A stretch of 64,000 bases of DNA from positions 1 to 64,000 of the forward strand of contig JADCGL010000011.1 in assembly GCA_020248985.1 (NCBI GenBank), in the 5' to 3' direction. Source of the stretch: Telmatospirillum sp. Lineage in GTDB: Bacteria; Pseudomonadota; Alphaproteobacteria; CACIAM-22H2. The notes beneath the pieces are model-generated. The model saw only the letters and a list, made by a program, of their open reading frames with translations. It had not been told where the DNA came from and did no database searches. Of the stretch, positions 1 through 64,000 are shown one piece after another; the first letter of the stretch is position 1; each line of letters starts with the position of its first letter. The translations under genes and the position numbers were made by a program.

Positions 1-167
1 ACGAAGCCGCACGGCTCGATCACGTCCACGCCCACGCCCAGACAAGCGCCCAAGCGCAGGATCGTGCCGACATTGGGCGCGATATCGGGCTCGAACAGGG
101 CGATGCGCACAAGCGGCCGGGGCGGGGCCAAAGATGAGGCCAAAGGCGGGGGCTGGGCTGGCGTCAC
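1..167 (-). CDS. trmL: tRNA (cytidine(34)-2'-O)-methyltransferase TrmL, 5' part
   Basis: This is the N-terminal part of a SPOUT-class methyltransferase that 2'-O-methylates the wobble base of certain leucine tRNAs; the gene runs off the left edge. After a Pro/Ala-rich leader the protein reads [20 protein letters not shown], the conserved TrmL opening, followed by a glycine-rich stretch. I chose the GTG at 167; a second GTG at 110 lies where the homologous core begins and could be the true start. It diverges from petABC, an arrangement I associate with this group of alphaproteobacteria. Only about 55 codons are visible, so the SAM-binding knot cannot be checked. Confidence 0.85.
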
Positions 168-380
168 AGGGCCTTCACAAAAAACAGCGTTTGGAACTTT
201 GCATCCGCCGCAAACTGGACTATACCCGCCCGGCGCCGTGGGGTCTCCAAGGCTGCGACATTGCGTCGCACGCCGCCGCGACATGGGACTGTACGGCGAT
301 TGCGCACTAGCATATTTGTTGGGCGCGTGTCGCACCGTTCGCGGCACGCATGCCCGGTCAACCAAAAGGGTTCCCTCGCG
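168..380. promoter_or_regulatory. Divergent trmL/petABC intergenic region
   Basis: This 213-base spacer must carry the promoters of both trmL and the bc1 operon. The clearest structure is an inverted repeat, TGCGAC-N5-GTCGCA, at 254-270. A relatively AT-rich stretch around 307-320 (tagcatatttgttgg) could be a -10 region for petA. No gene is evident. The exact promoter positions are not determinable from sequence alone. Confidence 0.35.
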
Positions 381-950
381 ATGGCTCAGTCCGGTTCCCC
401 CGCAGTTTCCGCCGACGGTACGCGCAAACATCCCGACGGCTCGACGCGACGCGATTTCCTCTATCTCGCCACCACCGCCTTCGGCGCCACGGGTGCCGCT
501 TTGACCGGCTGGGCCTTCATCGATTCGATGAACCCGTCGGCCGACGTGCTGGCGCTGGCCTCGACCGAGGTCAATCTCGCGGCCGTGCAGCCCGGCATGG
601 CGATTACGGTCACGTGGCGCGGCAAGCCGGTGTTCGTGCGCAGCCGCACGCCCGAAGAAATCGCCAAGGCCAAGGAAGACGACACGGCCGGCCTCCCCGA
701 TCCGCAGCCCGACGCCAAGCGCGTGCAGAAGCCCGAGTGGCTCGTTCTGCTCGGCGTGTGCACGCATCTGGGCTGCGTGCCGCTCGGCCAGAAGCCGACC
801 GACGCGCGCGGCGACTACGGCGGCTGGTTCTGCCCGTGCCACGGCTCGCACTACGACACGTCGGGCCGCATCCGCAAGGGACCGGCCCCGAAGAATCTCG
901 AAGTGCCGCCCTACGCTTTCACGAACGACAAAACGATCAAGATCGGTTGA
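381..950 (+). CDS. petA: Ubiquinol-cytochrome c reductase, Rieske iron-sulfur subunit
   Basis: This is the Rieske [2Fe-2S] subunit of the cytochrome bc1 complex, which takes electrons from ubiquinol and passes them to cytochrome c1 in the periplasm. The 189-residue protein has a twin-arginine type N-terminus ([10 protein letters not shown], about 21-30) followed by a membrane anchor. The two cluster-binding boxes are CTHLGC (127-132) and CPCHGS (151-156). The ATG at 381 places the Tat motif at the usual distance; an upstream in-frame extension is unlikely to be coding. petB follows after 11 bases in one operon. Confidence 0.97.
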
Positions 951-961
951 GGCAGCAAGCC

Positions 962-2227
962 ATGGCCAAATACGACTACGTCCCGTCGGCGTTTCGCTCG
1001 AATCCCATCGTCAAGTGGGTCGACCACCGCCTGCCGATTTTCGAGCTGATCGACGAGCAGCTCATCAAGTATCCGGCCCCGCGCAACCTGAACTACATGT
1101 GGAATTTCGGATCGCTCGCGGGCATCTGCCTCGTGATCATGATCGTGTCGGGCATTTTCCTCGCCATGAACTACCAGGCCTCGACGCTGCACGCGTTCGA
1201 CTCGGTCGAGCGCATCATGCGCGACGTGAACTACGGCTGGCTCATCCGCTACATCCACATGAACGGCGCCTCGATGTTCTTCATCGTGGTCTACATCCAC
1301 ATCATCCGCGGCTTCTACTACGGCTCCTACAAGGCGCCGCGCGAGATCTTGTGGTGGCTCGGCATCGTCATCTTCCTGCTGATGATGGCGACCGCGTTCA
1401 TGGGCTACGTTCTGCCCTGGGGCCAGATGAGCTTCTGGGGCGCCACCGTCATCACGAACCTGTTCTCGGCCATTCCGGTCGTCGGCCAGGCGATCGTCAC
1501 GTGGCTGTGGGGCGGCTTTTCGGTCGACAACCCGACGCTGAACCGCTTCTTCGCGCTCCACTATCTGATGCCGTTCGTGATCGCGGGCGTGGTGCTCTTG
1601 CATCTGTGGGCGCTGCATGTGCACGGCTCGAACAACCCGCTCGGCATCGACGCCAAGGGCCCGCAGGACAAGGTCCCGTTCCACCCGTACTACACCGTCA
1701 AGGACGCGCTCGGCCTCGGCGTGTTCCTGATCGTGTTCGCGTATTTCGTGTTCTTCAACCCGTACATGCTGGGCCACCCGGACAACTGGATCCCGGCCAA
1801 CCCGCTCGTCACGCCCGCGCACATCGTGCCGGAATGGTACTTCCTGCCGTTCTACGCGATCCTGCGTGCGGTGCCCGACAAGCTCGGCGGCGTGCTCTTG
1901 ATGTTCGGGTCGATCGCGATCCTGTTCCTGCTGCCCTGGCTCGACACGAGCCGCGTGCGCTCGGCCAAGTTCCGTCCGGCCTACCGCCTGTTCTTCTGGC
2001 TGTTCATCGCCGTGTGCTTCGTGCTGGGCTGGGCCGGCGGGCAGCCGGCGGAAGGCCCGGCGCTGCTGATCGGGCGCATCGCGACCATCCTCTATTTCGC
2101 GCATTTCCTGGTCTTCCTGCCGCTGCTGGGATGGTTCGAAAAGCCGCTGCCTTTGCCGAGCTCGATCGCCGAGCCGGTGCTGGGCGGGGGCAAGATGGCG
2201 GCGGCTGCTGCGATGGAGAAAGCCTGA
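962..2227 (+). CDS. petB: Cytochrome b of the bc1 complex
   Basis: This is the membrane cytochrome b that holds hemes bL and bH and both quinone sites of complex III. It has 421 residues with about eight hydrophobic helices. Typical elements are visible: the early NLNYMWNFG segment, a [13 protein letters not shown] stretch near the Qo site, and the [13 protein letters not shown] motif in the C-terminal half, which contains the PEWY signature of the Qo pocket. The length matches bacterial full-length cytochrome b rather than the split b6/subunit IV type. Its stop overlaps the petC start by one base, indicating translational coupling. Confidence 0.97.
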
Positions 2228-2985
2228 TGCGTTTCGTGAAGTTCCTCGCCGTTGCGGCCGTGCTGGCCGTGTCTTCGGCTCCGGCCATGGCGGCCGAAGT
2301 TCTGGTGCCGCCCAAGCAGAAATGGGCGCATGACGGCTTCTTCGGTACGTTCGACCGCGCGTCGCTGCAGCGCGGCTTCCAGGTCTACAAGGAAGTCTGC
2401 TCGGCCTGCCACGCGATGAAGCAGATGCGCTACCGCAACCTGGCCGGCATCGGCCTGTCGGAAGCCGAAATCGCGGCGATCGCGGCCGAATACGAAACGA
2501 CCGACGGCCCGAACGACGAAGGCGAAATGTTCCAGCGCCCGTCGCGCGCCTCGGACCGTTTCAAGTCGCCGTTCGCCAACGAGCTCGCGGCGCGCGCGGT
2601 CAACAACGGCGCCTATCCGCTCGACCTGTCGCTGATCGCCAAGAACCGTGTGGGCGGCGAAAACTACGTCTACGCGCTGATGACCGGCTACGCCGATCCG
2701 CCGGCCGACATGAAGATCGCCGACGGCATGAACTACAACAAATGGTTCCCGGGCCATCAGATCGCGATGGCGCAGCCGATCCAGCCCGACGGCGTGCAGT
2801 ATGCCGACGGCACGCCCGCCACGGTCGAGCAGATGTCGAAGGACGTCGCGACGTTCCTCGCCTTCGCCGCTTCGCCGCATCTCGAGGCGCGCAACTCGCT
2901 GGGCGTGAAGGTGATGCTGTTCCTGTTCATCTTCACCGGCCTTCTCTACGCGACCAAGCGCAAGATCTGGAAAAACCTGCACTGA
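2227..2985 (+). CDS. petC: Cytochrome c1
   Basis: This is the c-type heme subunit of the bc1 complex that hands electrons to soluble cytochrome c. The 252-residue protein starts with a Sec signal peptide ([20 protein letters not shown], cut near AMA-AE). It has the heme motif CSACH at residues 58-62 and ends in a single transmembrane anchor (VMLFLFIFTGLLYATKRKIW). A methionine in the MNYNKWFPG or HQIAMAQP region probably supplies the distal heme ligand. It is the last gene of petABC and is followed directly by a strong terminator. Confidence 0.96.
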   Translation: MRFVKFLAVAAVLAVSSAPAMAAEVLVPPKQKWAHDGFFGTFDRASLQRGFQVYKEVCSACHAMKQMRYRNLAGIGLSEAEIAAIAAEYETTDGPNDEGEMFQRPSRASDRFKSPFANELAARAVNNGAYPLDLSLIAKNRVGGENYVYALMTGYADPPADMKIADGMNYNKWFPGHQIAMAQPIQPDGVQYADGTPATVEQMSKDVATFLAFAASPHLEARNSLGVKVMLFLFIFTGLLYATKRKIWKNLH

Positions 2986-3009
2986 GGTTTTCCGCGATAG
3001 GAGAACGAC

Positions 3010-3039
3010 AAAAGGCCGGCCCCTCGGGACCGGCCTTTT
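3010..3039 (+). terminator. Rho-independent terminator of petABC
   Basis: A perfect 10-bp stem (aaaaggccgg / ccggcctttt) with a 10-base loop begins 24 bases after the petC stop and is followed by cttttg. This is a standard intrinsic terminator. Because its A and U tracts are symmetrical it could also work on the minus strand. Confidence 0.9.
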
Positions 3040-3055
3040 CTTTTGGGCGATTCCG

Positions 3056-3075
3056 CGATATATATCGTATATATT
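3056..3075 (+). promoter_or_regulatory. AT-rich promoter/operator of vapBC
   Basis: A perfect 12-bp palindrome (cgatatatatcg, 3056-3067) runs into a second TA-rich half (gtatatatt) just upstream of the ribosome-binding sequence gagg. It stands out from the GC-rich surroundings. Type II antitoxin loci are normally autoregulated at such dyads overlapping the promoter, so I infer a VapB(C) operator. Confidence 0.6.
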
Positions 3076-3085
3076 GAGGTGTCCG

Positions 3086-3343
3086 ATGCCCTTGATCTTC
3101 GACAACCCGGTGCTTGAGAGCTGCGTTCGGAAGCTCGCCCAGGAGCAGGGCGAGACGTTGACTCAGGCCGTTTTGACGGCCGTACAGGAGCGCCAGGCGC
3201 GCCTGCGCAAGCCCAAATACACGCCCGAAGAGCGCGCCGTTCTGGTGCGCGAGATCATGGCGCGCGGGCGCAACCGGCCGATCCTCGACAACCGCACGCC
3301 CGATGAAATCATCGGTTACAACGAATACGGCGTGCCGGAGTGA
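3086..3343 (+). CDS. vapB: VapB-family antitoxin
   Basis: This 85-residue protein of the Rv0623/PSK-type antitoxin family is the expected partner of the PIN-domain toxin that overlaps it. The N-terminal half (about 1-40) fits a small DNA-binding fold (LTQAVLTAVQERQAR). The C-terminal part with ILDNRTPDEIIGYNEYG would be the toxin-neutralising tail. I chose the ATG at 3086 because GAGG lies 6 bases upstream; an in-frame TTG at 3074 overlaps that site. The gene overlaps vapC by 4 bases. The antitoxin probably represses its own promoter at the upstream palindrome. Confidence 0.85.
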   Translation: MPLIFDNPVLESCVRKLAQEQGETLTQAVLTAVQERQARLRKPKYTPEERAVLVREIMARGRNRPILDNRTPDEIIGYNEYGVPE

Positions 3344-3729
3344 TCGTCGTCGATAGTTCGGCGCTGGTCGCGATCGTGTTTTCGGAGCCCGACGCCGAAG
3401 TTTTCGCCGCAAAGCTCGACGCCTCGTCGCACAATTCCATGTCGGCCGCGACGCTTCTTGAATCGTCGATCGTGGTCGCCCGCGCGCAAGGCAGCGAAGC
3501 GCTTGCCGACCTTGATGAACTCGTGAAGCTCTACGAAATCGAAATCGTGCCGTTCGACGAAGCGCAAGCTTCCGTCGCGCGCGAAGCTTTCTTGCGCTTC
3601 GGCAAGGGGCGGCACAAGGCGGGTCTCAATTTCGGCGATTGCATGTCCTACGCGCTCGCCAAATCGCGCAAGGCCAAGCTGCTGTGCAAGGGTGCCGATT
3701 TCGCGGCGACGGACGCGAGCTTGGCCTAG
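3340..3729 (+). CDS. vapC: VapC-family PIN-domain ribonuclease toxin
   Basis: This is a 129-residue PIN-domain endoribonuclease of the VapC type, which typically cleaves tRNA or rRNA to arrest growth when its antitoxin is lost. The metal-binding acidic residues are present: D5 in MIVVDSSAL, E41 in LLESS, D100 in NFGDCMSYALA and D120/D125 near the C-terminus. The length is normal for the family. It starts with GTG inside the vapB stop codon, so the toxin is translated only after the antitoxin. The RNA target cannot be told from sequence. Confidence 0.9.
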   Translation: MIVVDSSALVAIVFSEPDAEVFAAKLDASSHNSMSAATLLESSIVVARAQGSEALADLDELVKLYEIEIVPFDEAQASVAREAFLRFGKGRHKAGLNFGDCMSYALAKSRKAKLLCKGADFAATDASLA

Positions 3730-3741
3730 CCCGGCGGCCTC

Positions 3742-4641
3742 TCAGATCGATGCGACGAAGCGTTCGAGCTTGCCCAGCGTTTCTTGCCCGAGTTCCACCG
3801 CACCGAACCCCTTCGCCGTCTGGAACTCGGCCGCCGTGCTGAACACCATGCCGAGCGTCACTGTCGTGGCACCATCCCGCTCTTCGAACGACGCCCACGC
3901 GTCGGCATGTTTGGGGCCGTTTTCGCCCCAAAGCAGCGTGTAGCCGATCCGCATTTCGGGCTGGACCGTGTGGTAGCGGTGATGGTTCGGGTAGACCGTT
4001 CCGTCGGGTCCGATCATGTCGAACACCCACTCGCCGCCCGTCCGCAAGTCGATCCGCGTGGTTCGGCACGAAAAACCTTCCGGCCCCCACCATTGCGGCA
4101 GCGTCCGTTCGTTCATCCAAGCGTCCCAGACTTTGTTGCGCGGCGCCTTGATCGTGCGTTGCAGAACCATCGTCCGCGCGGCGACGCCTGCGAGATTGTC
4201 GAGCCCCGCGCCGAAGCCCTGCCGGTAGCCGTCCGCCATGTCGGCGGCCAGCGACGAGAGCTGCACCGTCACGACCAGGCGGCTGCGTTCGCCGTCGCCG
4301 GAAAAATCCGCCGTCACGAGCGCTGCCGATTGCGGCACGCCTTCGATGGAGACCAACTCGCAATTCACGCTTTGCCGCACGGGCTGCAACACAAGCCAGC
4401 CGCACTCGCAGCGAATGTCGGGATGGCCTTGCGTCTTGCAGAGCGAAACTTCGCGCTCGCCCACTTTGGTCGCGGTCTCGATAAATTCCACGACGACCGC
4501 AGGCGAGGGGGCCGCCCAGATCGCGCGTGCGGCCGGTGCCGTCCAGGCTTCCCACAGCGCCGATGCGGCTGCGGCGACGTCGCGCTCGAAGGTCAATGTG
4601 GCAAAGCGGCTTTTGCCGTTTCGATCGTCGCGTTGCGTCAT
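3742..4641 (-). CDS. Tandem SRPBCC (AHSA1-type) domain protein
   Basis: This 299-residue cytosolic protein contains two consecutive START/Bet-v1-like domains of the AHSA1 type. The first spans about 12-140 and the second about 145-299. The second carries the usual landmarks APRNKVWDAWMNERTLPQWWGP and GGEWVFDMIGPDG. Such proteins bind hydrophobic ligands, but the ligand here is unknown. It overlaps the stop of the upstream arsR-type gene by 4 bases, forming a two-gene operon. ArsR/AHSA1 pairs are common in bacteria and suggest response to a small organic molecule. The fusion of two domains is less usual than a single one. Confidence 0.85.
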   Translation of the reverse strand: MTQRDDRNGKSRFATLTFERDVAAAASALWEAWTAPAARAIWAAPSPAVVVEFIETATKVGEREVSLCKTQGHPDIRCECGWLVLQPVRQSVNCELVSIEGVPQSAALVTADFSGDGERSRLVVTVQLSSLAADMADGYRQGFGAGLDNLAGVAARTMVLQRTIKAPRNKVWDAWMNERTLPQWWGPEGFSCRTTRIDLRTGGEWVFDMIGPDGTVYPNHHRYHTVQPEMRIGYTLLWGENGPKHADAWASFEERDGATTVTLGMVFSTAAEFQTAKGFGAVELGQETLGKLERFVASI

Positions 4642-4979
4642 TTTTCGGGTTCCTTCGTCGCGTTCGTCACAAAAGCTTCCAGCCGATCAAGCCGCGCTTC
4701 CCACGCAGCACGGCGTTCGTCGAGCCATGTCTGCGCGGGCGCCAACGCTGCGGGCACGAGCGCGCAGGTCCGCGTGCGCCCGTCCTTCGATGTAGACAAC
4801 AGCCCGGCCTCTTCCAGCACGGCGAGGTGGCGCATCACCGTGGGCAGCCGCAAGCCGGTTGGCCCGGCAAGGTCCGTCACGCGTGCGGGCGCTTCGGCAA
4901 GCCGGGCCAGGATCGCGCGCCGCGTCGGATCGGCGAGGGCATGAAAAAGAAGGGAGAGATTGGGCGAATAGTTAGACAT
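4638..4979 (-). CDS. ArsR-family winged-helix transcriptional regulator
   Basis: This is a 113-residue winged-helix repressor of the ArsR/SmtB family. The sequence LFHALADPTRRAILARLAE and the recognition segment GLRLPTVMRHLAVLEEAGLL are typical. There is no CxC metal-binding motif, so it belongs to the non-metal class usually paired with AHSA1 proteins. I use the ATG at 4979, whose sequence lies inside a dyad; an alternative start is at 5003. It is coupled to the SRPBCC gene by an ATGA overlap. Two dyads with a TTAGnnnnnnnnGCTAA-like pattern at and upstream of the start argue for autorepression. Confidence 0.88.
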   Translation of the reverse strand: MSNYSPNLSLLFHALADPTRRAILARLAEAPARVTDLAGPTGLRLPTVMRHLAVLEEAGLLSTSKDGRTRTCALVPAALAPAQTWLDERRAAWEARLDRLEAFVTNATKEPEK

Positions 4980-4990
4980 ATAGCTAACTA
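4969..4990. promoter_or_regulatory. Operator-like dyad over the arsR start
   Basis: TAGTTAG and CTAACTA form a perfect 7-bp inverted repeat around an 8-base centre that contains the ATG of the ArsR gene. The half-site resembles that of the dyad at 5021-5040, which supports a shared binding protein, probably the ArsR regulator itself. Confidence 0.5.
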
Positions 4991-5020
4991 TATTGCTCTG
5001 CAATGCCGAGGCAAGAAAAT

Positions 5021-5040
5021 ACTTAGCTGTAGAGCTAAGT
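5021..5040. promoter_or_regulatory. Second dyad upstream of arsR (operator or terminator)
   Basis: ACTTAGCT-GTAG-AGCTAAGT is a perfect 8-bp inverted repeat with a 4-base loop, 41 bases upstream of the ArsR start and 9 bases beyond the DUF2798 stop. It shares TTAG/CTAA half-sites with the dyad at 4969-4990, so an operator is likely. On the minus strand it is followed by attttctt, so it may also end transcription of the DUF2798 gene. Confidence 0.5.
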
Positions 5041-5049
5041 TTTCGGCGC

Positions 5050-5328
5050 TTAACCCGGCGGTTCGACCAGGCGCGCGACGAGTTTGCGCACGAGCGGCAG
5101 GATCACCAGCACGCAAGGAAAGGCCACGACGAAGCTCGTGGCCCAAGCGGCGGCGATGCGCAGCACGATGTCGTCGGCAAGGCCCACGGCCTTCACGGTC
5201 GCGATCGACGACACGATCAGCGTCATGAACAGCGCCAGGAAAAACGGAACCAGCACCGCGTGCGCGCGATGCGGCAGGCGCCAGCCGCGTGTTTTGGGGG
5301 CTGGTTGGTTTTGGGTGCTTCCGGTCAT
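5050..5328 (-). CDS. DUF2798 family small membrane protein
   Basis: This 92-residue protein has two predicted transmembrane helices (about 26-50 and 60-80) separated by a short loop. The second ends in a basic segment (RKLVARL). Its length and the two-helix pattern match the DUF2798 family of inner-membrane proteins of unknown function. The N-terminus is polar and proline-rich. It stands alone upstream of the arsR operon, on the same strand but separated by the two dyads. No function is assigned. Confidence 0.75.
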   Translation of the reverse strand: MTGSTQNQPAPKTRGWRLPHRAHAVLVPFFLALFMTLIVSSIATVKAVGLADDIVLRIAAAWATSFVVAFPCVLVILPLVRKLVARLVEPPG

Positions 5329-5449
5329 GCGCGAGAGATAGAGCAGATTTCACGCCAATAAAGCGGAAAAGGCCACTGCGCGGCGGACTTGCAAAAGCGA
5401 TGCAGCAATTATAGGATTATTATACGATGAATCTGCTACGGAGCATAGA

Positions 5450-6250
5450 ATGGAAAATACACCTATAAGTGCCGATCGTCAAAAAAGTTCATATAATGTT
5501 TCGAATGGCGCTGGCTTGCGCAGCTTAGGCCTCGGCTTGCCGGAACCGGACCTGAGCGAAACGGCGCCGCGCGATGTGCCGGAATTGTCGGCGGCGGCAA
5601 CGCCCGACCGGCGGCTGCGGCGCGGGCCCCGGCGGCGTATCGATTGGGGCGAGGCGGCAGCTTTGCTGGCCGACGGCGTGCCGACGATCGAGGTGGCACA
5701 CTATGTCGGCTGCTCGCGCCAGCATATTTGGCGCATTCTGCGCTCGTCGAACGCGATGCGCGTGCGCCTCGGCGAGGAGCGGGCGCGCGTTGCCGCCGAA
5801 TGCGGTGCGCAGGTCGAAGGCTTGCGCCGGCCGATCGCCATGCTGCTCGAACGCGAAGTGCTGAGCGGCAATGTGCGCGTGGCGATGTGGCTTGCCGACC
5901 GTTTGGGCCTTGCCGCGCACGGTCTGCCGGGCCGCAAATTGCCGCCGCTGCCGCCCGAGATGAAAAGCGACCCGATCGATCCGTGGGCGCCCTATTTCGA
6001 CGAGGCGCTCGATCCGCCGGTCGAAGCCTCGCCGGCCGAAGCCCCGCCGGAAGCCCCAGCCCCGGAAACGCCCGTAACCCAAACGCGCGCCGAGGCGACA
6101 TCTGAGAAGAATCAAGCCGATAAACCGGCGACGGTCGCCTTTGGCAACGCATCGTCGCCTATTTCCAAACCGCCCAAATCGGCTAAAAGGAACGCGGTTT
6201 CTGCCGCCCCGTCCAAACCCCCACCCGTATCCGGAGCCCGCACGCGATGA
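5450..6250 (+). CDS. Putative helix-turn-helix protein with Pro-rich tail
   Basis: I do not recognise this 266-residue protein. A helix-turn-helix is suggested at about 65-100 (DWGEAAALLADGVPTIEVAH and then GCSRQHIWRILRSS), reminiscent of terminase small subunits or transposon-type HTH domains. A helical region follows (to about 165), then a low-complexity Pro/Ala/Glu tail. The first 20 codons and the 100 bases upstream are AT-rich compared with the surroundings. The spacer 5329-5449 holds a possible -10-like run (ttattatacg) and a GGAG ribosome site. The gene overlaps mtnP by ATGA, so it may regulate or simply lead that operon. Confidence 0.6.
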   Translation: MENTPISADRQKSSYNVSNGAGLRSLGLGLPEPDLSETAPRDVPELSAAATPDRRLRRGPRRRIDWGEAAALLADGVPTIEVAHYVGCSRQHIWRILRSSNAMRVRLGEERARVAAECGAQVEGLRRPIAMLLEREVLSGNVRVAMWLADRLGLAAHGLPGRKLPPLPPEMKSDPIDPWAPYFDEALDPPVEASPAEAPPEAPAPETPVTQTRAEATSEKNQADKPATVAFGNASSPISKPPKSAKRNAVSAAPSKPPPVSGARTR

Positions 6251-7149
6251 GCACCCATCCTTCTCCCGGCACGCCGCCCAAACTGGGCGTCATCGGCGGC
6301 TCGGGCGTCTACGACATACCGGGGCTTGCGAATATCCGTTGGCAGGCGTTCGACACGCCATGGGGCAAGCCGTCCGACGAGCTCATGTTCGGCGAGCTCG
6401 ACGGCCAGCCGATCGTGTTTTTGCCGCGCCATGGCCGCGGCCATAAAACGGCCCCCAGCGATCTCAATTTCCGCGCCAATATCTCGGCGCTGAAACAGGC
6501 GGGTGTCACGGAAATCGTGTCGGTCTCGGCCGTAGGCTCGCTCAAAGCCGAATTGCCGCCGGGCCACTTCGTCATCGTCGACCAATTCATCGACCGCACC
6601 TTTGCGCGCCAGAAAAGCTTTTTCGGCACGGGCCTTGTGGCGCACGTGTCGATGGCGCATCCGGTGTGTTCGCGGCTCGGCGACCATCTCGAAGCGGCCG
6701 CCAAAACCATCGGCCTGCCGCACACGCGCGGCGGCACCTACATGGTCATGGAAGGCCCGCAATTTTCGTCGAAGGCCGAAAGCGAGCTCTATCGCAGCTG
6801 GGGCTGTTCGGTGATCGGCATGACGAACATGCCCGAAGCCAAACTCGCGCGCGAAGCCGAGCTTTGCTACGCCACCGTCGCGATGGTCACGGACTACGAT
6901 TGCTGGCATCCGGACCACGACCACGTCACGGTCGATGCGGTCATCAAAGTGCTGCTTGAAAACGCCGACAAGGCGCGTGCACTCGTGAAGGCCGTGGCTC
7001 CGCGCCTCACGAGCCGCACCGACGCCTGCCATGCGGGCTGCCATACGTCGCTCGAAGCCGCCCTCATCACGGGGCCCGCCCACCGCGACCCCGCGATGGT
7101 CGAAAAGCTCGCAATCGTGGCGGGCCGCGTTCTCAAGAAGCAGGGCTGA
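6247..7149 (+). CDS. mtnP: S-methyl-5'-thioadenosine phosphorylase
   Basis: This enzyme splits methylthioadenosine, a by-product of polyamine and homoserine-lactone synthesis, into adenine and 5-methylthioribose-1-phosphate. The 300-residue protein has the family hallmarks: VIGGSGVYDIPGL near the N-terminus for phosphate binding, MEGPQFSSKAESELYRSWG, IGMTNMPEAKLAREAEL and VTDYDCWH. The last carries the aspartates that select an adenine base. The start overlaps the stop of the HTH gene. The aldolase/dehydrogenase gene follows after only 6 bases, so the product may go down an aldolase shunt rather than the classical methionine cycle. Confidence 0.95.
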   Translation: MSTHPSPGTPPKLGVIGGSGVYDIPGLANIRWQAFDTPWGKPSDELMFGELDGQPIVFLPRHGRGHKTAPSDLNFRANISALKQAGVTEIVSVSAVGSLKAELPPGHFVIVDQFIDRTFARQKSFFGTGLVAHVSMAHPVCSRLGDHLEAAAKTIGLPHTRGGTYMVMEGPQFSSKAESELYRSWGCSVIGMTNMPEAKLAREAELCYATVAMVTDYDCWHPDHDHVTVDAVIKVLLENADKARALVKAVAPRLTSRTDACHAGCHTSLEAALITGPAHRDPAMVEKLAIVAGRVLKKQG

Positions 7150-7155
7150 GCCATT

Positions 7156-9204
7156 ATGAAAAATCTCTACAGCCAAGCCGATGCCCAAGCCGCCATCGCC
7201 AAATACGGTGCGCAAGGCTGGAACGAAGACATTGCGCTCAAGACCTACACCACGCGCCTGATCGGCCAGGTGCCCGAGCTTGTGCTGCACGGCGGCGGCA
7301 ACAGCTCGGTCAAAACGCGCCTCAAAGACACGCTCGGCGAAGAGGTCGAAGTGCTGTGCGTGAAGGGCTCGGGCTGGGACATGGGCACCATCGAGCCGCC
7401 GGGCCTGCCGGCTGTGCGGCTTGCGCCGTTGCGCAAGCTCACCAAGCTCGACCGGCTGTCGGACGAAGACATGGTCAATTTCCAGCGCCTCAATCTGCTG
7501 GATTCGAACGCGCCGAACCCGTCGGTCGAAACGCTCTTCCACGCGTTCCTGCCGGCCAAATTCATCGACCATACGCATGCCAACGCCGTGCTCGGCGTGT
7601 CGGACCATGCCAACGGCATGGATCTGCTGCGCGAGGTCTATGGCGAGCGCGCCCCCATCGTCGATTACGTGATGCCGGGCTTCGATCTCGCCAAGCGTGC
7701 GGGCGAAGTGGCGGCCGCGCACCCGAAGGCCGACGGGCTTGTGCTGCACAAGCACGGCATTTTCGCGTGGGGTGCCACGGCGCAGGAATCCTACGACCGC
7801 ATGATCGAGCTTGTGAGCCTCACCGAAGCACGGCTCGCCAAGGCGGGGCGCAAGGTTTTTGCGGCTGCCCCGCTGCCGGCCAAGCTTGCCAGTGCGGCCG
7901 AAATCGCGCCGCTCATTCGCGGCGTTCTGGCGCTGCCGTCGGGCGACGGGCGCTACAAGCGCTTCGTGCTCGATTTGCGCACGAGCCCGGCCGTGATGAA
8001 TTTCGTGAACGGGGCGGAAGTGAACCGCTATGCGCGCGCCGGCGTCATCACGCCCGACCATGTGATCCGCACCAAAGGCAAGCCGATGGTCGTCGCGGCC
8101 CCGGCAGCAGGTGCGCTCGACGCGTTCGCCGAAAGCTTGCGCGCTGCGCGGGCGGCCTACGATGCCGAATACCGCGCCTATTTCGAGGCGCACAACAAGC
8201 GCGTCGGCGGCATCAAGAAGATCCTCGACACGAGCCCGCGCGTGGTGCTCGTCCCCGGCATCGGGGCGTTCTGCGCGGGTGCGACGGCGAAGGACGCCAA
8301 GATCGCGGGCGATCTCATCGAAAATGCCGCCGCCACGATCGCGGATGCCGAAGCGCTGGGCACGTTCGAGAGCGTGTCCGAGGCCGACCTGTTCGACGTC
8401 GAATATTGGTCGCTCGAACAGGCCAAGCTCGGCAAGGCGGCCGAAAAGCGCCTGCAGCGCCATGTGGCGCTGGTCACCGGCGGGGCGTCGGGCATCGGGC
8501 TTGCGAGTGCGGCGGCGTTTGCGGCCGAGGGCTGCGAGATCGTGATCCTCGACCGCGACGGCGCATCGGCGCAGGCGGCCGCGCGCAAATTCGGCGGCTT
8601 GGGTTTGGCCTGCGACGTGACGCAGCCCGGCGATGTGCGTTCGGCCTTCGATGCGGCCGTGGCGCGCTTCGGCGGCGTGGACATCGTCGTGTCGAACGCC
8701 GGGGCCGCGTGGCAGGGCAAGATCGGCGAGGTCGACGAGAAGACCTTGCGCGACAGTTTCGAGCTCAATTTTTTCGCGCACCAGCATGTGGCGCAGAACG
8801 CCGTGCGCGTGATGAAGGCGCAAGGAACGGGCGGCACGCTGCTGTTCAACGTGTCGAAGCAGGCGGTCAATCCGGGCCCCGATTTCGGGCCCTACGGCCT
8901 GCCCAAAGCCTCGACGCTGTTCCTGCTGCGCCAATACGCGGTCGATTACGGCAGCCTCGGCATCCGCGCCAACGGCATCAATGCCGACCGCGTGCGCACG
9001 GGCCTGCTGACCGACGCGATGATCGCAAGCCGCTCGAAAGCGCGCGGGCTTTCCGAGCGCGACTATATGGGCGGCAATCTTTTGGGCCGCGAAGTGACGG
9101 CCGAGGACGTGGCGCAGGCTTTCGTCTTCTTGGCCTTGGCCGAGAAGACGACGGGCGCGATCCTGACGGTCGACGGCGGCAACATCGCCGCGGCGTTGCG
9201 CTAG
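7156..9204 (+). CDS. Bifunctional class II aldolase / short-chain dehydrogenase
   Basis: This is a 682-residue fusion. Residues 1 to about 420 form a zinc-dependent AraD/FucA-type aldolase, with the zinc histidines in IDHTHANAVLG and LHKHGIFAWG. Residues about 430-682 form an NAD(P)-dependent short-chain dehydrogenase with the TGGASGIG nucleotide loop, the SNAG motif and a YGLPK (YxxxK) active site. Homologues are usually annotated as rhamnulose-1-phosphate aldolase/lactaldehyde dehydrogenase. No other rhamnose genes are present. The position 6 bases after mtnP suggests that it cleaves 5-methylthioribulose-1-phosphate and reduces the resulting aldehyde. That role is inference. Confidence 0.9.
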   Translation: MKNLYSQADAQAAIAKYGAQGWNEDIALKTYTTRLIGQVPELVLHGGGNSSVKTRLKDTLGEEVEVLCVKGSGWDMGTIEPPGLPAVRLAPLRKLTKLDRLSDEDMVNFQRLNLLDSNAPNPSVETLFHAFLPAKFIDHTHANAVLGVSDHANGMDLLREVYGERAPIVDYVMPGFDLAKRAGEVAAAHPKADGLVLHKHGIFAWGATAQESYDRMIELVSLTEARLAKAGRKVFAAAPLPAKLASAAEIAPLIRGVLALPSGDGRYKRFVLDLRTSPAVMNFVNGAEVNRYARAGVITPDHVIRTKGKPMVVAAPAAGALDAFAESLRAARAAYDAEYRAYFEAHNKRVGGIKKILDTSPRVVLVPGIGAFCAGATAKDAKIAGDLIENAAATIADAEALGTFESVSEADLFDVEYWSLEQAKLGKAAEKRLQRHVALVTGGASGIGLASAAAFAAEGCEIVILDRDGASAQAAARKFGGLGLACDVTQPGDVRSAFDAAVARFGGVDIVVSNAGAAWQGKIGEVDEKTLRDSFELNFFAHQHVAQNAVRVMKAQGTGGTLLFNVSKQAVNPGPDFGPYGLPKASTLFLLRQYAVDYGSLGIRANGINADRVRTGLLTDAMIASRSKARGLSERDYMGGNLLGREVTAEDVAQAFVFLALAEKTTGAILTVDGGNIAAALR

Positions 9205-9212
9205 GCGCGGCG

Positions 9213-10067
9213 ATGATCGGCCCCCTTCGCGGCATCGACCACGCGATCGTCGGCACCGACGATCTCGAAGCCGCGCGCCGTTTGTGGCAGCGCCTGGGCT
9301 TCACGTTGAGCCCGCGCGGCCGCCACAAAGGCTGGGGGACCGGCAATTACTGCGTCATGTTCGCGCACGACTATGTCGAGCTCTTGGGCCAGATCGATCC
9401 GGCCGGGTTCGACAACGGGCTTGCCGCGATGCTGTCCGCCGAAGGTCCCGGCCTGCTTGGCTTCGCGTGGGCCGCCGAGAAGGCCGCCGCGGCCGCCGAA
9501 TGGTTGGGCTCGCGCGGCCTGCCGCACACGGTCAAGGATCTGTCGCGCTTCATCGAACTGCCGAGCGGCAATGTCGAGCCGCGTTTTGCGCTCGCCATGC
9601 CCGATGTGCCGTATCCGGGCGGGTTCAAGCCGTTCGTGACCGAGCATCTCTCGCGCGATCTCGTGTGGCGGCCGGAATGGCAGTCGCATCCCAACGAAGC
9701 GGTGGGCATCGAGAGCATCACCTGCGTGGTCGAAGCGCCGCTTGCGCTGCAGGCGCCTTTCGAGGCGGTCTTCGGGCTCGGCTCGGCCGTCGCGACCGAC
9801 GACACGCTCGCCGTGCGCGGCGGGCGCGGCGGCGGATTTCTGATGTTCGTGACGGCCGCCGACATGACCTTCATGCATCCGGCCGTGGCCCCGGACGAGC
9901 CCGTGCGCAAAGGCTATGCGGGCCTCACCTTGCGCACGGCCAGCCTCGAAAAATGCGCCGAAGCGCTCAAGGCCGGCGGTATTGAATTCGACCGCGATCG
10001 CGGTGCCGCCATCCACGTGCCGCCCGAGCAGGCGGGCGGCGTGGCGCTCGCATTCACGCAAGCCTAG
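9213..10067 (+). CDS. VOC superfamily (glyoxalase-like) protein
   Basis: This 284-residue protein opens with RGIDHAIVGTDDLEAARRLW, the standard start of a vicinal-oxygen-chelate domain. A second, more divergent half begins near residue 165 (GIESITCVVEAP). The overall pattern fits the glyoxalase-like PF13468 group. The family covers isomerases, dioxygenases and binding proteins, so the reaction is open. It starts 8 bases after the aldolase/dehydrogenase and is the last gene of the mtnP operon. It may act on a product or toxic aldehyde of that pathway. Confidence 0.8.
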   Translation: MIGPLRGIDHAIVGTDDLEAARRLWQRLGFTLSPRGRHKGWGTGNYCVMFAHDYVELLGQIDPAGFDNGLAAMLSAEGPGLLGFAWAAEKAAAAAEWLGSRGLPHTVKDLSRFIELPSGNVEPRFALAMPDVPYPGGFKPFVTEHLSRDLVWRPEWQSHPNEAVGIESITCVVEAPLALQAPFEAVFGLGSAVATDDTLAVRGGRGGGFLMFVTAADMTFMHPAVAPDEPVRKGYAGLTLRTASLEKCAEALKAGGIEFDRDRGAAIHVPPEQAGGVALAFTQA

Positions 10068-10118
10068 GCGGATGCGATGGCTTTCGAAACCTTCACGTTC
10101 CGCATTGCAACCGCAGGT

Positions 10119-10793
10119 TCAGCCGGCGTAGCGGCGCAGGAACTCGCGCGTGCGTTCGCGCGCTTTGTCGGACGAGGCTTTGTCGTAGCTGCCGCGCGCG
10201 TCGCACGAAAAACCGTGCCCGGCCGGATACACGAACAGGTCGGTGTCGGGCTGCATGCGGCCGATCTTGTCGACGTCCGACATCGGGATCGACGCGTCGG
10301 TCTCGCCGAAATGGAACAGCACGGGGCAGCGCGGGGTTTCCTGCGCATGTTCGGCCACGCCGCCGCCGTAATAGCTGATCGCGGCGTTGATGCCGGTCAC
10401 GCGCGTGGCGGCAAGCCAGGCAAGCGTGCCGCCCCAGCAATAGCCGATCACGGCCACTTTGAGGCAGCCCGCGCGCTGGAGTGCCGCCGCCGCCGCCGCA
10501 ATGTCGTTGAGGGCTTTGGGGTAGGGCACTTTGGCGCGCACTTCGCGGCCCTTGGCGATGTCGTCTTCGGTGTAGCCAAGCTCGATGCCGGGCGTCACGC
10601 GGTCGAACAAAGCCGGGCACAAAGCCAGATAGCCATCGAACCCGAAACCGTCGGTGACTTTGCGCATATGGTCGTTGACGCCGAAAATCTCCTGCACGAT
10701 CACGAGGCCCGCGCGCGGCTTGCCCGGCGGATCGGAACGCCATGCCTGGAAGCGGTGGCCGTCGGTGGCGGTCAGTTCGATCGGATGGCCCAT
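10119..10793 (-). CDS. Dienelactone hydrolase family protein
   Basis: This is a 224-residue alpha/beta-hydrolase of the dienelactone hydrolase family. The nucleophile elbow is GYCWGG with cysteine as nucleophile. The acid lies in FGETDASIP and the histidine in PAGHGFSCD, completing a Cys-Asp-His triad. The strongly conserved VIVQEIFGVN segment near the N-terminus is also present. True dienelactone hydrolases act in chlorocatechol breakdown, but most family members in genomes without that pathway have unknown substrates. It converges with the VOC gene and lies downstream of the lipoprotein/M48 genes. Confidence 0.9.
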   Translation of the reverse strand: MGHPIELTATDGHRFQAWRSDPPGKPRAGLVIVQEIFGVNDHMRKVTDGFGFDGYLALCPALFDRVTPGIELGYTEDDIAKGREVRAKVPYPKALNDIAAAAAALQRAGCLKVAVIGYCWGGTLAWLAATRVTGINAAISYYGGGVAEHAQETPRCPVLFHFGETDASIPMSDVDKIGRMQPDTDLFVYPAGHGFSCDARGSYDKASSDKARERTREFLRRYAG

Positions 10794-10871
10794 CCATACC
10801 CTCGTGCGATGCGGAAAATGTCCGCGAACTATGGGGGTTGCCCCCCGAGTCGGGCAAGGGGCAGGGGGGCT

Positions 10872-11495
10872 TCAGGCTCTTTTTGCCGGAAACCGGATCG
10901 ATGCGATGACGGCTTCGACCGTCGGGCGCAAAGCGTCGAAATAGTGGGTATCGACGGCGTGGAACAGCACCAGATAGAGCTGCCCTTCGACCTCGACCGC
11001 CACGCCGAGCGCTTTGCGGTCGGTTTCGAAGCCCCGCTGGGCCCCGGTCCCGAAGGTAAACTCGAAGCGCACGGCTTCGTGCCCGTCGATGCGGGCCGTC
11101 TCGACCCGCAGGGTTTCGAAATCGCTGGCCTTCTCGGCGAAGCCCAGCGTGCCCTGCACCAGCGTCACGAGGTCGCCGGGCGCCATGCCGGGGCTGAATT
11201 TGGGCATCTGTTCGGCCGTGGTGCTGCGCGCGTCAACCAGCGGTTTGCCCGCCGCCACGCCCGCCGCAATCACCAGCGCGTCCAGAAAGGGCCCGTGGCG
11301 CGTCCAGATTTCGGCCCACGGCGCGCGCGGTCCGGCGACCTGACGGTTCCATTGGCTGTCGAGCTGGACGGCCATCTTGCCGTGGACGTCGTAGGTGCCG
11401 GGTCCGATCGCCGCGTAGTGCTGGCAGGCGGCTGCGGCCAGGGCAAAGCCGACGAGCGCCAGAACGCGAAGGAATCGCCGAAGGGGATTGGCCAT
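10872..11495 (-). CDS. Lipoprotein of unknown function
   Basis: This 207-residue protein has a lipoprotein signal peptide (VLALVGFALAAAAC, acylated Cys at about residue 24), so it is probably anchored in the outer membrane. The mature part (YDVHGKMAVQLDSQWNRQ onward) has alternating beta-strand character and no cysteines that would suggest a cofactor. I recognise no domain. The gene begins 3 bases after the M48 peptidase stop, and a second lipoprotein gene lies upstream of the peptidase. This suggests a common envelope quality-control operon. Confidence 0.8.
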   Translation of the reverse strand: MANPLRRFLRVLALVGFALAAAACQHYAAIGPGTYDVHGKMAVQLDSQWNRQVAGPRAPWAEIWTRHGPFLDALVIAAGVAAGKPLVDARSTTAEQMPKFSPGMAPGDLVTLVQGTLGFAEKASDFETLRVETARIDGHEAVRFEFTFGTGAQRGFETDRKALGVAVEVEGQLYLVLFHAVDTHYFDALRPTVEAVIASIRFPAKRA

Positions 11496-11498
11496 GTT

Positions 11499-12707
11499 CT
11501 ATCCTGCAAGGCTGCGTCGCAAAAGATCGCGGTCGGGCGCATTGGGTGCGCGGCGAAGATATTCGTTCAGCAGATCGCGCGCCTCCGCCTCCTGCCCGAG
11601 CTTGCGGCGCAAGAGCCCGTAGGATCGCCAGGCATTCGCGGGCGCATGCGCGTCGCGGATGGCGCCGTCGAGCGCCGTCGCGGCGGCCTCGTCGTCGCCC
11701 GCTTTTGCGCGCAGCCGCAGCGCTTCGCCTTTTGCGTAGAGGGCAAGCCCGTCGCCGGGAAACTCGGCGAGCCACCGGTCGGCGATGACGAGGGTTGCCG
11801 CATGCACGCCCGTGCGGATCTGCTCTTCGAAGATGTATTCGCGTATTTCGGAAATGCCGTCGCGATAGCGCGCCGCCTGTTTCTCCCCGGGCGGAAGCTC
11901 GCCCGCACGGCGGCGCAAGGTCGTCGTGCGCTCCGCGTCGGACGGGTGGGTCGAAAAAAGCAGACTGTGTTCGCGCGGTAAACCGCGCGCCTCGAACTCC
12001 GCCGTGATGTTCTCCCAGTTCCGCGCCGCCTCGATCGGCGAAAGCCCGTGCTCGGCGAGCATGCGGATGCCGATTTCGTCGGCCTCGCGCTCGCCCTCGC
12101 GGTTGTAGCCGAAACTGCTCGCCGTCAGCAGGATGGTGTTGATGTCGGCAAGCTGGCCGGCGCCGACGGCGCCCAGCAGCATGGCCAAGGCCTGCCCGAT
12201 GTCGGCATTCGTGCGCCGAACCGCGTGCCCCTCGCGGCTGTGGGCGCGCGTGTAGTGGCCGATCTCGTGGCCCAGCACGGCCGCCATTTGGGCTTCGTTG
12301 GTGCAGCGCACGAGCAGGCCGGTCCAGACCTGCATCATGCCGTTGGGGGCTTGGGTCGCGTTGAAGTCGGGCACGCGCACGATGTAGGTGCGAATGTCCG
12401 TCGCGAATTCGCCGGCCATGCGCTGCACGATGCCGCCGACATACGCGTTCACCTTGGCCTCGCGCACGCGGTAGCGCGAGGTCTGGATGCGCCGCTCCAT
12501 GCGGTCCATGGTCTCGCGCATGCCCGCATCCGGGTCGGAATCCGTGCCGTGGCGCTGGCCCGGCTGGTTGCGCGGCGAAAGGTCGCTCTGGCCGCCGATG
12601 CCGGTCGCGAGGCGCGGACTGCCCGGATCCGTCGGCGTGCAGGCAAGCAGACCGCCCGCGCCGCACATGCAGAGCCCGCCCAGCAGGCCGCGCCGCGTCA
12701 GGCTCAT
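11499..12707 (-). CDS. M48-family metallopeptidase, lipoprotein-type, with C-terminal TPR-like region
   Basis: This is a 402-residue zinc metalloprotease of the M48 (BepA/LoiP-like) family. The catalytic motif HEIGH is in AVLGHEIGHYTRAHSREGHA and the third zinc ligand is the glutamate in GEREADEIGIR. An N-terminal signal with twin arginine (SLTRRGLLGG) ends in a possible lipobox (GGLLAC). The C-terminal 100 residues are helical with TPR-like pattern (DGLALYAKGEALRLRAKAGD). BepA relatives degrade or fold outer-membrane proteins in the periplasm. It overlaps the upstream lipoprotein gene by ATGA. Confidence 0.9.
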   Translation of the reverse strand: MSLTRRGLLGGLCMCGAGGLLACTPTDPGSPRLATGIGGQSDLSPRNQPGQRHGTDSDPDAGMRETMDRMERRIQTSRYRVREAKVNAYVGGIVQRMAGEFATDIRTYIVRVPDFNATQAPNGMMQVWTGLLVRCTNEAQMAAVLGHEIGHYTRAHSREGHAVRRTNADIGQALAMLLGAVGAGQLADINTILLTASSFGYNREGEREADEIGIRMLAEHGLSPIEAARNWENITAEFEARGLPREHSLLFSTHPSDAERTTTLRRRAGELPPGEKQAARYRDGISEIREYIFEEQIRTGVHAATLVIADRWLAEFPGDGLALYAKGEALRLRAKAGDDEAAATALDGAIRDAHAPANAWRSYGLLRRKLGQEAEARDLLNEYLRRAPNAPDRDLLRRSLAG

Positions 12708-13405
12708 TCGGGCAGCCCCGCCAGCAGGACCTCGACGGTTTCCATCGCCGCTTCGCGCGTGCGCAGATCGCCGGCACCGCGCAGCAGCCGGTTGAACCAG
12801 ACGACCTGGCCCGTCTGCAGATCGACCAGCGACGCGAAGCCCGTCTGCGCGCCGCCTTGTATCGCGACGCCGAACACGGCCGCCGCGATCGCCTGCGCCA
12901 TGACGCGCCCCGCCGTCGAATACGAGTCGCGCACATGAACGAACAGCGCATAGGTGGCCCCGGTTCCCTGGCCGAGCGCGCGCGCATCGGCGCCCAGGGT
13001 CCAGTCGAAGCTGCCGGCCTTGGTCGGCAGCGCCGCCGGACCTTGGTACTGGTGGAGCATGATCGATTGGCCGACCGCCGCGTGCAGCCGCAGCAGTTTT
13101 GCCGTCGCCTCGTCCGGCTCCTGGGTTTCGTCGAACACGGCCGAAACGGATTTTTTCTGCAAAGCCGCCCGCAGATTGGCCTTCATATGGTCGCGCGCCG
13201 CCAGCGTCCAGTCGCGCCGCGTCGTCGGATAGCCGCCGAAGGAAAGCTCCGCCAATTCGGCATCGACCGGCAAAACCAGGATTACGGCGTCTTTGCCGCC
13301 TTTGAATGCGGTGAAATCCTCGGCGCGGCGGTTGTTCGCAGCACAGGCACCGAGGGCAAGCGCGCACAGAACGAGGAGCAGTCGGCCCGGAGAAAACACG
13401 TGCAT
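12704..13405 (-). CDS. Lipoprotein of unknown function
   Basis: This protein of about 233 residues has a lipoprotein signal (LLLVLCALALGAC). The mature part contains a segment that looks like the periplasmic TolB-N/GNA1162 type fold (AVILVLPVDAELAELSFGG and later YALFVHVRDSYSTAGRV), but this is only an impression. I placed the start at the ATG at 13405 because a purine-rich agaaag precedes it; an ATG at 13423 is also in frame. It is the first gene of the lipoprotein-M48-lipoprotein operon, coupled to the peptidase by ATGA. Confidence 0.75.
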   Translation of the reverse strand: MHVFSPGRLLLVLCALALGACAANNRRAEDFTAFKGGKDAVILVLPVDAELAELSFGGYPTTRRDWTLAARDHMKANLRAALQKKSVSAVFDETQEPDEATAKLLRLHAAVGQSIMLHQYQGPAALPTKAGSFDWTLGADARALGQGTGATYALFVHVRDSYSTAGRVMAQAIAAAVFGVAIQGGAQTGFASLVDLQTGQVVWFNRLLRGAGDLRTREAAMETVEVLLAGLPE

Positions 13406-13505
13406 GTCGTGTTCTTTCTGCATGTCTGCGGTTGTTCCAAGAAAACATCCTGCAGTCGTGCAAAAACTGTCAAGTGCGCTCCGTCACAGGCAGCGAAATT
13501 TTTCG

Positions 13506-13524
13506 AACCTGCAGCCCGCAGGTT
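13506..13524. repeat. Stem-loop between ychF and the M48 operon
   Basis: AACCTGC-AGCCC-GCAGGTT is a perfect 7-bp inverted repeat just beyond the ychF stop. It lacks a clean T-run on either strand (cgaaaaattt on the minus side), so it is at best a weak terminator for ychF. It could instead be an operator for the M48 operon, whose promoter must lie here. Confidence 0.35.
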
Positions 13525-13531
13525 GTTTAGA

Positions 13532-14632
13532 TCAAACGTTGAATCGGAACAGGAACACGTCGCCGTCGGCGGCCGTGTAGTCGCGGCCCTCGGTGCGCGC
13601 CTTGCCGGCTTCTTTGGCGCCGGCTTCGCCGCCCAGCGCCACATAATCGGCATAGGCGATGGTTTCGGCTGCGATGAAGCCGCGCTCGAAATCGCTGTGG
13701 ATGGCCCCTGCCGCTTCGGGCGCCTTGGCGCCGGCGCGCACGGTCCACGCGCGCGCTTCCTTGGGTCCCACCGTGAAGAAAGTGAGCAGGCCCAGCAAGC
13801 CGTAGCCCGCCCGGATCACGCGCGTGAGCCCGGTCTCCGACAGGCCGAGTGTGGCCAGAAACTCCTGGCGTTCTTCGGCACTGGAAAGCTGCGATATCTC
13901 GGCTTCGATCGCGGCGGAAATCACCACGCTCGAAGCACCCTGGCGGGCCGCCATTTCGGCCACTTTGGCCGACAGCGAATTGCCTTTGTCCGCACTTTCC
14001 TCTTCGACGTTGCACACGTACAGCACGGGCTTGGCCGTCAGCAGTTGCAGTTGGCGCAAGGTCTCGCGCTGTTCGGCCGCCGGCACGAACGTGCGGGCGG
14101 GCTTGCCGGCGCGCAGGGCTTCGAGCACGGGCTCGATGATCTCGATCTGTGCCTTCGATTCTTTGTCGCCGCCTTTGGCTTTTTTCTGCAGATTGGGCAG
14201 GCGCTTTTCGAGGCTGTCCATGTCGGCCAGCATCAGCTCGGTTTCGACCGTCTCGGCGTCGCGGATCGGGTCGATCGAACCTTCGACATGCACGATGTCG
14301 CCGTTCTCGAAGCAGCGCAGCACGTGCGCGATCGCGTCCACTTCGCGGATATGGCCGAGGAACTGGTTGCCGAGGCCTTCGCCTTTGGAAGCGCCGCGCA
14401 CGAGGCCCGCAATATCGACGAACTCAAGCTGCGTGGGCACCACGCGCTGCGACTTGCCGAGCGACGCGAGTTTGTCGAGGCGCGGATCGGGCACGGGGAC
14501 GCGGCCCACATTGGGCTCGATCGTGCAGAACGGATAGTTCGCGGCCGCGGCCGCTGCCGTCGCCGTCAGCGCGTTGAACAGGGTCGATTTGCCGACATTC
14601 GGCAGGCCCACGATTCCGCAGCGAAAACCCAT
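13532..14632 (-). CDS. ychF: Redox-regulated ribosome-binding ATPase YchF
   Basis: This is an Obg-family P-loop protein that hydrolyses ATP and associates with ribosomes. The 366-residue sequence shows the Walker A GLPNVGKST near residue 8, switch-region DIAGLVRGASKGEGLGNQFL, and the C-terminal TGS domain with TVRAGAKAPEAAGAIHSDFE. The length is exactly that of the family. It sits 12 bases downstream of pth, and rplY and prs lie upstream on the same strand, a long-conserved gene order. The C-terminus ends FLFRFNV, as in other YchF proteins. Confidence 0.97.
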   Translation of the reverse strand: MGFRCGIVGLPNVGKSTLFNALTATAAAAAANYPFCTIEPNVGRVPVPDPRLDKLASLGKSQRVVPTQLEFVDIAGLVRGASKGEGLGNQFLGHIREVDAIAHVLRCFENGDIVHVEGSIDPIRDAETVETELMLADMDSLEKRLPNLQKKAKGGDKESKAQIEIIEPVLEALRAGKPARTFVPAAEQRETLRQLQLLTAKPVLYVCNVEEESADKGNSLSAKVAEMAARQGASSVVISAAIEAEISQLSSAEERQEFLATLGLSETGLTRVIRAGYGLLGLLTFFTVGPKEARAWTVRAGAKAPEAAGAIHSDFERGFIAAETIAYADYVALGGEAGAKEAGKARTEGRDYTAADGDVFLFRFNV

Positions 14633-14644
14633 CGTTCTGTTCCT

Positions 14645-15229
14645 TCAAACCGGTTTGGGCGGTGCGGTGAGGCGCGCCACTTTGTTCAGAAATCCCGCTT
14701 CGTTGCCGTCGAGCAGCATCGCCGCACTGTCGGCAATGGCGCTCAGCAGCGGCTCGAGCCACAGCCGGTCGCCCTTGCCGAAATCGTGCAGCACATAGTC
14801 CGACACCAGCGCCTTGTCGCCCGGATGGCCGATGCCGATGCGCAGGCGCCGATAGTCCTTGGTGCCGAGATGGGCGTCGATCGAGCGCAGACCGTTGTGC
14901 CCGCCATGGCCGCCGCCCGATTTGGTGCGGATTTTGGCGGGCGGCAGGTCGAGCTCGTCATGCACCACCACGATCGAACCCGGCACGATCTTCAGAAAGC
15001 GGCTTGCCTCGCCGACCGAACGGCCGGAATCGTTCATGTAGGTGAGCGGCTTCAGCGCCACGGTGCGGTGGCCCGCAATGTCGCCCTCGGCCGTAATGCC
15101 GCCCAGGCGCTTTTTCCACGGGCCGAACTGCCATCGCGCCGCAACGGCATCGAGGGCAAGGAAACCGACATTGTGGCGGTTGTTCGCGTATTCGGGGCCC
15201 GGATTGCCAAGCCCGACAAGGAGCTTCAT
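14645..15229 (-). CDS. pth: Peptidyl-tRNA hydrolase
   Basis: This essential esterase recycles peptidyl-tRNAs that fall off the ribosome. The 194-residue protein begins MKLLVGLGNPGPEYANNRHN, which contains the conserved N and catalytic His. It also has KPLTYMNDSG, VVHDELDLPPAKIR and GGHGGHNGLRSID, all standard for Pth. It lies between rplY and ychF in the usual order, 36 bases after the rplY stop. Nothing unusual is seen. Confidence 0.97.
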   Translation of the reverse strand: MKLLVGLGNPGPEYANNRHNVGFLALDAVAARWQFGPWKKRLGGITAEGDIAGHRTVALKPLTYMNDSGRSVGEASRFLKIVPGSIVVVHDELDLPPAKIRTKSGGGHGGHNGLRSIDAHLGTKDYRRLRIGIGHPGDKALVSDYVLHDFGKGDRLWLEPLLSAIADSAAMLLDGNEAGFLNKVARLTAPPKPV

Positions 15230-15265
15230 GGTCCGGGCCCCGAAACTTCGCGAAACGGCGCTGCC

Positions 15266-15982
15266 TTACTTCTTGGCAGCCGGCTTGGCGGCCGCAGCGG
15301 CGGGTGCCGCCTTGGCGTCGCCGGCCTTGGCCCCGGCCGCAGCGGCGGGTGCCGCCTTGCCGTCGGCCGCGGGGGCTGCGGCTGCCGCAACGGTTTCGGT
15401 CTTCTCTTCGACCTTCGACACGCTGGGGGCGCGCAGAGCCACGACCGTGAAGTTGCGCGCGATGGTGGGCTTCACGCCCTCGGGCAGCTTGATCGCTTCG
15501 ATGTGGATCGAATCGCCGATGTCGAGACCGGCCATGTCGATCACGATGCGCGAGGGAATGTTGCCCGGCATCGCCCACACTTCGACCGCGTGGCGCACGA
15601 GGTTCACCACGCCGCCGCGCTTCACGCCCGGCGACTTTTCCAGGTTCTCGAGCTTGACCGGCACTTCGACGCGCACGCGCGTGGATTCACCCACGCGCTG
15701 GAAGTCGACATGCTCGGGCTTGTCGTTCACCGGGTGGAACTGGATGTCGCGCGGCAGCACGCGGTGCGCTTTGCCGTCGACTTCCACGTCGTAAAGACGG
15801 GTGAAGAACCCGGCCTTGGACGCTTCGCGCATGACGTCGCGCGGATCGAGCGAGATCATCACGGGGGCTGTTTTGTCGCCGTAGATGACGGCCGGCACGC
15901 GGCCCTCACGACGGACGGCGCGGGCGGCCCCTTTCCCAGCCCGCTGTCTCGCGGTGGCCGCGAGCTTGATTGCAGTCGACAT
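15266..15982 (-). CDS. rplY: 50S ribosomal protein L25/general stress protein Ctc
   Basis: This is the 5S rRNA-binding protein of the large subunit in its long Ctc form. The N-terminal L25 domain (about 1-95) shows RQRAGKGAARAVRREGRVPA and the C-terminal TL5 domain runs to about residue 190. After that comes a tail of about 45 residues made almost only of Ala, Pro, Lys and Gly, ending AAAKPAAKK. Such Ala-rich tails are common in alphaproteobacterial L25. At 238 residues it is otherwise of normal size. Its promoter should lie in the 81-base gap to prs. Confidence 0.96.
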   Translation of the reverse strand: MSTAIKLAATARQRAGKGAARAVRREGRVPAVIYGDKTAPVMISLDPRDVMREASKAGFFTRLYDVEVDGKAHRVLPRDIQFHPVNDKPEHVDFQRVGESTRVRVEVPVKLENLEKSPGVKRGGVVNLVRHAVEVWAMPGNIPSRIVIDMAGLDIGDSIHIEAIKLPEGVKPTIARNFTVVALRAPSVSKVEEKTETVAAAAAPAADGKAAPAAAAGAKAGDAKAAPAAAAAKPAAKK

Positions 15983-16063
15983 ACTCTACTCTCCTCTACC
16001 AGGGTTCCGACGCCGGCCTCCAGGGGTGCCGCAACGTCGGTCGTCGCCGGTTTCGCTTCTGCT

Positions 16064-16996
16064 CTAGTCGAACAGGCTCGAAACCGAACGTTCTTCGCTG
16101 ATGCGTTTCATCGCCTCGGCCAGCAAGGGGGCGATCGCGACTTGGCGGATATTGCCGGCGGCCTTCACGGCTTCCGTCGCCAGGATGGAATCGGTCAGCA
16201 CGAGTTCTTTGAGGGGCGAGGCCGTCACGCGTGCCACGGCCGCACCCGACAGCACGCCGTGCACCACATAGGCCCACACTTCCTTCGCACCCTCGTCCAT
16301 CAGCGCCACGGCCGCATTGCACAGCGTGCCCGCACTGTCGACGATGTCGTCCACGAGCACGCAAGTGCGGCCTTTGACGTCGCCGATGATGTTCATGACT
16401 TCCGACACGCCCGCGCGCTCGCGGCGCTTGTCGATGATCGCAAGATCGGCCTCGACGCGCTTGGCAATGGCGCGCGCGCGAACCACGCCGCCCACGTCCG
16501 GGCTCACCATCACCACGTCCGCGCCCTTGAAGCGGTCGCGCATGTCTTTGACGAAAGTGGGGGCGGTGAACAGATTGTCGAGCGGGATGTCGAAGAAGCC
16601 TTGGATCTGGCCGGCGTGCAGATCGACCGTCACCACGCGGTCGGCACCGGCGGTGGTGATAAGGTTCGCCACGAGCTTGGCCGAGATCGGCGTGCGCGGG
16701 CCCGATTTGCGGTCCTGGCGCGCATAGCCGTAGTAGGGCAGCACGGCCGTGATGCGGCGCGCGGAACCGCGCCGCAGCGCATCGATCGACACCAGCAATT
16801 CCATCAGATGGTCGTTGGCGGGGAAGCTCGTCGACTGCACGACGAACACGTCTTCGCCGCGCACGTTTTCGAGGATCTCGACGAACACTTCCTGGTCGGC
16901 GAAGCGCCGGATATTCGCCTTGGTCAGCGGAATATCCAGATATTCGGCGACGGCTTCGGCCAAGACCCGGTTGGAATTGCAGGCGAGAATTTTCAT
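16064..16996 (-). CDS. prs: Ribose-phosphate pyrophosphokinase
   Basis: This enzyme makes PRPP from ribose-5-phosphate and ATP for nucleotide, histidine and tryptophan synthesis. The 310-residue class I protein has the ATP-flexible region ([20 protein letters not shown]), the catalytic loop region ([11 protein letters not shown]) and the PRPP-binding signature ([18 protein letters not shown]). The length is typical. It precedes rplY on the same strand. The 150 bases between prs and proC contain no gene that I can support. Confidence 0.97.
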
Positions 16997-17146
16997 CGTG
17001 CCGATCCGTCGCGCGCGCGCGTGCGCAAAGTCTTGAAAGCGATGCCAAAAACGACAAGCCCGCGCGGGTCGAAAACACCGTCCAGCGCGAGCGGCCGGGA
17101 AAATAACAGCGTCGTCCGGGTCTGTCTATGGCTCGTCGAACCGCCG

Positions 17147-17947
17147 TCAACTGGCGAGTTCGCGGGCCCGTTTGGCGGCGGCGGCAACAGCACGATCAAG
17201 GAGCGGGCCGAACCCGTCTTCGGCCATGAGCACGGCCAAGGCGGCGGCCGTCGTGCCGTTGGGCGAGGTCACGTTTTTGCGCAATTGTTCTGCCGATTCA
17301 GGGGCTTGGTGCAGCAACTCGCCGGCGCCCGCAACCGTGGCACGGGCCAGGCGTTGGGCCAAATCAGCGGGCAAGCCCGCTTTTGCACCTGCCTCTGCCA
17401 AAGCCTCGGCCAGCAAAAACACGTAGGCCGGGCCCGAGCCCGACACGGCCGTCACGGCATCGATCAGTGCTTCGTTTGCCACCCATTCGACGGCGCCGAC
17501 GCTGCGCAGCAGGCGGTCGGCGAGGTTGCGTTGGGCGGGCGAAACCGCCGGGCTTGCGTAAGCGCCCGAAATGCCGCGCCCGACGGATGCCGGCGTGTTC
17601 GGCATTGCGCGCACGATCGCGATGCCGGAACCCAGATGCCGCTCGAAGGTCGCGATCGTGGTCCCTGCCGCGATCGACACGAACAACGCACCCGCATAAC
17701 GCCGATAGGCGGGAGCGACGTCGTTCATCACTTGCGGCTTGGTCGCGAACACCACGACGTCCGGCTTGAAATCGGCCGGAATGGCCACGGCGTCGGCCAC
17801 ATGGCGCACGCGTGCATGCGCGGCGGCAGGGGCAGGGCCAGGCTCGACCGCCACAAACGGCCCAAGGCCGGCATCGGCGAGCCAGCCCTGCAGCATGGCG
17901 CCGCCCATCTTGCCGCAGCCCACGAGAAGGATTTTGGGATTTGTCAT
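17147..17947 (-). CDS. proC: Pyrroline-5-carboxylate reductase
   Basis: This catalyses the last step of proline synthesis, the NAD(P)H-dependent reduction of pyrroline-5-carboxylate. The 266-residue protein starts with the nucleotide-binding stretch ILLVGCGKMGGAMLQGW and carries the family signature near residues 215-240 (ATVAGAGELLHQ, VTSPNGTTAAAL). MPNTPASVGRGISG is also diagnostic. It starts 9 bases after the csaA stop on the same strand and is probably co-transcribed with it. Confidence 0.96.
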   Translation of the reverse strand: MTNPKILLVGCGKMGGAMLQGWLADAGLGPFVAVEPGPAPAAAHARVRHVADAVAIPADFKPDVVVFATKPQVMNDVAPAYRRYAGALFVSIAAGTTIATFERHLGSGIAIVRAMPNTPASVGRGISGAYASPAVSPAQRNLADRLLRSVGAVEWVANEALIDAVTAVSGSGPAYVFLLAEALAEAGAKAGLPADLAQRLARATVAGAGELLHQAPESAEQLRKNVTSPNGTTAAALAVLMAEDGFGPLLDRAVAAAAKRARELAS

Positions 17948-17956
17948 CGGTGCACC

Positions 17957-18295
17957 TCAGAAAAGCTTGCCGCCGTTGGGCACGGGCAGCGACGGGCCGA
18001 TCAGCACGACGGCCCCATTCGCATCCGGGAAGCCCAGCGTCAGAACTTCGCTCATGAACGGGCCGATCTGGCGCGGCGGGAAATTCACGACGGCCGCGAC
18101 CTGGCGGCCGACCAGTGTTTCGGGCGTGTAGTGCACGGTGATCTGCGCGGAACTTTTTTTGACGCCGATCTCGGGCCCGAAATCGATCTGCAGTTTGAAG
18201 GCGGGCTTGCGTGCCTGCGGGAAAGGTTCGGCCGCAACCACCGTTCCCACGCGAATATCCACGCGTTCGAAATCGGCAAATCCGATCTGGTCCAT
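17957..18295 (-). CDS. csaA: CsaA-like tRNA-binding protein
   Basis: This 112-residue protein is a stand-alone tRNA-binding (EMAP/Trbp111-type) OB-fold domain. Recognisable elements are FERVDIRVGTVVAAEPFPQA, KKSSAQITVHYTPE and VVNFPPRQIGPFMSEVLTLG. These match CsaA, reported to have chaperone-like activity and to bind tRNA; its cellular role in alphaproteobacteria is not firmly established. The gene is separated from the upstream phasin gene by an intrinsic terminator and has proC directly downstream. Confidence 0.93.
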   Translation of the reverse strand: MDQIGFADFERVDIRVGTVVAAEPFPQARKPAFKLQIDFGPEIGVKKSSAQITVHYTPETLVGRQVAAVVNFPPRQIGPFMSEVLTLGFPDANGAVVLIGPSLPVPNGGKLF

Positions 18296-18318
18296 CGCAC
18301 CGGTCTCCCCAACGAAAA

Positions 18319-18344
18319 AGGCCCCGCCGTTCCCGGCGGGGCCT
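18319..18344 (-). terminator. Rho-independent terminator of the phasin gene
   Basis: AGGCCCCGCCG and CGGCGGGGCCT form an 11-bp perfect stem with a 4-base loop. On the minus strand it is followed by ttttcgtt. It begins 22 bases after the phasin stop and isolates that highly expressed type of gene from csaA. Confidence 0.9.
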
Positions 18345-18366
18345 GTCTCTTAGCACGAAGAAAAAG

Positions 18367-18834
18367 TTACTTCTTCTTCGCGATGACCGTCTTGATTTCG
18401 TCGAGGCTGTCGGCAACGCGCTGCTGCACGACTTCCATGGCGTCGGTCTGCGACTTCGCCACGAGCTCGGCCAGTTCGCGCATGTTCACGACCGCGCGCT
18501 GGAAGGCTTCCTTGACGATTTCGGTCTGCTTGGCGGCTTTCTCTTCGGGGCTGCCGGCAGCCATCACTTCGCGTGCGGCCGACGAAGCTTCTTCCATCAT
18601 CGAGCGGAAGATTTCCGACTGGCGGCGGGCGATCGCCTGCAGGCTTTCGACCGCGAGCTGGTTAGCCTTGGCGAGCGCTTCGATGTTCTTGCGCTGCGTG
18701 GCAACCACGCCTTCCATGTCGACGGCGGCGAACTTGAATTCGCCCATCTGCTTCGTCATGTCGAATTTGGACATGTCGAACATCTTACCGAAGTCGAAAT
18801 CGCCAAACGGCATCTTTGGGGTTCCCTTCATCAT
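18367..18834 (-). CDS. Phasin family protein
   Basis: This is a 155-residue, almost entirely helical protein of the phasin_2 type, which coats polyhydroxyalkanoate granules. The N-terminus is rich in Phe, Met and Asp (PFGDFDFGKMFDMSKFDMTK). The amphipathic core (ANQLAVESLQAIARRQSEIF) and the closing AKKK are typical. The family also includes proteins not bound to granules, and no PHA synthase is present in the window. The gene is monocistronic, with its own terminator; the promoter must lie in the 136-base spacer 18835-18970. Confidence 0.92.
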   Translation of the reverse strand: MMKGTPKMPFGDFDFGKMFDMSKFDMTKQMGEFKFAAVDMEGVVATQRKNIEALAKANQLAVESLQAIARRQSEIFRSMMEEASSAAREVMAAGSPEEKAAKQTEIVKEAFQRAVVNMRELAELVAKSQTDAMEVVQQRVADSLDEIKTVIAKKK

Positions 18835-18970
18835 GGCGTTTTTCCTCTCGCAAGCAGGTGAAGTTTCACAGCTCGCAATCGGGCAAGCTTAAAGCTTGGG
18901 CAAAATGCCTCACGGAACCGGATACGTCAAGCAAATTTGTGCAGTGCAGCAGAGATCAGAGCGCCTTTTT

Positions 18971-19612
18971 TTAGGTCGGCGTGCTCTTCAAAAAGGCTGG
19001 AATATTCGATGTCCAGGACTCCAGACGTCCAAGCTGCTTGTCCAAATGTGCCATGGTCTTTGCTGCATCTGCACTATCGTCTTTGAGCCAAACACGCAGC
19101 GTGCACAAATAGACAGCAGCTAAGGCATTGATCTTTAAAGGCCCTATCAATCCTGTGGTCTTTACCCCCGCGGCATCACCCAGATACCGCATGCTGGCGA
19201 CCAGGGCCGGACCCTGGCATAGGGTCGTTGCCGGATCGCGCGCCATCCCGTCGAGAATGCCCTGCACGGCATCGCGATAGGCGCCGAGCGCGTCGAAACG
19301 CCGCATCAGCAATTCGAAAAGCCGGTCTTTGACGGAGCCGTCCGCCTCGGCGGGCGTCGCGAGCATCGCGGCATCGATACGGCGCGAGAAGGCCGCCAGC
19401 AGGGTGGATTTGGAACGCACATGGCGCAGCATCTCGCCGAGCGTGAGCCCGGCCTCGGCGGCGATTTCGCCAAGAGCGATGTCCGTCCAGCGGCGCGTAG
19501 CTGCGAGGCGCAACGCCGCGTCGAGTGCGCGATCTTCGATGCTGGCCGCCATGTCGGCAGCGTCGGAATCGGGCGAGACCGCGTTTTTCGGTTTTGCGCG
19601 TTTGGCGGACAT
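18971..19612 (-). CDS. TetR/COQ9-like regulator or ubiquinone-associated protein
   Basis: This 213-residue protein has a TetR-type N-terminal helix-turn-helix (EDRALDAALRLAATRRWTDI, then GEIAAEAGLTLGEMLRHVRS). The helical C-terminal domain resembles COQ9-type members (AVYLCTLRVWLKDDSADAAK). It could be a repressor or a COQ9-like lipid-binding protein of ubiquinone synthesis; alphaproteobacterial COQ9 proteins share this fold. I used the ATG at 19612, preceded by gagga; an upstream in-frame start at 19672 gives an unlikely basic extension. It stands 83 bases from the next lipoprotein gene on the same strand. Confidence 0.75.
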   Translation of the reverse strand: MSAKRAKPKNAVSPDSDAADMAASIEDRALDAALRLAATRRWTDIALGEIAAEAGLTLGEMLRHVRSKSTLLAAFSRRIDAAMLATPAEADGSVKDRLFELLMRRFDALGAYRDAVQGILDGMARDPATTLCQGPALVASMRYLGDAAGVKTTGLIGPLKINALAAVYLCTLRVWLKDDSADAAKTMAHLDKQLGRLESWTSNIPAFLKSTPT

Positions 19613-19695
19613 TGGCGTCCTCGGTTTGAAAAGAACAACAATAGAGGTAGGGCGCCGCTTGCCCGCCGTCAATTGGGGCCGTCAATCGGGACCCG

Positions 19696-20526
19696 TCACT
19701 CAGGCCCCAGCCGTGCGCGTTCGGCAATGTCGAGAATGCCTTCGGCTGAGGCGGCGGCGATTTCGAACGACAAATCCGACCATTGCCGCTCGATCGACAC
19801 GCGCGGCACGTGATTTTGCATGTCGACGCGCCCGAGTTCGACGCCGTTTCTGTCCATCACGCGCCAGGCGATGGCCAAGCGGCGCGTCTCGGAACCAAGT
19901 TCGGCAATCGTGACCTCGCCCTCGACGGTGATCGTGTCGGCGCCCGGCGCATCGACCACGCGCAAGCCCGCACGGCCAAGCTGGAAGGCAAGATTGCGCG
20001 CCAAAGCGTTTGCGTCGTTGGCGGGGGCGCCCGTCACCTTGCCGACCAGAACCGCCGGCAGTCGGCGCGCGATCGCCGATTCGGGCTTCATCGCCAGAAC
20101 GATCGCGCGCGCCAAGGGCTGCGCCAGAACGGCCCAGCCCGCGGGTTGCTCGGGATTGGGCGGAAACGCACCGCGGGATTCGCCGTCGAAGAGATTCGCG
20201 CCGTCTTGATCCACGAGGCTCGCCGCCAGTGCAAGGCCGCCCGGCGACGGCAAAGCCTGCAGATCGAGAACGAGGCTGTAGGGATTGCCGATGCGCGTAT
20301 TGGCCGGGATGTCGGCCTCGCGCAGGGCTTGGGCAACCGCCTCGGCCACGGCGCGTCCCTGCACAAGCGGCAAACCGGCCGCCGGTGCGACGACCACGCC
20401 GCCATGGTCGGTGAGGCGCAGCAGCGGGTTCGGGGCCAGGGTTTTGTCGTCGGGCGCAAAAGGCCGCGGCACGGGTCCGCAGGCAACGCAAAGCAGTGCC
20501 AGCAGTGCCGCCGCTAGGCGAAACAC
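19696..20526 (-). CDS. Lipoprotein of unknown function
   Basis: This protein of about 276 residues starts at a GTG at 20526 and carries a lipoprotein signal peptide (LAAALLALLCVAC, Cys at about residue 16). The mature part contains GLPLVQGRAVAEAVAQALRE and two repeated beta/alpha units, one being FQLGRAGLRVVDAPGAD. These recall periplasmic lipoproteins of the LpoB/TolB-like class, but I make no assignment. It follows pgeF with a tiny hydrophobic ORF at 20514-20579 overlapping its start, so translation may be coupled to that ORF. Confidence 0.75.
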   Translation of the reverse strand: MFRLAAALLALLCVACGPVPRPFAPDDKTLAPNPLLRLTDHGGVVVAPAAGLPLVQGRAVAEAVAQALREADIPANTRIGNPYSLVLDLQALPSPGGLALAASLVDQDGANLFDGESRGAFPPNPEQPAGWAVLAQPLARAIVLAMKPESAIARRLPAVLVGKVTGAPANDANALARNLAFQLGRAGLRVVDAPGADTITVEGEVTIAELGSETRRLAIAWRVMDRNGVELGRVDMQNHVPRVSIERQWSDLSFEIAAASAEGILDIAERARLGPE

Positions 20527-20579
20527 GACACGACCAGACCCAAGATCAAGATCAGCAGGAAGAACAGCAGATGCGGCAT
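20514..20579 (-). CDS. Possible 21-residue hydrophobic leader peptide
   Basis: An ATG four bases after the pgeF stop opens a 21-codon frame that is almost entirely hydrophobic (LLFFLLILILGLVVSCF). Its stop lies 10 bases beyond the GTG start of the following lipoprotein gene. A GGAG lies upstream at the end of pgeF. It could be a single-span small membrane protein or a leader that couples translation from pgeF to the lipoprotein. It is too short for statistical support and may be chance. Confidence 0.3.
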   Translation of the reverse strand: MPHLLFFLLILILGLVVSCFA

Positions 20580-20582
20580 GGC

Positions 20583-21356
20583 TCACGGCTCCAAGACGAT
20601 CGCCGACAGGCCGCGCCCGTAATCCGGCTCGCCCTTCAGGCAGCTGCGACGATAGCTGAAAAACCGATCGGACTCGGCGCACGTATCGTTGCCGGTCGCT
20701 TCGACCTCCGCGATTCCGGCGGCTTCGAGCCGCGCGGCGATATAACCCGGCAGATCGAACATGAATTTGCCGGGCGCACGACCGGGTACGAAAAACCGCG
20801 ACGCGGCCTTGTCCCGTGCCAGAAACGGTGCCGGGAATTCAGGCCCCACCTCGTAGCTTGGTTTGCCGATGCATGGGCCGATGCCGGCCACGATGCGAGC
20901 AGGGTCGGCGCCGAGCTTCGCCATTGCGGCGATCGTGGCTTCCAGAACGCCGCCCACGGCCCCTTTCCAGCCGGCATGGGCTGCCCCGATCACGCGCGCT
21001 TGCGCATCGCAGAACAGCACGGGCGCGCAGTCGGCGGCGAGGATCCCCAACACCACGCCCGGCGTTTTGCTTACGAACGCGTCGGCTTGTGGGCGCGCAT
21101 CGGCGGGGAGCGGAGCTTCGAGTTCGACCACGTTCGATCCGTGCACCTGATAGAGCGTCGAGATCGCCGCCCCCGGCACATCGAGCATGGCGGCGGCGCG
21201 CGCGCGATTTTCGAGCACGGCTTCGGGCGCATCGCGCGAGCCGAGGCCGCAATTCAGCGACGCATAGATGCCGCTGCTCACGCCGCCGTGGCGCGAGAAA
21301 AAGGCGTGGCGCATGCCGTCTTGGCGGTTGAGCGTTCCCAGCGTGACCAGCGACAT
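20583..21356 (-). CDS. pgeF: Peptidoglycan editing factor PgeF (YfiH family)
   Basis: This is a 257-residue copper-type oxidoreductase-fold protein of the YfiH/DUF152 family. E. coli PgeF removes wrongly incorporated L-serine-containing muropeptide precursors. The metal/active-site residues are in STLYQVHGSNVV, ILAADCAPVLF and IGAAHAGWKGAVGG, giving the conserved His-Cys-His set. The start is the ATG at 21356, where the sequence overlaps the midA stop region; longer upstream frames would run into midA. The gene is part of the hldD-lgt-midA-pgeF series. Confidence 0.95.
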   Translation of the reverse strand: MSLVTLGTLNRQDGMRHAFFSRHGGVSSGIYASLNCGLGSRDAPEAVLENRARAAAMLDVPGAAISTLYQVHGSNVVELEAPLPADARPQADAFVSKTPGVVLGILAADCAPVLFCDAQARVIGAAHAGWKGAVGGVLEATIAAMAKLGADPARIVAGIGPCIGKPSYEVGPEFPAPFLARDKAASRFFVPGRAPGKFMFDLPGYIAARLEAAGIAEVEATGNDTCAESDRFFSYRRSCLKGEPDYGRGLSAIVLEP

Positions 21357-21357
21357 G

Positions 21358-22440
21358 TCAGATTTCAAGCTCGGCGGCGAAACCCGGCGGCGGTACTGAG
21401 CCTGCCGGAACGATGCTAACGACTTTGAACAACGTGCCCATTTCGCGCGGATCAAGCAAGCGCTGGCTCGCTTGCGCAAGTTCGCGCGCTAGGCGCGGTG
21501 CGGCCGACTTGAGCAAGCGCCCCAAGCGCACCGGCAGGCCGAGGCGCGTGAGAAAGGCCCCCTGGCCCACAATGCCGAAACTCGCCGCCCCGCCTTTGCG
21601 CGCGGCCGCCATCAAAACCGGAAAATCGACATGGGCGGTGAGATCGCATTCGCCCGGCGCTTCGAACACGTCGATAGGTTTGTGCTTGCGCAACGCTTGC
21701 AGCGTGTCGCCCCAGCCCGACACGGAAGTTCCGTAGTCGATCGCGAGGGCAGCCCCGCCTTGTTCGGCAATACGCGCACCCAACGCGCATCCGATCTTTT
21801 CGCCGGCTGGGCATGTTTCGACGATTGCCCCGTCGGGCGCTTGGGGTCGCGTGAAATCGACTTCGACCGCATCGCCATCGACGAAGCCGAGGCGGCCGTC
21901 CGGCAAGCCCACGCGGCGTTCGTGCCAAGCCGCACCGCGGCGCACATGCTGGCGCACCGGCAATGCGTCGAAGAACTCGTTGGCGACGACGAAGATCGGC
22001 GCGTCGTTTGGCACGTCGGCGAGATCGGCGTGCCAGTTCGGCGCATAGGCACCCAAGCGACGGCGCTGTTCGTCGCGCATCGGGACCGAGATGTCGACGA
22101 GATGCAAGCGGGCAGCCGCAAGGAAGGCGGGCAGCGCTTGGCCGGCGGCGCGCAGCGCATCTTGCATCAACACGCCGCGCCCGGGCCCCAGTTCGACGAG
22201 ATTGAACCGCGTGGGCGCACCTTGCGCTTGCCATTGGTCGGCGAGCCACAGACCAACGAGTTCGCCGAATACCTGCGAGATTTCGGGTGCCGTCGTGAAG
22301 TCGCCTGCCGCGCCGATCGCGTTTGTGCGGCGGTAATAGCCGAATTCTTCGTCGGCGAGGCACGCGGCCATATAGGCATCGACCGGCAGCGGCCCGCATT
22401 CGGCGATGCGGGCCGCAAGCTTGCGCGCAAGCGCCGTCAC
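21358..22440 (-). CDS. MidA/NDUFAF7-family SAM-dependent methyltransferase (DUF185)
   Basis: This protein of about 360 residues belongs to the family of mitochondrial NDUFAF7, which methylates an arginine of a complex I subunit. Key segments are GYYRRTNAIGAAGDFTTAPE, QVFGELVGLWLADQW, the SAM-binding VELGPGRGVLMQD, and VVANEFFDALPVRQ. I chose the GTG at 22440, which overlaps the lgt stop as GTGA; an ATG at 22470 would overlap lgt more. The bacterial role is inferred from the mitochondrial homologue. Confidence 0.92.
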   Translation of the reverse strand: MTALARKLAARIAECGPLPVDAYMAACLADEEFGYYRRTNAIGAAGDFTTAPEISQVFGELVGLWLADQWQAQGAPTRFNLVELGPGRGVLMQDALRAAGQALPAFLAAARLHLVDISVPMRDEQRRRLGAYAPNWHADLADVPNDAPIFVVANEFFDALPVRQHVRRGAAWHERRVGLPDGRLGFVDGDAVEVDFTRPQAPDGAIVETCPAGEKIGCALGARIAEQGGAALAIDYGTSVSGWGDTLQALRKHKPIDVFEAPGECDLTAHVDFPVLMAAARKGGAASFGIVGQGAFLTRLGLPVRLGRLLKSAAPRLARELAQASQRLLDPREMGTLFKVVSIVPAGSVPPPGFAAELEI

Positions 22441-23228
22441 GCGCGGCTGCGCGCCGTTGCGATCAGCCATGCCCCGGCCGCCATCATCGGCAGCGACAGC
22501 AGCATGCCCATCGTCAGCGGCCCCCACAGGAAGCCCAGATGCGCATCGGGCTCGCGAAACAATTCGCCGATGCAGCGCGCAACACCGTAGCCCGCAAGGA
22601 AAGCACCGGCGATTGCGCCGGGGCGGTTGCGCCATTTGGCGCTGTGCGTGAGCGCATAGAGCAGCAGCAGCAGGCACAGGCCTTCGAGCCCGGCTTGGTA
22701 GAGCTGGCTCGGATGGCGCGGCTCGGGCCCGCCGTGCGGGAACACCATGGCCCACGGCACGTCGGGTGCGGCACGGCCATAGAGCTCGCCATTGATGAAA
22801 TTGGCGATGCGGCCGAAAAACAAACCGATAGGCACCACGGCCGTGACGAGATCGCCCACGCGGAAGAGATCGAGGGCGTTGCGGCGCGCAAACAGCACGA
22901 TCGCCGCCACGACGCCGAGCAGGCCGCCATGGAAGCTCATGCCGCCGCGCCACAGCATCAAGGCTTCGAGCGGTTCGCCCAAATAATAGCCGGGCTTGTA
23001 GAACAGCACATAGCCCAAGCGCCCGCCCAAGATGATGCCGAGCGTGACCCAGACGACGAAATCGTCGAGCTGTTCGGTCGCCATCGCGCGCAGGCGCCCG
23101 GCATTCAGCGACGCCGCATAACGCCAGCCGCCGAGAATGCCCGCCACGTAGGCGAGCGCATACCAGCGCACGACGATGGGCCCCAGCTCGAGGGCGATCG
23201 GGTCGATGGCGGGAAAGGCGACCGCCAT
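22437..23228 (-). CDS. lgt: Prolipoprotein diacylglyceryl transferase
   Basis: This inner-membrane enzyme transfers diacylglycerol from phosphatidylglycerol to the lipobox cysteine, the first step in lipoprotein maturation. The 263-residue protein has about seven transmembrane segments. It has the Lgt signature GRIANFINGELYGR, in which the glycine- and asparagine-rich core is essential. Other conserved parts are RWYALAYVAGILGG and HPSQLYQAGLEG. It lies directly after hldD (no gap) and overlaps midA. Confidence 0.96.
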   Translation of the reverse strand: MAVAFPAIDPIALELGPIVVRWYALAYVAGILGGWRYAASLNAGRLRAMATEQLDDFVVWVTLGIILGGRLGYVLFYKPGYYLGEPLEALMLWRGGMSFHGGLLGVVAAIVLFARRNALDLFRVGDLVTAVVPIGLFFGRIANFINGELYGRAAPDVPWAMVFPHGGPEPRHPSQLYQAGLEGLCLLLLLYALTHSAKWRNRPGAIAGAFLAGYGVARCIGELFREPDAHLGFLWGPLTMGMLLSLPMMAAGAWLIATARSRA

Positions 23229-24218
23229 CTAGAGATAGGGGTCCGTAGCCGCAAGATGGTTGCGCACATAGCGGCGCACGCCCTCTTCAAGCTCGGTGAA
23301 AGGCTTCGTGTAGCCAGCCTGGCGCAGCCGCGTGGTGCTTGCTTCGGTCAGGTACTGGTATTTGTCGCGCATCGTTTCGGGCGTATCGCGCCAGGCGATG
23401 TTGGGCTCCGTGCCGGCTTCGCGATAGACGCAGGCCGCGAGATCGAGGAACGTGCGCGCCTTGCCGGTGCCGAGATTGAACAGGCCCGAGATCTGCGGAT
23501 TGGCCTGCAGCCACAGCATCGCGTCGACCGTGTCGCCGACCCAGATGAAATCGCGCTTCTGTCCTCCGTCGGGCACGCCCGGCTTGTGCGAGCGGAACAG
23601 CTCGAACGGGGCCCCCTTGGCGGCATAGGGATAGATCTGATGCACGACCGAGCGCTGCGCGCCCTTATGGTATTCGTTGGGGCCGTAGACGTTGAAGAAT
23701 TTGAGCCCGACATGTTGGCGCGGCCGCTTGGCTTTGGGATCGGCCAAGGTGGCTGCGATGCGCCGATCGACGAAATGTTTGGACCAGCCATAGGGATTGA
23801 GCGGGGCGAGCTTCGCAAGGGCAGCGGGCGAGGGATCGTCCACGAAGCCGAAGCGGCCGTCGCCGTAGGTGGCGGCCGACGAGGCGTAGATGAAAGGAAC
23901 GCCGGCACCGCTACACCAATCCCACAGATCGAGCGTGGCGCGCACATTGCTGCGCACGATTTCGTCGACGTCGGTTTCGGTCGTGCTCGAATTGGCCCCC
24001 ATATGGAAGATCGTTTCGATGCGGCCTTTGTTGGCCGCGAGAAACGCCGGCAAATCTTCCGGGCGCACGAGGTCGTGGAGATTGCGCTTGGCGATGTTGC
24101 GCCATTTGTCGCCGGTTCCCATGCGGTCCACGCACACGAGCGGGCTCGAAAGCCGTGCTTCGAGCCCTGCCAGAAGATTGGCGCCGATGAAACCCGCTCC
24201 GCCCGTGACGACGATCAT
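23229..24218 (-). CDS. hldD: ADP-L-glycero-D-manno-heptose-6-epimerase
   Basis: This short-chain-dehydrogenase-type epimerase makes the L,D-heptose donor for the lipopolysaccharide inner core. The 329-residue protein begins MIVVTGGAGFIGANLLAGLE (NADP site). It has IFHMGANSSTTETDVDEIVR and the catalytic YGWSK together with the SSAATYGDG serine motif. LKFFNVYGPNEYHKG is typical of HldD. The ATG at 24218 is the natural start. It is first in a minus-strand series with lgt, midA and pgeF, diverging from ubiK. Confidence 0.95.
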   Translation of the reverse strand: MIVVTGGAGFIGANLLAGLEARLSSPLVCVDRMGTGDKWRNIAKRNLHDLVRPEDLPAFLAANKGRIETIFHMGANSSTTETDVDEIVRSNVRATLDLWDWCSGAGVPFIYASSAATYGDGRFGFVDDPSPAALAKLAPLNPYGWSKHFVDRRIAATLADPKAKRPRQHVGLKFFNVYGPNEYHKGAQRSVVHQIYPYAAKGAPFELFRSHKPGVPDGGQKRDFIWVGDTVDAMLWLQANPQISGLFNLGTGKARTFLDLAACVYREAGTEPNIAWRDTPETMRDKYQYLTEASTTRLRQAGYTKPFTELEEGVRRYVRNHLAATDPYL

Positions 24219-24330
24219 GGAATGTCCGCTTGTTGCCCGAAGATGCCGTGGGGTTAGAAGGTGTCGGGGGGTTATAGGTGCTTGGCGCACGCCGTTGCAA
24301 CAAGACGCATCTCGGGGCCATAATAGCGCC

Positions 24331-24612
24331 ATGCAAACCGACAACCGAATCCTCGACGACCTCTCGCGCGCCGCCACCGGTGCCCTCTCCGCTTTCGGCG
24401 CCCTGCGCCAGGAAATCGACGCGCAAGCGCGTCTCGTGCTCGAACGTTGGCTGCAAAGCCAGAATCTCGTGGCGCGCGACGAATTCGAAGCCGTCAAGGA
24501 AATGGCCGCCAATGCGCGGCTCGAAAACGAACGATTGGCAAGCCAGATCGAAGCGCTTTCGGCCGAACTCAATAGGTTGAAGGCTGCTTCGCCCGCCGAT
24601 ACGGCTTCTTGA
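24331..24612 (+). CDS. ubiK: UbiK-like accessory factor (BMFP family)
   Basis: This 93-residue helical protein belongs to the YqiC/BMFP family. E. coli UbiK assists aerobic ubiquinone synthesis, probably by helping the Ubi complex meet the membrane. The sequence has the conserved LRQEIDAQARLVLERWLQSQ and VARDEFEAVKEMAANARLEN segments and a C-terminal coiled coil. Downstream, 24613-24814 is non-coding apart from a short GC-rich inverted repeat (cccccattatcttggggg) near 24644-24661, which may be a weak terminator. Confidence 0.9.
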   Translation: MQTDNRILDDLSRAATGALSAFGALRQEIDAQARLVLERWLQSQNLVARDEFEAVKEMAANARLENERLASQIEALSAELNRLKAASPADTAS

Positions 24613-24814
24613 TCCCGTCATATAGTGGCTGGCAGGGACGTCGCCCCCCATTATCTTGGGGGTAAATGCGAAATTTCATTGCTCCCTTGACTCGCGTTTG
24701 GCACGCTACCTCTTGTGTTCCCGCGTCGAGTCGCAACTTCCGGATCAAGCCGGGGGGCAATTCGGGCGGGAACGCGAGAAGCGTCAATTTCGCGTCCCAG
24801 TGGGAGCCCACGGC

Positions 24815-25321
24815 ATGGCCGACGTCTCGGTGCACCAGACTTCCGAAAACGCCGTCAACCCGCTCGACATCATCGAAGAAATCGTGACCGCGAACGAATG
24901 GCCGTGCGAGCGCGCGGCCGACGAGGAGCTTGTCGCCCAAATTCCCGGCCGCTGGTGCGACTACCGCGTCTATTTCGCGTGGAACGAAGACATGAGTGCG
25001 CTGCATTTTTCCTGCGCGCTCGATCTGCGCTTGCCCAAGCATCGGCGCGGCGTGGTGACCGAATTGCTGGCGCTCGCCAACGAGCGGCTGTGGCTCGGCC
25101 ATTTCGACCTGTCGGGCGAGGACGGGCTGCCGACCTTCCGCCATGCCGTGCCGTTGCGCGGCGCGCGCGGGGCGACGGTCGAGCAGATCGAAGATCTCGT
25201 CGATGTGGCGCTCACCGAGTGCGAGCGCTTCTATCCGGCGTTCCAGTACGTCGTGTGGGGCGGCAAGGACCCGGCCGAAGCCGTGGCCGCCGCCTGCATG
25301 GAGCCGATGGGCGAAGCTTGA
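24815..25321 (+). CDS. YbjN domain-containing protein
   Basis: This is a 168-residue protein of the YbjN family, a type III secretion chaperone-like fold widespread in alphaproteobacteria, with unknown precise role. VNPLDIIEEIVTANEWPCER near the N-terminus and VEQIEDLVDVALTECERFYP near the C-terminus are the characteristic helices. WCDYRVYFAWNEDMSALHFS forms the central strands. The ATG at 24815 is preceded by gggag; longer in-frame versions begin in sequence without coding character. It converges with the 2OG oxygenase gene. Confidence 0.85.
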   Translation: MADVSVHQTSENAVNPLDIIEEIVTANEWPCERAADEELVAQIPGRWCDYRVYFAWNEDMSALHFSCALDLRLPKHRRGVVTELLALANERLWLGHFDLSGEDGLPTFRHAVPLRGARGATVEQIEDLVDVALTECERFYPAFQYVVWGGKDPAEAVAAACMEPMGEA

Positions 25322-25337
25322 GGCGTTTCGTTCGGCG

Positions 25338-26000
25338 TCAGCCGAACGGATTGAGCTTCTTCAAAAACGCCGACATTTTGTGTCGACCTTCTTCGCGCTC
25401 CTTGGTCGCTTGGTCGACTATCCAGTTCATCTGCAGCACGTGGCGCGGGCCTTCGTAGCTCGCATGGCCGTGCCACGCGTCGCGCGTGCATTTGAAGGCC
25501 AGCATCGTGCCGTCCACCGGCGAAATCTCGGTCGTGTAGTTCTCGAGGCTTTCAGGCCCGCGCAGCAGGCGCAGGCGCCCGCCCTGGTCCTGCCAGCCGC
25601 CGGTCGGCTTGTTCAGATACAGCAGCACGGTCACGACTTTGGTTTTCGAATCCGTGTGGATCTGCCCGTCGCGCGCGCGGCAACGGTCGCGGAACGTGAT
25701 CATGGTCGGCAGGCCCGAAAGATCGAGATCGAGCTTCGCCGAAATCGCTTCGCGGAATGAATCGCTTTCAAGCGCCGCCACAAGATCCTGTGCCGCCGGC
25801 TTCAGGCTCAAGGACGACGTGGGGAAAGCGCCCGGCTTGCCGATCTGCGGCCAGTCGCGATCGATACGATCAACCGCCGGGCCACGCACGAAATTCGGCA
25901 CGACCACATGCAGGAACGGATCGCGCGAGGCAGGTGTCGCCGAGAGGGCCGCAAAATCGAACAAGGTTTCGGCGGCGGTCGGGACCAAGGCAGCGGTCAT
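25338..26000 (-). CDS. 2OG-Fe(II) oxygenase superfamily protein
   Basis: This 220-residue protein looks like a double-stranded beta-helix oxygenase that uses iron and 2-oxoglutarate. The iron site is built by His and Asp in DGQIHTDSK and by a distal His in WHGHASYEGPRHVLQMNW. The Arg in GPRHVLQ would bind 2-oxoglutarate. VTVLLYLNKPTGGWQDQGG is the usual strand between them. The substrate is unknown; relatives hydroxylate proline or small molecules. It follows the nitroreductase gene after 5 bases on the same strand. Confidence 0.85.
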   Translation of the reverse strand: MTAALVPTAAETLFDFAALSATPASRDPFLHVVVPNFVRGPAVDRIDRDWPQIGKPGAFPTSSLSLKPAAQDLVAALESDSFREAISAKLDLDLSGLPTMITFRDRCRARDGQIHTDSKTKVVTVLLYLNKPTGGWQDQGGRLRLLRGPESLENYTTEISPVDGTMLAFKCTRDAWHGHASYEGPRHVLQMNWIVDQATKEREEGRHKMSAFLKKLNPFG

Positions 26001-26005
26001 GGGGT

Positions 26006-26842
26006 TCAATCCAGTTTGAATCCGATGGTCCGAATATAGGCCCCGAAATCGCCGCGTTCCAGGCTTGCATATTGGCGCGCTTTGTCCTCGCTCCAGCCAT
26101 AGGCGGGGGCCTCGCCGAAACGCGCTATATCGCGCTGTGCGGCAAATGGCCGCGTGCGATTGCGGCGCGCATCGTACGCGTCGATTGCGGCATCGAGATC
26201 GCCCTCGTCGTAGCGGTCGGCATGCACGCGCAAGGACGTCGGCAGGCGCGGCGAAATGCGCGCGGCCTCGCGCGGCCAGCCCACGCAAAGCCCGGCGACC
26301 GGAAACACGCGTGCCGGCAAACCGAGCAAGCTCGACACGTCGGCCGCCCGGTTGCGGATGGCCGAGATCGGGCACGTGCCGAGCCCGACGAGATCGGCCG
26401 CCGCCACGAACTGCGCGAGCGCAATGCCGGCATCGACGGCGGCGTTGAACATCGCGTCGAGATGGTCGTTGGCGAATTCGTGGCCCTGGCGCTCGTGCAC
26501 GCGGATCTGGCGCCGGTTGTTGGCGCAGAAGATCAAAAACACGGGTGCCGCCGCCACCCACGGATTGCCGCTGCAATAGCCCGCGAGTGTCGCGCGCAGG
26601 ATCGGATCCTCGACCGCGACGATATCGGCCTGCTGCAGGTCGGATTTGCTGGGGGCGGCAAGGGCGATCGCGCACAGCAGGCGCACGAGGGCGGGATCCA
26701 CATGTGCATCCGAATAGCTGCGTACCGAGCCGCGCTCGGCCATGGGGGCGAGGGCGGCGACGTTGGGCGTGTTGGGGATCGCGAAATTTTCGCCGAAGCG
26801 CTCGGCAAGGGCGGCGGCAAGGCGTGTGCGGGAATCGCTCAT
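26006..26842 (-). CDS. Nitroreductase family NAD(P)H-dependent FMN oxidoreductase
   Basis: This is a 278-residue FMN-binding protein of the nitroreductase superfamily, closest in style to NfsA-like enzymes. RGSVRSYSDAHVDPALVRLL carries the conserved R-S-R/Y-type FMN contact region near the N-terminus. AALAPSKSDLQQADI-like sequence and VGLGTCPISAIRNRAADVSS match later family blocks. The start is the ATG at 26842; a longer frame upstream reads through the promoter region. It diverges from the allG-type gene across 151 bases and leads into the 2OG oxygenase gene. Confidence 0.85.
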   Translation of the reverse strand: MSDSRTRLAAALAERFGENFAIPNTPNVAALAPMAERGSVRSYSDAHVDPALVRLLCAIALAAPSKSDLQQADIVAVEDPILRATLAGYCSGNPWVAAAPVFLIFCANNRRQIRVHERQGHEFANDHLDAMFNAAVDAGIALAQFVAAADLVGLGTCPISAIRNRAADVSSLLGLPARVFPVAGLCVGWPREAARISPRLPTSLRVHADRYDEGDLDAAIDAYDARRNRTRPFAAQRDIARFGEAPAYGWSEDKARQYASLERGDFGAYIRTIGFKLD

Positions 26843-26993
26843 GGAGCCGAGCCTAGCAGACCCTCGCCTCCCAGCGGCCAAAAAGAGAAAACAGGCCTCG
26901 AATCTGGGAATATTGTATTGGTGCTGCCGCAAGCCTTGCAAAAGCGTCGGGGCCAAGCTTCACTCCCGCGCGCCTCCGGTTTAGGACATTTCA

Positions 26994-28412
26994 ATGACGT
27001 TCGATTCGCTGCTCAAAACGCCGCTCCAGGTCGTCAATATCGGGCTCGAAAGCTTCGCCCGTGATTTGGCGGCCGCCGACATTCCGGTCGTCGATCTGGA
27101 TTGGCAGCCGCCCGCCCGCGGCGATGCCGGGCTCGCCCGCCTGCTCGCCAAGCTCGACGGCGTGCCCGCCATCGAAGCCGCCAACGCCGAAGCGCTGAAG
27201 CGCCTGCTTGCCGCCGATCCGATGCTGATCGATGTGCAGGTCGCCGGCGACGTGTTGACCGGTCTTGAAGACCGCATGATCGGCCATGCGGGCCCTCCCA
27301 TCGCGTGGGAGCAAATGTGCGGGCCGCTGCGCGGCGCCATCCAGGGTGCGATCGTGCTCGAAGGCTGGGCGCCGGATCTTGAAACCGCCGACAAACTTGC
27401 GGCCTCGGGCGGCATCAAATTCGTGCCGAACCATCATCTGGGTGCGGTCGGGCCGATGACCGGCATGATCACGCGCTCGATGCCGGTCCTGGTCGTCGAA
27501 AACCGCACCTACGGCAACCGCGCCTACTGCACGCTGAACGAAGGACTTGGCAAGGTCATGCGCTTCGGCGGCAACGATGCCGACGTCTTGAAGCGCCTGC
27601 GCTGGCTCGGCAGCGACCTCGCCCCCGCTTTGGCGGCTGCCTTGCGCGCGTCGGGCGGGCTCGGCCTCAAAAACATCATCGCGCGCGGCCTCACGATGGG
27701 CGACGAGATGCACCAGCGCAACGTCGCCTGCACGAGCCTGTTCGTGCGCGCGATGGCGCCGCATTTGGCGCGCGCCATCTCCGATCCCGCCAAGCTTGCG
27801 GGCGTGTTTGAGTTCATCGGCGGCAACGACCAGTTTTTCTTGAACGTCGCGATGGCGATGGGCAAGGCGATCGCCGATCCCGCCAAGGGCATTGCGAATG
27901 CCACACTCGTGACTGCCATGTGCCGCAACGGCACCGAGTTCGGCATTCGCGTGGCCGCGACCGGCGAGCGGTGGTTCACGGCCCCGGTCGAACAGCCGAC
28001 GGGGCTCTATTTCGCGGGCTATTCGGCCGCCGACGCCAATCCCGACATCGGCGACAGCGCCATCGTCGAGACGGTCGGCTTGGGCGGCTTTGCGATGGCG
28101 GCTTCGCCTGCGGTTGCCGGCTTTGTGGGGGCCGGTTCCGCGTCCGACGCGCTCGACATCACGCGTGCGATGATGGACATCGCGGTCGGCCGCAATCCCG
28201 ACTGGACGATCCCCGGCCTCGATTTTGCGGGCACGCCTGTCGGCATCGACATCCGCAAGGTCGTCGAAACCGGCATTGCGCCCACGATAAACACCGGCAT
28301 TGCGCATCGCAAACCCGGCATCGGCCAAGTCGGGGCCGGCACGGTCAAAGCACCGCTCAAATGTTTCGACGATGCGCTTGCCGCCGTCGCCGAAATCATG
28401 GGGGTGGCGTGA
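26994..28412 (+). CDS. allG: AllG-like oxamate carbamoyltransferase subunit (DUF1116)
   Basis: This 472-residue protein is a DUF1116/YlbE family member. In E. coli YlbE has been renamed AllG and works with FdrA (AllF) and YlbF (AllH) as an oxamate carbamoyltransferase in allantoin use. PLQVVNIGLESFARDLAAAD, ENRTYGNRAYCTLNEGLGKV and RNGTEFGIRVAATGERWFTA are typical family blocks. Its stop overlaps the allF start. No allantoinase, ureidoglycolate or carbamate kinase genes are nearby, so the actual carbamoyl acceptor here is uncertain. Confidence 0.88.
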   Translation: MTFDSLLKTPLQVVNIGLESFARDLAAADIPVVDLDWQPPARGDAGLARLLAKLDGVPAIEAANAEALKRLLAADPMLIDVQVAGDVLTGLEDRMIGHAGPPIAWEQMCGPLRGAIQGAIVLEGWAPDLETADKLAASGGIKFVPNHHLGAVGPMTGMITRSMPVLVVENRTYGNRAYCTLNEGLGKVMRFGGNDADVLKRLRWLGSDLAPALAAALRASGGLGLKNIIARGLTMGDEMHQRNVACTSLFVRAMAPHLARAISDPAKLAGVFEFIGGNDQFFLNVAMAMGKAIADPAKGIANATLVTAMCRNGTEFGIRVAATGERWFTAPVEQPTGLYFAGYSAADANPDIGDSAIVETVGLGGFAMAASPAVAGFVGAGSASDALDITRAMMDIAVGRNPDWTIPGLDFAGTPVGIDIRKVVETGIAPTINTGIAHRKPGIGQVGAGTVKAPLKCFDDALAAVAEIMGVA

Positions 28413-29926
28413 TGTCGGCCAAAGCCAACCGCGTTCGCAAAGGCTTCTATCTCGACTCGGTCGCTCTGATGCGGCTGTCGCAGACCCTTTCCGCACTTCC
28501 GGGCGTAACGTCGGCCGCCTTGATGATCGGCACGCCGTCCAATCTGCGCATCATGGAGGATGCGGGACTGCTCGACGCGACGGGCCGTGCGGCGGGGGCC
28601 AACGATCTTGTGGTCGCGGTCAAAGCGGTCGATGCCAAGGCGGCCGACGCCGCGCTCGACGAAGCCGATGCGATGCTCGACCGGCCCAAACATACGGCGC
28701 GCGGCGGGGCCGAGCGCCGGCCGCGCTCGATCGACGCCGCGATGCGCGCCCTTGGCGGCGGCACGCTGGCGCTGATCTCGGTGCCGGGTGCCTTTGCCGC
28801 GGCCGAAGCGCGCAAGGCGCTCGCGCGCGGCATGCATGCGATGATTTTTTCCGACAATGTCGGCATCGAGGAAGAACGCGCGCTGAAGCTTGAAGCGCGC
28901 GAACGCGGTCTTCTCGTGATGGGCCCCGATTGCGGCACGGCGATGATTGCGGGCACGCCGCTCGCGTTTGCCAACCAAGTGCCGCAAGGGTCGATCGGCA
29001 TCGTCGCGGCGGCGGGCACGGGCTTGCAGGAAGTGGCGTGCCTGATCGCGCGTGCGGGCGCCGGCGTTTCGCACGGCATCGGTACGGGCGGGCGCGATTT
29101 GTCTGAGCGTGTCGGCGGGCTCACGATGCTCTCGGCCCTCGATGCGCTCGATGCCGATGAGAGCACCACGCACATCGTGATCGTCTCGAAGCCGCCGGCG
29201 GCGTCGGTTGCTGCAACCGTGCTGGCGCGCGTGGCCAAGAGTCGCAAGAATTTCACGATCTGCTTTTTGGGGGCCGACGGCGCCGGCATGCCCGCCAATG
29301 CGCGGTTTGCGCCCACGCTGGCGGCGGCGGCGGCCGACGCGGTCGCGCGCACGACCGGCGGGGCCGGGGTCGATGCGGGCTTCGATGTCGATGTCAAAGC
29401 CGCCGAAGCGCGCGAGCATCTCGCCCCCGCCCGGCGCTGGGTGCGCGGCGTCTATAGCGGCGGCACGTTGTGCGCCGAAGCGCAGTTGGTGCTGCGCGCG
29501 GCCGGCGAGGCTTTCTGGTCGAACGCGCCCGTGCCGGGTGCGTTGCCGACCAAGCCCGCCTCGGGCCACAGCTTCGTCGATTACGGGGCCGACGAATACA
29601 CGGTCGGCCGCCCGCATCCGATGATCGACCCTACGGTGCGCGATGCGGCTCTTGCCCAAGCGCTCGAGGAATCGGGCGTGGCCGTGGTACTCGTCGATAT
29701 CGTAATCGGTTTTGGGGCGCACGAAGATCCCGCCGGAGCGGCCGCCCGCGTTGTGGGGGCCGCCGGCGACCAGCGCCCGGCCGTGGTGGCGTCGGTCATT
29801 GGCACCGATTTCGATCCGCAGCACCGCGCGAGCCAAGTGCGCAAGCTCGAACAGGCCGGCATTCTGGTGGCCCCATCCAACGCGCGCGCGGCCGAGCTTG
29901 CCTTGGCGATTTCGCGCCTACGCTAA
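28412..29926 (+). CDS. allF: FdrA/AllF-like protein (acyl-CoA synthetase fold)
   Basis: This 504-residue protein is a FdrA family member, related in fold to the succinyl-CoA ligase alpha subunit. The CoA-binding-like domain lies in the first 250 residues with FSDNVGIEEERALKLEARER, LVMGPDCGTAMI and GIVAAAGTGLQEVACLIARA. The second ligase domain contains SGGTLCAEAQLVL and ends near LVDIVIGFGAHEDP. E. coli FdrA (AllF) is part of the oxamate carbamoyltransferase set. It is translationally coupled to allG and overlaps the convergent allH by 9 bases at the stops. Confidence 0.9.
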   Translation: MSAKANRVRKGFYLDSVALMRLSQTLSALPGVTSAALMIGTPSNLRIMEDAGLLDATGRAAGANDLVVAVKAVDAKAADAALDEADAMLDRPKHTARGGAERRPRSIDAAMRALGGGTLALISVPGAFAAAEARKALARGMHAMIFSDNVGIEEERALKLEARERGLLVMGPDCGTAMIAGTPLAFANQVPQGSIGIVAAAGTGLQEVACLIARAGAGVSHGIGTGGRDLSERVGGLTMLSALDALDADESTTHIVIVSKPPAASVAATVLARVAKSRKNFTICFLGADGAGMPANARFAPTLAAAAADAVARTTGGAGVDAGFDVDVKAAEAREHLAPARRWVRGVYSGGTLCAEAQLVLRAAGEAFWSNAPVPGALPTKPASGHSFVDYGADEYTVGRPHPMIDPTVRDAALAQALEESGVAVVLVDIVIGFGAHEDPAGAAARVVGAAGDQRPAVVASVIGTDFDPQHRASQVRKLEQAGILVAPSNARAAELALAISRLR

Positions 29927-30673
29927 GACAGCGACGATCCCAGCGAGCGCATCGAAGCCCGAACTGTGGCCGATCGCGTCGAGGGGGCCAAGGTCCGGCG
30001 TTTGACCTTGCACGATATCGGCAAGGATTTTGTGCAGCGCTTGTGCGCCGGCTCCGTCGAGGGCAGCGCTCAAATGTGCGGCCGATATCGCGCTTGTGGC
30101 GGTCGGCATGCGGCCATGCAGAAACGCGCGCAGCGCATCGGCGTCCGGCGTGCGGCCAACGGCGCGCAAGGCAAGGGCGGCCCCACCGAGCGCATCGTCG
30201 CCCGCCGGCGTGAGGCCGGGACCGAGCCCGAGAAGATTTTCAAGGATTGGCGGCACAGGCCCGCCTTGCCAGTTCGCCAGTGCTGCGAGCGGGGCTTGGG
30301 CCGCAGCTCTGAACGGATCGCCGTCGGCTGGGACCAGCAAGCCCTTGTCGCGCGGGAGTTCTGCGATTGCCCGCCGCGCGGCGGGTGCATTGAACGGCGG
30401 CCACGGCTCGGGCCGCCAGATTGGCACGCGCTCAAGCTCGAAATTCCACGCAGCCCCCGCGGCTGGGATCGGCGGGCAAGCGGCGTAAAGGATATTCAAG
30501 GGTCCGGCACCCAGATCAGTGCCACCGGCACAGGCAATGCGCCCGTTTGCGTCCGCCACATAGAAACTGCGCTTGAATGCGGCGATGACGCGCCCCAGTC
30601 TTACTTCAGCACCCGCCGCACCCGCCAGAATGATCGTTTTGCCGTTGTCCATCGCCGCCAATTCTAGCGCCAT
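29918..30673 (-). CDS. allH: AllH-like protein (DUF2877)
   Basis: This protein of about 251 residues is a DUF2877/YlbF family member, the third protein of the oxamate carbamoyltransferase described in E. coli as AllH. The strongest match is the glycine-rich block LLGLGPGLTPAGDDALGGAA near residues 160-180, characteristic of the family. The start is uncertain: ATG at 30673 is used, with ATG at 30652 and TTG at 30712 possible. Unusually it lies on the opposite strand from allG-allF, converging with allF and diverging from the CoxL-like gene. Confidence 0.82.
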   Translation of the reverse strand: MALELAAMDNGKTIILAGAAGAEVRLGRVIAAFKRSFYVADANGRIACAGGTDLGAGPLNILYAACPPIPAAGAAWNFELERVPIWRPEPWPPFNAPAARRAIAELPRDKGLLVPADGDPFRAAAQAPLAALANWQGGPVPPILENLLGLGPGLTPAGDDALGGAALALRAVGRTPDADALRAFLHGRMPTATSAISAAHLSAALDGAGAQALHKILADIVQGQTPDLGPLDAIGHSSGFDALAGIVAVLA

Positions 30674-30732
30674 TGCATGCCGTCGGGCGATTTGCCACAG
30701 TCGCCCTTCCAAGGAAATTCGGGGGTCGTAAA

Positions 30733-33057
30733 ATGAGCAAGTTCGGAAAAGCCCAGATGCCGCGCCGCGTCGAAGATGCCCGCCTGCTGAAGGGGGCCGG
30801 GCGCTATCTCGACGACATGGCGCTGGCGCGCCAGACCTACGGGTTTTTCGTGCGCAGCCCCCATGCGCACGCCGAAATCCGCAGCATCGACGTCGCCGCT
30901 GCGCGCGAGATGCCGGGCGTGCTCGGCGTGTTCACGGGCGACGACCTCGCCGCCGCCGGCATCGGTAACGTGCCGTGCATGGCGCCGCTCAAAAACCGCG
31001 ACGGCAGCAATTTCGCACCGCCGCCGCGCCCGGCTTTGGCGCGCGGCCGCGTGCGCTTTGCGGGCGAAGCCGTTGTGCTGGTCGTGGCCGAGCGTGCGGA
31101 AGACGCGCGCGACGCCGCCGAAGCCGTCGTCGTCGACTACGAGCCCTTGGCGGCCGTTGGCGACATCGCCGCTGCGATCGCCCCCGGCGCTTCCGTCGTG
31201 TGGGACACTGCCAAGGGCAATATCGCGTTCGACTGGACGATCGGCGACGAAGCCAAAACCAAAGCCGCTTTTGCGTCTGCCGCAAAGGTCGTCGAAATCG
31301 ATCTCGTGAACAACCGGCTGGTGCCCAACTCGCTCGAGCCGCGCGGTGCCATCGCCGACTATGCGCGCGGCGAAGACCGCCTCACGCTCTATTGCAGCAC
31401 GCAAGGCGGCTTCGGCATGCGCAAGGTGCTGGCGAGCGAGATTTTCAAGATTCCGGAAAGCAAGCTGCGCGTCGTCACGGGCGATGTCGGCGGCGGTTTC
31501 GGCATGAAGATCTTCGTGTTCCCCGAATATGTGGCGTGCCTGTTCGCCGCCCGCGCGCTCGAGCGGCCGGTGCGCTGGATCTCTGACCGCAGCGAGGCCT
31601 TCCTCACCGACACGCATGGCCGCGACCATCTCACCAAAGCACGTGCCGCGATCGACGCCGACGGCCGGATTCTGGGCCTGCATGTGCAGACCAACGCCAA
31701 TCTCGGTGCCTATTGCTCGCAATACAGCACGTTCGTCGCCACGGCGGCGGGCGCCTCGATGCTGGTCGGCGTCTACGCGATTCCGGCGGCGTTCGCCGAA
31801 TACAAGGGCGTGTTCTCGAACACGGCGCCGGTCGATGCCTATCGTGGTGCGGGTCGCCCGGAAGCCAACTATGTGGTCGAGCGCTTGATCGAGAAGGTCG
31901 GCAAGACGCTGGGCCTGTCGCCCGCCGAAGTGCGGCGGCGCAATTTCATCGCCCCCGCCGCGATGCCCTACAAGACGGCGTTGGGCAACACCTACGACAG
32001 CGGCGAATACGCCCGCAATCTCGACGACGCGTTGGCGCGCGCGGACTGGAACGGGTTCGAAGCGCGGCGCGCGGCCGCCAAGAAGGCCGGCAAGCTGCGC
32101 GGTATTGGGCTTGCGATGTACACGGAAGTCTGCGGCGGCGGCGGCGACGAGTCCGCGCACATCCAGTTCGATCCGTCGGGCGGGGCGTTCGTGCGCGTCG
32201 GCAACCAATCGAACGGCCAGGGCCATGAAACCGCCTATGCGCAAATCGTGTCCGAAGCGCTCGGCATTCCGCTCGACAAGGTGCGCGTCGTGCAGGGCGA
32301 TACGGACGTCGCGATCTACAACGGCGGGACCGGCGGCAGCCGCGCACTTGCCGTGACCGGTACGGCCGTGAGCCTTGCCGCCAAGGACGTGATCGCGCGC
32401 GGGCGCAAGCTTGCTGCCTATCTGATGGAAGCCGCCGACGCAGATATCGAGTTTTCGGACGGTGCGTTCAAAGTGGCGGGTACGGACAAGGCGATCACCG
32501 TCGCCGACTTGGCCAAGACCGCGCATATGAAGGCGAAACTGCCGCCGGATCAGGCGCTGGGCCTCGAGGGCCAAGCGACGCATCTGCCCAAGGGGGCGAC
32601 CTTCCCCAACGGCTGCCACATCGCCGAGATCGAAATCGATCCCGATACGGGCTCGGTGTCGTTCGAGCGCTACACGATCGTCGACGATTTCGGCAACGTG
32701 ATGAACCCGCTGCTCGTCGAAGGCCAGGTGCATGGCGGCACCATCCAGGGCATCGGCCAGGCCCTTTACGAAGGCTGCGTCTACGATCCGGCGAGCGGCC
32801 AGCTTCTGACCGGCTCGTTCATGGATTACGGCATGCCGCGCGCCGACCAGATGCCGTCGATCGATTTCTCGTACAACGAGGTGCCGTGTCTCAACAATCC
32901 GCTCGGCGTGAAGGGTGCGGGCGAGGCCGGTTCGATCGGTGCTCCGCCCGCGGTCGTGCATGCCGTGCTCGATGCGCTGAGGCCTTACAACGTCGCGCAT
33001 ATCGACATGCCCGCGACGCCCCAGAAGATCTGGCGCGCCATCCACAAGGCCGCTTGA
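30733..33057 (+). CDS. Xanthine dehydrogenase/CO dehydrogenase-type molybdopterin-binding subunit
   Basis: This 774-residue protein is the large, molybdenum-cofactor subunit of a hydroxylase of the xanthine oxidase family. The a/b hammerhead domain covers about 15-125. The motif AYRGAGR (about 369-375) marks the form II CoxL-like group, not true CO dehydrogenase (AYRCSFR). The catalytic glutamate is E731 in GVKGAGEAGSIG. No FAD or 2Fe-2S subunit gene is adjacent, so the electron-transfer partners must be encoded elsewhere. It is coupled to psuG by a TTGA overlap. Its substrate is unknown; a nucleobase or related heterocycle is plausible from context. Confidence 0.92.
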   Translation: MSKFGKAQMPRRVEDARLLKGAGRYLDDMALARQTYGFFVRSPHAHAEIRSIDVAAAREMPGVLGVFTGDDLAAAGIGNVPCMAPLKNRDGSNFAPPPRPALARGRVRFAGEAVVLVVAERAEDARDAAEAVVVDYEPLAAVGDIAAAIAPGASVVWDTAKGNIAFDWTIGDEAKTKAAFASAAKVVEIDLVNNRLVPNSLEPRGAIADYARGEDRLTLYCSTQGGFGMRKVLASEIFKIPESKLRVVTGDVGGGFGMKIFVFPEYVACLFAARALERPVRWISDRSEAFLTDTHGRDHLTKARAAIDADGRILGLHVQTNANLGAYCSQYSTFVATAAGASMLVGVYAIPAAFAEYKGVFSNTAPVDAYRGAGRPEANYVVERLIEKVGKTLGLSPAEVRRRNFIAPAAMPYKTALGNTYDSGEYARNLDDALARADWNGFEARRAAAKKAGKLRGIGLAMYTEVCGGGGDESAHIQFDPSGGAFVRVGNQSNGQGHETAYAQIVSEALGIPLDKVRVVQGDTDVAIYNGGTGGSRALAVTGTAVSLAAKDVIARGRKLAAYLMEAADADIEFSDGAFKVAGTDKAITVADLAKTAHMKAKLPPDQALGLEGQATHLPKGATFPNGCHIAEIEIDPDTGSVSFERYTIVDDFGNVMNPLLVEGQVHGGTIQGIGQALYEGCVYDPASGQLLTGSFMDYGMPRADQMPSIDFSYNEVPCLNNPLGVKGAGEAGSIGAPPAVVHAVLDALRPYNVAHIDMPATPQKIWRAIHKAA

Positions 33058-33977
33058 TCCGCCACGTGCTGCCGCCCGATCTCGACATCGCGCAAGAGGT
33101 CGCGGCGGCTTTGGCGGACGGGCGCGCGGTGGTGGCGCTTGAATCTACCATCGTCGCGCACGGCATGCCCTATCCGCGCAATCTCGAAACCGCGTTGGCG
33201 CTCGAGGCCGATCTGCGCGCAAAAAGCGTGGTGCCTGCAACGATCGCGGTGATTGGCGGGCGCTTGCGCGTCGGGCTCGAGGCAAGCGATCTCGAATTGC
33301 TGGCGGCGGGTCGCAATATCGCCAAAGTCTCGCGTCGCGATCTGGCAGCCCTCGTTGCATCCCGTGCGCACGGGGCCACGACCGTTGCCGCGACGATGGC
33401 GATCGCGGCAATGGCCGGCATCGCGATCTTTGCGACCGGCGGCATCGGCGGCGTGCATCGCGGGGCGGAAAGCACGATGGATGTGTCGGCCGATCTCTAC
33501 GAGCTGGCGCGCACGCCGGTCGCCGTGGTGTGCGCGGGGGCGAAATCCATTCTCGACATCCCGAAGACGCTCGAGCTGCTCGAAAGCCTCGGCGTGCCGG
33601 TGTTGGGCTATCGCACCGAGGATTTTCCGGCTTTCTATGCGCGCACGAGCGGGCGCAAAACCGACCGGCGCTGCGACACGGCACGCGAAGTCGCACAGCT
33701 GATTGCCGCCCAACGGCGCTTGGGGCTCGGCGGCCTGCTGGTCGCCAATCCGATCCCGGACGAACATGCGCTCGATGCCGGCGCGATCGAACGCGAAATC
33801 GCGGCAGCGGTTGCTGCCGCTGCGTCGGCGGGCATTGCGGGGGCGGCCATGACGCCGTTTCTGCTGGGCCGCCTCAACGAAGCGACCGGCGGCACGTCGC
33901 TCGCCGCGAACATCGCTCTGGTGCGCAACAACGTGGCCGTTGCGGGCGAGATCGCCTTGGCCTATGCGGCCCTCTAG
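33054..33977 (+). CDS. psuG: Pseudouridine-5'-phosphate glycosidase
   Basis: This enzyme splits pseudouridine 5'-phosphate reversibly into uracil and ribose-5-phosphate. The 307-residue protein has the family signatures VALESTIVAHGMPYPRNLET, the Lys/Thr region ARSHGATTVAAT-like segment, IFATGGIGGVHRGAESTMDV and CAGAKSILDIPKTLE. I prefer the TTG at 33054, which overlaps the previous stop and has aagg upstream; a GTG at 33066 is an alternative. No pseudouridine kinase (psuK) is next to it, so the phosphate must come from elsewhere. It overlaps the convergent arfB stop by 4 bases. Confidence 0.93.
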   Translation: MIRHVLPPDLDIAQEVAAALADGRAVVALESTIVAHGMPYPRNLETALALEADLRAKSVVPATIAVIGGRLRVGLEASDLELLAAGRNIAKVSRRDLAALVASRAHGATTVAATMAIAAMAGIAIFATGGIGGVHRGAESTMDVSADLYELARTPVAVVCAGAKSILDIPKTLELLESLGVPVLGYRTEDFPAFYARTSGRKTDRRCDTAREVAQLIAAQRRLGLGGLLVANPIPDEHALDAGAIEREIAAAVAAAASAGIAGAAMTPFLLGRLNEATGGTSLAANIALVRNNVAVAGEIALAYAAL

Positions 33978-34393
33978 TCGAGATCGATCGGCCCGCCGCG
34001 CGTCGCCTTCACGGTCGCGCGGGCGGCTTTGGATTCCAGACGCCGGCGCTTCGAGCCCTTGGTCGGCTTTGTCGCGCGCCGTGGCTTCGGCTTGTGGCGG
34101 GCCGCGCGCAGCAGCTGGGCGAGCTTTTCGAGCGCATCTTTGCGGTTCATCTCCTGCGTTCGGTGGCGCGAGGATTCGACAATGAGATGCCCCTCGCCCG
34201 ACACGCGCTTGCCCGCGATCGCCTTGAGCCTCTCGACGATTTCGGGCTCGAGGCGCGTCGCACCCAGATCGACGCGCAATTCGACGCTCGTCGACACCTT
34301 GTTGACGTTCTGGCCGCCGGGACCGCTGGCGCGCACAAAGCGCCATGCAAGGTCGCGGTCGTCGAGGTCGAGTTCGGGAATCACGCGCGGCAT
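33974..34393 (-). CDS. arfB: Alternative ribosome-rescue factor ArfB
   Basis: This 139-residue peptidyl-tRNA hydrolase rescues ribosomes stalled without a stop codon. The catalytic GGQ is in FVRASGPGGQNVNKVSTSVE. The C-terminal basic tail (RHKPKPRRATKPTKGSKRRR) would insert into the empty mRNA channel. The short size and tail separate it from release factors RF1/RF2. The start is the ATG at 34393; a longer upstream frame is not needed. It converges with psuG. Confidence 0.95.
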   Translation of the reverse strand: MPRVIPELDLDDRDLAWRFVRASGPGGQNVNKVSTSVELRVDLGATRLEPEIVERLKAIAGKRVSGEGHLIVESSRHRTQEMNRKDALEKLAQLLRAARHKPKPRRATKPTKGSKRRRLESKAARATVKATRGGPIDLD

Positions 34394-34450
34394 AAGCGGC
34401 AGAGTCGCGCGGCTTGCGCGGCGGCGCAAGCGCCTTTAGGAAGACGGGGC

Positions 34451-35398
34451 ATGTCCGGCGTCACGTTCCTTTGCACCGTCTACAACAAGGCCAAGTTCCT
34501 GCCCGACGTCGTCGCGGCGATCTGGCGCCAGGTGCCCGACCGGCCGCGCGAATTCCTGTTCGTGGACGACGGCAGCCGCGACGACTCGGTCGCGATCGTG
34601 CGCAAACTCACCAAAGACTGGCCCAATTGCCGCATTGTCGAGCAGCCCAATGGCGGGCCGTCTTCGTCGACGAACACCGGCATCAAGCTCGCGACTCAAA
34701 CGTACCTGAAGCTCGTCGGCTCGGACGACGTGCTCGCACCCTATGCGACGCAGCGCCTGATCGACGTGATGGAAGCGACGCGCACCGGCGGCGTGTTCGG
34801 GCGCATCGGCTTCTACAACGATCCGGCCGAAATCCGCTTCGACGAAGCGGCCGCCGCCGCCACGGTTCCGAACGTGCCCAAAGACGCGCTCGGCGAGGTC
34901 ATTCGCTACGGTGTGTCCGGCACGTCGCCGACTTTGTTTCGCACGTCGATCGTGCAGGCGGCAGGCGGCTGCGATCCCGAGGTCTTCGTCGAGGATTTTG
35001 CGCTGGCCTTGCGCGTGGCCAGGCTTGCCGCGATCGCGCGCTTCGAGCATATCGTCACCTGGGGCCCGGCCGCCGACGATACGCGCATCATGGTCGGCCA
35101 AGGCCACCAGGCGCACCACGATTTTGCGTTGGCTCTCGTGCATTTCCTGCGCGCACACCCCGAACTCGCCGAGACCTACGGTGAGCTTGCCTGCCGGCGT
35201 GCGGCGGGAAGGGCTTGGAAATATGCGCGGCGTGCGGCCGGTCTCGGCTGGACGAGCCGCTATCCGTGGCTCAATCTGCAAAGCTATCTGCGCCAACCCA
35301 GCGATGCGGCCGCGTTCATCGAAAAGACGATGCCGGTCTATCATCTGGGTGCCGGGCCTGCGGCGAAGCCCATCATCCGCGTGCCGAGGCGCGTATGA
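34451..35398 (+). CDS. Family 2 glycosyltransferase
   Basis: This 315-residue GT-A fold enzyme starts with VTFLCTVYNKAKFLPDVVAA and FLFVDDGSRDDSVAIVRKLT, the usual nucleotide-sugar site. LVGSDDVLAPYATQRL supplies the DxD-like metal motif (SDD). No transmembrane helix is evident, so it is likely cytosolic or peripheral. Donor and acceptor are unknown. It overlaps the next gene by ATGA and is first in a three-gene operon with an LTA-synthase-like enzyme and a phosphatidyltransferase fusion, pointing to a membrane glycolipid or head group. Confidence 0.88.
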   Translation: MSGVTFLCTVYNKAKFLPDVVAAIWRQVPDRPREFLFVDDGSRDDSVAIVRKLTKDWPNCRIVEQPNGGPSSSTNTGIKLATQTYLKLVGSDDVLAPYATQRLIDVMEATRTGGVFGRIGFYNDPAEIRFDEAAAAATVPNVPKDALGEVIRYGVSGTSPTLFRTSIVQAAGGCDPEVFVEDFALALRVARLAAIARFEHIVTWGPAADDTRIMVGQGHQAHHDFALALVHFLRAHPELAETYGELACRRAAGRAWKYARRAAGLGWTSRYPWLNLQSYLRQPSDAAAFIEKTMPVYHLGAGPAAKPIIRVPRRV

Positions 35399-37002
35399 AA
35401 CCGCGCAGCCGCCGGCCGCCCGGCATGCTCGCCACTTTCGTCGCGATCGTGTTTTTGAATCTGCTGTTCTCGTCGGGCGACTTCGTCGAGCAGCCGTTGC
35501 AGCTGCTGCCGTCTGCCGTCGCGATCGAACTGCTCGTCATTGTCGCGGTTTTTTTCCTCGTCGGCCGGCCGCAAGGCGTGCTGCTGTGGGGCCTCGCGGC
35601 GTTGAGCCTTGCGGCATTCGCATTGCGCGCCACATCCGTTGCGATCCCGTGGTTTTTCGGGCGCGATCTCAACGTGGCCGTCGATGCGCGATTCGTGCCG
35701 TTTTTCGTGCAGCTCTTGGCCAATTCGATGCCGGCCTTCGAGTTTGCCGCATTGACGTTGCTGGCGATCGGCGTGCTGTTGGCGGCCGTGGCGCTCGTGC
35801 GGTCCGCCTTGCGCACCGTTTCGCGCGCGGTCGAACTGCAAGGCTGGCCCGGCCTGGCGCTTGGGCTTGCCGCCCTCGTCGCAGGCTGGGCGCTGATGCC
35901 GAAGGCGCCGTCCACGCGCGACGAGCGCCCGGTCGTGTCGGTCGATGCGTCGCTGGCGGTCGTGCAGGCCTTCGATGCCGTGCTGCGCGCCGAAGGTTTG
36001 CGCGGCGCGCATCGCGCGCGCATCGATGCCGCCCAAGCTGCCCTGCCCGAGAAAAGCGATTTCGCGGCACTCGGGCAGCGCAATGTCGTGCTGATTTTCG
36101 TCGAATCCTACGGCGCCGTCACCGCGCGCGATCCCGCCTTCGCGGCGACGATGGATCCGCTGCGCACCCGTTTGCAAGGCGTGCTCGAGCAGGCGGGTTT
36201 TGCGAGTGCCACGGGCCTGCTGCGTTCGCCCATCACCGGCGGCGGCTCGTGGATGGGGCACGGCACGCTGCTCGCGGGCGTCAAGATCGCCGCCCAAGAC
36301 GCTTACGAGGTGATGCTCGTGTCGCGTCTGCGCACGCTTGCCCATCGCTTGGGCGATGCGGGCTACCGCACGCTCGCCTTGATGCCGCGCATGGACCAGC
36401 CGTGGCCCGAAGGGCGCCTGCTCGGGTTCGCGCAGATCCGCAACCAGCTCGATCTCGGCTATCGCGGTCCGCGCTTTGCGTGGGAGTCGCTGCCCGACCA
36501 ATGGGTGCTCGACTGGTTTGCGCGCAACGAAATTCAGCCGAGCCCGGTTTTCGCCAAGATCGTGCTCGCCTCCAGCCACACGCCGTTCGAGCGCGTACCC
36601 GCTTTCCTGGACGATTGGTCCGCCTTCGCGAAGGCCGATCCCTACAAGGATCTGCCGGTGCGCGAATTCCCGGTGCGCATGGGCCAAGTGTTCGACCAGG
36701 ATGCGGGCTATCTCGCCGCCGTCGCCTATTCGCTCGAATCGGTCATGCGCTTTGCAGCCGAACGCACCGACGACGAAACGCTGTTTATCGTGCTGGGCGA
36801 TCATCAGCCGCCGCTCACGACCGCGCGCCGCATCGGCGATTTTTCGGTGCCGATCCACGTATTCTCTCGCGCGCGCGAACTCATCGAACCGTTCGAGGCG
36901 CGCGGCTATTTGCCCGGCCTCGCCGTACCGCCAGGGACGGCCGCAAGCGGCATGGAGGATTTCTTGGCCGGTTTCCTCGCCGATTTCGGGACCGCGAAAT
37001 GA
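35395..37002 (+). CDS. LTA synthase-like, sulfatase-fold membrane enzyme
   Basis: This 535-residue protein has four or five N-terminal transmembrane segments (to about residue 170) and a periplasmic alkaline-phosphatase/sulfatase-type domain. NVVLIFVESYGAVTARDP opens the domain and holds the metal-binding glutamate. SPITGGGSWMGHGTLLAG is near the expected threonine nucleophile. LASSHTPFERV and IVLGDHQPPL provide later metal ligands. Proteins of this kind transfer phosphoglycerol or phosphoethanolamine from lipids to glycans. The substrate here is unknown. It is coupled to both neighbours by start-stop overlaps. Confidence 0.85.
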   Translation: MKPRSRRPPGMLATFVAIVFLNLLFSSGDFVEQPLQLLPSAVAIELLVIVAVFFLVGRPQGVLLWGLAALSLAAFALRATSVAIPWFFGRDLNVAVDARFVPFFVQLLANSMPAFEFAALTLLAIGVLLAAVALVRSALRTVSRAVELQGWPGLALGLAALVAGWALMPKAPSTRDERPVVSVDASLAVVQAFDAVLRAEGLRGAHRARIDAAQAALPEKSDFAALGQRNVVLIFVESYGAVTARDPAFAATMDPLRTRLQGVLEQAGFASATGLLRSPITGGGSWMGHGTLLAGVKIAAQDAYEVMLVSRLRTLAHRLGDAGYRTLALMPRMDQPWPEGRLLGFAQIRNQLDLGYRGPRFAWESLPDQWVLDWFARNEIQPSPVFAKIVLASSHTPFERVPAFLDDWSAFAKADPYKDLPVREFPVRMGQVFDQDAGYLAAVAYSLESVMRFAAERTDDETLFIVLGDHQPPLTTARRIGDFSVPIHVFSRARELIEPFEARGYLPGLAVPPGTAASGMEDFLAGFLADFGTAK

Positions 37003-38456
37003 CGCGCACCGCATCGTTGCGGCGTCTGGCGTGGATAACGGCCGCGATTCTTTTTGCGACCTTGCCGGTACTCGGGATCGTCGGCGTTGCCGCAAGCCTT
37101 TTGGCTCTCGGCATGCTGTGGGTGGGCGCGAGGCTGGGCCTTGCCGACCATCCGTATCCAAGCCTCGGCCCCGCCAATTGCATAACTTGGGCGCGTGGTG
37201 CGTTCGTGTGTTTTCTCGCAGGCCTTCTGTGCGTGCCGGAACTCGACGCCGATGCGCGCTGGATTCTGGTGGCCGCCGGAGCCGTCGTGCTCGCCCTCGA
37301 CGGTGTCGATGGCTGGATCGCGCGCCGCCGTGCCGAGACGTCCGACTTCGGGGCGCGTTTCGACATGGAAACTGACAGCGCTTTCATGCTGGCGCTGTGT
37401 CTGCTCGCCGCACGCTTCGGCGACGCAGGCCTATGGATCGTGTTGCTCGGCCTGCCGCGCTACGTGTTCGTCGCCGCATCGTGGCGCTATCCGTTTCTGG
37501 CCGAACCATTGCCGCACAGCGAACGGCGGCGCGTCGTGTGCGTGCTGCAGGGCATCACCGCGCTCGCCGCTTTGAGTCCCCTCGCCGCAGGCCCGCTGAT
37601 CGGGGCCGCGGGCCTCGCATTATTGCTGTGGTCCTTTGCGATCGACGTAAAGTTCTTGTGGACGAATGCGACGAGCCGTGCGCGGGTTGCGTTTGTCGGC
37701 CGCCTCTACGGGCTGCTGCGCTCGCTTGCGATCTACCATGCGATTCCGGGGCGTGCGGGCCAGCTCGACCGTTTCTACGCGCGTTTCGTGCGGCCCGGTT
37801 CGTTTGCAATCGATGTCGGTGCCCACGCGGGCAATCGCGTGGCGTCGTGGCGGCGTTTGGGTGCGCGCGTCGTTGCGGTCGAACCGCAGCCCGTTTTCGC
37901 CGATTTGCTGCGCCGGTTTTTCCTCGACGATCCGGCCGTGAAGATCGAAGAAAAACTGCTCGACGCGACACCGGGCACCGTCGCACTGCATTTGAGCGAC
38001 CGCTATCCCACGCTCGCCACGGCGAGCGGCGATTTCATGCGAGCTGCGTCGGCGGCCAAATCCTTTCGGGGTGTCGCGTGGGAGCGCGTGCTGCCTACGG
38101 AAGCCACGACGCTCGACGCGTTGATCGCGCGCGAGGGCATGCCCGACTTCGTCAAGATCGACGTCGAAGGGGCCGAGCCGCGCGTGCTGGCGGGCCTGAG
38201 CCACGCGGTGGCGGCCCTCTCGTTCGAATATGTGCCGGCGGCCAAGGATGCGGCCATCGCCTGCATCGACCGCCTCGAAGAATTGGGCGTCTATCGCTTC
38301 AACCGGTCGACCGGCGAAAGCCAGCGTCTTGTATTGCCGGATTTCGTTTCGGCGGCCGACATGCGCGGTTGGCTTGCATGTCTCAGTCCGGACGACAAAT
38401 CGGGCGACGTCTATGCCGAACGGCAAGCAGATCGCGGTGCCCGACCATCAGCGTGA
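36999..38456 (+). CDS. CDP-alcohol phosphatidyltransferase / FkbM methyltransferase fusion
   Basis: This 485-residue protein joins two enzymes. The first half is a membrane CDP-alcohol phosphatidyltransferase with the complete motif D-x2-DG-x2-AR-x8-G-x3-D-x3-D at residues 101-126 and about six hydrophobic helices to about 220. The second half (about 235-460) is a FkbM-type O-methyltransferase with the SAM site FAIDVGAHAGNR (269-280) and FVKIDVEGAEPRVL (385-397). The fusion would let one protein make a phospholipid-like bond and methylate the product. I know of no characterised case. The last 74 bases overlap the convergent methyltransferase gene. Confidence 0.88.
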   Translation: MTRTASLRRLAWITAAILFATLPVLGIVGVAASLLALGMLWVGARLGLADHPYPSLGPANCITWARGAFVCFLAGLLCVPELDADARWILVAAGAVVLALDGVDGWIARRRAETSDFGARFDMETDSAFMLALCLLAARFGDAGLWIVLLGLPRYVFVAASWRYPFLAEPLPHSERRRVVCVLQGITALAALSPLAAGPLIGAAGLALLLWSFAIDVKFLWTNATSRARVAFVGRLYGLLRSLAIYHAIPGRAGQLDRFYARFVRPGSFAIDVGAHAGNRVASWRRLGARVVAVEPQPVFADLLRRFFLDDPAVKIEEKLLDATPGTVALHLSDRYPTLATASGDFMRAASAAKSFRGVAWERVLPTEATTLDALIAREGMPDFVKIDVEGAEPRVLAGLSHAVAALSFEYVPAAKDAAIACIDRLEELGVYRFNRSTGESQRLVLPDFVSAADMRGWLACLSPDDKSGDVYAERQADRGARPSA

Positions 38457-39165
38457 GCTGGCCTGCCGCCAATTGGCGCGCACGCACGCGGCGCCAATCC
38501 GCAAGTTCAAGCGATGGATCGGCTTCGCAGGCGGCGGCCGCAATGCCGTCGAGCGTTGCCTCAAGCAGCTTGCCGCTCGGCAAATGCCAGTCGCTGGCCG
38601 CAAGTTCGACGCGATAGCCCGCGCAGGCCGCAAGCTGCGCAAGCATGAAAGGCGCAGTCCCGCCCAAGGCGGGGCCGAGGCCCTTGAAGCGGCGCTGATG
38701 ATGCGCGAACGCCGCGAACACGGCCGCATCGTCGCGATGCGGCGGGACAAGTTTGTGGCGCCCATCGACGGCAAGACCCATCAGCAAGGGCTTGCCGCGC
38801 GTGGCGCGCAGCAATCTGCACAGCCATGCGACGCCGACGAGATCGATCAAAGCACTTGAGACGTAGGCGTCGGCGTGCGGTAGTTTTCCGCCGAGGCTGC
38901 GGCGGATCTTCTGCGCGCGGCGGGGCGCTTGGGTAAGCAGCCGCGCATCTCCCTCGACCAGGCGCCAGCGCGCATGCGGCGGCAGCAGGGGGCCTAGCCA
39001 GCGCATCATCGCACCTGTGCCCGATCCCAAATCGGCGACGATCGCGCGGGGCTTAAGTGCCGCTGCAAATGCGCGTGCGAGCTTGCGGCTGCGCGCGGAC
39101 GCATCGGCGGGGGCGCGCAAAGCGAGCCAATCTGCGGAGAAATCGTTCACGGCAGGTTCGTCCAT
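38383..39165 (-). CDS. Class I SAM-dependent methyltransferase
   Basis: This 260-residue protein has the SAM-binding motif IVADLGSGTGAMMRWLGPLL at about residues 40-60, followed by an acidic WRLVEGDARLL strand. The remainder is Arg-rich and I cannot assign a substrate. It is the last gene of the minus-strand cluster and overlaps the upstream GT4 gene by 19 bases. Its 3' end lies inside the coding region of the convergent phosphatidyltransferase fusion by 74 bases. Its role is probably to methylate the product of the surrounding cluster. Confidence 0.78.
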   Translation of the reverse strand: MDEPAVNDFSADWLALRAPADASARSRKLARAFAAALKPRAIVADLGSGTGAMMRWLGPLLPPHARWRLVEGDARLLTQAPRRAQKIRRSLGGKLPHADAYVSSALIDLVGVAWLCRLLRATRGKPLLMGLAVDGRHKLVPPHRDDAAVFAAFAHHQRRFKGLGPALGGTAPFMLAQLAACAGYRVELAASDWHLPSGKLLEATLDGIAAAACEADPSLELADWRRVRARQLAAGQLTLMVGHRDLLAVRHRRRPICRPD

Positions 39166-40160
39166 AAACGTGCCGCCTGCTGCGGCCAATCGGGAAAACG
39201 CAACGCGGCGGCGTTTTGTGCAGAGCGCCGACGCTTCGGCCCCAGCATACGGCGCAAGGCGCGCATCAACAGATCGATCTGGCCCGGCCGTACGAGAATA
39301 CCCGCAGTTGCGGGCACCACGCTGGGAATGGCCCCCGCCGCAAGGCCGACGACGGGCAGGCGGTGCGCCAGCGCTTCGGCGAAGGCCATGCCGTAGCCTT
39401 CGTGGCGCGAGGCGAGTGCAAACAAATGCGCGGCGGCGTAGCGGCGGCTCAATGCTTCGGCACTGCAGGTGCCTGCAAGCCGCACGCGATGGCCCAGACG
39501 CAGGCGGGCGATCTCGCAGCGCACGCGCGCGGCACAAGCCGGGTCGCGTTCGGTCGCACCCACGAAATCGGCGCACCACGCAATGTCGCGCATGCGGGCC
39601 AACGCGCGCAACAGGGCGACATGGTCTTTGCGCGGCGTGAGCGTGGCGACGCACAGCACAGTCGGCTTGCCGCGGCGCGCAAGCGGTGTGCGTGCAGCCG
39701 CCGTACCCGGTTCGACGACTGTAATCTTGGCACCGTCGATACCCATCGCGACGAGATCGCGGCGCGTGGCGGCACTCGTAGCTACAATCGCGCCGATTTT
39801 CGCAAGCCGTGCGGTTTCGGCGCCAAGCCACGCACGGGCAACGGCCGGTTCCAGCCCTGTCTCGAGCCCGAGTGGGTGGTGGATGAGGGCAACCGTGCGC
39901 TTGGGCAAAACAAGCCCGTCGAACGCGGGCAAAGCGAGCCCGTCGATCAGCAGCGTTTCGCTGCCGCGCGTGCGCGCAACGCACGCCTTTGCTGCCTTGC
40001 GCGCGGCTTTGTCGCAAACCGGATAGGTACCGGCGAGTTCTTCGATTTCGACGCGATGGCCTTGCGTGCGCCACGCCGCAACCATCGCGGCCGCATAGCG
40101 ATAGCCGCCGGTCGCCTGGTCGAGTGGCCCGGGAACGACCAAACGCAGGCTTGCGCTCAA
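39147..40160 (-). CDS. Family 4 glycosyltransferase
   Basis: This 337-residue GT-B enzyme opens with SLRLVVPGPLDQATGGYRYA and has the donor-site blocks TVLCVATLTPRKDHVALLRA and LFALASRHEGYGMAFAEALA, whose glutamates contact the nucleotide sugar. No methionine lies near the natural start. I used the TTG at 40160, which overlaps the upstream stop as TTGA. It is part of the RibD-like/BchC-like/PTPS-like cluster, suggesting that a sugar is added to the product of those enzymes. Donor and acceptor are unknown. Confidence 0.85.
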   Translation of the reverse strand: MSASLRLVVPGPLDQATGGYRYAAAMVAAWRTQGHRVEIEELAGTYPVCDKAARKAAKACVARTRGSETLLIDGLALPAFDGLVLPKRTVALIHHPLGLETGLEPAVARAWLGAETARLAKIGAIVATSAATRRDLVAMGIDGAKITVVEPGTAAARTPLARRGKPTVLCVATLTPRKDHVALLRALARMRDIAWCADFVGATERDPACAARVRCEIARLRLGHRVRLAGTCSAEALSRRYAAAHLFALASRHEGYGMAFAEALAHRLPVVGLAAGAIPSVVPATAGILVRPGQIDLLMRALRRMLGPKRRRSAQNAAALRFPDWPQQAARLWTNLP

Positions 40161-40561
40161 GACAGGCTGGCCTCGTACGCCGCCCAGGCGACGGGCGATT
40201 CGCGCAAGGTGATCTTCATGCTCGGAAACGAACCGGCCGTCTGGGGGCCGAGTGCTTCGGCCGCGATCTTGCCCTTCAGCAATTCGAAGATGAGACCGGC
40301 GAGAAACTCGGTCGTCGTGTTGGTGTCTTTGAGCGGCTCGACCTCGTCGAGATTGCGGTAGTCGAGATCGTCGAGGGCTGCGCGCAGCAATTGGCGCATG
40401 AGTCCAATGTCGGCGATGAGGCCGTAGCGGTCGAGCGTGGCGCGCCGCAATTCCCACTCGACGACGAACGTCGCCCCATGCACGCGCTGGGCAGGCCCGA
40501 AAATCTCGCCCTTGAACGAATGCGCGATCATGATGTGGTCTTGGACGGTGAGGCTATACAT
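40157..40561 (-). CDS. PTPS/QueD-family protein with degenerate active site
   Basis: This 134-residue protein has the tunnel-fold pattern of 6-pyruvoyl-tetrahydropterin/6-carboxytetrahydropterin synthases. The zinc histidines align as H14 and H28, but the third (HxH) is replaced by alanine (A30). The catalytic cysteine position is A24, and the catalytic His of the LDHH motif is replaced (LDYRN). The NTTTEFLA segment and the C-terminal glutamate (ITLRES) are kept. Normal PTPS or QueD chemistry is therefore unlikely; it may bind or modify a different substrate. It overlaps both neighbours in the operon. Confidence 0.8.
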   Translation of the reverse strand: MYSLTVQDHIMIAHSFKGEIFGPAQRVHGATFVVEWELRRATLDRYGLIADIGLMRQLLRAALDDLDYRNLDEVEPLKDTNTTTEFLAGLIFELLKGKIAAEALGPQTAGSFPSMKITLRESPVAWAAYEASLS

Positions 40562-41516
40562 CGGAATCTCCGTAAGCGACGAGCGGCAGGGGCGAAACAC
40601 CTTGCGCGGCAAGCAGCCGCGCATAATTGGCAGGCAGATCGGCAAAACGCGTGGCGACTCCGAGATCGAGGCGGAAGGCAGGTGCTGCCAGCAGGCGCAG
40701 GGCGAGCGCCAAGCGTTGGCCGTAGCTATAGTGCGCGCGGCGCGCGGTCGCGACGCTGCCAACCTGGCTTGCCGCAAGTGTGAGGCGCTGCGAATGGAAG
40801 GCTCCGCCTAGGGGTACGCGCGGCGCGGCGTCGCCGTACCAGGACATTTCGACGATCGTCGCCTCGTAGCCAGCAAGTGCGATTGCCTGCGCTAGCCCCG
40901 CTTCGCTGCCCGAACAATGGAACACCAAATGGCAGCTGCCCGGGCAATCGTCTTTGAGGCCGCCGCGCGCACGTGCGATCGGCGACGGATCCATGCCGAA
41001 AAGTTCGATGCCGGGCGTGGGCGCCAACAATTTGGCAAGGCAGAGTCCGACTGCGCCGAGGCCGACGATCGCGACGCGGTCGCCGATGCGTGCGGGAAAG
41101 TCCCACAGCGCATTGAGCGCGGTTTCGAGATGGGCGGCAAGCGGCGTTGCCTCCGGCGGCAAGCCGACGGGAAGCGTCAATGCGGCTTCGGCAGGAACGT
41201 CGAATACATCTTGATGCGGATGCAGCACGAACACATTCTCGCCGATGCGCGAAGCGTCGCCCGCTTCGATCGTGCCGACCATGCAGTAGCCGTATTTGAC
41301 CGGGCCTGGCAGATCGCCGTCTTGGAAGGGCGCACGCATGCGCGCATATTCGGATTGCGGCACGCGGCCTTCGAACACGAGCCGCTCGGTGCCGCGACTG
41401 ATGCCGCTGAAGTGCGCGCGCACGCGCACATGGCCGGGGGCAAGATCGGGCAAGGCGGTGCGGCGAATTTCGCACCTGCCGGGGCCCGTCACCCACAAAG
41501 CGGCGGCGTCAGCCAT
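40554..41516 (-). CDS. BchC-like medium-chain dehydrogenase
   Basis: This 320-residue protein is a zinc-type alcohol dehydrogenase superfamily member that lacks the usual GHE zinc motif (it reads KYGYCMVG instead). FSGISRGTERLVFEGRVPQS and MRAPFQDGDLPGPVKYGYC resemble BchC, the bacteriochlorophyllide dehydrogenase. The Rossmann site is VAIVGLGAVGLCLAKLLAPT. No photosynthesis genes are present, so it probably oxidises a hydroxyl on another compound made by the cluster. The start is the ATG at 41516, overlapping the RibD-like stop. Confidence 0.85.
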   Translation of the reverse strand: MADAAALWVTGPGRCEIRRTALPDLAPGHVRVRAHFSGISRGTERLVFEGRVPQSEYARMRAPFQDGDLPGPVKYGYCMVGTIEAGDASRIGENVFVLHPHQDVFDVPAEAALTLPVGLPPEATPLAAHLETALNALWDFPARIGDRVAIVGLGAVGLCLAKLLAPTPGIELFGMDPSPIARARGGLKDDCPGSCHLVFHCSGSEAGLAQAIALAGYEATIVEMSWYGDAAPRVPLGGAFHSQRLTLAASQVGSVATARRAHYSYGQRLALALRLLAAPAFRLDLGVATRFADLPANYARLLAAQGVSPLPLVAYGDSDV

Positions 41517-42369
41517 CGCGCAGCTGGCACTCGAACAGCGTGTCCTCGCCAAGCGAAAAGCGCCGCGTGGGCGGACGCAACGCTTCGTCGAGCCGCTCGA
41601 TCGGCGGCAATTGGATCGACGGCCGGCCCGAGCCGATCACCAGCGGCGCGATCGCAAGCTGCAGGCGATCGACGCGGCCGGCGGCGATGAATTGCGAGAC
41701 CGTTTTGCCGCCGCCCTCGACCAACGCGAGCCGCACGCCGCGCGCGTGCAATGCCGCCAGCAGCGCATCAAGATCGATACCCTCGGCAACGCGCGGCAGA
41801 TCAAGCGTTTCGGCCATGCCGCAAACGGGCCCCGGCCCGCAGCGTGCGAGCAGCGTCGGCGGTGCGGCGGTCGCAAAGATGCGGCGGGCGGCCGGTGCGC
41901 GCCCGTCCGGATCGACAACGACGCGCAGCCGCGTTTGGCCCGCACAGCGGCGCACGGTAAGTTGTGGATCGTCGAGGGCGACCGTGCCGGCACCGACGAT
42001 TACGGAATCGGCCAAAGCGCGCATGCGGTGCAGATGCAGCAACGCCGCATCGCAATTCACATAATGCGAATGGCCCGACAAGGTGGCGATGCGCCCGTCG
42101 AGACTTTGGCCGAGCAATGCCACGACTTGGGTGCGCGCGGTGCGTGCGCGGGCGGCTAAGAGCGGCACGTAGATGTCGAAGATGCTTTGTGCGGCCGCCG
42201 TGACGGGGCCGGCACATTGCCAGCCGCCGTCTTCCGCCATCGCGAGGGGCCCTGCCCGGCCGACCGTGCCGTTGGCAGCCGCGTTCAGCGCCAGCACGAG
42301 CTGCCAGGCGGCATCGGCGTCGAGCGGGCGCGGGGCAGGGCGGATGGCGGGCGTTGCGACCATGGACAT
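41509..42369 (-). CDS. RibD C-terminal domain-like reductase
   Basis: This 286-residue protein contains a dihydrofolate-reductase-like RibD_C domain from about residue 85 on (VVALLGQSLDGRIATLSGHS, VGAGTVALDDPQLTVR, RLALVEGGGKTVSQFI). In riboflavin synthesis that domain reduces the ribose of a pyrimidine intermediate with NADPH. The deaminase domain of RibD is absent; instead there is an N-terminal helical segment of about 80 residues of unknown role. It starts 8 bases after DUF2842 and overlaps the dehydrogenase gene. A specialised reductase for a pterin- or pyrimidine-like compound is inferred. Confidence 0.85.
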   Translation of the reverse strand: MSMVATPAIRPAPRPLDADAAWQLVLALNAAANGTVGRAGPLAMAEDGGWQCAGPVTAAAQSIFDIYVPLLAARARTARTQVVALLGQSLDGRIATLSGHSHYVNCDAALLHLHRMRALADSVIVGAGTVALDDPQLTVRRCAGQTRLRVVVDPDGRAPAARRIFATAAPPTLLARCGPGPVCGMAETLDLPRVAEGIDLDALLAALHARGVRLALVEGGGKTVSQFIAAGRVDRLQLAIAPLVIGSGRPSIQLPPIERLDEALRPPTRRFSLGEDTLFECQLRDG

Positions 42370-42377
42370 CGGTTCTA

Positions 42378-42575
42378 TCACGAGGGACTGCGCGCCCCCC
42401 ATTGCAAGATGCGGCCCGCAACCGGAACCCAGGCGATCCCGGCGACCAGATAAAACGCCAGATCGATCGCCCAATGGTCTGGCAGCCAGTCGCCGAGCGT
42501 GGCGGCAAGCCAGATATAGACCGCGAGAAAGACCAGGATCGCGACGAACGCGAAGGTGGAGCGAAAACGAGGCAT
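42378..42575 (-). CDS. DUF2842 family small membrane protein
   Basis: This 65-residue protein has two transmembrane helices (FAFVAILVFLAVYIWLAATL and AIDLAFYLVAGIAWVPVAGR) and matches the DUF2842 family seen in alphaproteobacteria. Its function is unknown. It lies directly upstream of the RibD-like gene on the same strand and may share its promoter. The 29-base space to the divergent methyltransferase gene leaves little room for two separate promoters. Confidence 0.8.
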   Translation of the reverse strand: MPRFRSTFAFVAILVFLAVYIWLAATLGDWLPDHWAIDLAFYLVAGIAWVPVAGRILQWGARSPS

Positions 42576-42604
42576 AGGGCATATAGATGCGACGGAAACC
42601 CGGA

Positions 42605-43438
42605 ATGTCCAGCCCCAACCTGTCGCTCGGCCGCTATTACGACCGCCTGACCCTTTATGCCCGTCTCGCACGCTGGCTTGGGGCGGACGCGGGCTATGGT
42701 GCGGCCACTGTGCATCGCGCGTTGCGGCCCGCCGAGCCCGGCCAATCGCCGTTCGAGGTCGTACATGGCCTGATCGACGCCGAACTCGGCCCCGCCGATT
42801 TGCGCCGCCTGCTCGATGCCGGTTGCGGCTTGGGCGGGACGGGCCTCTATTTCGCGCGGCAGCGCGGCACGCATTGCGACGGCATCGCCTTGTCCGTCCA
42901 CCAGGTGAATGCGGCGACCGACAATGCGCGCAAGGCCGGGCTCGCTGCGCGTTGCCGCTTCCAGGTGGCAAGTTTCGACGGGCCGCTGCTGCCGCAGCAT
43001 TACGATGCGATCGTGGCGATCGAATCGATGGCGCATGCGCCCGATCTTGCCGCCAGCATCGCCAATCTCGCGAAGAGTCTCGCCCCCGGCGGGCGGCTTG
43101 TGGTCGTGGATGACGTCGCCGCTCCGGTGGTCGATCCGCGCGATTCAGCCTTGTTCAAGGCGGGTTGGCAGGTGCCGAGCTTCACGACGCATGAGGTTTG
43201 GCTTGCGGCTTTTGCGCAAGCGGGCTTGCGGATTGTGCGTGATATCGACCTCACGGCGCGCGTCGTGCAGCGCCCTGCTTGGCGGCGTGCGGCCCTGACC
43301 GGGCTCAACGCTGCTGCATGCGCGCTGGTGCCGCATGCGGATCTGCGCGCCGTTCTTGCCTCCCATCGCGGCGGGTTGGCGCTCGAGCGGCTCTATGCGC
43401 GCGGCCAAAGTGCGTACCGGCTGTTTGTGGCGCTATAG
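42605..43438 (+). CDS. Class I SAM-dependent methyltransferase (UbiE/tocopherol-type)
   Basis: This 277-residue protein has the SAM motif LRRLLDAGCGLGGTGLYFAR at about residues 62-81. LSVHQVNAATDNARKAGLAA and YDAIVAIESMAHAPD, then LAPGGRLVVVDDV, follow the pattern of small-molecule C/N-methyltransferases related to tocopherol and UbiE enzymes. The ATG at 42605 is chosen; an ATG at 42587 is also in frame. It diverges from the DUF2842/RibD-like operon, so it may serve the same pathway. The substrate is unknown. Confidence 0.85.
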   Translation: MSSPNLSLGRYYDRLTLYARLARWLGADAGYGAATVHRALRPAEPGQSPFEVVHGLIDAELGPADLRRLLDAGCGLGGTGLYFARQRGTHCDGIALSVHQVNAATDNARKAGLAARCRFQVASFDGPLLPQHYDAIVAIESMAHAPDLAASIANLAKSLAPGGRLVVVDDVAAPVVDPRDSALFKAGWQVPSFTTHEVWLAAFAQAGLRIVRDIDLTARVVQRPAWRRAALTGLNAAACALVPHADLRAVLASHRGGLALERLYARGQSAYRLFVAL

Positions 43439-43445
43439 TCGCGCC

Positions 43446-43739
43446 ATGCCGATTCGCGAGTCCAAGTCGGGTACCGAAAACGCCGAGACGATCGCCTTGC
43501 AGGCACTCGCCTGGATTGCAAGCGAGGAAGACCATCTCGCGCGTTTCATAGGGCTCGCGGGTCTGTCGGTCGGCGAATTGCGGGCGCGCGCCTCCGAGCC
43601 CGCCTTTTTGGGCGGCGTGCTCGATTTTGTGCTCGAAAACGAAGCCTTGCTCGTGGCCTTCGCCGAGGCGGCAGGGCTGAAGCCGGAGGCGGTGGCGCGC
43701 GTGCGCCGCCAATTGCCCGGGGCCCCGATATGGGAGTGA
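43446..43739 (+). CDS. DUF3572 domain-containing protein
   Basis: This 97-residue acidic, helical protein has the pattern of the DUF3572 family (ETIALQALAWIASEEDHLAR, then GLAGLSVGELRARASEPAFL). Family members are found in alphaproteobacteria and have no established function. It lies 7 bases after the methyltransferase and overlaps the hrpB start by 10 bases, so it is translated with both. Confidence 0.85.
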   Translation: MPIRESKSGTENAETIALQALAWIASEEDHLARFIGLAGLSVGELRARASEPAFLGGVLDFVLENEALLVAFAEAAGLKPEAVARVRRQLPGAPIWE

Positions 43740-46228
43740 CGGCGTCCTTGCCCATCGACGCTGCGATGGGCGAGCTGCAGGCCGCTCTCGCCGCATATTC
43801 CAACGTCGTCCTCGAAGCCCCGCCGGGTGCCGGCAAAACCACGCGGGTTCCGCTCGCATTGCTCGATGCCGCGTGGGTCGCAGGCCGCAAGATCGTAATG
43901 CTCGAGCCGCGCCGCATAGCGGCACGCGCAGCCGCAAGGCGCATGGCGCACACGCTCGGCCAAGCGGTCGGCGAAACCGTCGGCTATCGCGTGCGCATGG
44001 ACAGCCGCATCGGGCCCTCGACGCGCATCGAGGTCGTCACCGACGGCATTTTCGCGCGCCGCATCCAACACGACCCGGCGCTCGAAGACGTCGCCATCGT
44101 GCTGTTCGACGAATTCCACGAGCGCGGCCTCGAAAGCGACATGGGGCTTGCGTTGGCGCTCGATGCGCAGGCCAATCTTCGGCCCGATCTGCGGCTGCTG
44201 GTGATGTCCGCCACGCTCGACGGCGTGGGTGTGGCGCGCATCATGGGCGAGGCACAAATCGTGCGCGCGCAGGGCCGCGCCTTTCCGGTCGCCGTCGAGT
44301 GGCAGCCGCGCCCGGAGATCCGCGATCTGGCGGATGCAACCGCGCGCACAGTGCGCCGTGCCCTTGAACGTGATCCGGGCGATGTGCTGGCCTTTCTGCC
44401 GGGTGTCGCCGAGATCCGCCGTGTGGCTGATCGGCTCGACGGGCTTGGGCCGAGCTTCGACATATTGCCGCTCTATGGCGACCTGTCGGCCGAAGCGCAG
44501 GATCGTGCGATACAGCCGGCCATACAGGGGCGACGCAAGATCGTCCTGGCAACCGCGATCGCCGAAACCTCGCTGACGATCGACGGGGTGGGCATCGTCG
44601 TGGATAGCGGCTTCAAGCGCGCGCCGCGTTTCGATCCGCGCAGCGGCATGTCGCGTCTCGAAACGGTACGCGTGAGCCAGGCTTCCGCCGAGCAGCGGCG
44701 CGGGCGTGCCGGCCGCGTGGGGCCGGGCACGTGCTGGCGCTTGTGGGGCGAAGCCGAGCATCGCCAACTCGCGCTTTACGACCGACCGGAAATCGCAGCG
44801 GCCGATTTGGCGCCGCTGGCTCTCGAACTTGCGGCGTGGGGCATTGTCGATCCGGCAAGTTTGGCGCTGCTCGATGCGCCGCCGGCCGCTGCTTTTGCGC
44901 AAGCGAAGGCCTTGCTGGCCGAGCTTGGTGCGCTCGATGCGGCGGGCAAAATCACAGCGCATGGCCGTGCGATGGCCGAGCTTGCGGCCCACCCGCGGCT
45001 GGCGCACATGATGATCGAAGCCAGGCGCGGCGGGCAGGGCGCCTTGGCCGCCGAGTTGGCGGCCCTCGTCGAAGAGCGCGACATTCTGCGCGGTTGCCGC
45101 GAAGCCGATCTGCGAGTGCGGCTCGAGACTCTGGCGCGCGATGCCGACAGCCGCCTGCCGGCCGGTGCGAGCGTCGACAAAGCGGCGGTCGCGCGCGTGC
45201 GCGAGGCAGCCCGCGTGTGGCGCAAGCGCTTGGGGATCGGCGCGACGGTCGAGGGCCATGCGTCGGCCGGCATCTTGTTGGCCTTCGCCTATCCCGATCG
45301 CATCGGCAAACGCCGCGGCGGGACCGCACCCGGTTATCTGCTGTCGAACGGACGCGGGGCAGCGTTTGCTGCTCCCGAAAGCATTGCCGCCGAAGACTGG
45401 ATCGTTGCGGCCGATCTCGACGGCGCGGCGCGCGAGGCGCGCATCTTTGCGGCCCTGCCCACGACGAAGGCCGAGATCGAAGCGGCATTCGCCGACCGCA
45501 TCGCAGTCGAGCGCGTCGTCGAGTGGCAACCGCGTTTGGAAGCCGTCGCGGCGGTGGAGCGGCGGTTGCTGGGCGCTATTGTGCTCGATGAGCGCCCGGT
45601 GCGGGATCTCGTACCCGAGGAACTGCGGGCGGCGATGCTGGACGGCGTGCGTGCCATGGGCCTCGTTCGCCTGCCCTGGACCGACGCGTGCCACAGTTTG
45701 CGCCAGCGCGTGGCGTTTTTGCGCCGCCTCGACGAAGCGACATGGCCCGATCTTTCCGACGAAACGCTGCTGGCCTCCCTCGACGACTGGCTCGGGCCGC
45801 AGCTGGGCAAGGCGTCGCGCGCGAGCCACTTGGCCGAGGTCGATCTTCACGAGGCTTTGCTCTCGCGGCTCGATTGGCAGTTGCGCAAGCGGCTCGACGC
45901 GCTGGCTCCCACGCACTGGCAGGTGCCGACCGGCAACCGGCTCGCGCTCGACTATTCCGGTGACGTGCCGGTTCTGGCCGTGCGGCTCCAGGAAATGTTC
46001 GGCTGCCGCGACACGCCGCGCCTGGCCGACGGCAGAGTGCCGGTGTTGCTGCATCTGCTGAGCCCCGCACGCCGGCCCGTGCAGGTGACCAAAGATCTCG
46101 CCGGCTTTTGGGCGGGCAGCTACAAAGAGGTCAAACGCGACCTCAAAGGCCAATATCCCAAACATGTTTGGCCCGACGATCCGCTGGCGGCCCTGCCGAC
46201 GGCGCGCGCCAAGCCGCGAGGCACGTGA
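43730..46228 (+). CDS. hrpB: ATP-dependent helicase HrpB
   Basis: This is an 832-residue DEAH-box RNA helicase. Motif I is APPGAGKTTRVPL (about 31-43), motif II is LFDEFHERGLESD with DEFH, and motif III is VMSATLDG. SAEQRRGRAGRVGPG is motif VI. The HrpB-specific C-terminal part with RPVQVTKDLAGFWAGSYKEV and KRDLKGQYPKHVWPDDP is complete. The precise cellular RNA target of HrpB is not established. It overlaps DUF3572 by 10 bases and the next gene by one base. Confidence 0.96.
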   Translation: MGVTASLPIDAAMGELQAALAAYSNVVLEAPPGAGKTTRVPLALLDAAWVAGRKIVMLEPRRIAARAAARRMAHTLGQAVGETVGYRVRMDSRIGPSTRIEVVTDGIFARRIQHDPALEDVAIVLFDEFHERGLESDMGLALALDAQANLRPDLRLLVMSATLDGVGVARIMGEAQIVRAQGRAFPVAVEWQPRPEIRDLADATARTVRRALERDPGDVLAFLPGVAEIRRVADRLDGLGPSFDILPLYGDLSAEAQDRAIQPAIQGRRKIVLATAIAETSLTIDGVGIVVDSGFKRAPRFDPRSGMSRLETVRVSQASAEQRRGRAGRVGPGTCWRLWGEAEHRQLALYDRPEIAAADLAPLALELAAWGIVDPASLALLDAPPAAAFAQAKALLAELGALDAAGKITAHGRAMAELAAHPRLAHMMIEARRGGQGALAAELAALVEERDILRGCREADLRVRLETLARDADSRLPAGASVDKAAVARVREAARVWRKRLGIGATVEGHASAGILLAFAYPDRIGKRRGGTAPGYLLSNGRGAAFAAPESIAAEDWIVAADLDGAAREARIFAALPTTKAEIEAAFADRIAVERVVEWQPRLEAVAAVERRLLGAIVLDERPVRDLVPEELRAAMLDGVRAMGLVRLPWTDACHSLRQRVAFLRRLDEATWPDLSDETLLASLDDWLGPQLGKASRASHLAEVDLHEALLSRLDWQLRKRLDALAPTHWQVPTGNRLALDYSGDVPVLAVRLQEMFGCRDTPRLADGRVPVLLHLLSPARRPVQVTKDLAGFWAGSYKEVKRDLKGQYPKHVWPDDPLAALPTARAKPRGT

Positions 46229-47019
46229 TGCTCGCCGAAATGCTGCTCTATCGCTGCGTGCGCACGGAAAAATGGGTCGAGCGCATCGGCTATCGCGCAG
46301 GGGCCGTGCGACTGTGGTCGCGCTACGGACGCTGCAAGCGTCTGTGGGCGCCGCATCTTGCCAGCACGCGCGATTTCGTGGCCGCCGCCGCCGATGCAGC
46401 TCCCGGGCGGCGCACCGCGCTCGTCTTTGGCTCGGGCCTGCTCGCCGATCTGCCGCTCGAACATCTTGCAAGTCGCTTTGCGCGCGTCGATCTCGTGGAC
46501 ATCGTGCATCTGCCCACGGTGCGCTGGCGCACGCGGCGCTATCCCAATGTCCGCCACATCGTGTGCGATCTCACGGGCGTGGGCGCTGGCCTCGTGGCGG
46601 GCGATCTGCCCGAGCCGCATTCGGCGTTCGGACTCGACGACGCAAGCGTGGATTTCGTGGTTTCCCTCAATCTGATTTCGCAAATGCCGCTGGCGGCGAC
46701 CGAGTGGCTCGAAGAGAATCGCGGCTGGAGCGAAAGTCTATGCGATGCCTATGCCGCGCGCATTGTGGCCGCCCATCTTGCGCATCTGCGCGGCTTTGCG
46801 GCCCCCGTCTGCCTCGTGGGCGATGCCGAGCGCCGGTTTTTCGACCGCAGCGGCGCCGAGAGCGACCGGCAGGATGCATGGTTCGGCGTGCCGCTACCGC
46901 CTGCCGACGCGGCCTGGGACTGGGACCTCGCACCGCTCGGCGAAATTTCGCGCGACTATTCGGTGCGCAATCGCGTTATCGCCATTCGAGAGCTGCGCGA
47001 CTCCAAGCGAATCGCGTAG
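46228..47019 (+). CDS. Uncharacterised protein with Rossmann-like fold
   Basis: I do not recognise this 263-residue protein. It has a segment TALVFGSGLLADLPLEHLAS at about 63-82 followed by VDLVDIVHLPTVRW, which resembles a SAM- or nucleotide-binding Rossmann strand-loop-helix. VDFVVSLNLISQMPLAATEW recalls motif IV of methyltransferases. No signal or membrane segment is seen. Its ATG overlaps the hrpB stop, suggesting a role linked to hrpB expression. A divergent methyltransferase is the best guess. Confidence 0.6.
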   Translation: MLAEMLLYRCVRTEKWVERIGYRAGAVRLWSRYGRCKRLWAPHLASTRDFVAAAADAAPGRRTALVFGSGLLADLPLEHLASRFARVDLVDIVHLPTVRWRTRRYPNVRHIVCDLTGVGAGLVAGDLPEPHSAFGLDDASVDFVVSLNLISQMPLAATEWLEENRGWSESLCDAYAARIVAAHLAHLRGFAAPVCLVGDAERRFFDRSGAESDRQDAWFGVPLPPADAAWDWDLAPLGEISRDYSVRNRVIAIRELRDSKRIA

Positions 47020-47066
47020 AATCGCCGAGTCGCATCGTTGTCGTGGATAGACGGAGTGCAAGCTCG

Positions 47067-47672
47067 ATGGCCGGTCTGGGGCGGATTCTTGTGGCGGTTT
47101 TGCTTGGGTTCTGGGCGCTTCCGGCGTCGGCACAGGACATGCGCAGTGCCACCGACGCGTTGAAGCGCGGGCAATGGGAATTGGCGCGGCAAATCCTCGC
47201 ACCGCTGGCCGAGGGTGAAAACGCCGATGCGCAATATGCGCTGGGAACGCTCTATGCCAATGGCGACGGTGTTGCTCCCAACATGGCGCGCGCCGAGCAA
47301 CTCTGGCGCCAGGCCGCCCAGAAGGGCCATCCGCGGGCGCGCGAGCAACTCGCGTTTCTGCGCGCGACCAATGCCGCGCCTGCTACGACCGCGGCGGCAG
47401 CCAATCCGGTCGGCGGGCTCGAGCAATGGCGCGTGCAAATCGCGACCGTGCCGAGTCCTGAGTCCGCACAGCGCGAGTTCCGGCGTTTGGCCCGCCAATA
47501 TGGCGAGATCTTGGCGGGCACGGATCTCGTCGCTCCGCTCTTCACGCTGCCCGACGGCGGCCAAGTGGTGCGCGTGCAGGCCGGCCCTGTGAGCGAGGAG
47601 CGCGCGCGCGACATTTGCGCCAAGCTGCGCGATCTGAACGCGGGCTGCCGCGTGATCCGTCCGGAAGGCTGA
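47067..47672 (+). CDS. Periplasmic Sel1-repeat/SPOR-domain protein
   Basis: This 201-residue protein has a signal peptide (GRILVAVLLGFWALPASAQD). Sel1/TPR-like repeats cover about 25-95 (ADAQYALGTLYANGDGVAPN, AEQLWRQAAQKGHPRAREQL). A SPOR domain fills the C-terminus (LEQWRVQIATVPSPESAQRE, VVRVQAGPVSEERARDICAK). SPOR domains bind denuded peptidoglycan at the septum, so the protein probably sits in the cell-envelope space. It is not clearly linked to the pel genes, from which it is separated by a minus-strand gene. Confidence 0.85.
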   Translation: MAGLGRILVAVLLGFWALPASAQDMRSATDALKRGQWELARQILAPLAEGENADAQYALGTLYANGDGVAPNMARAEQLWRQAAQKGHPRAREQLAFLRATNAAPATTAAAANPVGGLEQWRVQIATVPSPESAQREFRRLARQYGEILAGTDLVAPLFTLPDGGQVVRVQAGPVSEERARDICAKLRDLNAGCRVIRPEG

Positions 47673-47707
47673 TCCGGTCGGCAGAGCAGAGCGCCGCGGA
47701 TCTGATC

Positions 47708-47941
47708 TCAGTTCGCCGTTTCGGGCACCGAGGCGCGGCGGAACATTTCCGGGTTCATCAGCGCCGCGAACGAAAAGGTCCGCTGGATCGACGTGTTGTC
47801 GAGCCGCCGCAGGCGCGCATGCGGAATTTTGTTTGGATCCTGGAAAACCAGTTCGATTTCCCAGTTGTGAGTCTCGCGGCCGATCGTGATGAAACGATCA
47901 CCCACTTTGAACCCGTCGCTCTTGTTCCGAAACATCGACAT
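47708..47941 (-). CDS. Conserved-type hypothetical protein
   Basis: I do not recognise this 77-residue protein. It is rich in beta strands (FKVGDRFITIGRETHNWEIE) and ends NPEMFRRASVPETAN. There is no membrane segment or signal. Its codon use and compact domain-like pattern support a real gene. The start may be the second methionine at 47935. It diverges from the pel operon across about 200 bases and converges with the SPOR gene. Confidence 0.6.
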   Translation of the reverse strand: MSMFRNKSDGFKVGDRFITIGRETHNWEIELVFQDPNKIPHARLRRLDNTSIQRTFSFAALMNPEMFRRASVPETAN

Positions 47942-48034
47942 TTTTTCAAATCGCCTGACTGCTGGAAGCGAACATTAGTCGCTTGGCGCTGCCGCGTAAA
48001 GCGTTGCGCAATGGCCGCAACATTTAGCGTTTTT

Positions 48035-48049
48035 GCATTTTGCAAATGC
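48035..48049. promoter_or_regulatory. Inverted repeat upstream of the pel operon
   Basis: GCATTT-TGC-AAATGC is a perfect inverted repeat 97 bases upstream of the first pel gene, in the spacer 47942-48145. A TTGACA at 48076-48081 and a TAGAAT at 48095-48100 lie downstream, but their 13-base spacing is too short for a normal promoter. The repeat is a candidate regulator site for pel. Confidence 0.4.
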
Positions 48050-48145
48050 CTGCAGTGCGGCGATCTTCGCGACATTTGACAGACCGAAAAATGGTAGAAT
48101 CTTCTTCGATTCGCAGGCCGATCCGGCCATCGTTTTGAGGCGCAC

Positions 48146-49018
48146 GTGCAGATGTTTGCAACGACTATTGCGGTTCGTGCGATCGCTGCATTTTGTGGAG
48201 TTTTTCTTGTGCTATCGACGCTGTTGGGACTCGTGCGCGCGCAGCCGACGTCCTTTCGGTGGGCCGTGTACTACGCCGATGCGGCGCGGCCCGAGGCATT
48301 TGCGCCTTTCGACATGGTGGTTTTCGACAGCGACCGGCATCCCGATCTCGGGCCCTTGCGCGCCCGCAAAGCACTCGCAATCGGCTATTTGAGCGTCGGC
48401 GAGGTGCATCGCACGCGCAGCTATTTCGACGACGCGCTGCGGCAAGGGCTGCTGCTCGACGAGAACCCGAACTGGCCTGGCGCGTTCGCAGTCGATATCC
48501 GCGACCCGCGTTGGCACGCGCGCATCCTCGACGAGCTGGTGCCGGCCATCCTCGCGCGCGGTTTCGACGGCGTCTTTCTCGACACGGTCGACACCGGTAC
48601 CGATCTCGAGCGGCGCGACCGTGCGCGCTTTGCCGGAGCGACGCTCGCCACGATCGAACTCGTGCGCGCGATCAAGCGCCGCCACCCATCGGCCATCGTT
48701 GTTCTCAATCGCGGCTATGACATTCTCCCCGCCGTCGAAAACTCGATCGACATGGTGCTGGCCGAATCGCTGGTGACGGCTTGGGACTTCCAGAACAATA
48801 GTGCGCGCCTGGCGCCGCCATCCCAGCACCAAGCCGAAAGCGCTCTGCTGAAGGAGGCGGCCCTCCGCAATCCGAAGTTGCGCCTTCTCGCGCTCGAATA
48901 CTGGCCGCCCGAAGACAGCGCCATGCTCAAGCACATCTACGCCAAAGTTCGCGCGCTGGGTTTTGCGCCGTACGTGGCGACCGTCGCTCTCGACCGCGTG
49001 GTGCCCGAACCGCGATGA
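48146..49018 (+). CDS. pelA1: PelA N-terminal-type glycoside hydrolase (GH114/GH166-like)
   Basis: This 290-residue protein has a signal or anchor helix (about 9-32) and a TIM-barrel domain like the N-terminal hydrolase part of PelA, which cuts Pel polysaccharide. GYLSVGEVHRTRSYFDDALR, FDGVFLDTVDTGTDLE and MVLAESLVTAWDF hold the probable catalytic Asp and Glu. GTG at 48146 is preferred because GAGG lies five bases upstream; ATG at 48152 is an alternative. In Pseudomonas this domain is fused to a deacetylase. Here it is a separate gene overlapping the next by ATGA. The symbol pelA1 is only descriptive. Confidence 0.85.
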   Translation: MQMFATTIAVRAIAAFCGVFLVLSTLLGLVRAQPTSFRWAVYYADAARPEAFAPFDMVVFDSDRHPDLGPLRARKALAIGYLSVGEVHRTRSYFDDALRQGLLLDENPNWPGAFAVDIRDPRWHARILDELVPAILARGFDGVFLDTVDTGTDLERRDRARFAGATLATIELVRAIKRRHPSAIVVLNRGYDILPAVENSIDMVLAESLVTAWDFQNNSARLAPPSQHQAESALLKEAALRNPKLRLLALEYWPPEDSAMLKHIYAKVRALGFAPYVATVALDRVVPEPR

Positions 49019-51267
49019 TCCGGGCTTTTGCATTCGCCCTCGTGCTGGCGCTCCTTGGCACCGCATGCGCGCAGGCGCAGCCCGTGCCGCGCCGCGTGCT
49101 GGTGCTGTGGGATTCGTCGTCGGTCGCGAAGGAGTGGCGCAACAGTTTCGCGCATTCGATGCTCGAGATGCCGCTCAATCGGCTCGGCTACATCGCCGAG
49201 CCGCTCGACGTTGCCAAAAAACTGCCCGATCCCGCAGGCTTTGCCGATGCGCATGCGGTCGTGGCGTGGATCGACACGGATAGCGTACCGGATCCCGCCG
49301 ACATGCTGGCCTTTCTCGACCGCGCGACGCGTGCAGGCTTGCGCTTTGTGCTGATCGGCGAGCCCGGCTTCCTGCGCGCGCGCAGCGGCGGGGAAGGCGT
49401 GCCGCTCGCGGCGGCGAATGCGATCTTCGAACGCGCGGGTTTCCGGCTGCTCGACGAATATGTGCGCCTCACCTTCGACGTGGAGGCGGATCGGCGCATG
49501 CCGGCGCTGGTCGAATACGAGCGCGCCCTTGATCCGCCGCTGACCCCGTTCGCCGTGTGGCGTTCGAGCGATCCGGCGACGGTCTCGGCCCTCGTCTTGC
49601 GCCGGCGCGACCGGCCCGAGACCGAAAGCCATGTCGTGATGGTCGGCAAACATGGCGGGTTGGCGGCCCTGGGTTATTCGCATTTCTTCGAGCCCGAACT
49701 GCGGCGGCGCCAATGGCGCATCGATCCGATCGCGTTTCTGACGGGGGCTTTGGGCGCGCGCGAAGCGCCCGTGCCCGACGTAACCACGCTCGTCGGGCGG
49801 CGCATCTATTTCAGCCATATCGACGGCGATGGCTGGCGCAACGTGACCGAAATCCAGCCCGGCCGCCGCATGCGCAAATTGTCGGCCGAAATCGTGCTCG
49901 AAGAGGCGATCGCACCGTTCCCGGATCTGCCTGTAACGATGGCGCCGATCGTGGCGGATCTGCATCCGGATTGGTGCGGTACGCCGGAAGGCCGCGACAT
50001 CGCCAAGCGCATCTTCGCGCTGCCGCAGGTCGAAGCCGGCAGTCACACTTGGACGCATCCGTTCGACTGGCCGTTTTTCGAGCGCGCCGACGCCGAAGCG
50101 CTCGAGCGCGCGATCGCCTCGCGCTATCCGGGCTGCCAGGAGAGTCCGGGTTGGATTACGAACATGGTTGCGCGCGTGCGCAATCGTCTGTCGGGCAACT
50201 CCGAGGCCAAAAAGCGCGCTGCCGAGTTCGACGGCCAGTATGGCGCGGCCGGCGCCTACAACACGCCGCGCGCCTATGCCGGCAAGCCCTACGCGCTCGT
50301 CGACGAAATCGGCGGCGCCGCCGCCTACATCCAAACGCTGTTGCCGCCGGGCAAGACGCTCGGCCTCGTGCAATGGTCCGGCAACACGGCACCGGGCGAA
50401 GCCGCCCTTGCGGCGGCGGCGCAGGCGGGCCTGCGCAACATCAACGGCGGCGACACGCGCTTCGATGCCGAGTTCAATTCCTTGTCCTACGTGGCTCCCG
50501 TCGGAAGGCGCGTGGGTGCGCAGCAGCAGATCTATGCGGCAGCCTCGAACGAGAACACCTACACCGATTTGTGGAGCGATCGCTATTTCGGCTTCCGAGA
50601 TTTGGCCGAGACGATCGCCAACACAGGGGCTCCGCGCCGCCTCACGCCGGTCAATGTCTACTACCATGTCTATTCGGGCGAAAAAGACGCCGCCCTGCAG
50701 GCCTTGCTCGGCAACCTTGCCTATGTGCGCGGGCTCGATATTGCCCCCATCTTCGCAAGCCACTACGCCGCAATTGCCGAAGGGTTCTACAGTGCGCGCA
50801 TCGTCGCTACGGGGGCAAGGGCCTGGCGGATCGAAGATCGCGGCGATTTGCAGACTGTGCGTTTCGATCCGCCGTTCGACGATGCTGGCGTCGATTTCGC
50901 GCGCGCGCGCGGGGTGCTCGGCTTCCGGCGCGATGCGGGGGCGCTCTACGTCGCACTCGATCCGGCCGAAGCCTCGCCGGTCGTGGCGCTCGGCCCTGCG
51001 GATGCCGGCAACGCCGTTTCGCTGATCGATTCGCGCTGGCCCATTCGCGATCTCAAGCGCGAGCCAGAGCGTTTCGAATTCGCCGCGCAAGGATTCGGGG
51101 CAGGTACCATGCATTGGCGCGTGGCACCTGACGCGCGCTACGCGCTTGCGGTCGACGGCGCGGAGTTGGGGGAGGTGCGCGCCGATGCGCGCGGAATGCT
51201 GGCCCTGTCGCTGCCGCGCGTCGACGGGCGACGCGTGGCCGTGCGTTTGCAGCGGGTGCAGTCTTGA
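49015..51267 (+). CDS. pelA2: PelA-type polysaccharide deacetylase
   Basis: This 750-residue protein has a signal peptide (AFALVLALLGTACAQA). A Rossmann/flavodoxin-like domain (about 25-240) follows, then a deacetylase domain (about 255-560) and a beta-rich C-terminal part. The deacetylase has the metal Asp in FSHIDGDGWRN and the HxxxH pair in AGSHTWTHPFDW. These match PelA, which deacetylates Pel in the periplasm. The hydrolase domain of PelA is encoded by the preceding gene. The symbol pelA2 is descriptive. It is coupled to the pelB-type gene by a TTGA overlap. Confidence 0.88.
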   Translation: MIRAFAFALVLALLGTACAQAQPVPRRVLVLWDSSSVAKEWRNSFAHSMLEMPLNRLGYIAEPLDVAKKLPDPAGFADAHAVVAWIDTDSVPDPADMLAFLDRATRAGLRFVLIGEPGFLRARSGGEGVPLAAANAIFERAGFRLLDEYVRLTFDVEADRRMPALVEYERALDPPLTPFAVWRSSDPATVSALVLRRRDRPETESHVVMVGKHGGLAALGYSHFFEPELRRRQWRIDPIAFLTGALGAREAPVPDVTTLVGRRIYFSHIDGDGWRNVTEIQPGRRMRKLSAEIVLEEAIAPFPDLPVTMAPIVADLHPDWCGTPEGRDIAKRIFALPQVEAGSHTWTHPFDWPFFERADAEALERAIASRYPGCQESPGWITNMVARVRNRLSGNSEAKKRAAEFDGQYGAAGAYNTPRAYAGKPYALVDEIGGAAAYIQTLLPPGKTLGLVQWSGNTAPGEAALAAAAQAGLRNINGGDTRFDAEFNSLSYVAPVGRRVGAQQQIYAAASNENTYTDLWSDRYFGFRDLAETIANTGAPRRLTPVNVYYHVYSGEKDAALQALLGNLAYVRGLDIAPIFASHYAAIAEGFYSARIVATGARAWRIEDRGDLQTVRFDPPFDDAGVDFARARGVLGFRRDAGALYVALDPAEASPVVALGPADAGNAVSLIDSRWPIRDLKREPERFEFAAQGFGAGTMHWRVAPDARYALAVDGAELGEVRADARGMLALSLPRVDGRRVAVRLQRVQS

Positions 51268-54200
51268 GCGGCCTTTATCGGCGCATGGCCGGCCAGTACG
51301 CGATGGTGGCGGCCCTTGCTGGGGCAAGCGTGGCGGCAAGCCTCCTGGTGCTGCCGGGCGAGGCCGAGCGTGCCGCCATGCATCTGCGCGACCGCGAATT
51401 CGGCCAAGCGCTCGAACTCTTCGAGGCGCGTCTCGCGCGCAACGGTCCGCAGGTCGCGACGGTGGCGCCGCTTGCGCGCCTCTACGCCCAGCAAGGCGAC
51501 GTTTCGCGCGCGATCGCGATGCTCGAGAGCCTGATTGCGTCGCCGGGGATCGAGCGGTCCGAGATCATTGATACGCGCAAGCTCCTGCAGATCTATCTGC
51601 GCTGGGCCAACCGCGAGCCGGCCAGGCGCGAGAATCTCGTCGAACTCGTGCGTCTCGAGCCCGCCCGGCCCGCGATTCGGGAACTCGTCGCCCTTGCAAG
51701 CTTCGCAAACGACGTCGACCAGCAGATCGCAGCCCTTGGCCAGCTCGTCACGTTGCCCGACGCCGAGCCCGACGATTTTGTCGATCTGGCCGAGTTGCGC
51801 GCCGCACGGCGCGAATTCGGCGAGGCGGCAGCAACGCTCGCCGCTTTGGCTGCGCGGTTTCCGGCGGCAGTGGCGTCCAACGTGCTCGAATTGTGGATCG
51901 GCGTCGCCCTTGAGAGCGGTGCCGTTTCGCAGGCCATGTCGATCGCGCAAGCGCGCCTGCCGCCAAATGCGCCCAGCGAAATCGTCGGCGTCGTTGCGTC
52001 GGCCTTTCTGGGGCGCGGGCGTGCGGCCGAAGCGCTCGGCGCCCTTGCCCCGATCGAAGGCCGCTTGGGCGGCGATCCGGCCGTCAACATGGCGCTGCTG
52101 CGCGCGGCGTCGGATGCGCAGGCGTTTCCGCTGCTGGCGCGCCTGTTCGACCTGCAGTTGGCGCGCGGGCTCGCGGGCTTCCAGCCGCGCCACTTGGGCG
52201 ATCTCGTCGAGTTCGGTTTTGCCGCCGGCCGCGAGACGCAAGCGCTCGCCTTGGCAGAACGGCTCGATCCGAGCGCGCTCGGCGATGCCCAGCTCGTGCA
52301 GCTGATCGAGCAGACCTTGGCCCTGCGCCAGACAGCCCTGTTGCAGGCGATCGCGCGCCGCATCGATCCCGCACGCCTCGCGGCGGCGCCGATGCTGGCC
52401 GCGCGCATGCATCTCGCCGTCGGCCAGCGCGAACTCGCGGTTGCTGCCGCCGTGCGCGCGGCCGAAGCGCCGGGCCGCACGCTCGCGGATACGCTCGATC
52501 TCGTGCAGATATTCGCAAGCCTCGAGATGCCCGCGCGCGCTTTGCGCCTGCTCGAAGGGGCGGCGCGCGAAGCCGATCTGCCCGAAACGGCGATCGGCGA
52601 CATGGCGCAGCTTTATATCGCCCTCAAGCGCACGCAGGACGGGGCGATCGTGTTCGAGCGTCTGCGCAACGCGCGCCCGCAATCGCTTGCAGCCGTCACC
52701 GGCTGGGCGCTCACAAGCGCTTTGTCGGGCAGAGCCAATGCGGTCGCGGCGTGGCTCGATGCCGACGGCGCCGCCCTGACCTCGCAGACATTGACCGATC
52801 TGTTTTTTGTGGGGGCGGACGCCAAAGCGCCCGCGCTGCAGCTGGCCGCAGCCCGCCGCCTGCGGGCGCTCGAAGGCCCGACGCCGCAAGCGCGCCTGCG
52901 CGTGGCGCAAGCTGCCCTTGCGGCGGGCCGGGCGCTCGAAGCTTTGCCCGAAGCGCGTGCTTTGCGCGCCGATCCGGGCGGCGACGAGGCCGAATATCTC
53001 TATCGCGAAGCTTTGGGCCAGGCGGCGCGCAGCGATGCGGCCGCACGCACCGAGCTTCGCGGCTATTGGCGCAGCCGCCTTGCCGACGCGAGCTTGCCGC
53101 AAGCTGCCCGCGACGAAGCCCTCTATGCGCTCATCGACCAGCGCGCCTTCGACGAAGCCTTGCCGGAGCTTGCGCGCCGGGCCCGCCGCGATCCCGGCGA
53201 ATGGCTCGGCGCGTATGTGAGCGTGGCGCGCTCGGCCGGGCGTGCCTCGGCCGTCGTCGATCTGCTTCAGGCGGTCGCAGGCGACAGTGCCTTGCCGCGG
53301 CCTGCGCGCGCCAATGCGGCCTATGCGCTGCTCGAACTCGCGCCTGGCCAAGCGCTCGGCGTGCTGCGCCGCTTGGCGGCCGACATTGGCGGCGAATGGC
53401 AGGATGCGCTCGATCTTGCCCTCGAGCGCGCGGGCTTGCGCGACGAACTGCTGGCAAGCCTTGTGGCGCGCGCGCAGAAGCCCGGCCTCGACGAAAGCCA
53501 GCGCAGCGCGTTGGCGTATCGCGTGCTCGATCTCGGCGACAAGGCAACCGCCCTTCGCCTCTATCAGCAGCTCGCCGAAGGCCGGCCGGCCGACAGCAAT
53601 GCGGTCCAGCAAGTTCTCTACGTGATGGGCCCGCGTCCGGAGCCGGCCCAACTCGCCTGGATCGAAGCGCAAGCGCAGGCCGCCTCGGGCGCGGCGCGCA
53701 TGAGCTGGATCGCCGTGCTGCGCAATGTCGGCGCTTCGGCGCGTGCGGCCGAATTGCTGGCGCAAGACGCAGCGCAGCCCGGTCGTGCCGGTGGCGCGGC
53801 GGCTTTGCTCGCGGCCGAGATTCATCTCGCTGCCGGCGAGCGTGAGGCCGCCCTGCGACTCCTCGAAGCCCGCATCGCCGGCGAAACGGTTCCCGACTTC
53901 GCACAGCGTGCGGGCGAACTTGCGCAAGCGCTGGGCCGCACCGATCTGGCGCGCCAGGCGTTCGACCGGCTCCTGATTCTCGATCCGTCGCGCCCGGCCG
54001 GCCAACGTCTCGCGGGACTTGCGGCCTATGCGGCCGGCGACATCGCGCGCGCGCGCGGTCTGCTTGAGCGCTATCTCGCCGGATCCGTCGGCCAAGCGGC
54101 CAGCGACTGGGAAGCGCATTACGCGCTTGGCGAAATCTCGGTGCGTCTGCGCGACCGTGCTGCCGCACGTACGCAGCATGCGGCGGCGATTGCCGCCATC

Positions 54201-54410
54201 GACAAGCTGGCAGCACCGCCCGCCTATGTGCAAGCCGCCAAGGCCTATGCGCTTTTCCGCCTCGGCCTCGCCGACCAATCGGTCGAACTGTTCGAGCGCC
54301 TGCTGCGGGCCCAGCCCGCCAATCGCGATCTGCGCGCGGACTATGCGGGCGTGCTGATCGAGCTTGGCCGCACGGCGGAAGCGCGAAACGTGTTGGAGGG
54401 TCGTTCGTGA
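51264..54410 (+). CDS. pelB1: PelB-type TPR periplasmic scaffold
   Basis: This 1048-residue protein begins with an N-terminal membrane helix (about 13-33), followed by continuous TPR-like helical repeats. An early example is REFGQALELFEARLARNGPQ. PelB of Pseudomonas has an inner-membrane anchor, a long TPR region and a C-terminal outer-membrane barrel; here the TPR part is a separate gene. The TPR arm guides PelA and polysaccharide across the periplasm. TTG at 51264 overlaps the previous stop; ATG at 51285 is an alternative. The symbol pelB1 is descriptive. Confidence 0.82.
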   Translation: MSGLYRRMAGQYAMVAALAGASVAASLLVLPGEAERAAMHLRDREFGQALELFEARLARNGPQVATVAPLARLYAQQGDVSRAIAMLESLIASPGIERSEIIDTRKLLQIYLRWANREPARRENLVELVRLEPARPAIRELVALASFANDVDQQIAALGQLVTLPDAEPDDFVDLAELRAARREFGEAAATLAALAARFPAAVASNVLELWIGVALESGAVSQAMSIAQARLPPNAPSEIVGVVASAFLGRGRAAEALGALAPIEGRLGGDPAVNMALLRAASDAQAFPLLARLFDLQLARGLAGFQPRHLGDLVEFGFAAGRETQALALAERLDPSALGDAQLVQLIEQTLALRQTALLQAIARRIDPARLAAAPMLAARMHLAVGQRELAVAAAVRAAEAPGRTLADTLDLVQIFASLEMPARALRLLEGAAREADLPETAIGDMAQLYIALKRTQDGAIVFERLRNARPQSLAAVTGWALTSALSGRANAVAAWLDADGAALTSQTLTDLFFVGADAKAPALQLAAARRLRALEGPTPQARLRVAQAALAAGRALEALPEARALRADPGGDEAEYLYREALGQAARSDAAARTELRGYWRSRLADASLPQAARDEALYALIDQRAFDEALPELARRARRDPGEWLGAYVSVARSAGRASAVVDLLQAVAGDSALPRPARANAAYALLELAPGQALGVLRRLAADIGGEWQDALDLALERAGLRDELLASLVARAQKPGLDESQRSALAYRVLDLGDKATALRLYQQLAEGRPADSNAVQQVLYVMGPRPEPAQLAWIEAQAQAASGAARMSWIAVLRNVGASARAAELLAQDAAQPGRAGGAAALLAAEIHLAAGEREAALRLLEARIAGETVPDFAQRAGELAQALGRTDLARQAFDRLLILDPSRPAGQRLAGLAAYAAGDIARARGLLERYLAGSVGQAASDWEAHYALGEISVRLRDRAAARTQHAAAIAAIDKLAAPPAYVQAAKAYALFRLGLADQSVELFERLLRAQPANRDLRADYAGVLIELGRTAEARNVLEGRS

Positions 54411-55999
54411 GTGCGCGGGTCCTCCTCGTCGCCGCCGTGCTTGCTGCGTTTTTTGTCGGCGGCGCGCCGCTTGCCGCACAAACCGCCGCGCCGCGTCTCG
54501 ACGTGACCTGGTCGAGCGAGGGCCCGCTTGCCAATGTGCGTATCGTGGCGGTCCCGCCGGTCGCGATGCGCCTCGAAACCAAAGGCCGCGAAGCCGTTCT
54601 GCGTTTTGCGCGGCCCGTCGCGGCTTTCGAGGCGGGCGGGCTGCAGCGCGATCTCGCGCGTTTCGTCGAATCCGTGGCAAGCGGCTTCGACACGCTCGTA
54701 TTCGTCGGCACGCAAGATACGGTCCCCACGCTGCGCCGCGAAGAGGACGGCGTGCTGCTGGTGCTGCGCCTGCCCGAACGCCCGATGGCCGACGAGACGG
54801 CGCCCGACGGCATTGCGGTCGAACGCGCCGAGCGGCGCCTGCAGCGCTTGCGCGCCGTCCTTGAGGCGCAGAGCGGCCAGACCGATATCGCACGCGGGCG
54901 CCTGGCGCGCCTTGCGCAGGAAGATCCAAGCGATGCCGAAGCGCTGGCGCAGTTGGCAAGCGTGGAGCGCCAGATCGGCCGCCCGTTGCGCGCGGCCAAT
55001 CTGCTGGCGCGCGCAGCCGCCCTCGATCCTCGCAATCCGGACATTGCCGCAGCACGCGCCGATCTTGCGCGCCTCGATGCCGCTTCTGTGCGCATCGAGC
55101 CTGAATATCGACGCACGAGTTCGCAGGAGAAGCGCTATCTCGTCGGCACCACAGCCGAAGCGCCGATCAATCTTGCCTGGCGCGCGACGGCCGCCTTCGA
55201 CACGGCGCAACTCGACAGCCCCGGCGTTCGGCGCACGAACGGGCAGAGCGGTTCGTTCAAAGGCGGCCGGCAGCGCGGCGCGTTCGGGCTTGCCTGGCGT
55301 GGCGACGAGGGCACGCGCGTGCACAGCCAGCTCTTTGCCAATGCCGAACGTGTCGGCGCCGGGCTCAGCGCCGATCTTGTCGGCGATCTTGCGCGCTACA
55401 GTCTCGGCGTCGAGCTTGCGCGACCCTATTGGGATTTTTCGGAAAGCCTCGTGGCTGGCGGAACGCGCGACCGCGTGTTCGCTGAATACGGGGAGCGCAC
55501 GTTCCTGGGGCTTGATCTGCGCATGCGCGCAGGCCTCAGCCGCTACGGTCTGCCGGGCCTGAGCGACGGCGCACGCTCGGCCGCGCTCGACGGCGAGCTG
55601 CGCTTGCCGCTCGACGGCCTCGTGCGCGGGGCTTCGCTTGCCTATGCGTTCGATGGCGAATATCCGTGGCGCATCGCGCGCGCATCCGATCCGACATCGG
55701 CAGGGGCCGAATATCGGCCCGTCCCGGTGCGCTATCGCGAAGTGCACGCCCTGCTCGCGGGCTACACGCTCGATTTCAAGCGCGCTTTCGACGCGTCGTG
55801 GCCGATCGTCGCGGATTTCTCGGCGGGCCCTGCCTACGACCGCTACGGCCATCGCGGCGGCCCCTTGCTGGGGGCGAGTGCCGCGTGGTTGGGCGATGGG
55901 TCGTTGCAAGGCGGCGTGCGCAGCGGCTACGGGCGCGGCGTGGGGCGCGATTCTTCGGCGGCAACAACGATCGGCGGATATCTGACATGGCGGATGTAG
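54407..55999 (+). CDS. pelB2: PelB-type outer-membrane beta-barrel
   Basis: This 530-residue protein has a signal peptide (VLAAFFVGGAPLAAQ). A periplasmic part contains one or two TPRs (about 140-225), and the C-terminal region of about 290 residues has alternating polar/hydrophobic strands. It ends in the aromatic-containing strand GGYLTWRM. This is the shape of the PelB outer-membrane export pore. It is separate from the TPR gene but overlaps it by GTGA. The assignment rests on position and architecture, not on close motif matches. The symbol pelB2 is descriptive. Confidence 0.78.
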   Translation: MSARVLLVAAVLAAFFVGGAPLAAQTAAPRLDVTWSSEGPLANVRIVAVPPVAMRLETKGREAVLRFARPVAAFEAGGLQRDLARFVESVASGFDTLVFVGTQDTVPTLRREEDGVLLVLRLPERPMADETAPDGIAVERAERRLQRLRAVLEAQSGQTDIARGRLARLAQEDPSDAEALAQLASVERQIGRPLRAANLLARAAALDPRNPDIAAARADLARLDAASVRIEPEYRRTSSQEKRYLVGTTAEAPINLAWRATAAFDTAQLDSPGVRRTNGQSGSFKGGRQRGAFGLAWRGDEGTRVHSQLFANAERVGAGLSADLVGDLARYSLGVELARPYWDFSESLVAGGTRDRVFAEYGERTFLGLDLRMRAGLSRYGLPGLSDGARSAALDGELRLPLDGLVRGASLAYAFDGEYPWRIARASDPTSAGAEYRPVPVRYREVHALLAGYTLDFKRAFDASWPIVADFSAGPAYDRYGHRGGPLLGASAAWLGDGSLQGGVRSGYGRGVGRDSSAATTIGGYLTWRM

Positions 56000-56976
56000 T
56001 CCCTCCTCAAGCGCCGGAGGCGCCGAACGCGGCCCCGCGCCTGCTGGGCCTGCGCCAGTCGGCGCTGGTCGAGATCGCGGTCTTCTTCCTCGTGGCTTTG
56101 GCGATCGATTTCCTGTTCCTCGATTTCGGCCGCTACGCGAACCTGCAGCCGCACCCGTTCTGGCTGATCGTGCTGCTGTGCGCTGTGCAGTACGGGACTG
56201 GCGAAGCGCTGCTGGCGGCGGTCGCGGCGACGGCCGCTTTGCTCGTCGGCAATTTGCCCGCCCAAAGCTTCGATGAAGATCTTTATGGCTGGCTTCTGCG
56301 CGCCACGCTCGATCCGTTGATGTGGGCGGTGGCGGCCGTGCTGTTCGGCGAGTTGCAAGGCCGCGTGCGGCGCGAACGCGACGGCCTGCGCGCCGAACTC
56401 GAACAGTCGCGTCGGCGCGAGGAGGTGATCGCGGCGGCCTATCGCCGGCTCGATGCGCGGCGCGAAAGCCTCGAAGCGCGTGTGGCGGGCCAACTGCGCA
56501 CCGTGTTCGCGATCTACAACGCCGCGAAAGGCATCGAGCGCATGTCGGCGCAGCAGGTCGAGGCGGGCGTGGGCGAGCTCGTGCGCACCGTCATGGGTCC
56601 GCGCCGCTACTCGCTGTTTCTGCTGCGCGGCGACGTGCTCGAGCTTGCGATGAACGAAGGCTGGTCGGCCGATGCAGGCGAAAACGCGCGCAGCTTCGAC
56701 GGCAGCTCGCCCTTGTTCCAGGCCATCGTCGGCTCGCGCCGCACGCTCGTTGCGGCTGTCGAAGCCGACGACCACGCGATGCGCGGCGAAGGGCTCCTCG
56801 CTGCCCCCTTGCTCAATGTCGATACGGACGAAGTCGTCGGCATGCTCAAAATCGAGGAGATGGGCTTTCTCGACCTCACGGCCACGACGATCGAAAATTT
56901 CCGCCTCCTGTGCGAATGGATCGGCACCGCCTATGCCAATGCAAGCCGCACGGCGCGTGCGAAGGCGGGGTCGTGA
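55987..56976 (+). CDS. pelD: PelD-like membrane/GAF protein without GGDEF domain
   Basis: This 329-residue protein has three or four transmembrane helices in the first 125 residues (LVEIAVFFLVALAIDFLFLD, WLIVLLCAVQYGTGEALLAA). A coiled coil (about 128-160) and a GAF domain (about 165-320) follow. Pseudomonas PelD is about 455 residues and carries a degenerate GGDEF domain with a cyclic di-GMP inhibitory-site motif after the GAF. That domain is absent here: the frame stops about 20 residues after the GAF core. The gene overlaps the barrel gene by 13 bases and pelE by GTGA. Confidence 0.83.
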   Translation: MADVVPPQAPEAPNAAPRLLGLRQSALVEIAVFFLVALAIDFLFLDFGRYANLQPHPFWLIVLLCAVQYGTGEALLAAVAATAALLVGNLPAQSFDEDLYGWLLRATLDPLMWAVAAVLFGELQGRVRRERDGLRAELEQSRRREEVIAAAYRRLDARRESLEARVAGQLRTVFAIYNAAKGIERMSAQQVEAGVGELVRTVMGPRRYSLFLLRGDVLELAMNEGWSADAGENARSFDGSSPLFQAIVGSRRTLVAAVEADDHAMRGEGLLAAPLLNVDTDEVVGMLKIEEMGFLDLTATTIENFRLLCEWIGTAYANASRTARAKAGS

Positions 56977-58103
56977 GCCAAAATCAGGGCAGCGAGCGGC
57001 GGCAGGCAAGGCGCGACCGCGAACATGCCGCGATGCTTGCGCAATTGTCGTCGCTGGCCGCCGAAGTGCCGATCGTCGAAACCTGCGCACTGGGTGTTGC
57101 CGCAGGCGCTGCGATATCGCTCGGTTGGTTTGCGGCGATCGTGGGGCAGATCGGTGTGCTCGAAGCCTTGGCCATCCATGCCGCAGCCGTCGGCGTGCTG
57201 GGCGCTTGGAGCTGGAGCGTCGCGCGGCGCAAGCGCGATTTGCGGTTGCCGTATCTGCTGGTCGGATCGGCCGCGCTGACCGGGCCGTTCGGGGCTTTCG
57301 GCACCGCTTTGTGCGCATTGCTCTACGCATTGTTTCGCCGCCATACCTCGAGTTTCGAGGAATGGTACGCAGCGCTTTTCCCGACGCAGAAGACCGCAAG
57401 CGCGCGCGCCCTCTTCCAGGAGATCGTCGGCGACGGCGCGGACGAAAGCTCGGCCGCACGTTCGGTTGCGAGCTTCACCGACATTCTGGCCTTCGGCACG
57501 TTCGAGCAGAAGCAGGGGCTTCTGGCGCTGATCGCCACCTATTTCAAACCGGCTTTTGCGCCGGCGCTGAAAGCGGCGCTCGCGCACGAAGAGCCTGCGA
57601 TCCGCGTGCAGGCCGCAACGGCTGTGGCACAGATCGAACAGCGCTTCATGCGCCGTTCGGTCAATCTCGAATCGGAGCTTGCGCGCCGCCCCGGCGACGT
57701 GCCGCTGATCGCGGCGGCGGCAAGGCACTACGACGATTATGCGTTCACGGGCCTGCTCGACGCCGAACGGCAGGACGAGAACCGCAAGCGCGCCTTAGCG
57801 CTCTATTCGGCGGCCCTCGAAAAAACGCCCGAAAACGGTGCGCTCGAGCTCGCCAAAGGCCGCCTGCTTGTGCGGCTCGAATCCTTCGAAGAGGCCGGGC
57901 AGTTGCTCGCCCGTTCGGCCGAAGCCGGGCGTCTGCCGCCGGTCGGCGCGATCTGGTATCTCGAATGTCTGTTCCGCCAGCGCGCCTATGCGCGGCTGCG
58001 CAACGTCGCGGCCCGCCTCGCGCCGCTGCTCGACCGCGATCCAAACGCCGATCCGCTGCTGCGCGATGCGGCCAATCTGTGGGGGGGCAGGCAGATCGCA
58101 TGA
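56973..58103 (+). CDS. pelE: PelE-like membrane/TPR protein
   Basis: This 376-residue protein has about four N-terminal transmembrane segments (CALGVAAGAAISLGWFAAIV, LLVGSAALTGPFGAFGTALC). A C-terminal helical domain with HEAT- and TPR-like repeats follows (IRVQAATAVAQIEQRFMRRS, ELAKGRLLVRLESFEEAGQL). PelE has this layout and forms the inner-membrane synthase complex with PelD, PelF and PelG. Sequence motifs are weak, so the call leans on gene order. It is coupled to pelF by ATGA. Confidence 0.8.
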   Translation: MSQNQGSERRQARRDREHAAMLAQLSSLAAEVPIVETCALGVAAGAAISLGWFAAIVGQIGVLEALAIHAAAVGVLGAWSWSVARRKRDLRLPYLLVGSAALTGPFGAFGTALCALLYALFRRHTSSFEEWYAALFPTQKTASARALFQEIVGDGADESSAARSVASFTDILAFGTFEQKQGLLALIATYFKPAFAPALKAALAHEEPAIRVQAATAVAQIEQRFMRRSVNLESELARRPGDVPLIAAAARHYDDYAFTGLLDAERQDENRKRALALYSAALEKTPENGALELAKGRLLVRLESFEEAGQLLARSAEAGRLPPVGAIWYLECLFRQRAYARLRNVAARLAPLLDRDPNADPLLRDAANLWGGRQIA

Positions 58104-59647
58104 CCACGCCCGAACCCAGTGTCGACTTTGCGAACTTTCCGAGTTCGGATGTGTGCCTGCTGCTCGAGGGCACGTACCCGTACGTGTCAGGCGGCGTGTC
58201 CACTTGGGTGAACGACCTTATTCGCGCGCAACCGCATCTGACCTTCCATTGCGTGGCGCTGCTGGCCGACCGGCGCACGCGCGCATTCAAATATCCGATC
58301 GCGGACAATGTGGTCGGCCTCACGCACGTGTATCTGCAGCAGCCGGCGGCCGGGCCGCAGCGCGTGCGCGGCTTGAAGAAGCTTTTCGATGCGCTCGAGC
58401 CTTCGCTGCTCGCGATACAGGCGCGCGGCAGCATCGACGACCTCGCGCGCATCGTCGAGCTCGTGGCGCCCTATCGCACGAAACTGGGAGCCGAGACGCT
58501 GCTCAATTCGCAGACCGCATGGAATGCGCTCGTGCGCATGTACCATGGCAGCGTGCCGGACTGCTCGTTCCTCGACTATTTCTGGACCTGGCGCGCCCAG
58601 CTCGGCGGCCTGTTTGCGGCGTTGCTCGCGCCGCTGCCGCAAGCGCGCGTCTACCACACGATATCCACCGGCTATGCGGGCCTGATGGCTGCGCGCGCGC
58701 ATCTCGAAACCGGGCGCCCCTGTTTTGTGACCGAGCACGGCATCTACACGAACGAACGCCGTATCGAGATCACGATGGCGGATTGGCTGTCGGCGAACCG
58801 GCCGCGCATGCTGGCGGTCGATCGCTCGCGGCGCGATCTCAAGGATCTGTGGATCGACACGTTCGTTTCCTATTCGCGCGCGATCTATTCCACTGCCAGC
58901 GCCATCGTGACGCTTTACGAAGGCAACCAAGCCATGCAGCGCCGCGATGGCGCACCGCCCGAACGCCTGCGCGTGATCCCCAACGGCATCGACTACGACG
59001 CCTATGCGGCCGTGCCGCGCGCCGACGAAGGGCGCAAGCCCACCGTGGCCCTGATCGGCCGCGTGGTGCCCATCAAAGACGTCAAAACCTTCATCCGTGC
59101 GGTGGCCGCCGTGAAGCGCGAAGTGCCGGACGTCGAAGCCCTGGTGCTCGGGCCCGAGGACGAGGATCCCGCCTATGCGGCCGAGTGCCGCGACCTCGTG
59201 CGGATCCTGGCGCTTGAGGGCACGCTGCGCTTCATGGGCAGGCAGAAGCTCACCGACTGGCTCGGCCGCATCGACGCGCTCGCTTTGACGTCCGTGTCGG
59301 AAGCGCAGCCGCTCGTGATTCTCGAAGGCGGAGCGGCGGGTGTTCCGACCGTTGCGACCGACGTGGGCGCTTGCCGCGAGATGCTCGAAGGGCGCAGCGA
59401 CGAGGTCGAAAAGCTCGGGCCCGGCGGCGAGATCACCGGACTTGCCGATCCGGCGGCCACGGGGCGAGCCCTTGCGCGCCTGCTGCGCGACAAAACGTGG
59501 CATGCGCGCTGTGCGGCCGCCATCAAGCGCCGCGTCGAGCTCTACTACAACAAGAAGACCATCGACGGCATCTACCGCACGCTCTACGAAAGCTACCGGG
59601 ATAAGCCGACGCAGGCCCCTTCGCGCACCGGCAGCGAGGCGGCCTGA
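58100..59647 (+). CDS. pelF: Pel polysaccharide glycosyltransferase PelF
   Basis: This is the cytosolic family 4 glycosyltransferase that polymerises Pel, probably from UDP-GalNAc. The 515-residue protein begins with VCLLLEGTYPYVSGGVSTWV, the diagnostic PelF opening. FVTEHGIYTNERRIEI, VIPNGIDYDAYAAVP, TVALIGRVVPIKDVKTFIRA and TSVSEAQPLVILEGGAAGVP (donor-site glutamate) are all present. The length is normal. It is coupled to pelE and pelG by overlapping start-stop codons. Confidence 0.95.
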   Translation: MTTPEPSVDFANFPSSDVCLLLEGTYPYVSGGVSTWVNDLIRAQPHLTFHCVALLADRRTRAFKYPIADNVVGLTHVYLQQPAAGPQRVRGLKKLFDALEPSLLAIQARGSIDDLARIVELVAPYRTKLGAETLLNSQTAWNALVRMYHGSVPDCSFLDYFWTWRAQLGGLFAALLAPLPQARVYHTISTGYAGLMAARAHLETGRPCFVTEHGIYTNERRIEITMADWLSANRPRMLAVDRSRRDLKDLWIDTFVSYSRAIYSTASAIVTLYEGNQAMQRRDGAPPERLRVIPNGIDYDAYAAVPRADEGRKPTVALIGRVVPIKDVKTFIRAVAAVKREVPDVEALVLGPEDEDPAYAAECRDLVRILALEGTLRFMGRQKLTDWLGRIDALALTSVSEAQPLVILEGGAAGVPTVATDVGACREMLEGRSDEVEKLGPGGEITGLADPAATGRALARLLRDKTWHARCAAAIKRRVELYYNKKTIDGIYRTLYESYRDKPTQAPSRTGSEAA

Positions 59648-61038
59648 TGGCGGGGATCGGCTTCTCGCTGCGGGATCTCGCCCGGCGCGACGACGTGCTC
59701 GGCACGCTGCGCGCCTTCATGCACGCCACACTCGTGGCCGCAGGCCCGTGGCTGGTGACGATTCTGTGCCTCGGCACCTTGTCGATCGTCGCGACCGATC
59801 TTGCGGCCGACCAGGATGTGGCGATTTTCCGCATCGTCGTGATCTACAATTTCGGTTTCTCGCTGACGCTGACCGGCCCCGTCGCGATCGTGGTGACGCG
59901 CTATCTCGCCGACCAGATCTACGTGCGCAACGTGAGCGAGGGACCCGGCATGCTGCTCGGGGCCCTCGGGATGATGGCGGCGATACAGCTGCCTTTCGTG
60001 ATCGGGCTCTACGGATTTGCGATCGACGCCCCGCTCGAAGTGCGACTGGCGGCGATCGCAAGCTATATCGTGACGGGCGCTTTGTGGATCGCAGGCGTGT
60101 TCTTGTCCACGCTCAAGGATTTCCGCACCATCACGACGGCATTTCTGGTCGGCATGGGATCGGGACTCGGGGCCGGCATTGTGCTCGGCCAGTATGGTGC
60201 TGCGGGGCTGCTGTCGGGTTTCACGATCGGGCTTTGCATCGTGCTCTACGCGCTCGTGGCGCGCATCTTCGCCGAATATCCGTACCCCGTGATCAATCCG
60301 CTCGGTTTTGCGCCATATTTCAAGCGCTATTGGGATCTCGCCCTCACGGCCCTGGCCTACAATATGGCGATCTGGGTCGACAAATGGATCATGTGGCTCG
60401 AGCCCGACCGCACGGTCGAGGCGGGAGCGCTCGTGTCTTATCCGCTGTACGACAGCGCGATGTTCCTTGCCTACATGACGATCCTGCCCGCGATGGCGCT
60501 GTTCGTGCTGATCGTCGAAACCGCGTTCTTCGAACGCTACATGGCGTTCTTCGCGCAGATCCGCGGCCACGGCACTTGGGCGCGCATCCGGTCGGCCCAG
60601 CTCGATCTCATCGACACGGTGGGCGAGGGCTTCCGCATTCTTGTGGTGCTGCAGGGGGCGATTACCTATCTCGCGATTCTTCTCGCCCCATCCATCTTCA
60701 CCGCACTTGGCGTGAGCTTCGCCGAGATGGGCATGTTCCGCCTCGGCGTGCTGGGGGCGCTTTTCCATTCGCTGCTGCTGTTCGTGCTGATCGTGTTCGC
60801 CTATTTCGATCTGCGCATGCTCGCACTCAAGATCACGCTGTTCTTCCTGGCGTCCAACGCCGCATTCACGGCGCTTTCCTTCTATGCGGGCTTCGCCTGG
60901 TACGGCTACGGCTATTTCGCTTCGGCGCTTGCGAGCTTCCTGATCGCCTACACGATCATGCTGCGCAAGCTCGCGAATCTTCCCTATCTCTCGTTCGTCG
61001 AATCCAATCCCTCGATCCGCGCGCAGAAGGCAGACTGA
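59647..61038 (+). CDS. pelG: Pel polysaccharide membrane protein PelG
   Basis: This 463-residue protein has about 12 transmembrane helices of the MOP/Wzx-like exporter class and matches PelG in length and character. The opening GIGFSLRDLARRDDVLGTLR is typical, as is the block YNMAIWVDKWIMWLEPDRTV. PelG works with PelD, PelE and PelF in synthesis and inner-membrane transport of Pel. It overlaps pelF by one base and is followed three bases later by the epimerase gene. Confidence 0.94.
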   Translation: MAGIGFSLRDLARRDDVLGTLRAFMHATLVAAGPWLVTILCLGTLSIVATDLAADQDVAIFRIVVIYNFGFSLTLTGPVAIVVTRYLADQIYVRNVSEGPGMLLGALGMMAAIQLPFVIGLYGFAIDAPLEVRLAAIASYIVTGALWIAGVFLSTLKDFRTITTAFLVGMGSGLGAGIVLGQYGAAGLLSGFTIGLCIVLYALVARIFAEYPYPVINPLGFAPYFKRYWDLALTALAYNMAIWVDKWIMWLEPDRTVEAGALVSYPLYDSAMFLAYMTILPAMALFVLIVETAFFERYMAFFAQIRGHGTWARIRSAQLDLIDTVGEGFRILVVLQGAITYLAILLAPSIFTALGVSFAEMGMFRLGVLGALFHSLLLFVLIVFAYFDLRMLALKITLFFLASNAAFTALSFYAGFAWYGYGYFASALASFLIAYTIMLRKLANLPYLSFVESNPSIRAQKAD

Positions 61039-61041
61039 AGC

Positions 61042-61968
61042 ATGGCGACATACCTCGTGACCGGCGGCGCCGGCTTCATCGGCTCGCATCTGTGCGATGC
61101 GCTGCTGGCGGCAGGCCATCAGGTGCGCGTGCTCGACGATCTTTCGACAGGCAAGCGCGCCAATCTCGATGCGCGCGTCGAACTCGTTGTGGGCGACGTG
61201 GGCGATGCGGCGGCGGTGGCGGCTGCCGCCGTCGGCGCCGACGGCATCGTGCATCTGGCGGCGATCGCTTCCGTGCAGCGCAGCACCGAGGACTGGGCGG
61301 GCACGCACCGCACGAACCTCACCGGCACGATCCACGTGTTCGACGCGGCGCGCAAGACGGGCGGCATTCCGGTCGTCTACGCCTCGTCGGCTGCGGTCTA
61401 CGGCAACAACCCGAAATTGCCGCTTGCCGAAGACAGCACGGCCAAGCCTTTGTCGGCCTACGGGGCCGACAAATTGGGCTGCGAGCTGCATGCGCATGTG
61501 GCGGGGCTCGTGCACGGCGTGCCCAGTGCCGGCTTCCGCTTCTTCAACGTCTTCGGCCCGCGCCAGGATCCATTGAGCCCCTATTCCGGCGTGATCTCGA
61601 TCTTCGCGGCGCGCGTGCAGAAGGGCCAAGCCTGCACGATCCAGGGCGATGGCGGCCAGGCGCGCGACTTCGTGTACGTGGCCGACGTGGTGGCTGCCTT
61701 GCGCAAGGGGCTCGAGGCCGCCGCCGTTTCGGCGCCCGTGTTCAATGTCGGCACGGGGCAGGCGACCAGCGTGCTCGAATTGGCCCGGCTGCTGCAGCGC
61801 CTCGCGCGCTCGAATGCCGATCCGGTTTTTGCGCCGCCGCGCGCGGGCGATATCCGCCTTTCGCTCAGCGACTGCGCGCGGCTGCGGGCCTTGGGCTGGG
61901 CGCCGCAGACACCCCTCGAAGCGGGCCTCGAAGCGACCTTGGGCTGGCTGCGCCGCACCACGCCTTAG
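61042..61968 (+). CDS. pelX: NAD-dependent sugar-nucleotide epimerase (PelX-like)
   Basis: This 308-residue short-chain dehydrogenase-type epimerase has the NAD site TYLVTGGAGFIGSHLCDALL, the serine in YASSAAVYGNNP and the catalytic YGADK. FRFFNVFGPRQDPLSPYSGV and DFVYVADVVAAL are typical of UDP-N-acetylglucosamine/UDP-glucose 4-epimerases. PelX, a UDP-GlcNAc C4-epimerase, is known from some Pseudomonas pel clusters and supplies UDP-GalNAc for Pel. Its place three bases after pelG strongly supports that role. Its stop overlaps the convergent RlmM-like gene by four bases. Confidence 0.88.
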   Translation: MATYLVTGGAGFIGSHLCDALLAAGHQVRVLDDLSTGKRANLDARVELVVGDVGDAAAVAAAAVGADGIVHLAAIASVQRSTEDWAGTHRTNLTGTIHVFDAARKTGGIPVVYASSAAVYGNNPKLPLAEDSTAKPLSAYGADKLGCELHAHVAGLVHGVPSAGFRFFNVFGPRQDPLSPYSGVISIFAARVQKGQACTIQGDGGQARDFVYVADVVAALRKGLEAAAVSAPVFNVGTGQATSVLELARLLQRLARSNADPVFAPPRAGDIRLSLSDCARLRALGWAPQTPLEAGLEATLGWLRRTTP

Positions 61969-62861
61969 AACGACGTCCAGCACAACTCGTGTTTGTTGTG
62001 GAACAGGTGCCGCAGGCGGCTGCCCGGGATCGCCGCGAACTGGCGCGCGGTTTCGTGGTCGGTGGCGCCCTGGAATTTGAGCGTGCACACGATGCGGCGC
62101 GCAAGGCCCGCTTCGCGCCAGCGCTGCACGAGTTCGAAGAGCCGCGCCGGATAGCAGATCACATCGCTGAACAGCCAGTCGACCGGGCCGATCTCGGCGG
62201 GATCGAGGCCGAAGGCGCTGGCCTGGCGCCATTCGACGCCGGGCAGGGCCGTCACGCTTGCATCGAGCGGGGCCTTGTCGACCGCCAGCACGGACGCGCC
62301 GAGTTTGGCGAGCACCCAGCTCCAGCCGCCGGGCGATGCGCCAAGATCCACGCAGCGCTGGCCGGGCTGCGGCATTTCGCCCGCCAGCGTGAGCGCCTCC
62401 CAGAGCTTCAGATAGGCCCGGCTCGGCGGGCCGCTGCGATCCTCGACGAAGCGGCATTCGCCGTGCGCGAAAGCGCTGCTGCAATCGGGGCTGGCAAAAA
62501 GCCGGTCGGGGGCGAGCAGCATCCAGGAGCCCATCGGCGATGCGGGCGGGAAGGCGCCGAATTCGAGCGGCTTGCCCGAGACTTTCGGCAGCCCCTCTTG
62601 GATGAGGGCCGCCCGCCGGTGGGCGAGATGCGGCAGGCACGCCCAATTGCGCTGCAGGGCGCGCAGCGCCTTGACCCCGTCGCCGATCGAGACGATCGCG
62701 ATCTCGCGCGGATTGCGCCACACATTTTGTGCCCACGCGGCCGCCCGCGGCGGGCCCTCGGCCACAAGCAGGCGCCCATATTCGGCGACGACGCTGCCGA
62801 GCTCTTCGCGCAGCGGTTCCACGAAGCCTTCGGCGGCGAGATATGCTGCGATCTGCGACAT
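61965..62861 (-). CDS. rlmM: RlmM-like 23S rRNA 2'-O-ribose methyltransferase
   Basis: This 298-residue protein has a C-terminal FtsJ/RrmJ-type methyltransferase domain with GQRCVDLGASPGGWSWVLAK, the DKAP aspartate/lysine strand and WLFSDVICYP, then CTLKFQGATD, where the lysine of the catalytic tetrad sits. The N-terminal part (about 1-150) resembles the THUMP-like region of RlmM. E. coli RlmM modifies C2498 of 23S rRNA. Exact RNA specificity here is inferred. The gene converges with pelX. Confidence 0.88.
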   Translation of the reverse strand: MSQIAAYLAAEGFVEPLREELGSVVAEYGRLLVAEGPPRAAAWAQNVWRNPREIAIVSIGDGVKALRALQRNWACLPHLAHRRAALIQEGLPKVSGKPLEFGAFPPASPMGSWMLLAPDRLFASPDCSSAFAHGECRFVEDRSGPPSRAYLKLWEALTLAGEMPQPGQRCVDLGASPGGWSWVLAKLGASVLAVDKAPLDASVTALPGVEWRQASAFGLDPAEIGPVDWLFSDVICYPARLFELVQRWREAGLARRIVCTLKFQGATDHETARQFAAIPGSRLRHLFHNKHELCWTSF

Positions 62862-62935
62862 TTGCGGGCCGGACTATAGGCGCTTGGGCGCCCCTCTTGC
62901 CAGCGCGCGGTTTGCCGCGCGACACTGTCTGCCTC

Positions 62936-64000
62936 GTGCCGCGTCCTGTTCCTCCACATGGTTTGGCCGACCGCTTGGCCGTCTGGCTGCCGGTGGCGCT
63001 GACATTCGCAACCCTGCTGCAAACGGCGGTCGGTTTTGCGGTTTTGCGGCCGCTCACCTTGCCGCTTTTGGCCCTCTGGCTGGCGGCGACCGCTGCCCGC
63101 ATGCGCGCGACCGAGCGGATATTTGCGGCGGTGGCCTTGGGCAGCTGCGTGCCGGTCGTTTGGCTCGATCCGCACTGGCCGCAGACGCTGGGTACCGCCC
63201 TCGACCGTGCCACCGTATTCGTGGCTTTGCTCACGGCCCTCGGGCTTCTGCGCGATGCCGCACGCACCTCGGCCGCCGTGCGGCGCTGCGGAGCGTGGCT
63301 TATCGCCCAATCGCCGAGCCGGCGCTTTCTGGCGCTGGCACTCGGCGGCCACGGTTTCGGCATCGCGCTGAATATGGGCGCCGTCACGCTGCTCGGCACG
63401 CTTGTGAACCGAGCCAACACGCTGCAGGCGGCGGGCGGGGATGCGGGCATCGTGGCGATCCGCGAGGAGCGCATGAACGTGGCCTTGCTGCAGGGCTTCT
63501 TCAGCATGCTCGTGTGGTCGCCGATGGCGATCTCGGTGGCTTTTTCGCTGGCCATGGTGCCGGGCGTGAGCTGGTTCGACATGGGCCCGCCCGCCGTGGC
63601 GATGGCGGCGCTTTTCATCGCGATCGGCTGGGCGGTCGACCGCGTGCGCTGGCCGCCGTCCAAACGGCGCGCGCCGCCGCGAACCGAGCCCGTGCCGCCC
63701 GCGCGCCAGGCGGCCCCCATGCTGTTCATCATCGCCGGGCTCGTGGCGAGCGTGCTCGCCCTCAAAGCCTTCAGCGGCATGGGCATGGTCGAGGCGATCG
63801 CCTGGGTCGCGGCCCTGTTTGCGCTGTGCTGGCTGTGGTTGCAGTATGCGCGGCTGGGTTTGGCGCGCGCCACATCCGCATGGGGCAGCCGTCTGCGCCG
63901 CCATGTCGCGGCCTATGTGCCGGACATGCGCGGCGAGCAGGTGGTGCTGGGCGCTTCGAGCGTTCTGGGCGTGACGCTGGCCGTTCTGCTCAAGAGCCTC
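62936..64000 (+). CDS. Polytopic membrane protein, 3' end outside the window
   Basis: A frame opening with GTG at 62936 stays open for 355 codons to the window edge. It encodes an integral membrane protein with at least eight hydrophobic segments, such as LAVWLPVALTFATLLQTAVG and LALGGHGFGIALNMGAVTLL. A central region with NVALLQGFFSMLVWSPMAIS lies between two bundles. A charged, proline-rich loop falls at about 240-262. This resembles two-bundle transporters, but I recognise no family and no substrate. It diverges from the RlmM-like gene over 74 bases. Confidence 0.7.
   Translation, partial: MPRPVPPHGLADRLAVWLPVALTFATLLQTAVGFAVLRPLTLPLLALWLAATAARMRATERIFAAVALGSCVPVVWLDPHWPQTLGTALDRATVFVALLTALGLLRDAARTSAAVRRCGAWLIAQSPSRRFLALALGGHGFGIALNMGAVTLLGTLVNRANTLQAAGGDAGIVAIREERMNVALLQGFFSMLVWSPMAISVAFSLAMVPGVSWFDMGPPAVAMAALFIAIGWAVDRVRWPPSKRRAPPRTEPVPPARQAAPMLFIIAGLVASVLALKAFSGMGMVEAIAWVAALFALCWLWLQYARLGLARATSAWGSRLRRHVAAYVPDMRGEQVVLGASSVLGVTLAVLLKSL

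Follow-up and report, generated by a model that had tools for sequence, protein, structure and literature searches.

A conserved SCO6650/PTPS-IV gene cluster in Telmatospirillum that probably produces a glycosylated, methylated pyrimidine or pterin

The PTPS-IV proteins, which we take to be the subfamily of Phillips and Zallot, include SCO6650 of Streptomyces coelicolor, whose solved structure (3d7j) is labelled as an uncharacterised PTPS homologue. The authors of this structure reportedly observed that zinc and the catalytic triad are absent, that the protein has no PTPS activity and that its pocket is suited to a pterin. Two other kinds of described pathway come close to the genes considered here. 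In archaea, a deaminase-less reductase acts on a 2,5-diamino compound. Cyanobacteria and green sulfur bacteria make pterin glycosides (cyanopterin, biopterin glucoside and limipterin) by routes that begin with FolE and biopterin. The FGPAQ signature has been described as the mark of the PTPS-IV subfamily of COG0720, and the neighbourhood of PTPS-IV genes with those for GTP cyclohydrolase II (PF00925) and a RibD_C reductase (PF01872) was recorded in 2017 (PMC5445326). Because this neighbourhood had been noted before, the kind of cluster described below is not new. A sequence-only reading of the DNA had called it an uncharacterised cluster without an assigned product; the product is indeed still unassigned, but the PTPS-IV neighbourhood and the SCO6650 structure were already known. 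In the literature that we searched, nothing was found on the whole cluster or its product. A lead on light regulation, which came from a paper on LitR (PMC9758184), revealed no link to the five genes and was dropped.

The window, by which we mean the whole stretch of 64,000 nucleotides from Telmatospirillum sp. that was analysed, contains five overlapping genes at positions 38383-42369. All five open reading frames claimed by the sequence-only reading were located there, on the minus strand, and they are named A to E in the order of their transcription. Gene A (41509..42369; 286 aa) encodes a RibD_C-type pyrimidine reductase without a deaminase domain and is followed by B (40554..41516; 320 aa), which codes for a medium-chain dehydrogenase (MDR) that lacks the zinc motif and is distantly BchC-like. 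Gene C (40157..40561; 134 aa) encodes a T-fold protein of the PTPS-IV (SCO6650) type in which HGA replaces HGH, D (39147..40160; 337 aa, TTG start) a family 4 glycosyltransferase (GT4) and E (38383..39165; 260 aa) a class I SAM-dependent methyltransferase. The overlaps amount to 8 nt between A and B, 8 nt between B and C, 4 nt between C and D and 19 nt between D and E. Even the nearest genes for riboflavin, QueC and FolB lie on other contigs, and thus the earlier statement that no riboflavin, queuosine or folate genes lie nearby holds true. We consider it fairly probable that the SCO6650/PTPS-IV cluster, a conserved operon that is in some cases carried on plasmids, has A to E as its core and makes a glycosylated and methylated pyrimidine or pterin derived via GTP cyclohydrolase II.

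To begin with the linkage of the genes, 84,980 species genomes were scanned for the PTPS-IV family, which yielded at least 584 confirmed stretches in several phyla; of these, 80 named loci were retained. These loci were selected by their similarity to the query and the rates given for them therefore hold for the near part of the family. They derive from Alpha-, Beta- and Gammaproteobacteria, from Streptomyces, Pseudonocardia and Actinopolymorpha (Actinomycetota) and from metagenome bins of Acidobacteria and Gemmatimonadota. The genes around the loci were called with a codon-based gene caller; an all-against-all clustering of open reading frames was discarded because it was flooded by spurious reading frames in high-GC DNA. 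Among the testable loci of this query-similar set, B immediately precedes C in 75 of 78 and D immediately follows it in 73 of 77, E comes after D in 63 of 71 cases, and the order MDR-PTPS-GT4-methyltransferase is kept in most of the 80 loci. Gene A was found near C in 52 of the 61 testable query-similar loci; its absence from about 15% of the well-covered ones weighs against the pathway proposed below. Five loci have D and E fused into a single open reading frame. A comparison of 143 related genomes revealed that B and C co-occur in exactly the same 27, which represent 11 families and 15 of 127 genera; in one of these genomes B is present on a different contig from C, and 26 of the 27 also have E. 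Nineteen related genomes have the genes A to E clustered completely or for the most part (identity 18 to 97%, mostly above 35%). The set is also carried on plasmids of Thiodictyon and Palleronia, of which the latter has ribA-B-C-E-A consecutively. Thus, the neighbourhood survey of the five families uncovered a conserved order across several phyla, and the proposal that the genes form one linked pathway is strongly supported by the order in the 80 loci and by the co-occurrence of B and C.

The assignment of C rests on several lines of comparison. The closest solved structure is 3d7j, which is matched by the profile over the full length (E-value 4.5e-60) and superimposes on the predicted model with a TM-score of 0.93 and an rmsd of 1.2 at 50% identity. 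The FGPAQ signature is present in C and in 77 of the 80 query-similar relatives. Of the two neighbours described for PTPS-IV, the window has the RibD_C reductase and lacks GTP cyclohydrolase II, which is encoded in 19 of the 80 relatives. The window cluster also has no genes for a creatininase-family hydrolase and an LPG_synthase_TM protein, and its CDP-alcohol transferase is fused to an FkbM-type domain and encoded convergently. In an alignment of C with a true PTPS (2g64), the second histidine of HGH and the cysteine are both replaced by alanine and the histidine of the DH pair by tyrosine, so that C carries A24..HGA and DY. The change of HGH is seen in the relatives as well: HGAT was found in all 80 query-similar loci and HGH in none, whereas two zinc-site histidines and the pterin-anchoring glutamate (E121) are invariant in all 80, the cysteine and the third zinc histidine being lost. 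C contains neither the CxxxHGH motif and the DH of the triad that belong to QueD/PTPS-I nor the ExxHGH motif of PTPS-III. Having lost zinc and catalytic residues, C cannot be presumed to catalyse a PTPS-type reaction. Judged by these signatures, C belongs to PTPS-IV of the SCO6650 type and not to QueD. The earlier description as a PTPS/QueD relative is thus correct as regards the fold (PF01242, 3e-21), but not as regards an identity with QueD.

The reductase domain of A (PF01872, 8e-36) spans only residues 82-259, and the Pfam scan identified this domain alone and no N-terminal deaminase domain of the bifunctional RibD type in the protein. This agrees with the sequence-only reading, which had recognised a RibD_C reductase without deaminase (the 'RidD' of its title stands for RibD). 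The canonical RibD of the window genome is encoded on another contig, apart from A. The top PDB relatives of the A family profile are the deaminase-less 2,5-diamino-6-ribosylamino-pyrimidinone 5'-phosphate reductases 6p8c (1.4e-42) and 2azn (5e-37), and these archaeal-type enzymes rank above bacterial RibD. Like them, A consists of a reductase domain without deaminase, but it has about 80 additional N-terminal residues and reaches 99 bits on TIGR01508, for which the curated cut-off is 186. The lack of the deaminase and the archaeal-type ranking of the profile support a route that leads from GTP via a ribityl-diaminopyrimidine phosphate.

Further partner genes were found in the relatives of the cluster. 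GTP cyclohydrolase II is encoded near C in 19 of the 80 query-similar loci, a creatininase-family hydrolase in 13 and an LPG_synthase_TM protein in 17 of them, and large membrane GT2 proteins lie near the cluster in some Gammaproteobacteria. With GTP cyclohydrolase II and the creatininase-family hydrolase seen elsewhere, a GTP-derived pterin or pyrimidine fits the gene set better. At the position equivalent to Tyr105 of the E. coli GTP cyclohydrolase II, the three Streptomyces copies have methionine (KLRAMKLQ and similar) and all proteobacterial copies tyrosine. Spoonamore et al. are said to have reported in 2006 that SCO6655, which has methionine at this position, makes the formylated intermediate FAPy, and the methionine in the enzymes of the Streptomyces cluster is presumably this FAPy switch residue. 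The creatininase-family protein of the cluster was considered as an ArfB, an assignment weakened by its far better score as an MftE-like protein; a deformylation step is therefore only a suggestion. Elsewhere in the window genome, two creatininase-family genes (L135 and L136) are the closest to the cluster hydrolases, with 29-52% identity. GTP cyclohydrolase II is not encoded in the window, including the A-E cluster. The window genome has a RibBA protein, whose GTP cyclohydrolase II domain is the only riboflavin-type copy and does not contain the conserved zinc cysteines. Both the absence of a gene for the first step from the window and the loss of these cysteines count against the pathway proposed below. 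A second PF00925 protein of the window genome (C6:15495) was rejected as a candidate for this step; it adjoins a 445-aa open reading frame and a uracil phosphoribosyltransferase and appears to be a URC-type enzyme of uracil catabolism.

The Pfam scan of B gave no matches, and the MDR fold was confirmed by a profile search and by the predicted model (pLDDT 90). B carries the motifs SGISRGTE and KYGYxxVG where Cys and GHE are usual. With BchC it shares the MDR family, the SGIS-GTE motif and the absence of GHE: 15 genuine BchC proteins of related genomes, among them that of the window genome, have SGISTGTE and PGYE(S/T)VG with small variations. However, B reaches only 32 bits on the bchC profile (TIGR01202; cut-off 291) and has KYGY without the glutamate of PGYE, and the window genome carries its true BchC separately (L145). 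Of the earlier description of B as BchC-like without the GHE zinc motif, the absence of the motif was borne out, but BchC lacks the histidine as well and B additionally lacks the glutamate. The solved folds nearest to the model of B are a mix of zinc-free quinone reductases and alcohol dehydrogenases, so that B may be an MDR of either type. The last two enzymes were recognised as had been claimed. D matches the glycosyltransferase family PF00534 (Glycos_transf_1) at 4e-20. E alone gave no Pfam or NCBIfam match, but it has the motif DLGSGTG, its family profile leads to SAM methyltransferases (7.5e-6) and one orthologue passes Methyltransf_25.

From this gene set we infer a pathway, including each reaction, their order and the product. 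In the first step, which is encoded in the cluster elsewhere and not here, GTP would be converted to 2,5-diamino-6-ribosylamino-4(3H)-pyrimidinone 5'-phosphate, or alternatively to the formyl form of that pyrimidinone, on which a hydrolase would then act. A would subsequently reduce the ribosyl to the ribityl side chain, a reaction known from archaeal RED and from RibD_C. In the third step, B and C would act in either order: B may perform an NAD(P)-dependent redox reaction on the ring or the side chain, and C may bind the pterin or pyrimidine head and shape or close the ring by a chemistry other than that of PTPS. Finally, D would glycosylate and E would methylate the product, which may be anchored to lipid by the CDP-alcohol phosphotransferase encoded next door. 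The interpretation made from the sequence alone is supported in part, in that the gene set fits the putative glycosylated and methylated pterin or pyrimidine that it suggested. Such a compound would resemble cyanopterin and the other pterin glycosides named above in type, whereas the route via A to E appears to begin with GTP cyclohydrolase II and a RibD-type reductase.

An alternative that we regard as unlikely is that the product is a modified flavin or an F420-like deazaflavin rather than a pterin, in which case A would supply a ribityl-pyrimidine to a flavin-type ring that is then glycosylated and methylated. RibD_C and GTP cyclohydrolase II are indeed riboflavin-type enzymes, and a participation of PTPS-IV in F420 synthesis has been mentioned as unpublished by Zallot et al. 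2016 (PMC5041015). However, neither a lumazine or riboflavin synthase nor a gene of the CofG, CofH or CofE type was recognised among the conserved neighbours, and C retains pterin-type binding residues.

The genes adjacent to E bear on a further alternative. A convergent operon on the plus strand (34451-38456) encodes a family 2 glycosyltransferase (F, 34451..35398; PF00535, 2.6e-22), a membrane sulfatase/phosphotransferase-like protein (G, 35395..37002; PF00884 at 2.9e-4, below the cut-off) and a fusion of a CDP-alcohol phosphatidyltransferase with an FkbM-type methyltransferase (H, 36999..38456; PF01066, 4e-14, and PF05050, 1e-10), and its 3' end, which is formed by H, overlaps E by 74 nt. 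The active-site motif DGWIARR..GARFDMETD of H is intact. A homologue of the first domain of H was found in 41 of the 80 query-similar loci, one of G in 21 and one of F in three of them. H is probably an accessory gene of the A-E cluster and G possibly so; the tie of F to the cluster beyond the genus is weak. A to E could decorate a glycan or lipid of the cell envelope, the pyrimidine or pterin enzymes having been recruited to another small substrate, and the CDP-alcohol phosphotransferase, the sulfatase-like membrane protein, FkbM, LPG_synthase_TM and, in some Gammaproteobacteria, the large membrane GT2 proteins among the neighbours would suit such a role. Nevertheless, we think this rather improbable: GTP cyclohydrolase II and RibD_C jointly indicate a chemistry of GTP, and several loci, such as L064 and L068, have no recognised envelope genes nearby.

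A variant of the pterin reading, to which we assign a small probability, is a second route to pterins that is independent of GTP cyclohydrolase I. Here, A would deliver the ribityl-diaminopyrimidine phosphate, B would oxidise its 2'-hydroxyl group to a ketone, and ring closure between the 5-amino group and this ketone, with the substrate held by C, would give a 6-substituted 7,8-dihydropterin, which D and E would glycosylate and methylate and which the CDP-alcohol phosphotransferase may fix to lipid. This variant is rated low, since it is uncertain whether an MDR without zinc would serve as an alcohol dehydrogenase.

It is very improbable that C is the QueD or folate enzyme of the organism and the operon a rearranged queuosine or folate pathway. 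In favour of this reading, C is the sole PTPS-family protein of the window genome, in which QueC was found, and NCBI names its homologues '6-carboxytetrahydropterin synthase' with a queuosine term. This name is contradicted by the catalytic residues that are missing from the C family, with CxxxHGH and ExxHGH absent and HGA throughout the 80 query-similar loci. Furthermore, QueE was not found in the window genome by a search that was positive in controls including E. coli, B. subtilis and Caulobacter, whereas FolB is present, and therefore neither queuosine nor folate accounts for C. Four related genomes (G055, G082, G117 and G118) even have a second PTPS-family protein besides C. Lastly, that the five genes adjoin by chance is hardly credible: MDR, GT4 and methyltransferases are large and common families, but the survey refutes a chance neighbourhood, with orthologues that are colinear in several phyla, B and C co-occurring without exception in the genomes compared, also when on separate contigs, and D fused to E in some loci.

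Taken as the core of the SCO6650/PTPS-IV cluster, A to E are a good orphan pathway rather than a new kind of system. Most of the PTPS-IV loci examined, which stem from at least 580 stretches in the 84,980 species genomes, share the same partner genes. The gene set predicts a heterocycle that is derived from GTP, glycosylated and methylated. Moreover, the full set renders the long-open function of SCO6650 and PTPS-IV testable, because it names the enzymes to be assayed.

The zinc cysteines that are otherwise conserved are missing from the GTP cyclohydrolase II domain of RibBA in the genome of the window (locus L003, G000:C11:21100-21579), and no second riboflavin-type GTP cyclohydrolase II was found in this genome besides the RibBA domain. 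The GTP cyclohydrolase II that accompanies the cluster in a proteobacterial relative (L113:14350-15501) has an N-terminal stretch of about 165 residues without a recognised Pfam domain. The window genome, which is 98.9% complete, has a complete QueC gene (L162, G000:C4:89945-90613), although no QueD and no QueE could be detected in it. Stand-alone genes for PTPS-IV, the subfamily of the third cluster gene, occur without the cluster partners on Streptomyces plasmids (L164:12001-12426 and L167:12001-12399).

Next to the cluster, a single gene (window 36999-38456, forward strand) encodes a fusion of a CDP-alcohol phosphatidyltransferase and an FkbM methyltransferase; in several relatives, both proteins are encoded by two separate genes. 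Several Acetobacteraceae-like loci (L101, L103, L106, L115, L117 and L133) carry putative flagellar-type genes upstream of the cluster and a putative four-carbon-acid sugar kinase/aldolase pair downstream of it, the families of these flanking genes being guesses from sequence.

A true BchC, scoring above the curated cut-off, is encoded elsewhere in the window genome (L145, G000:C43:6587-7528). Thus, the Telmatospirillum sp. of the window appears to be a phototroph that makes bacteriochlorophyll.
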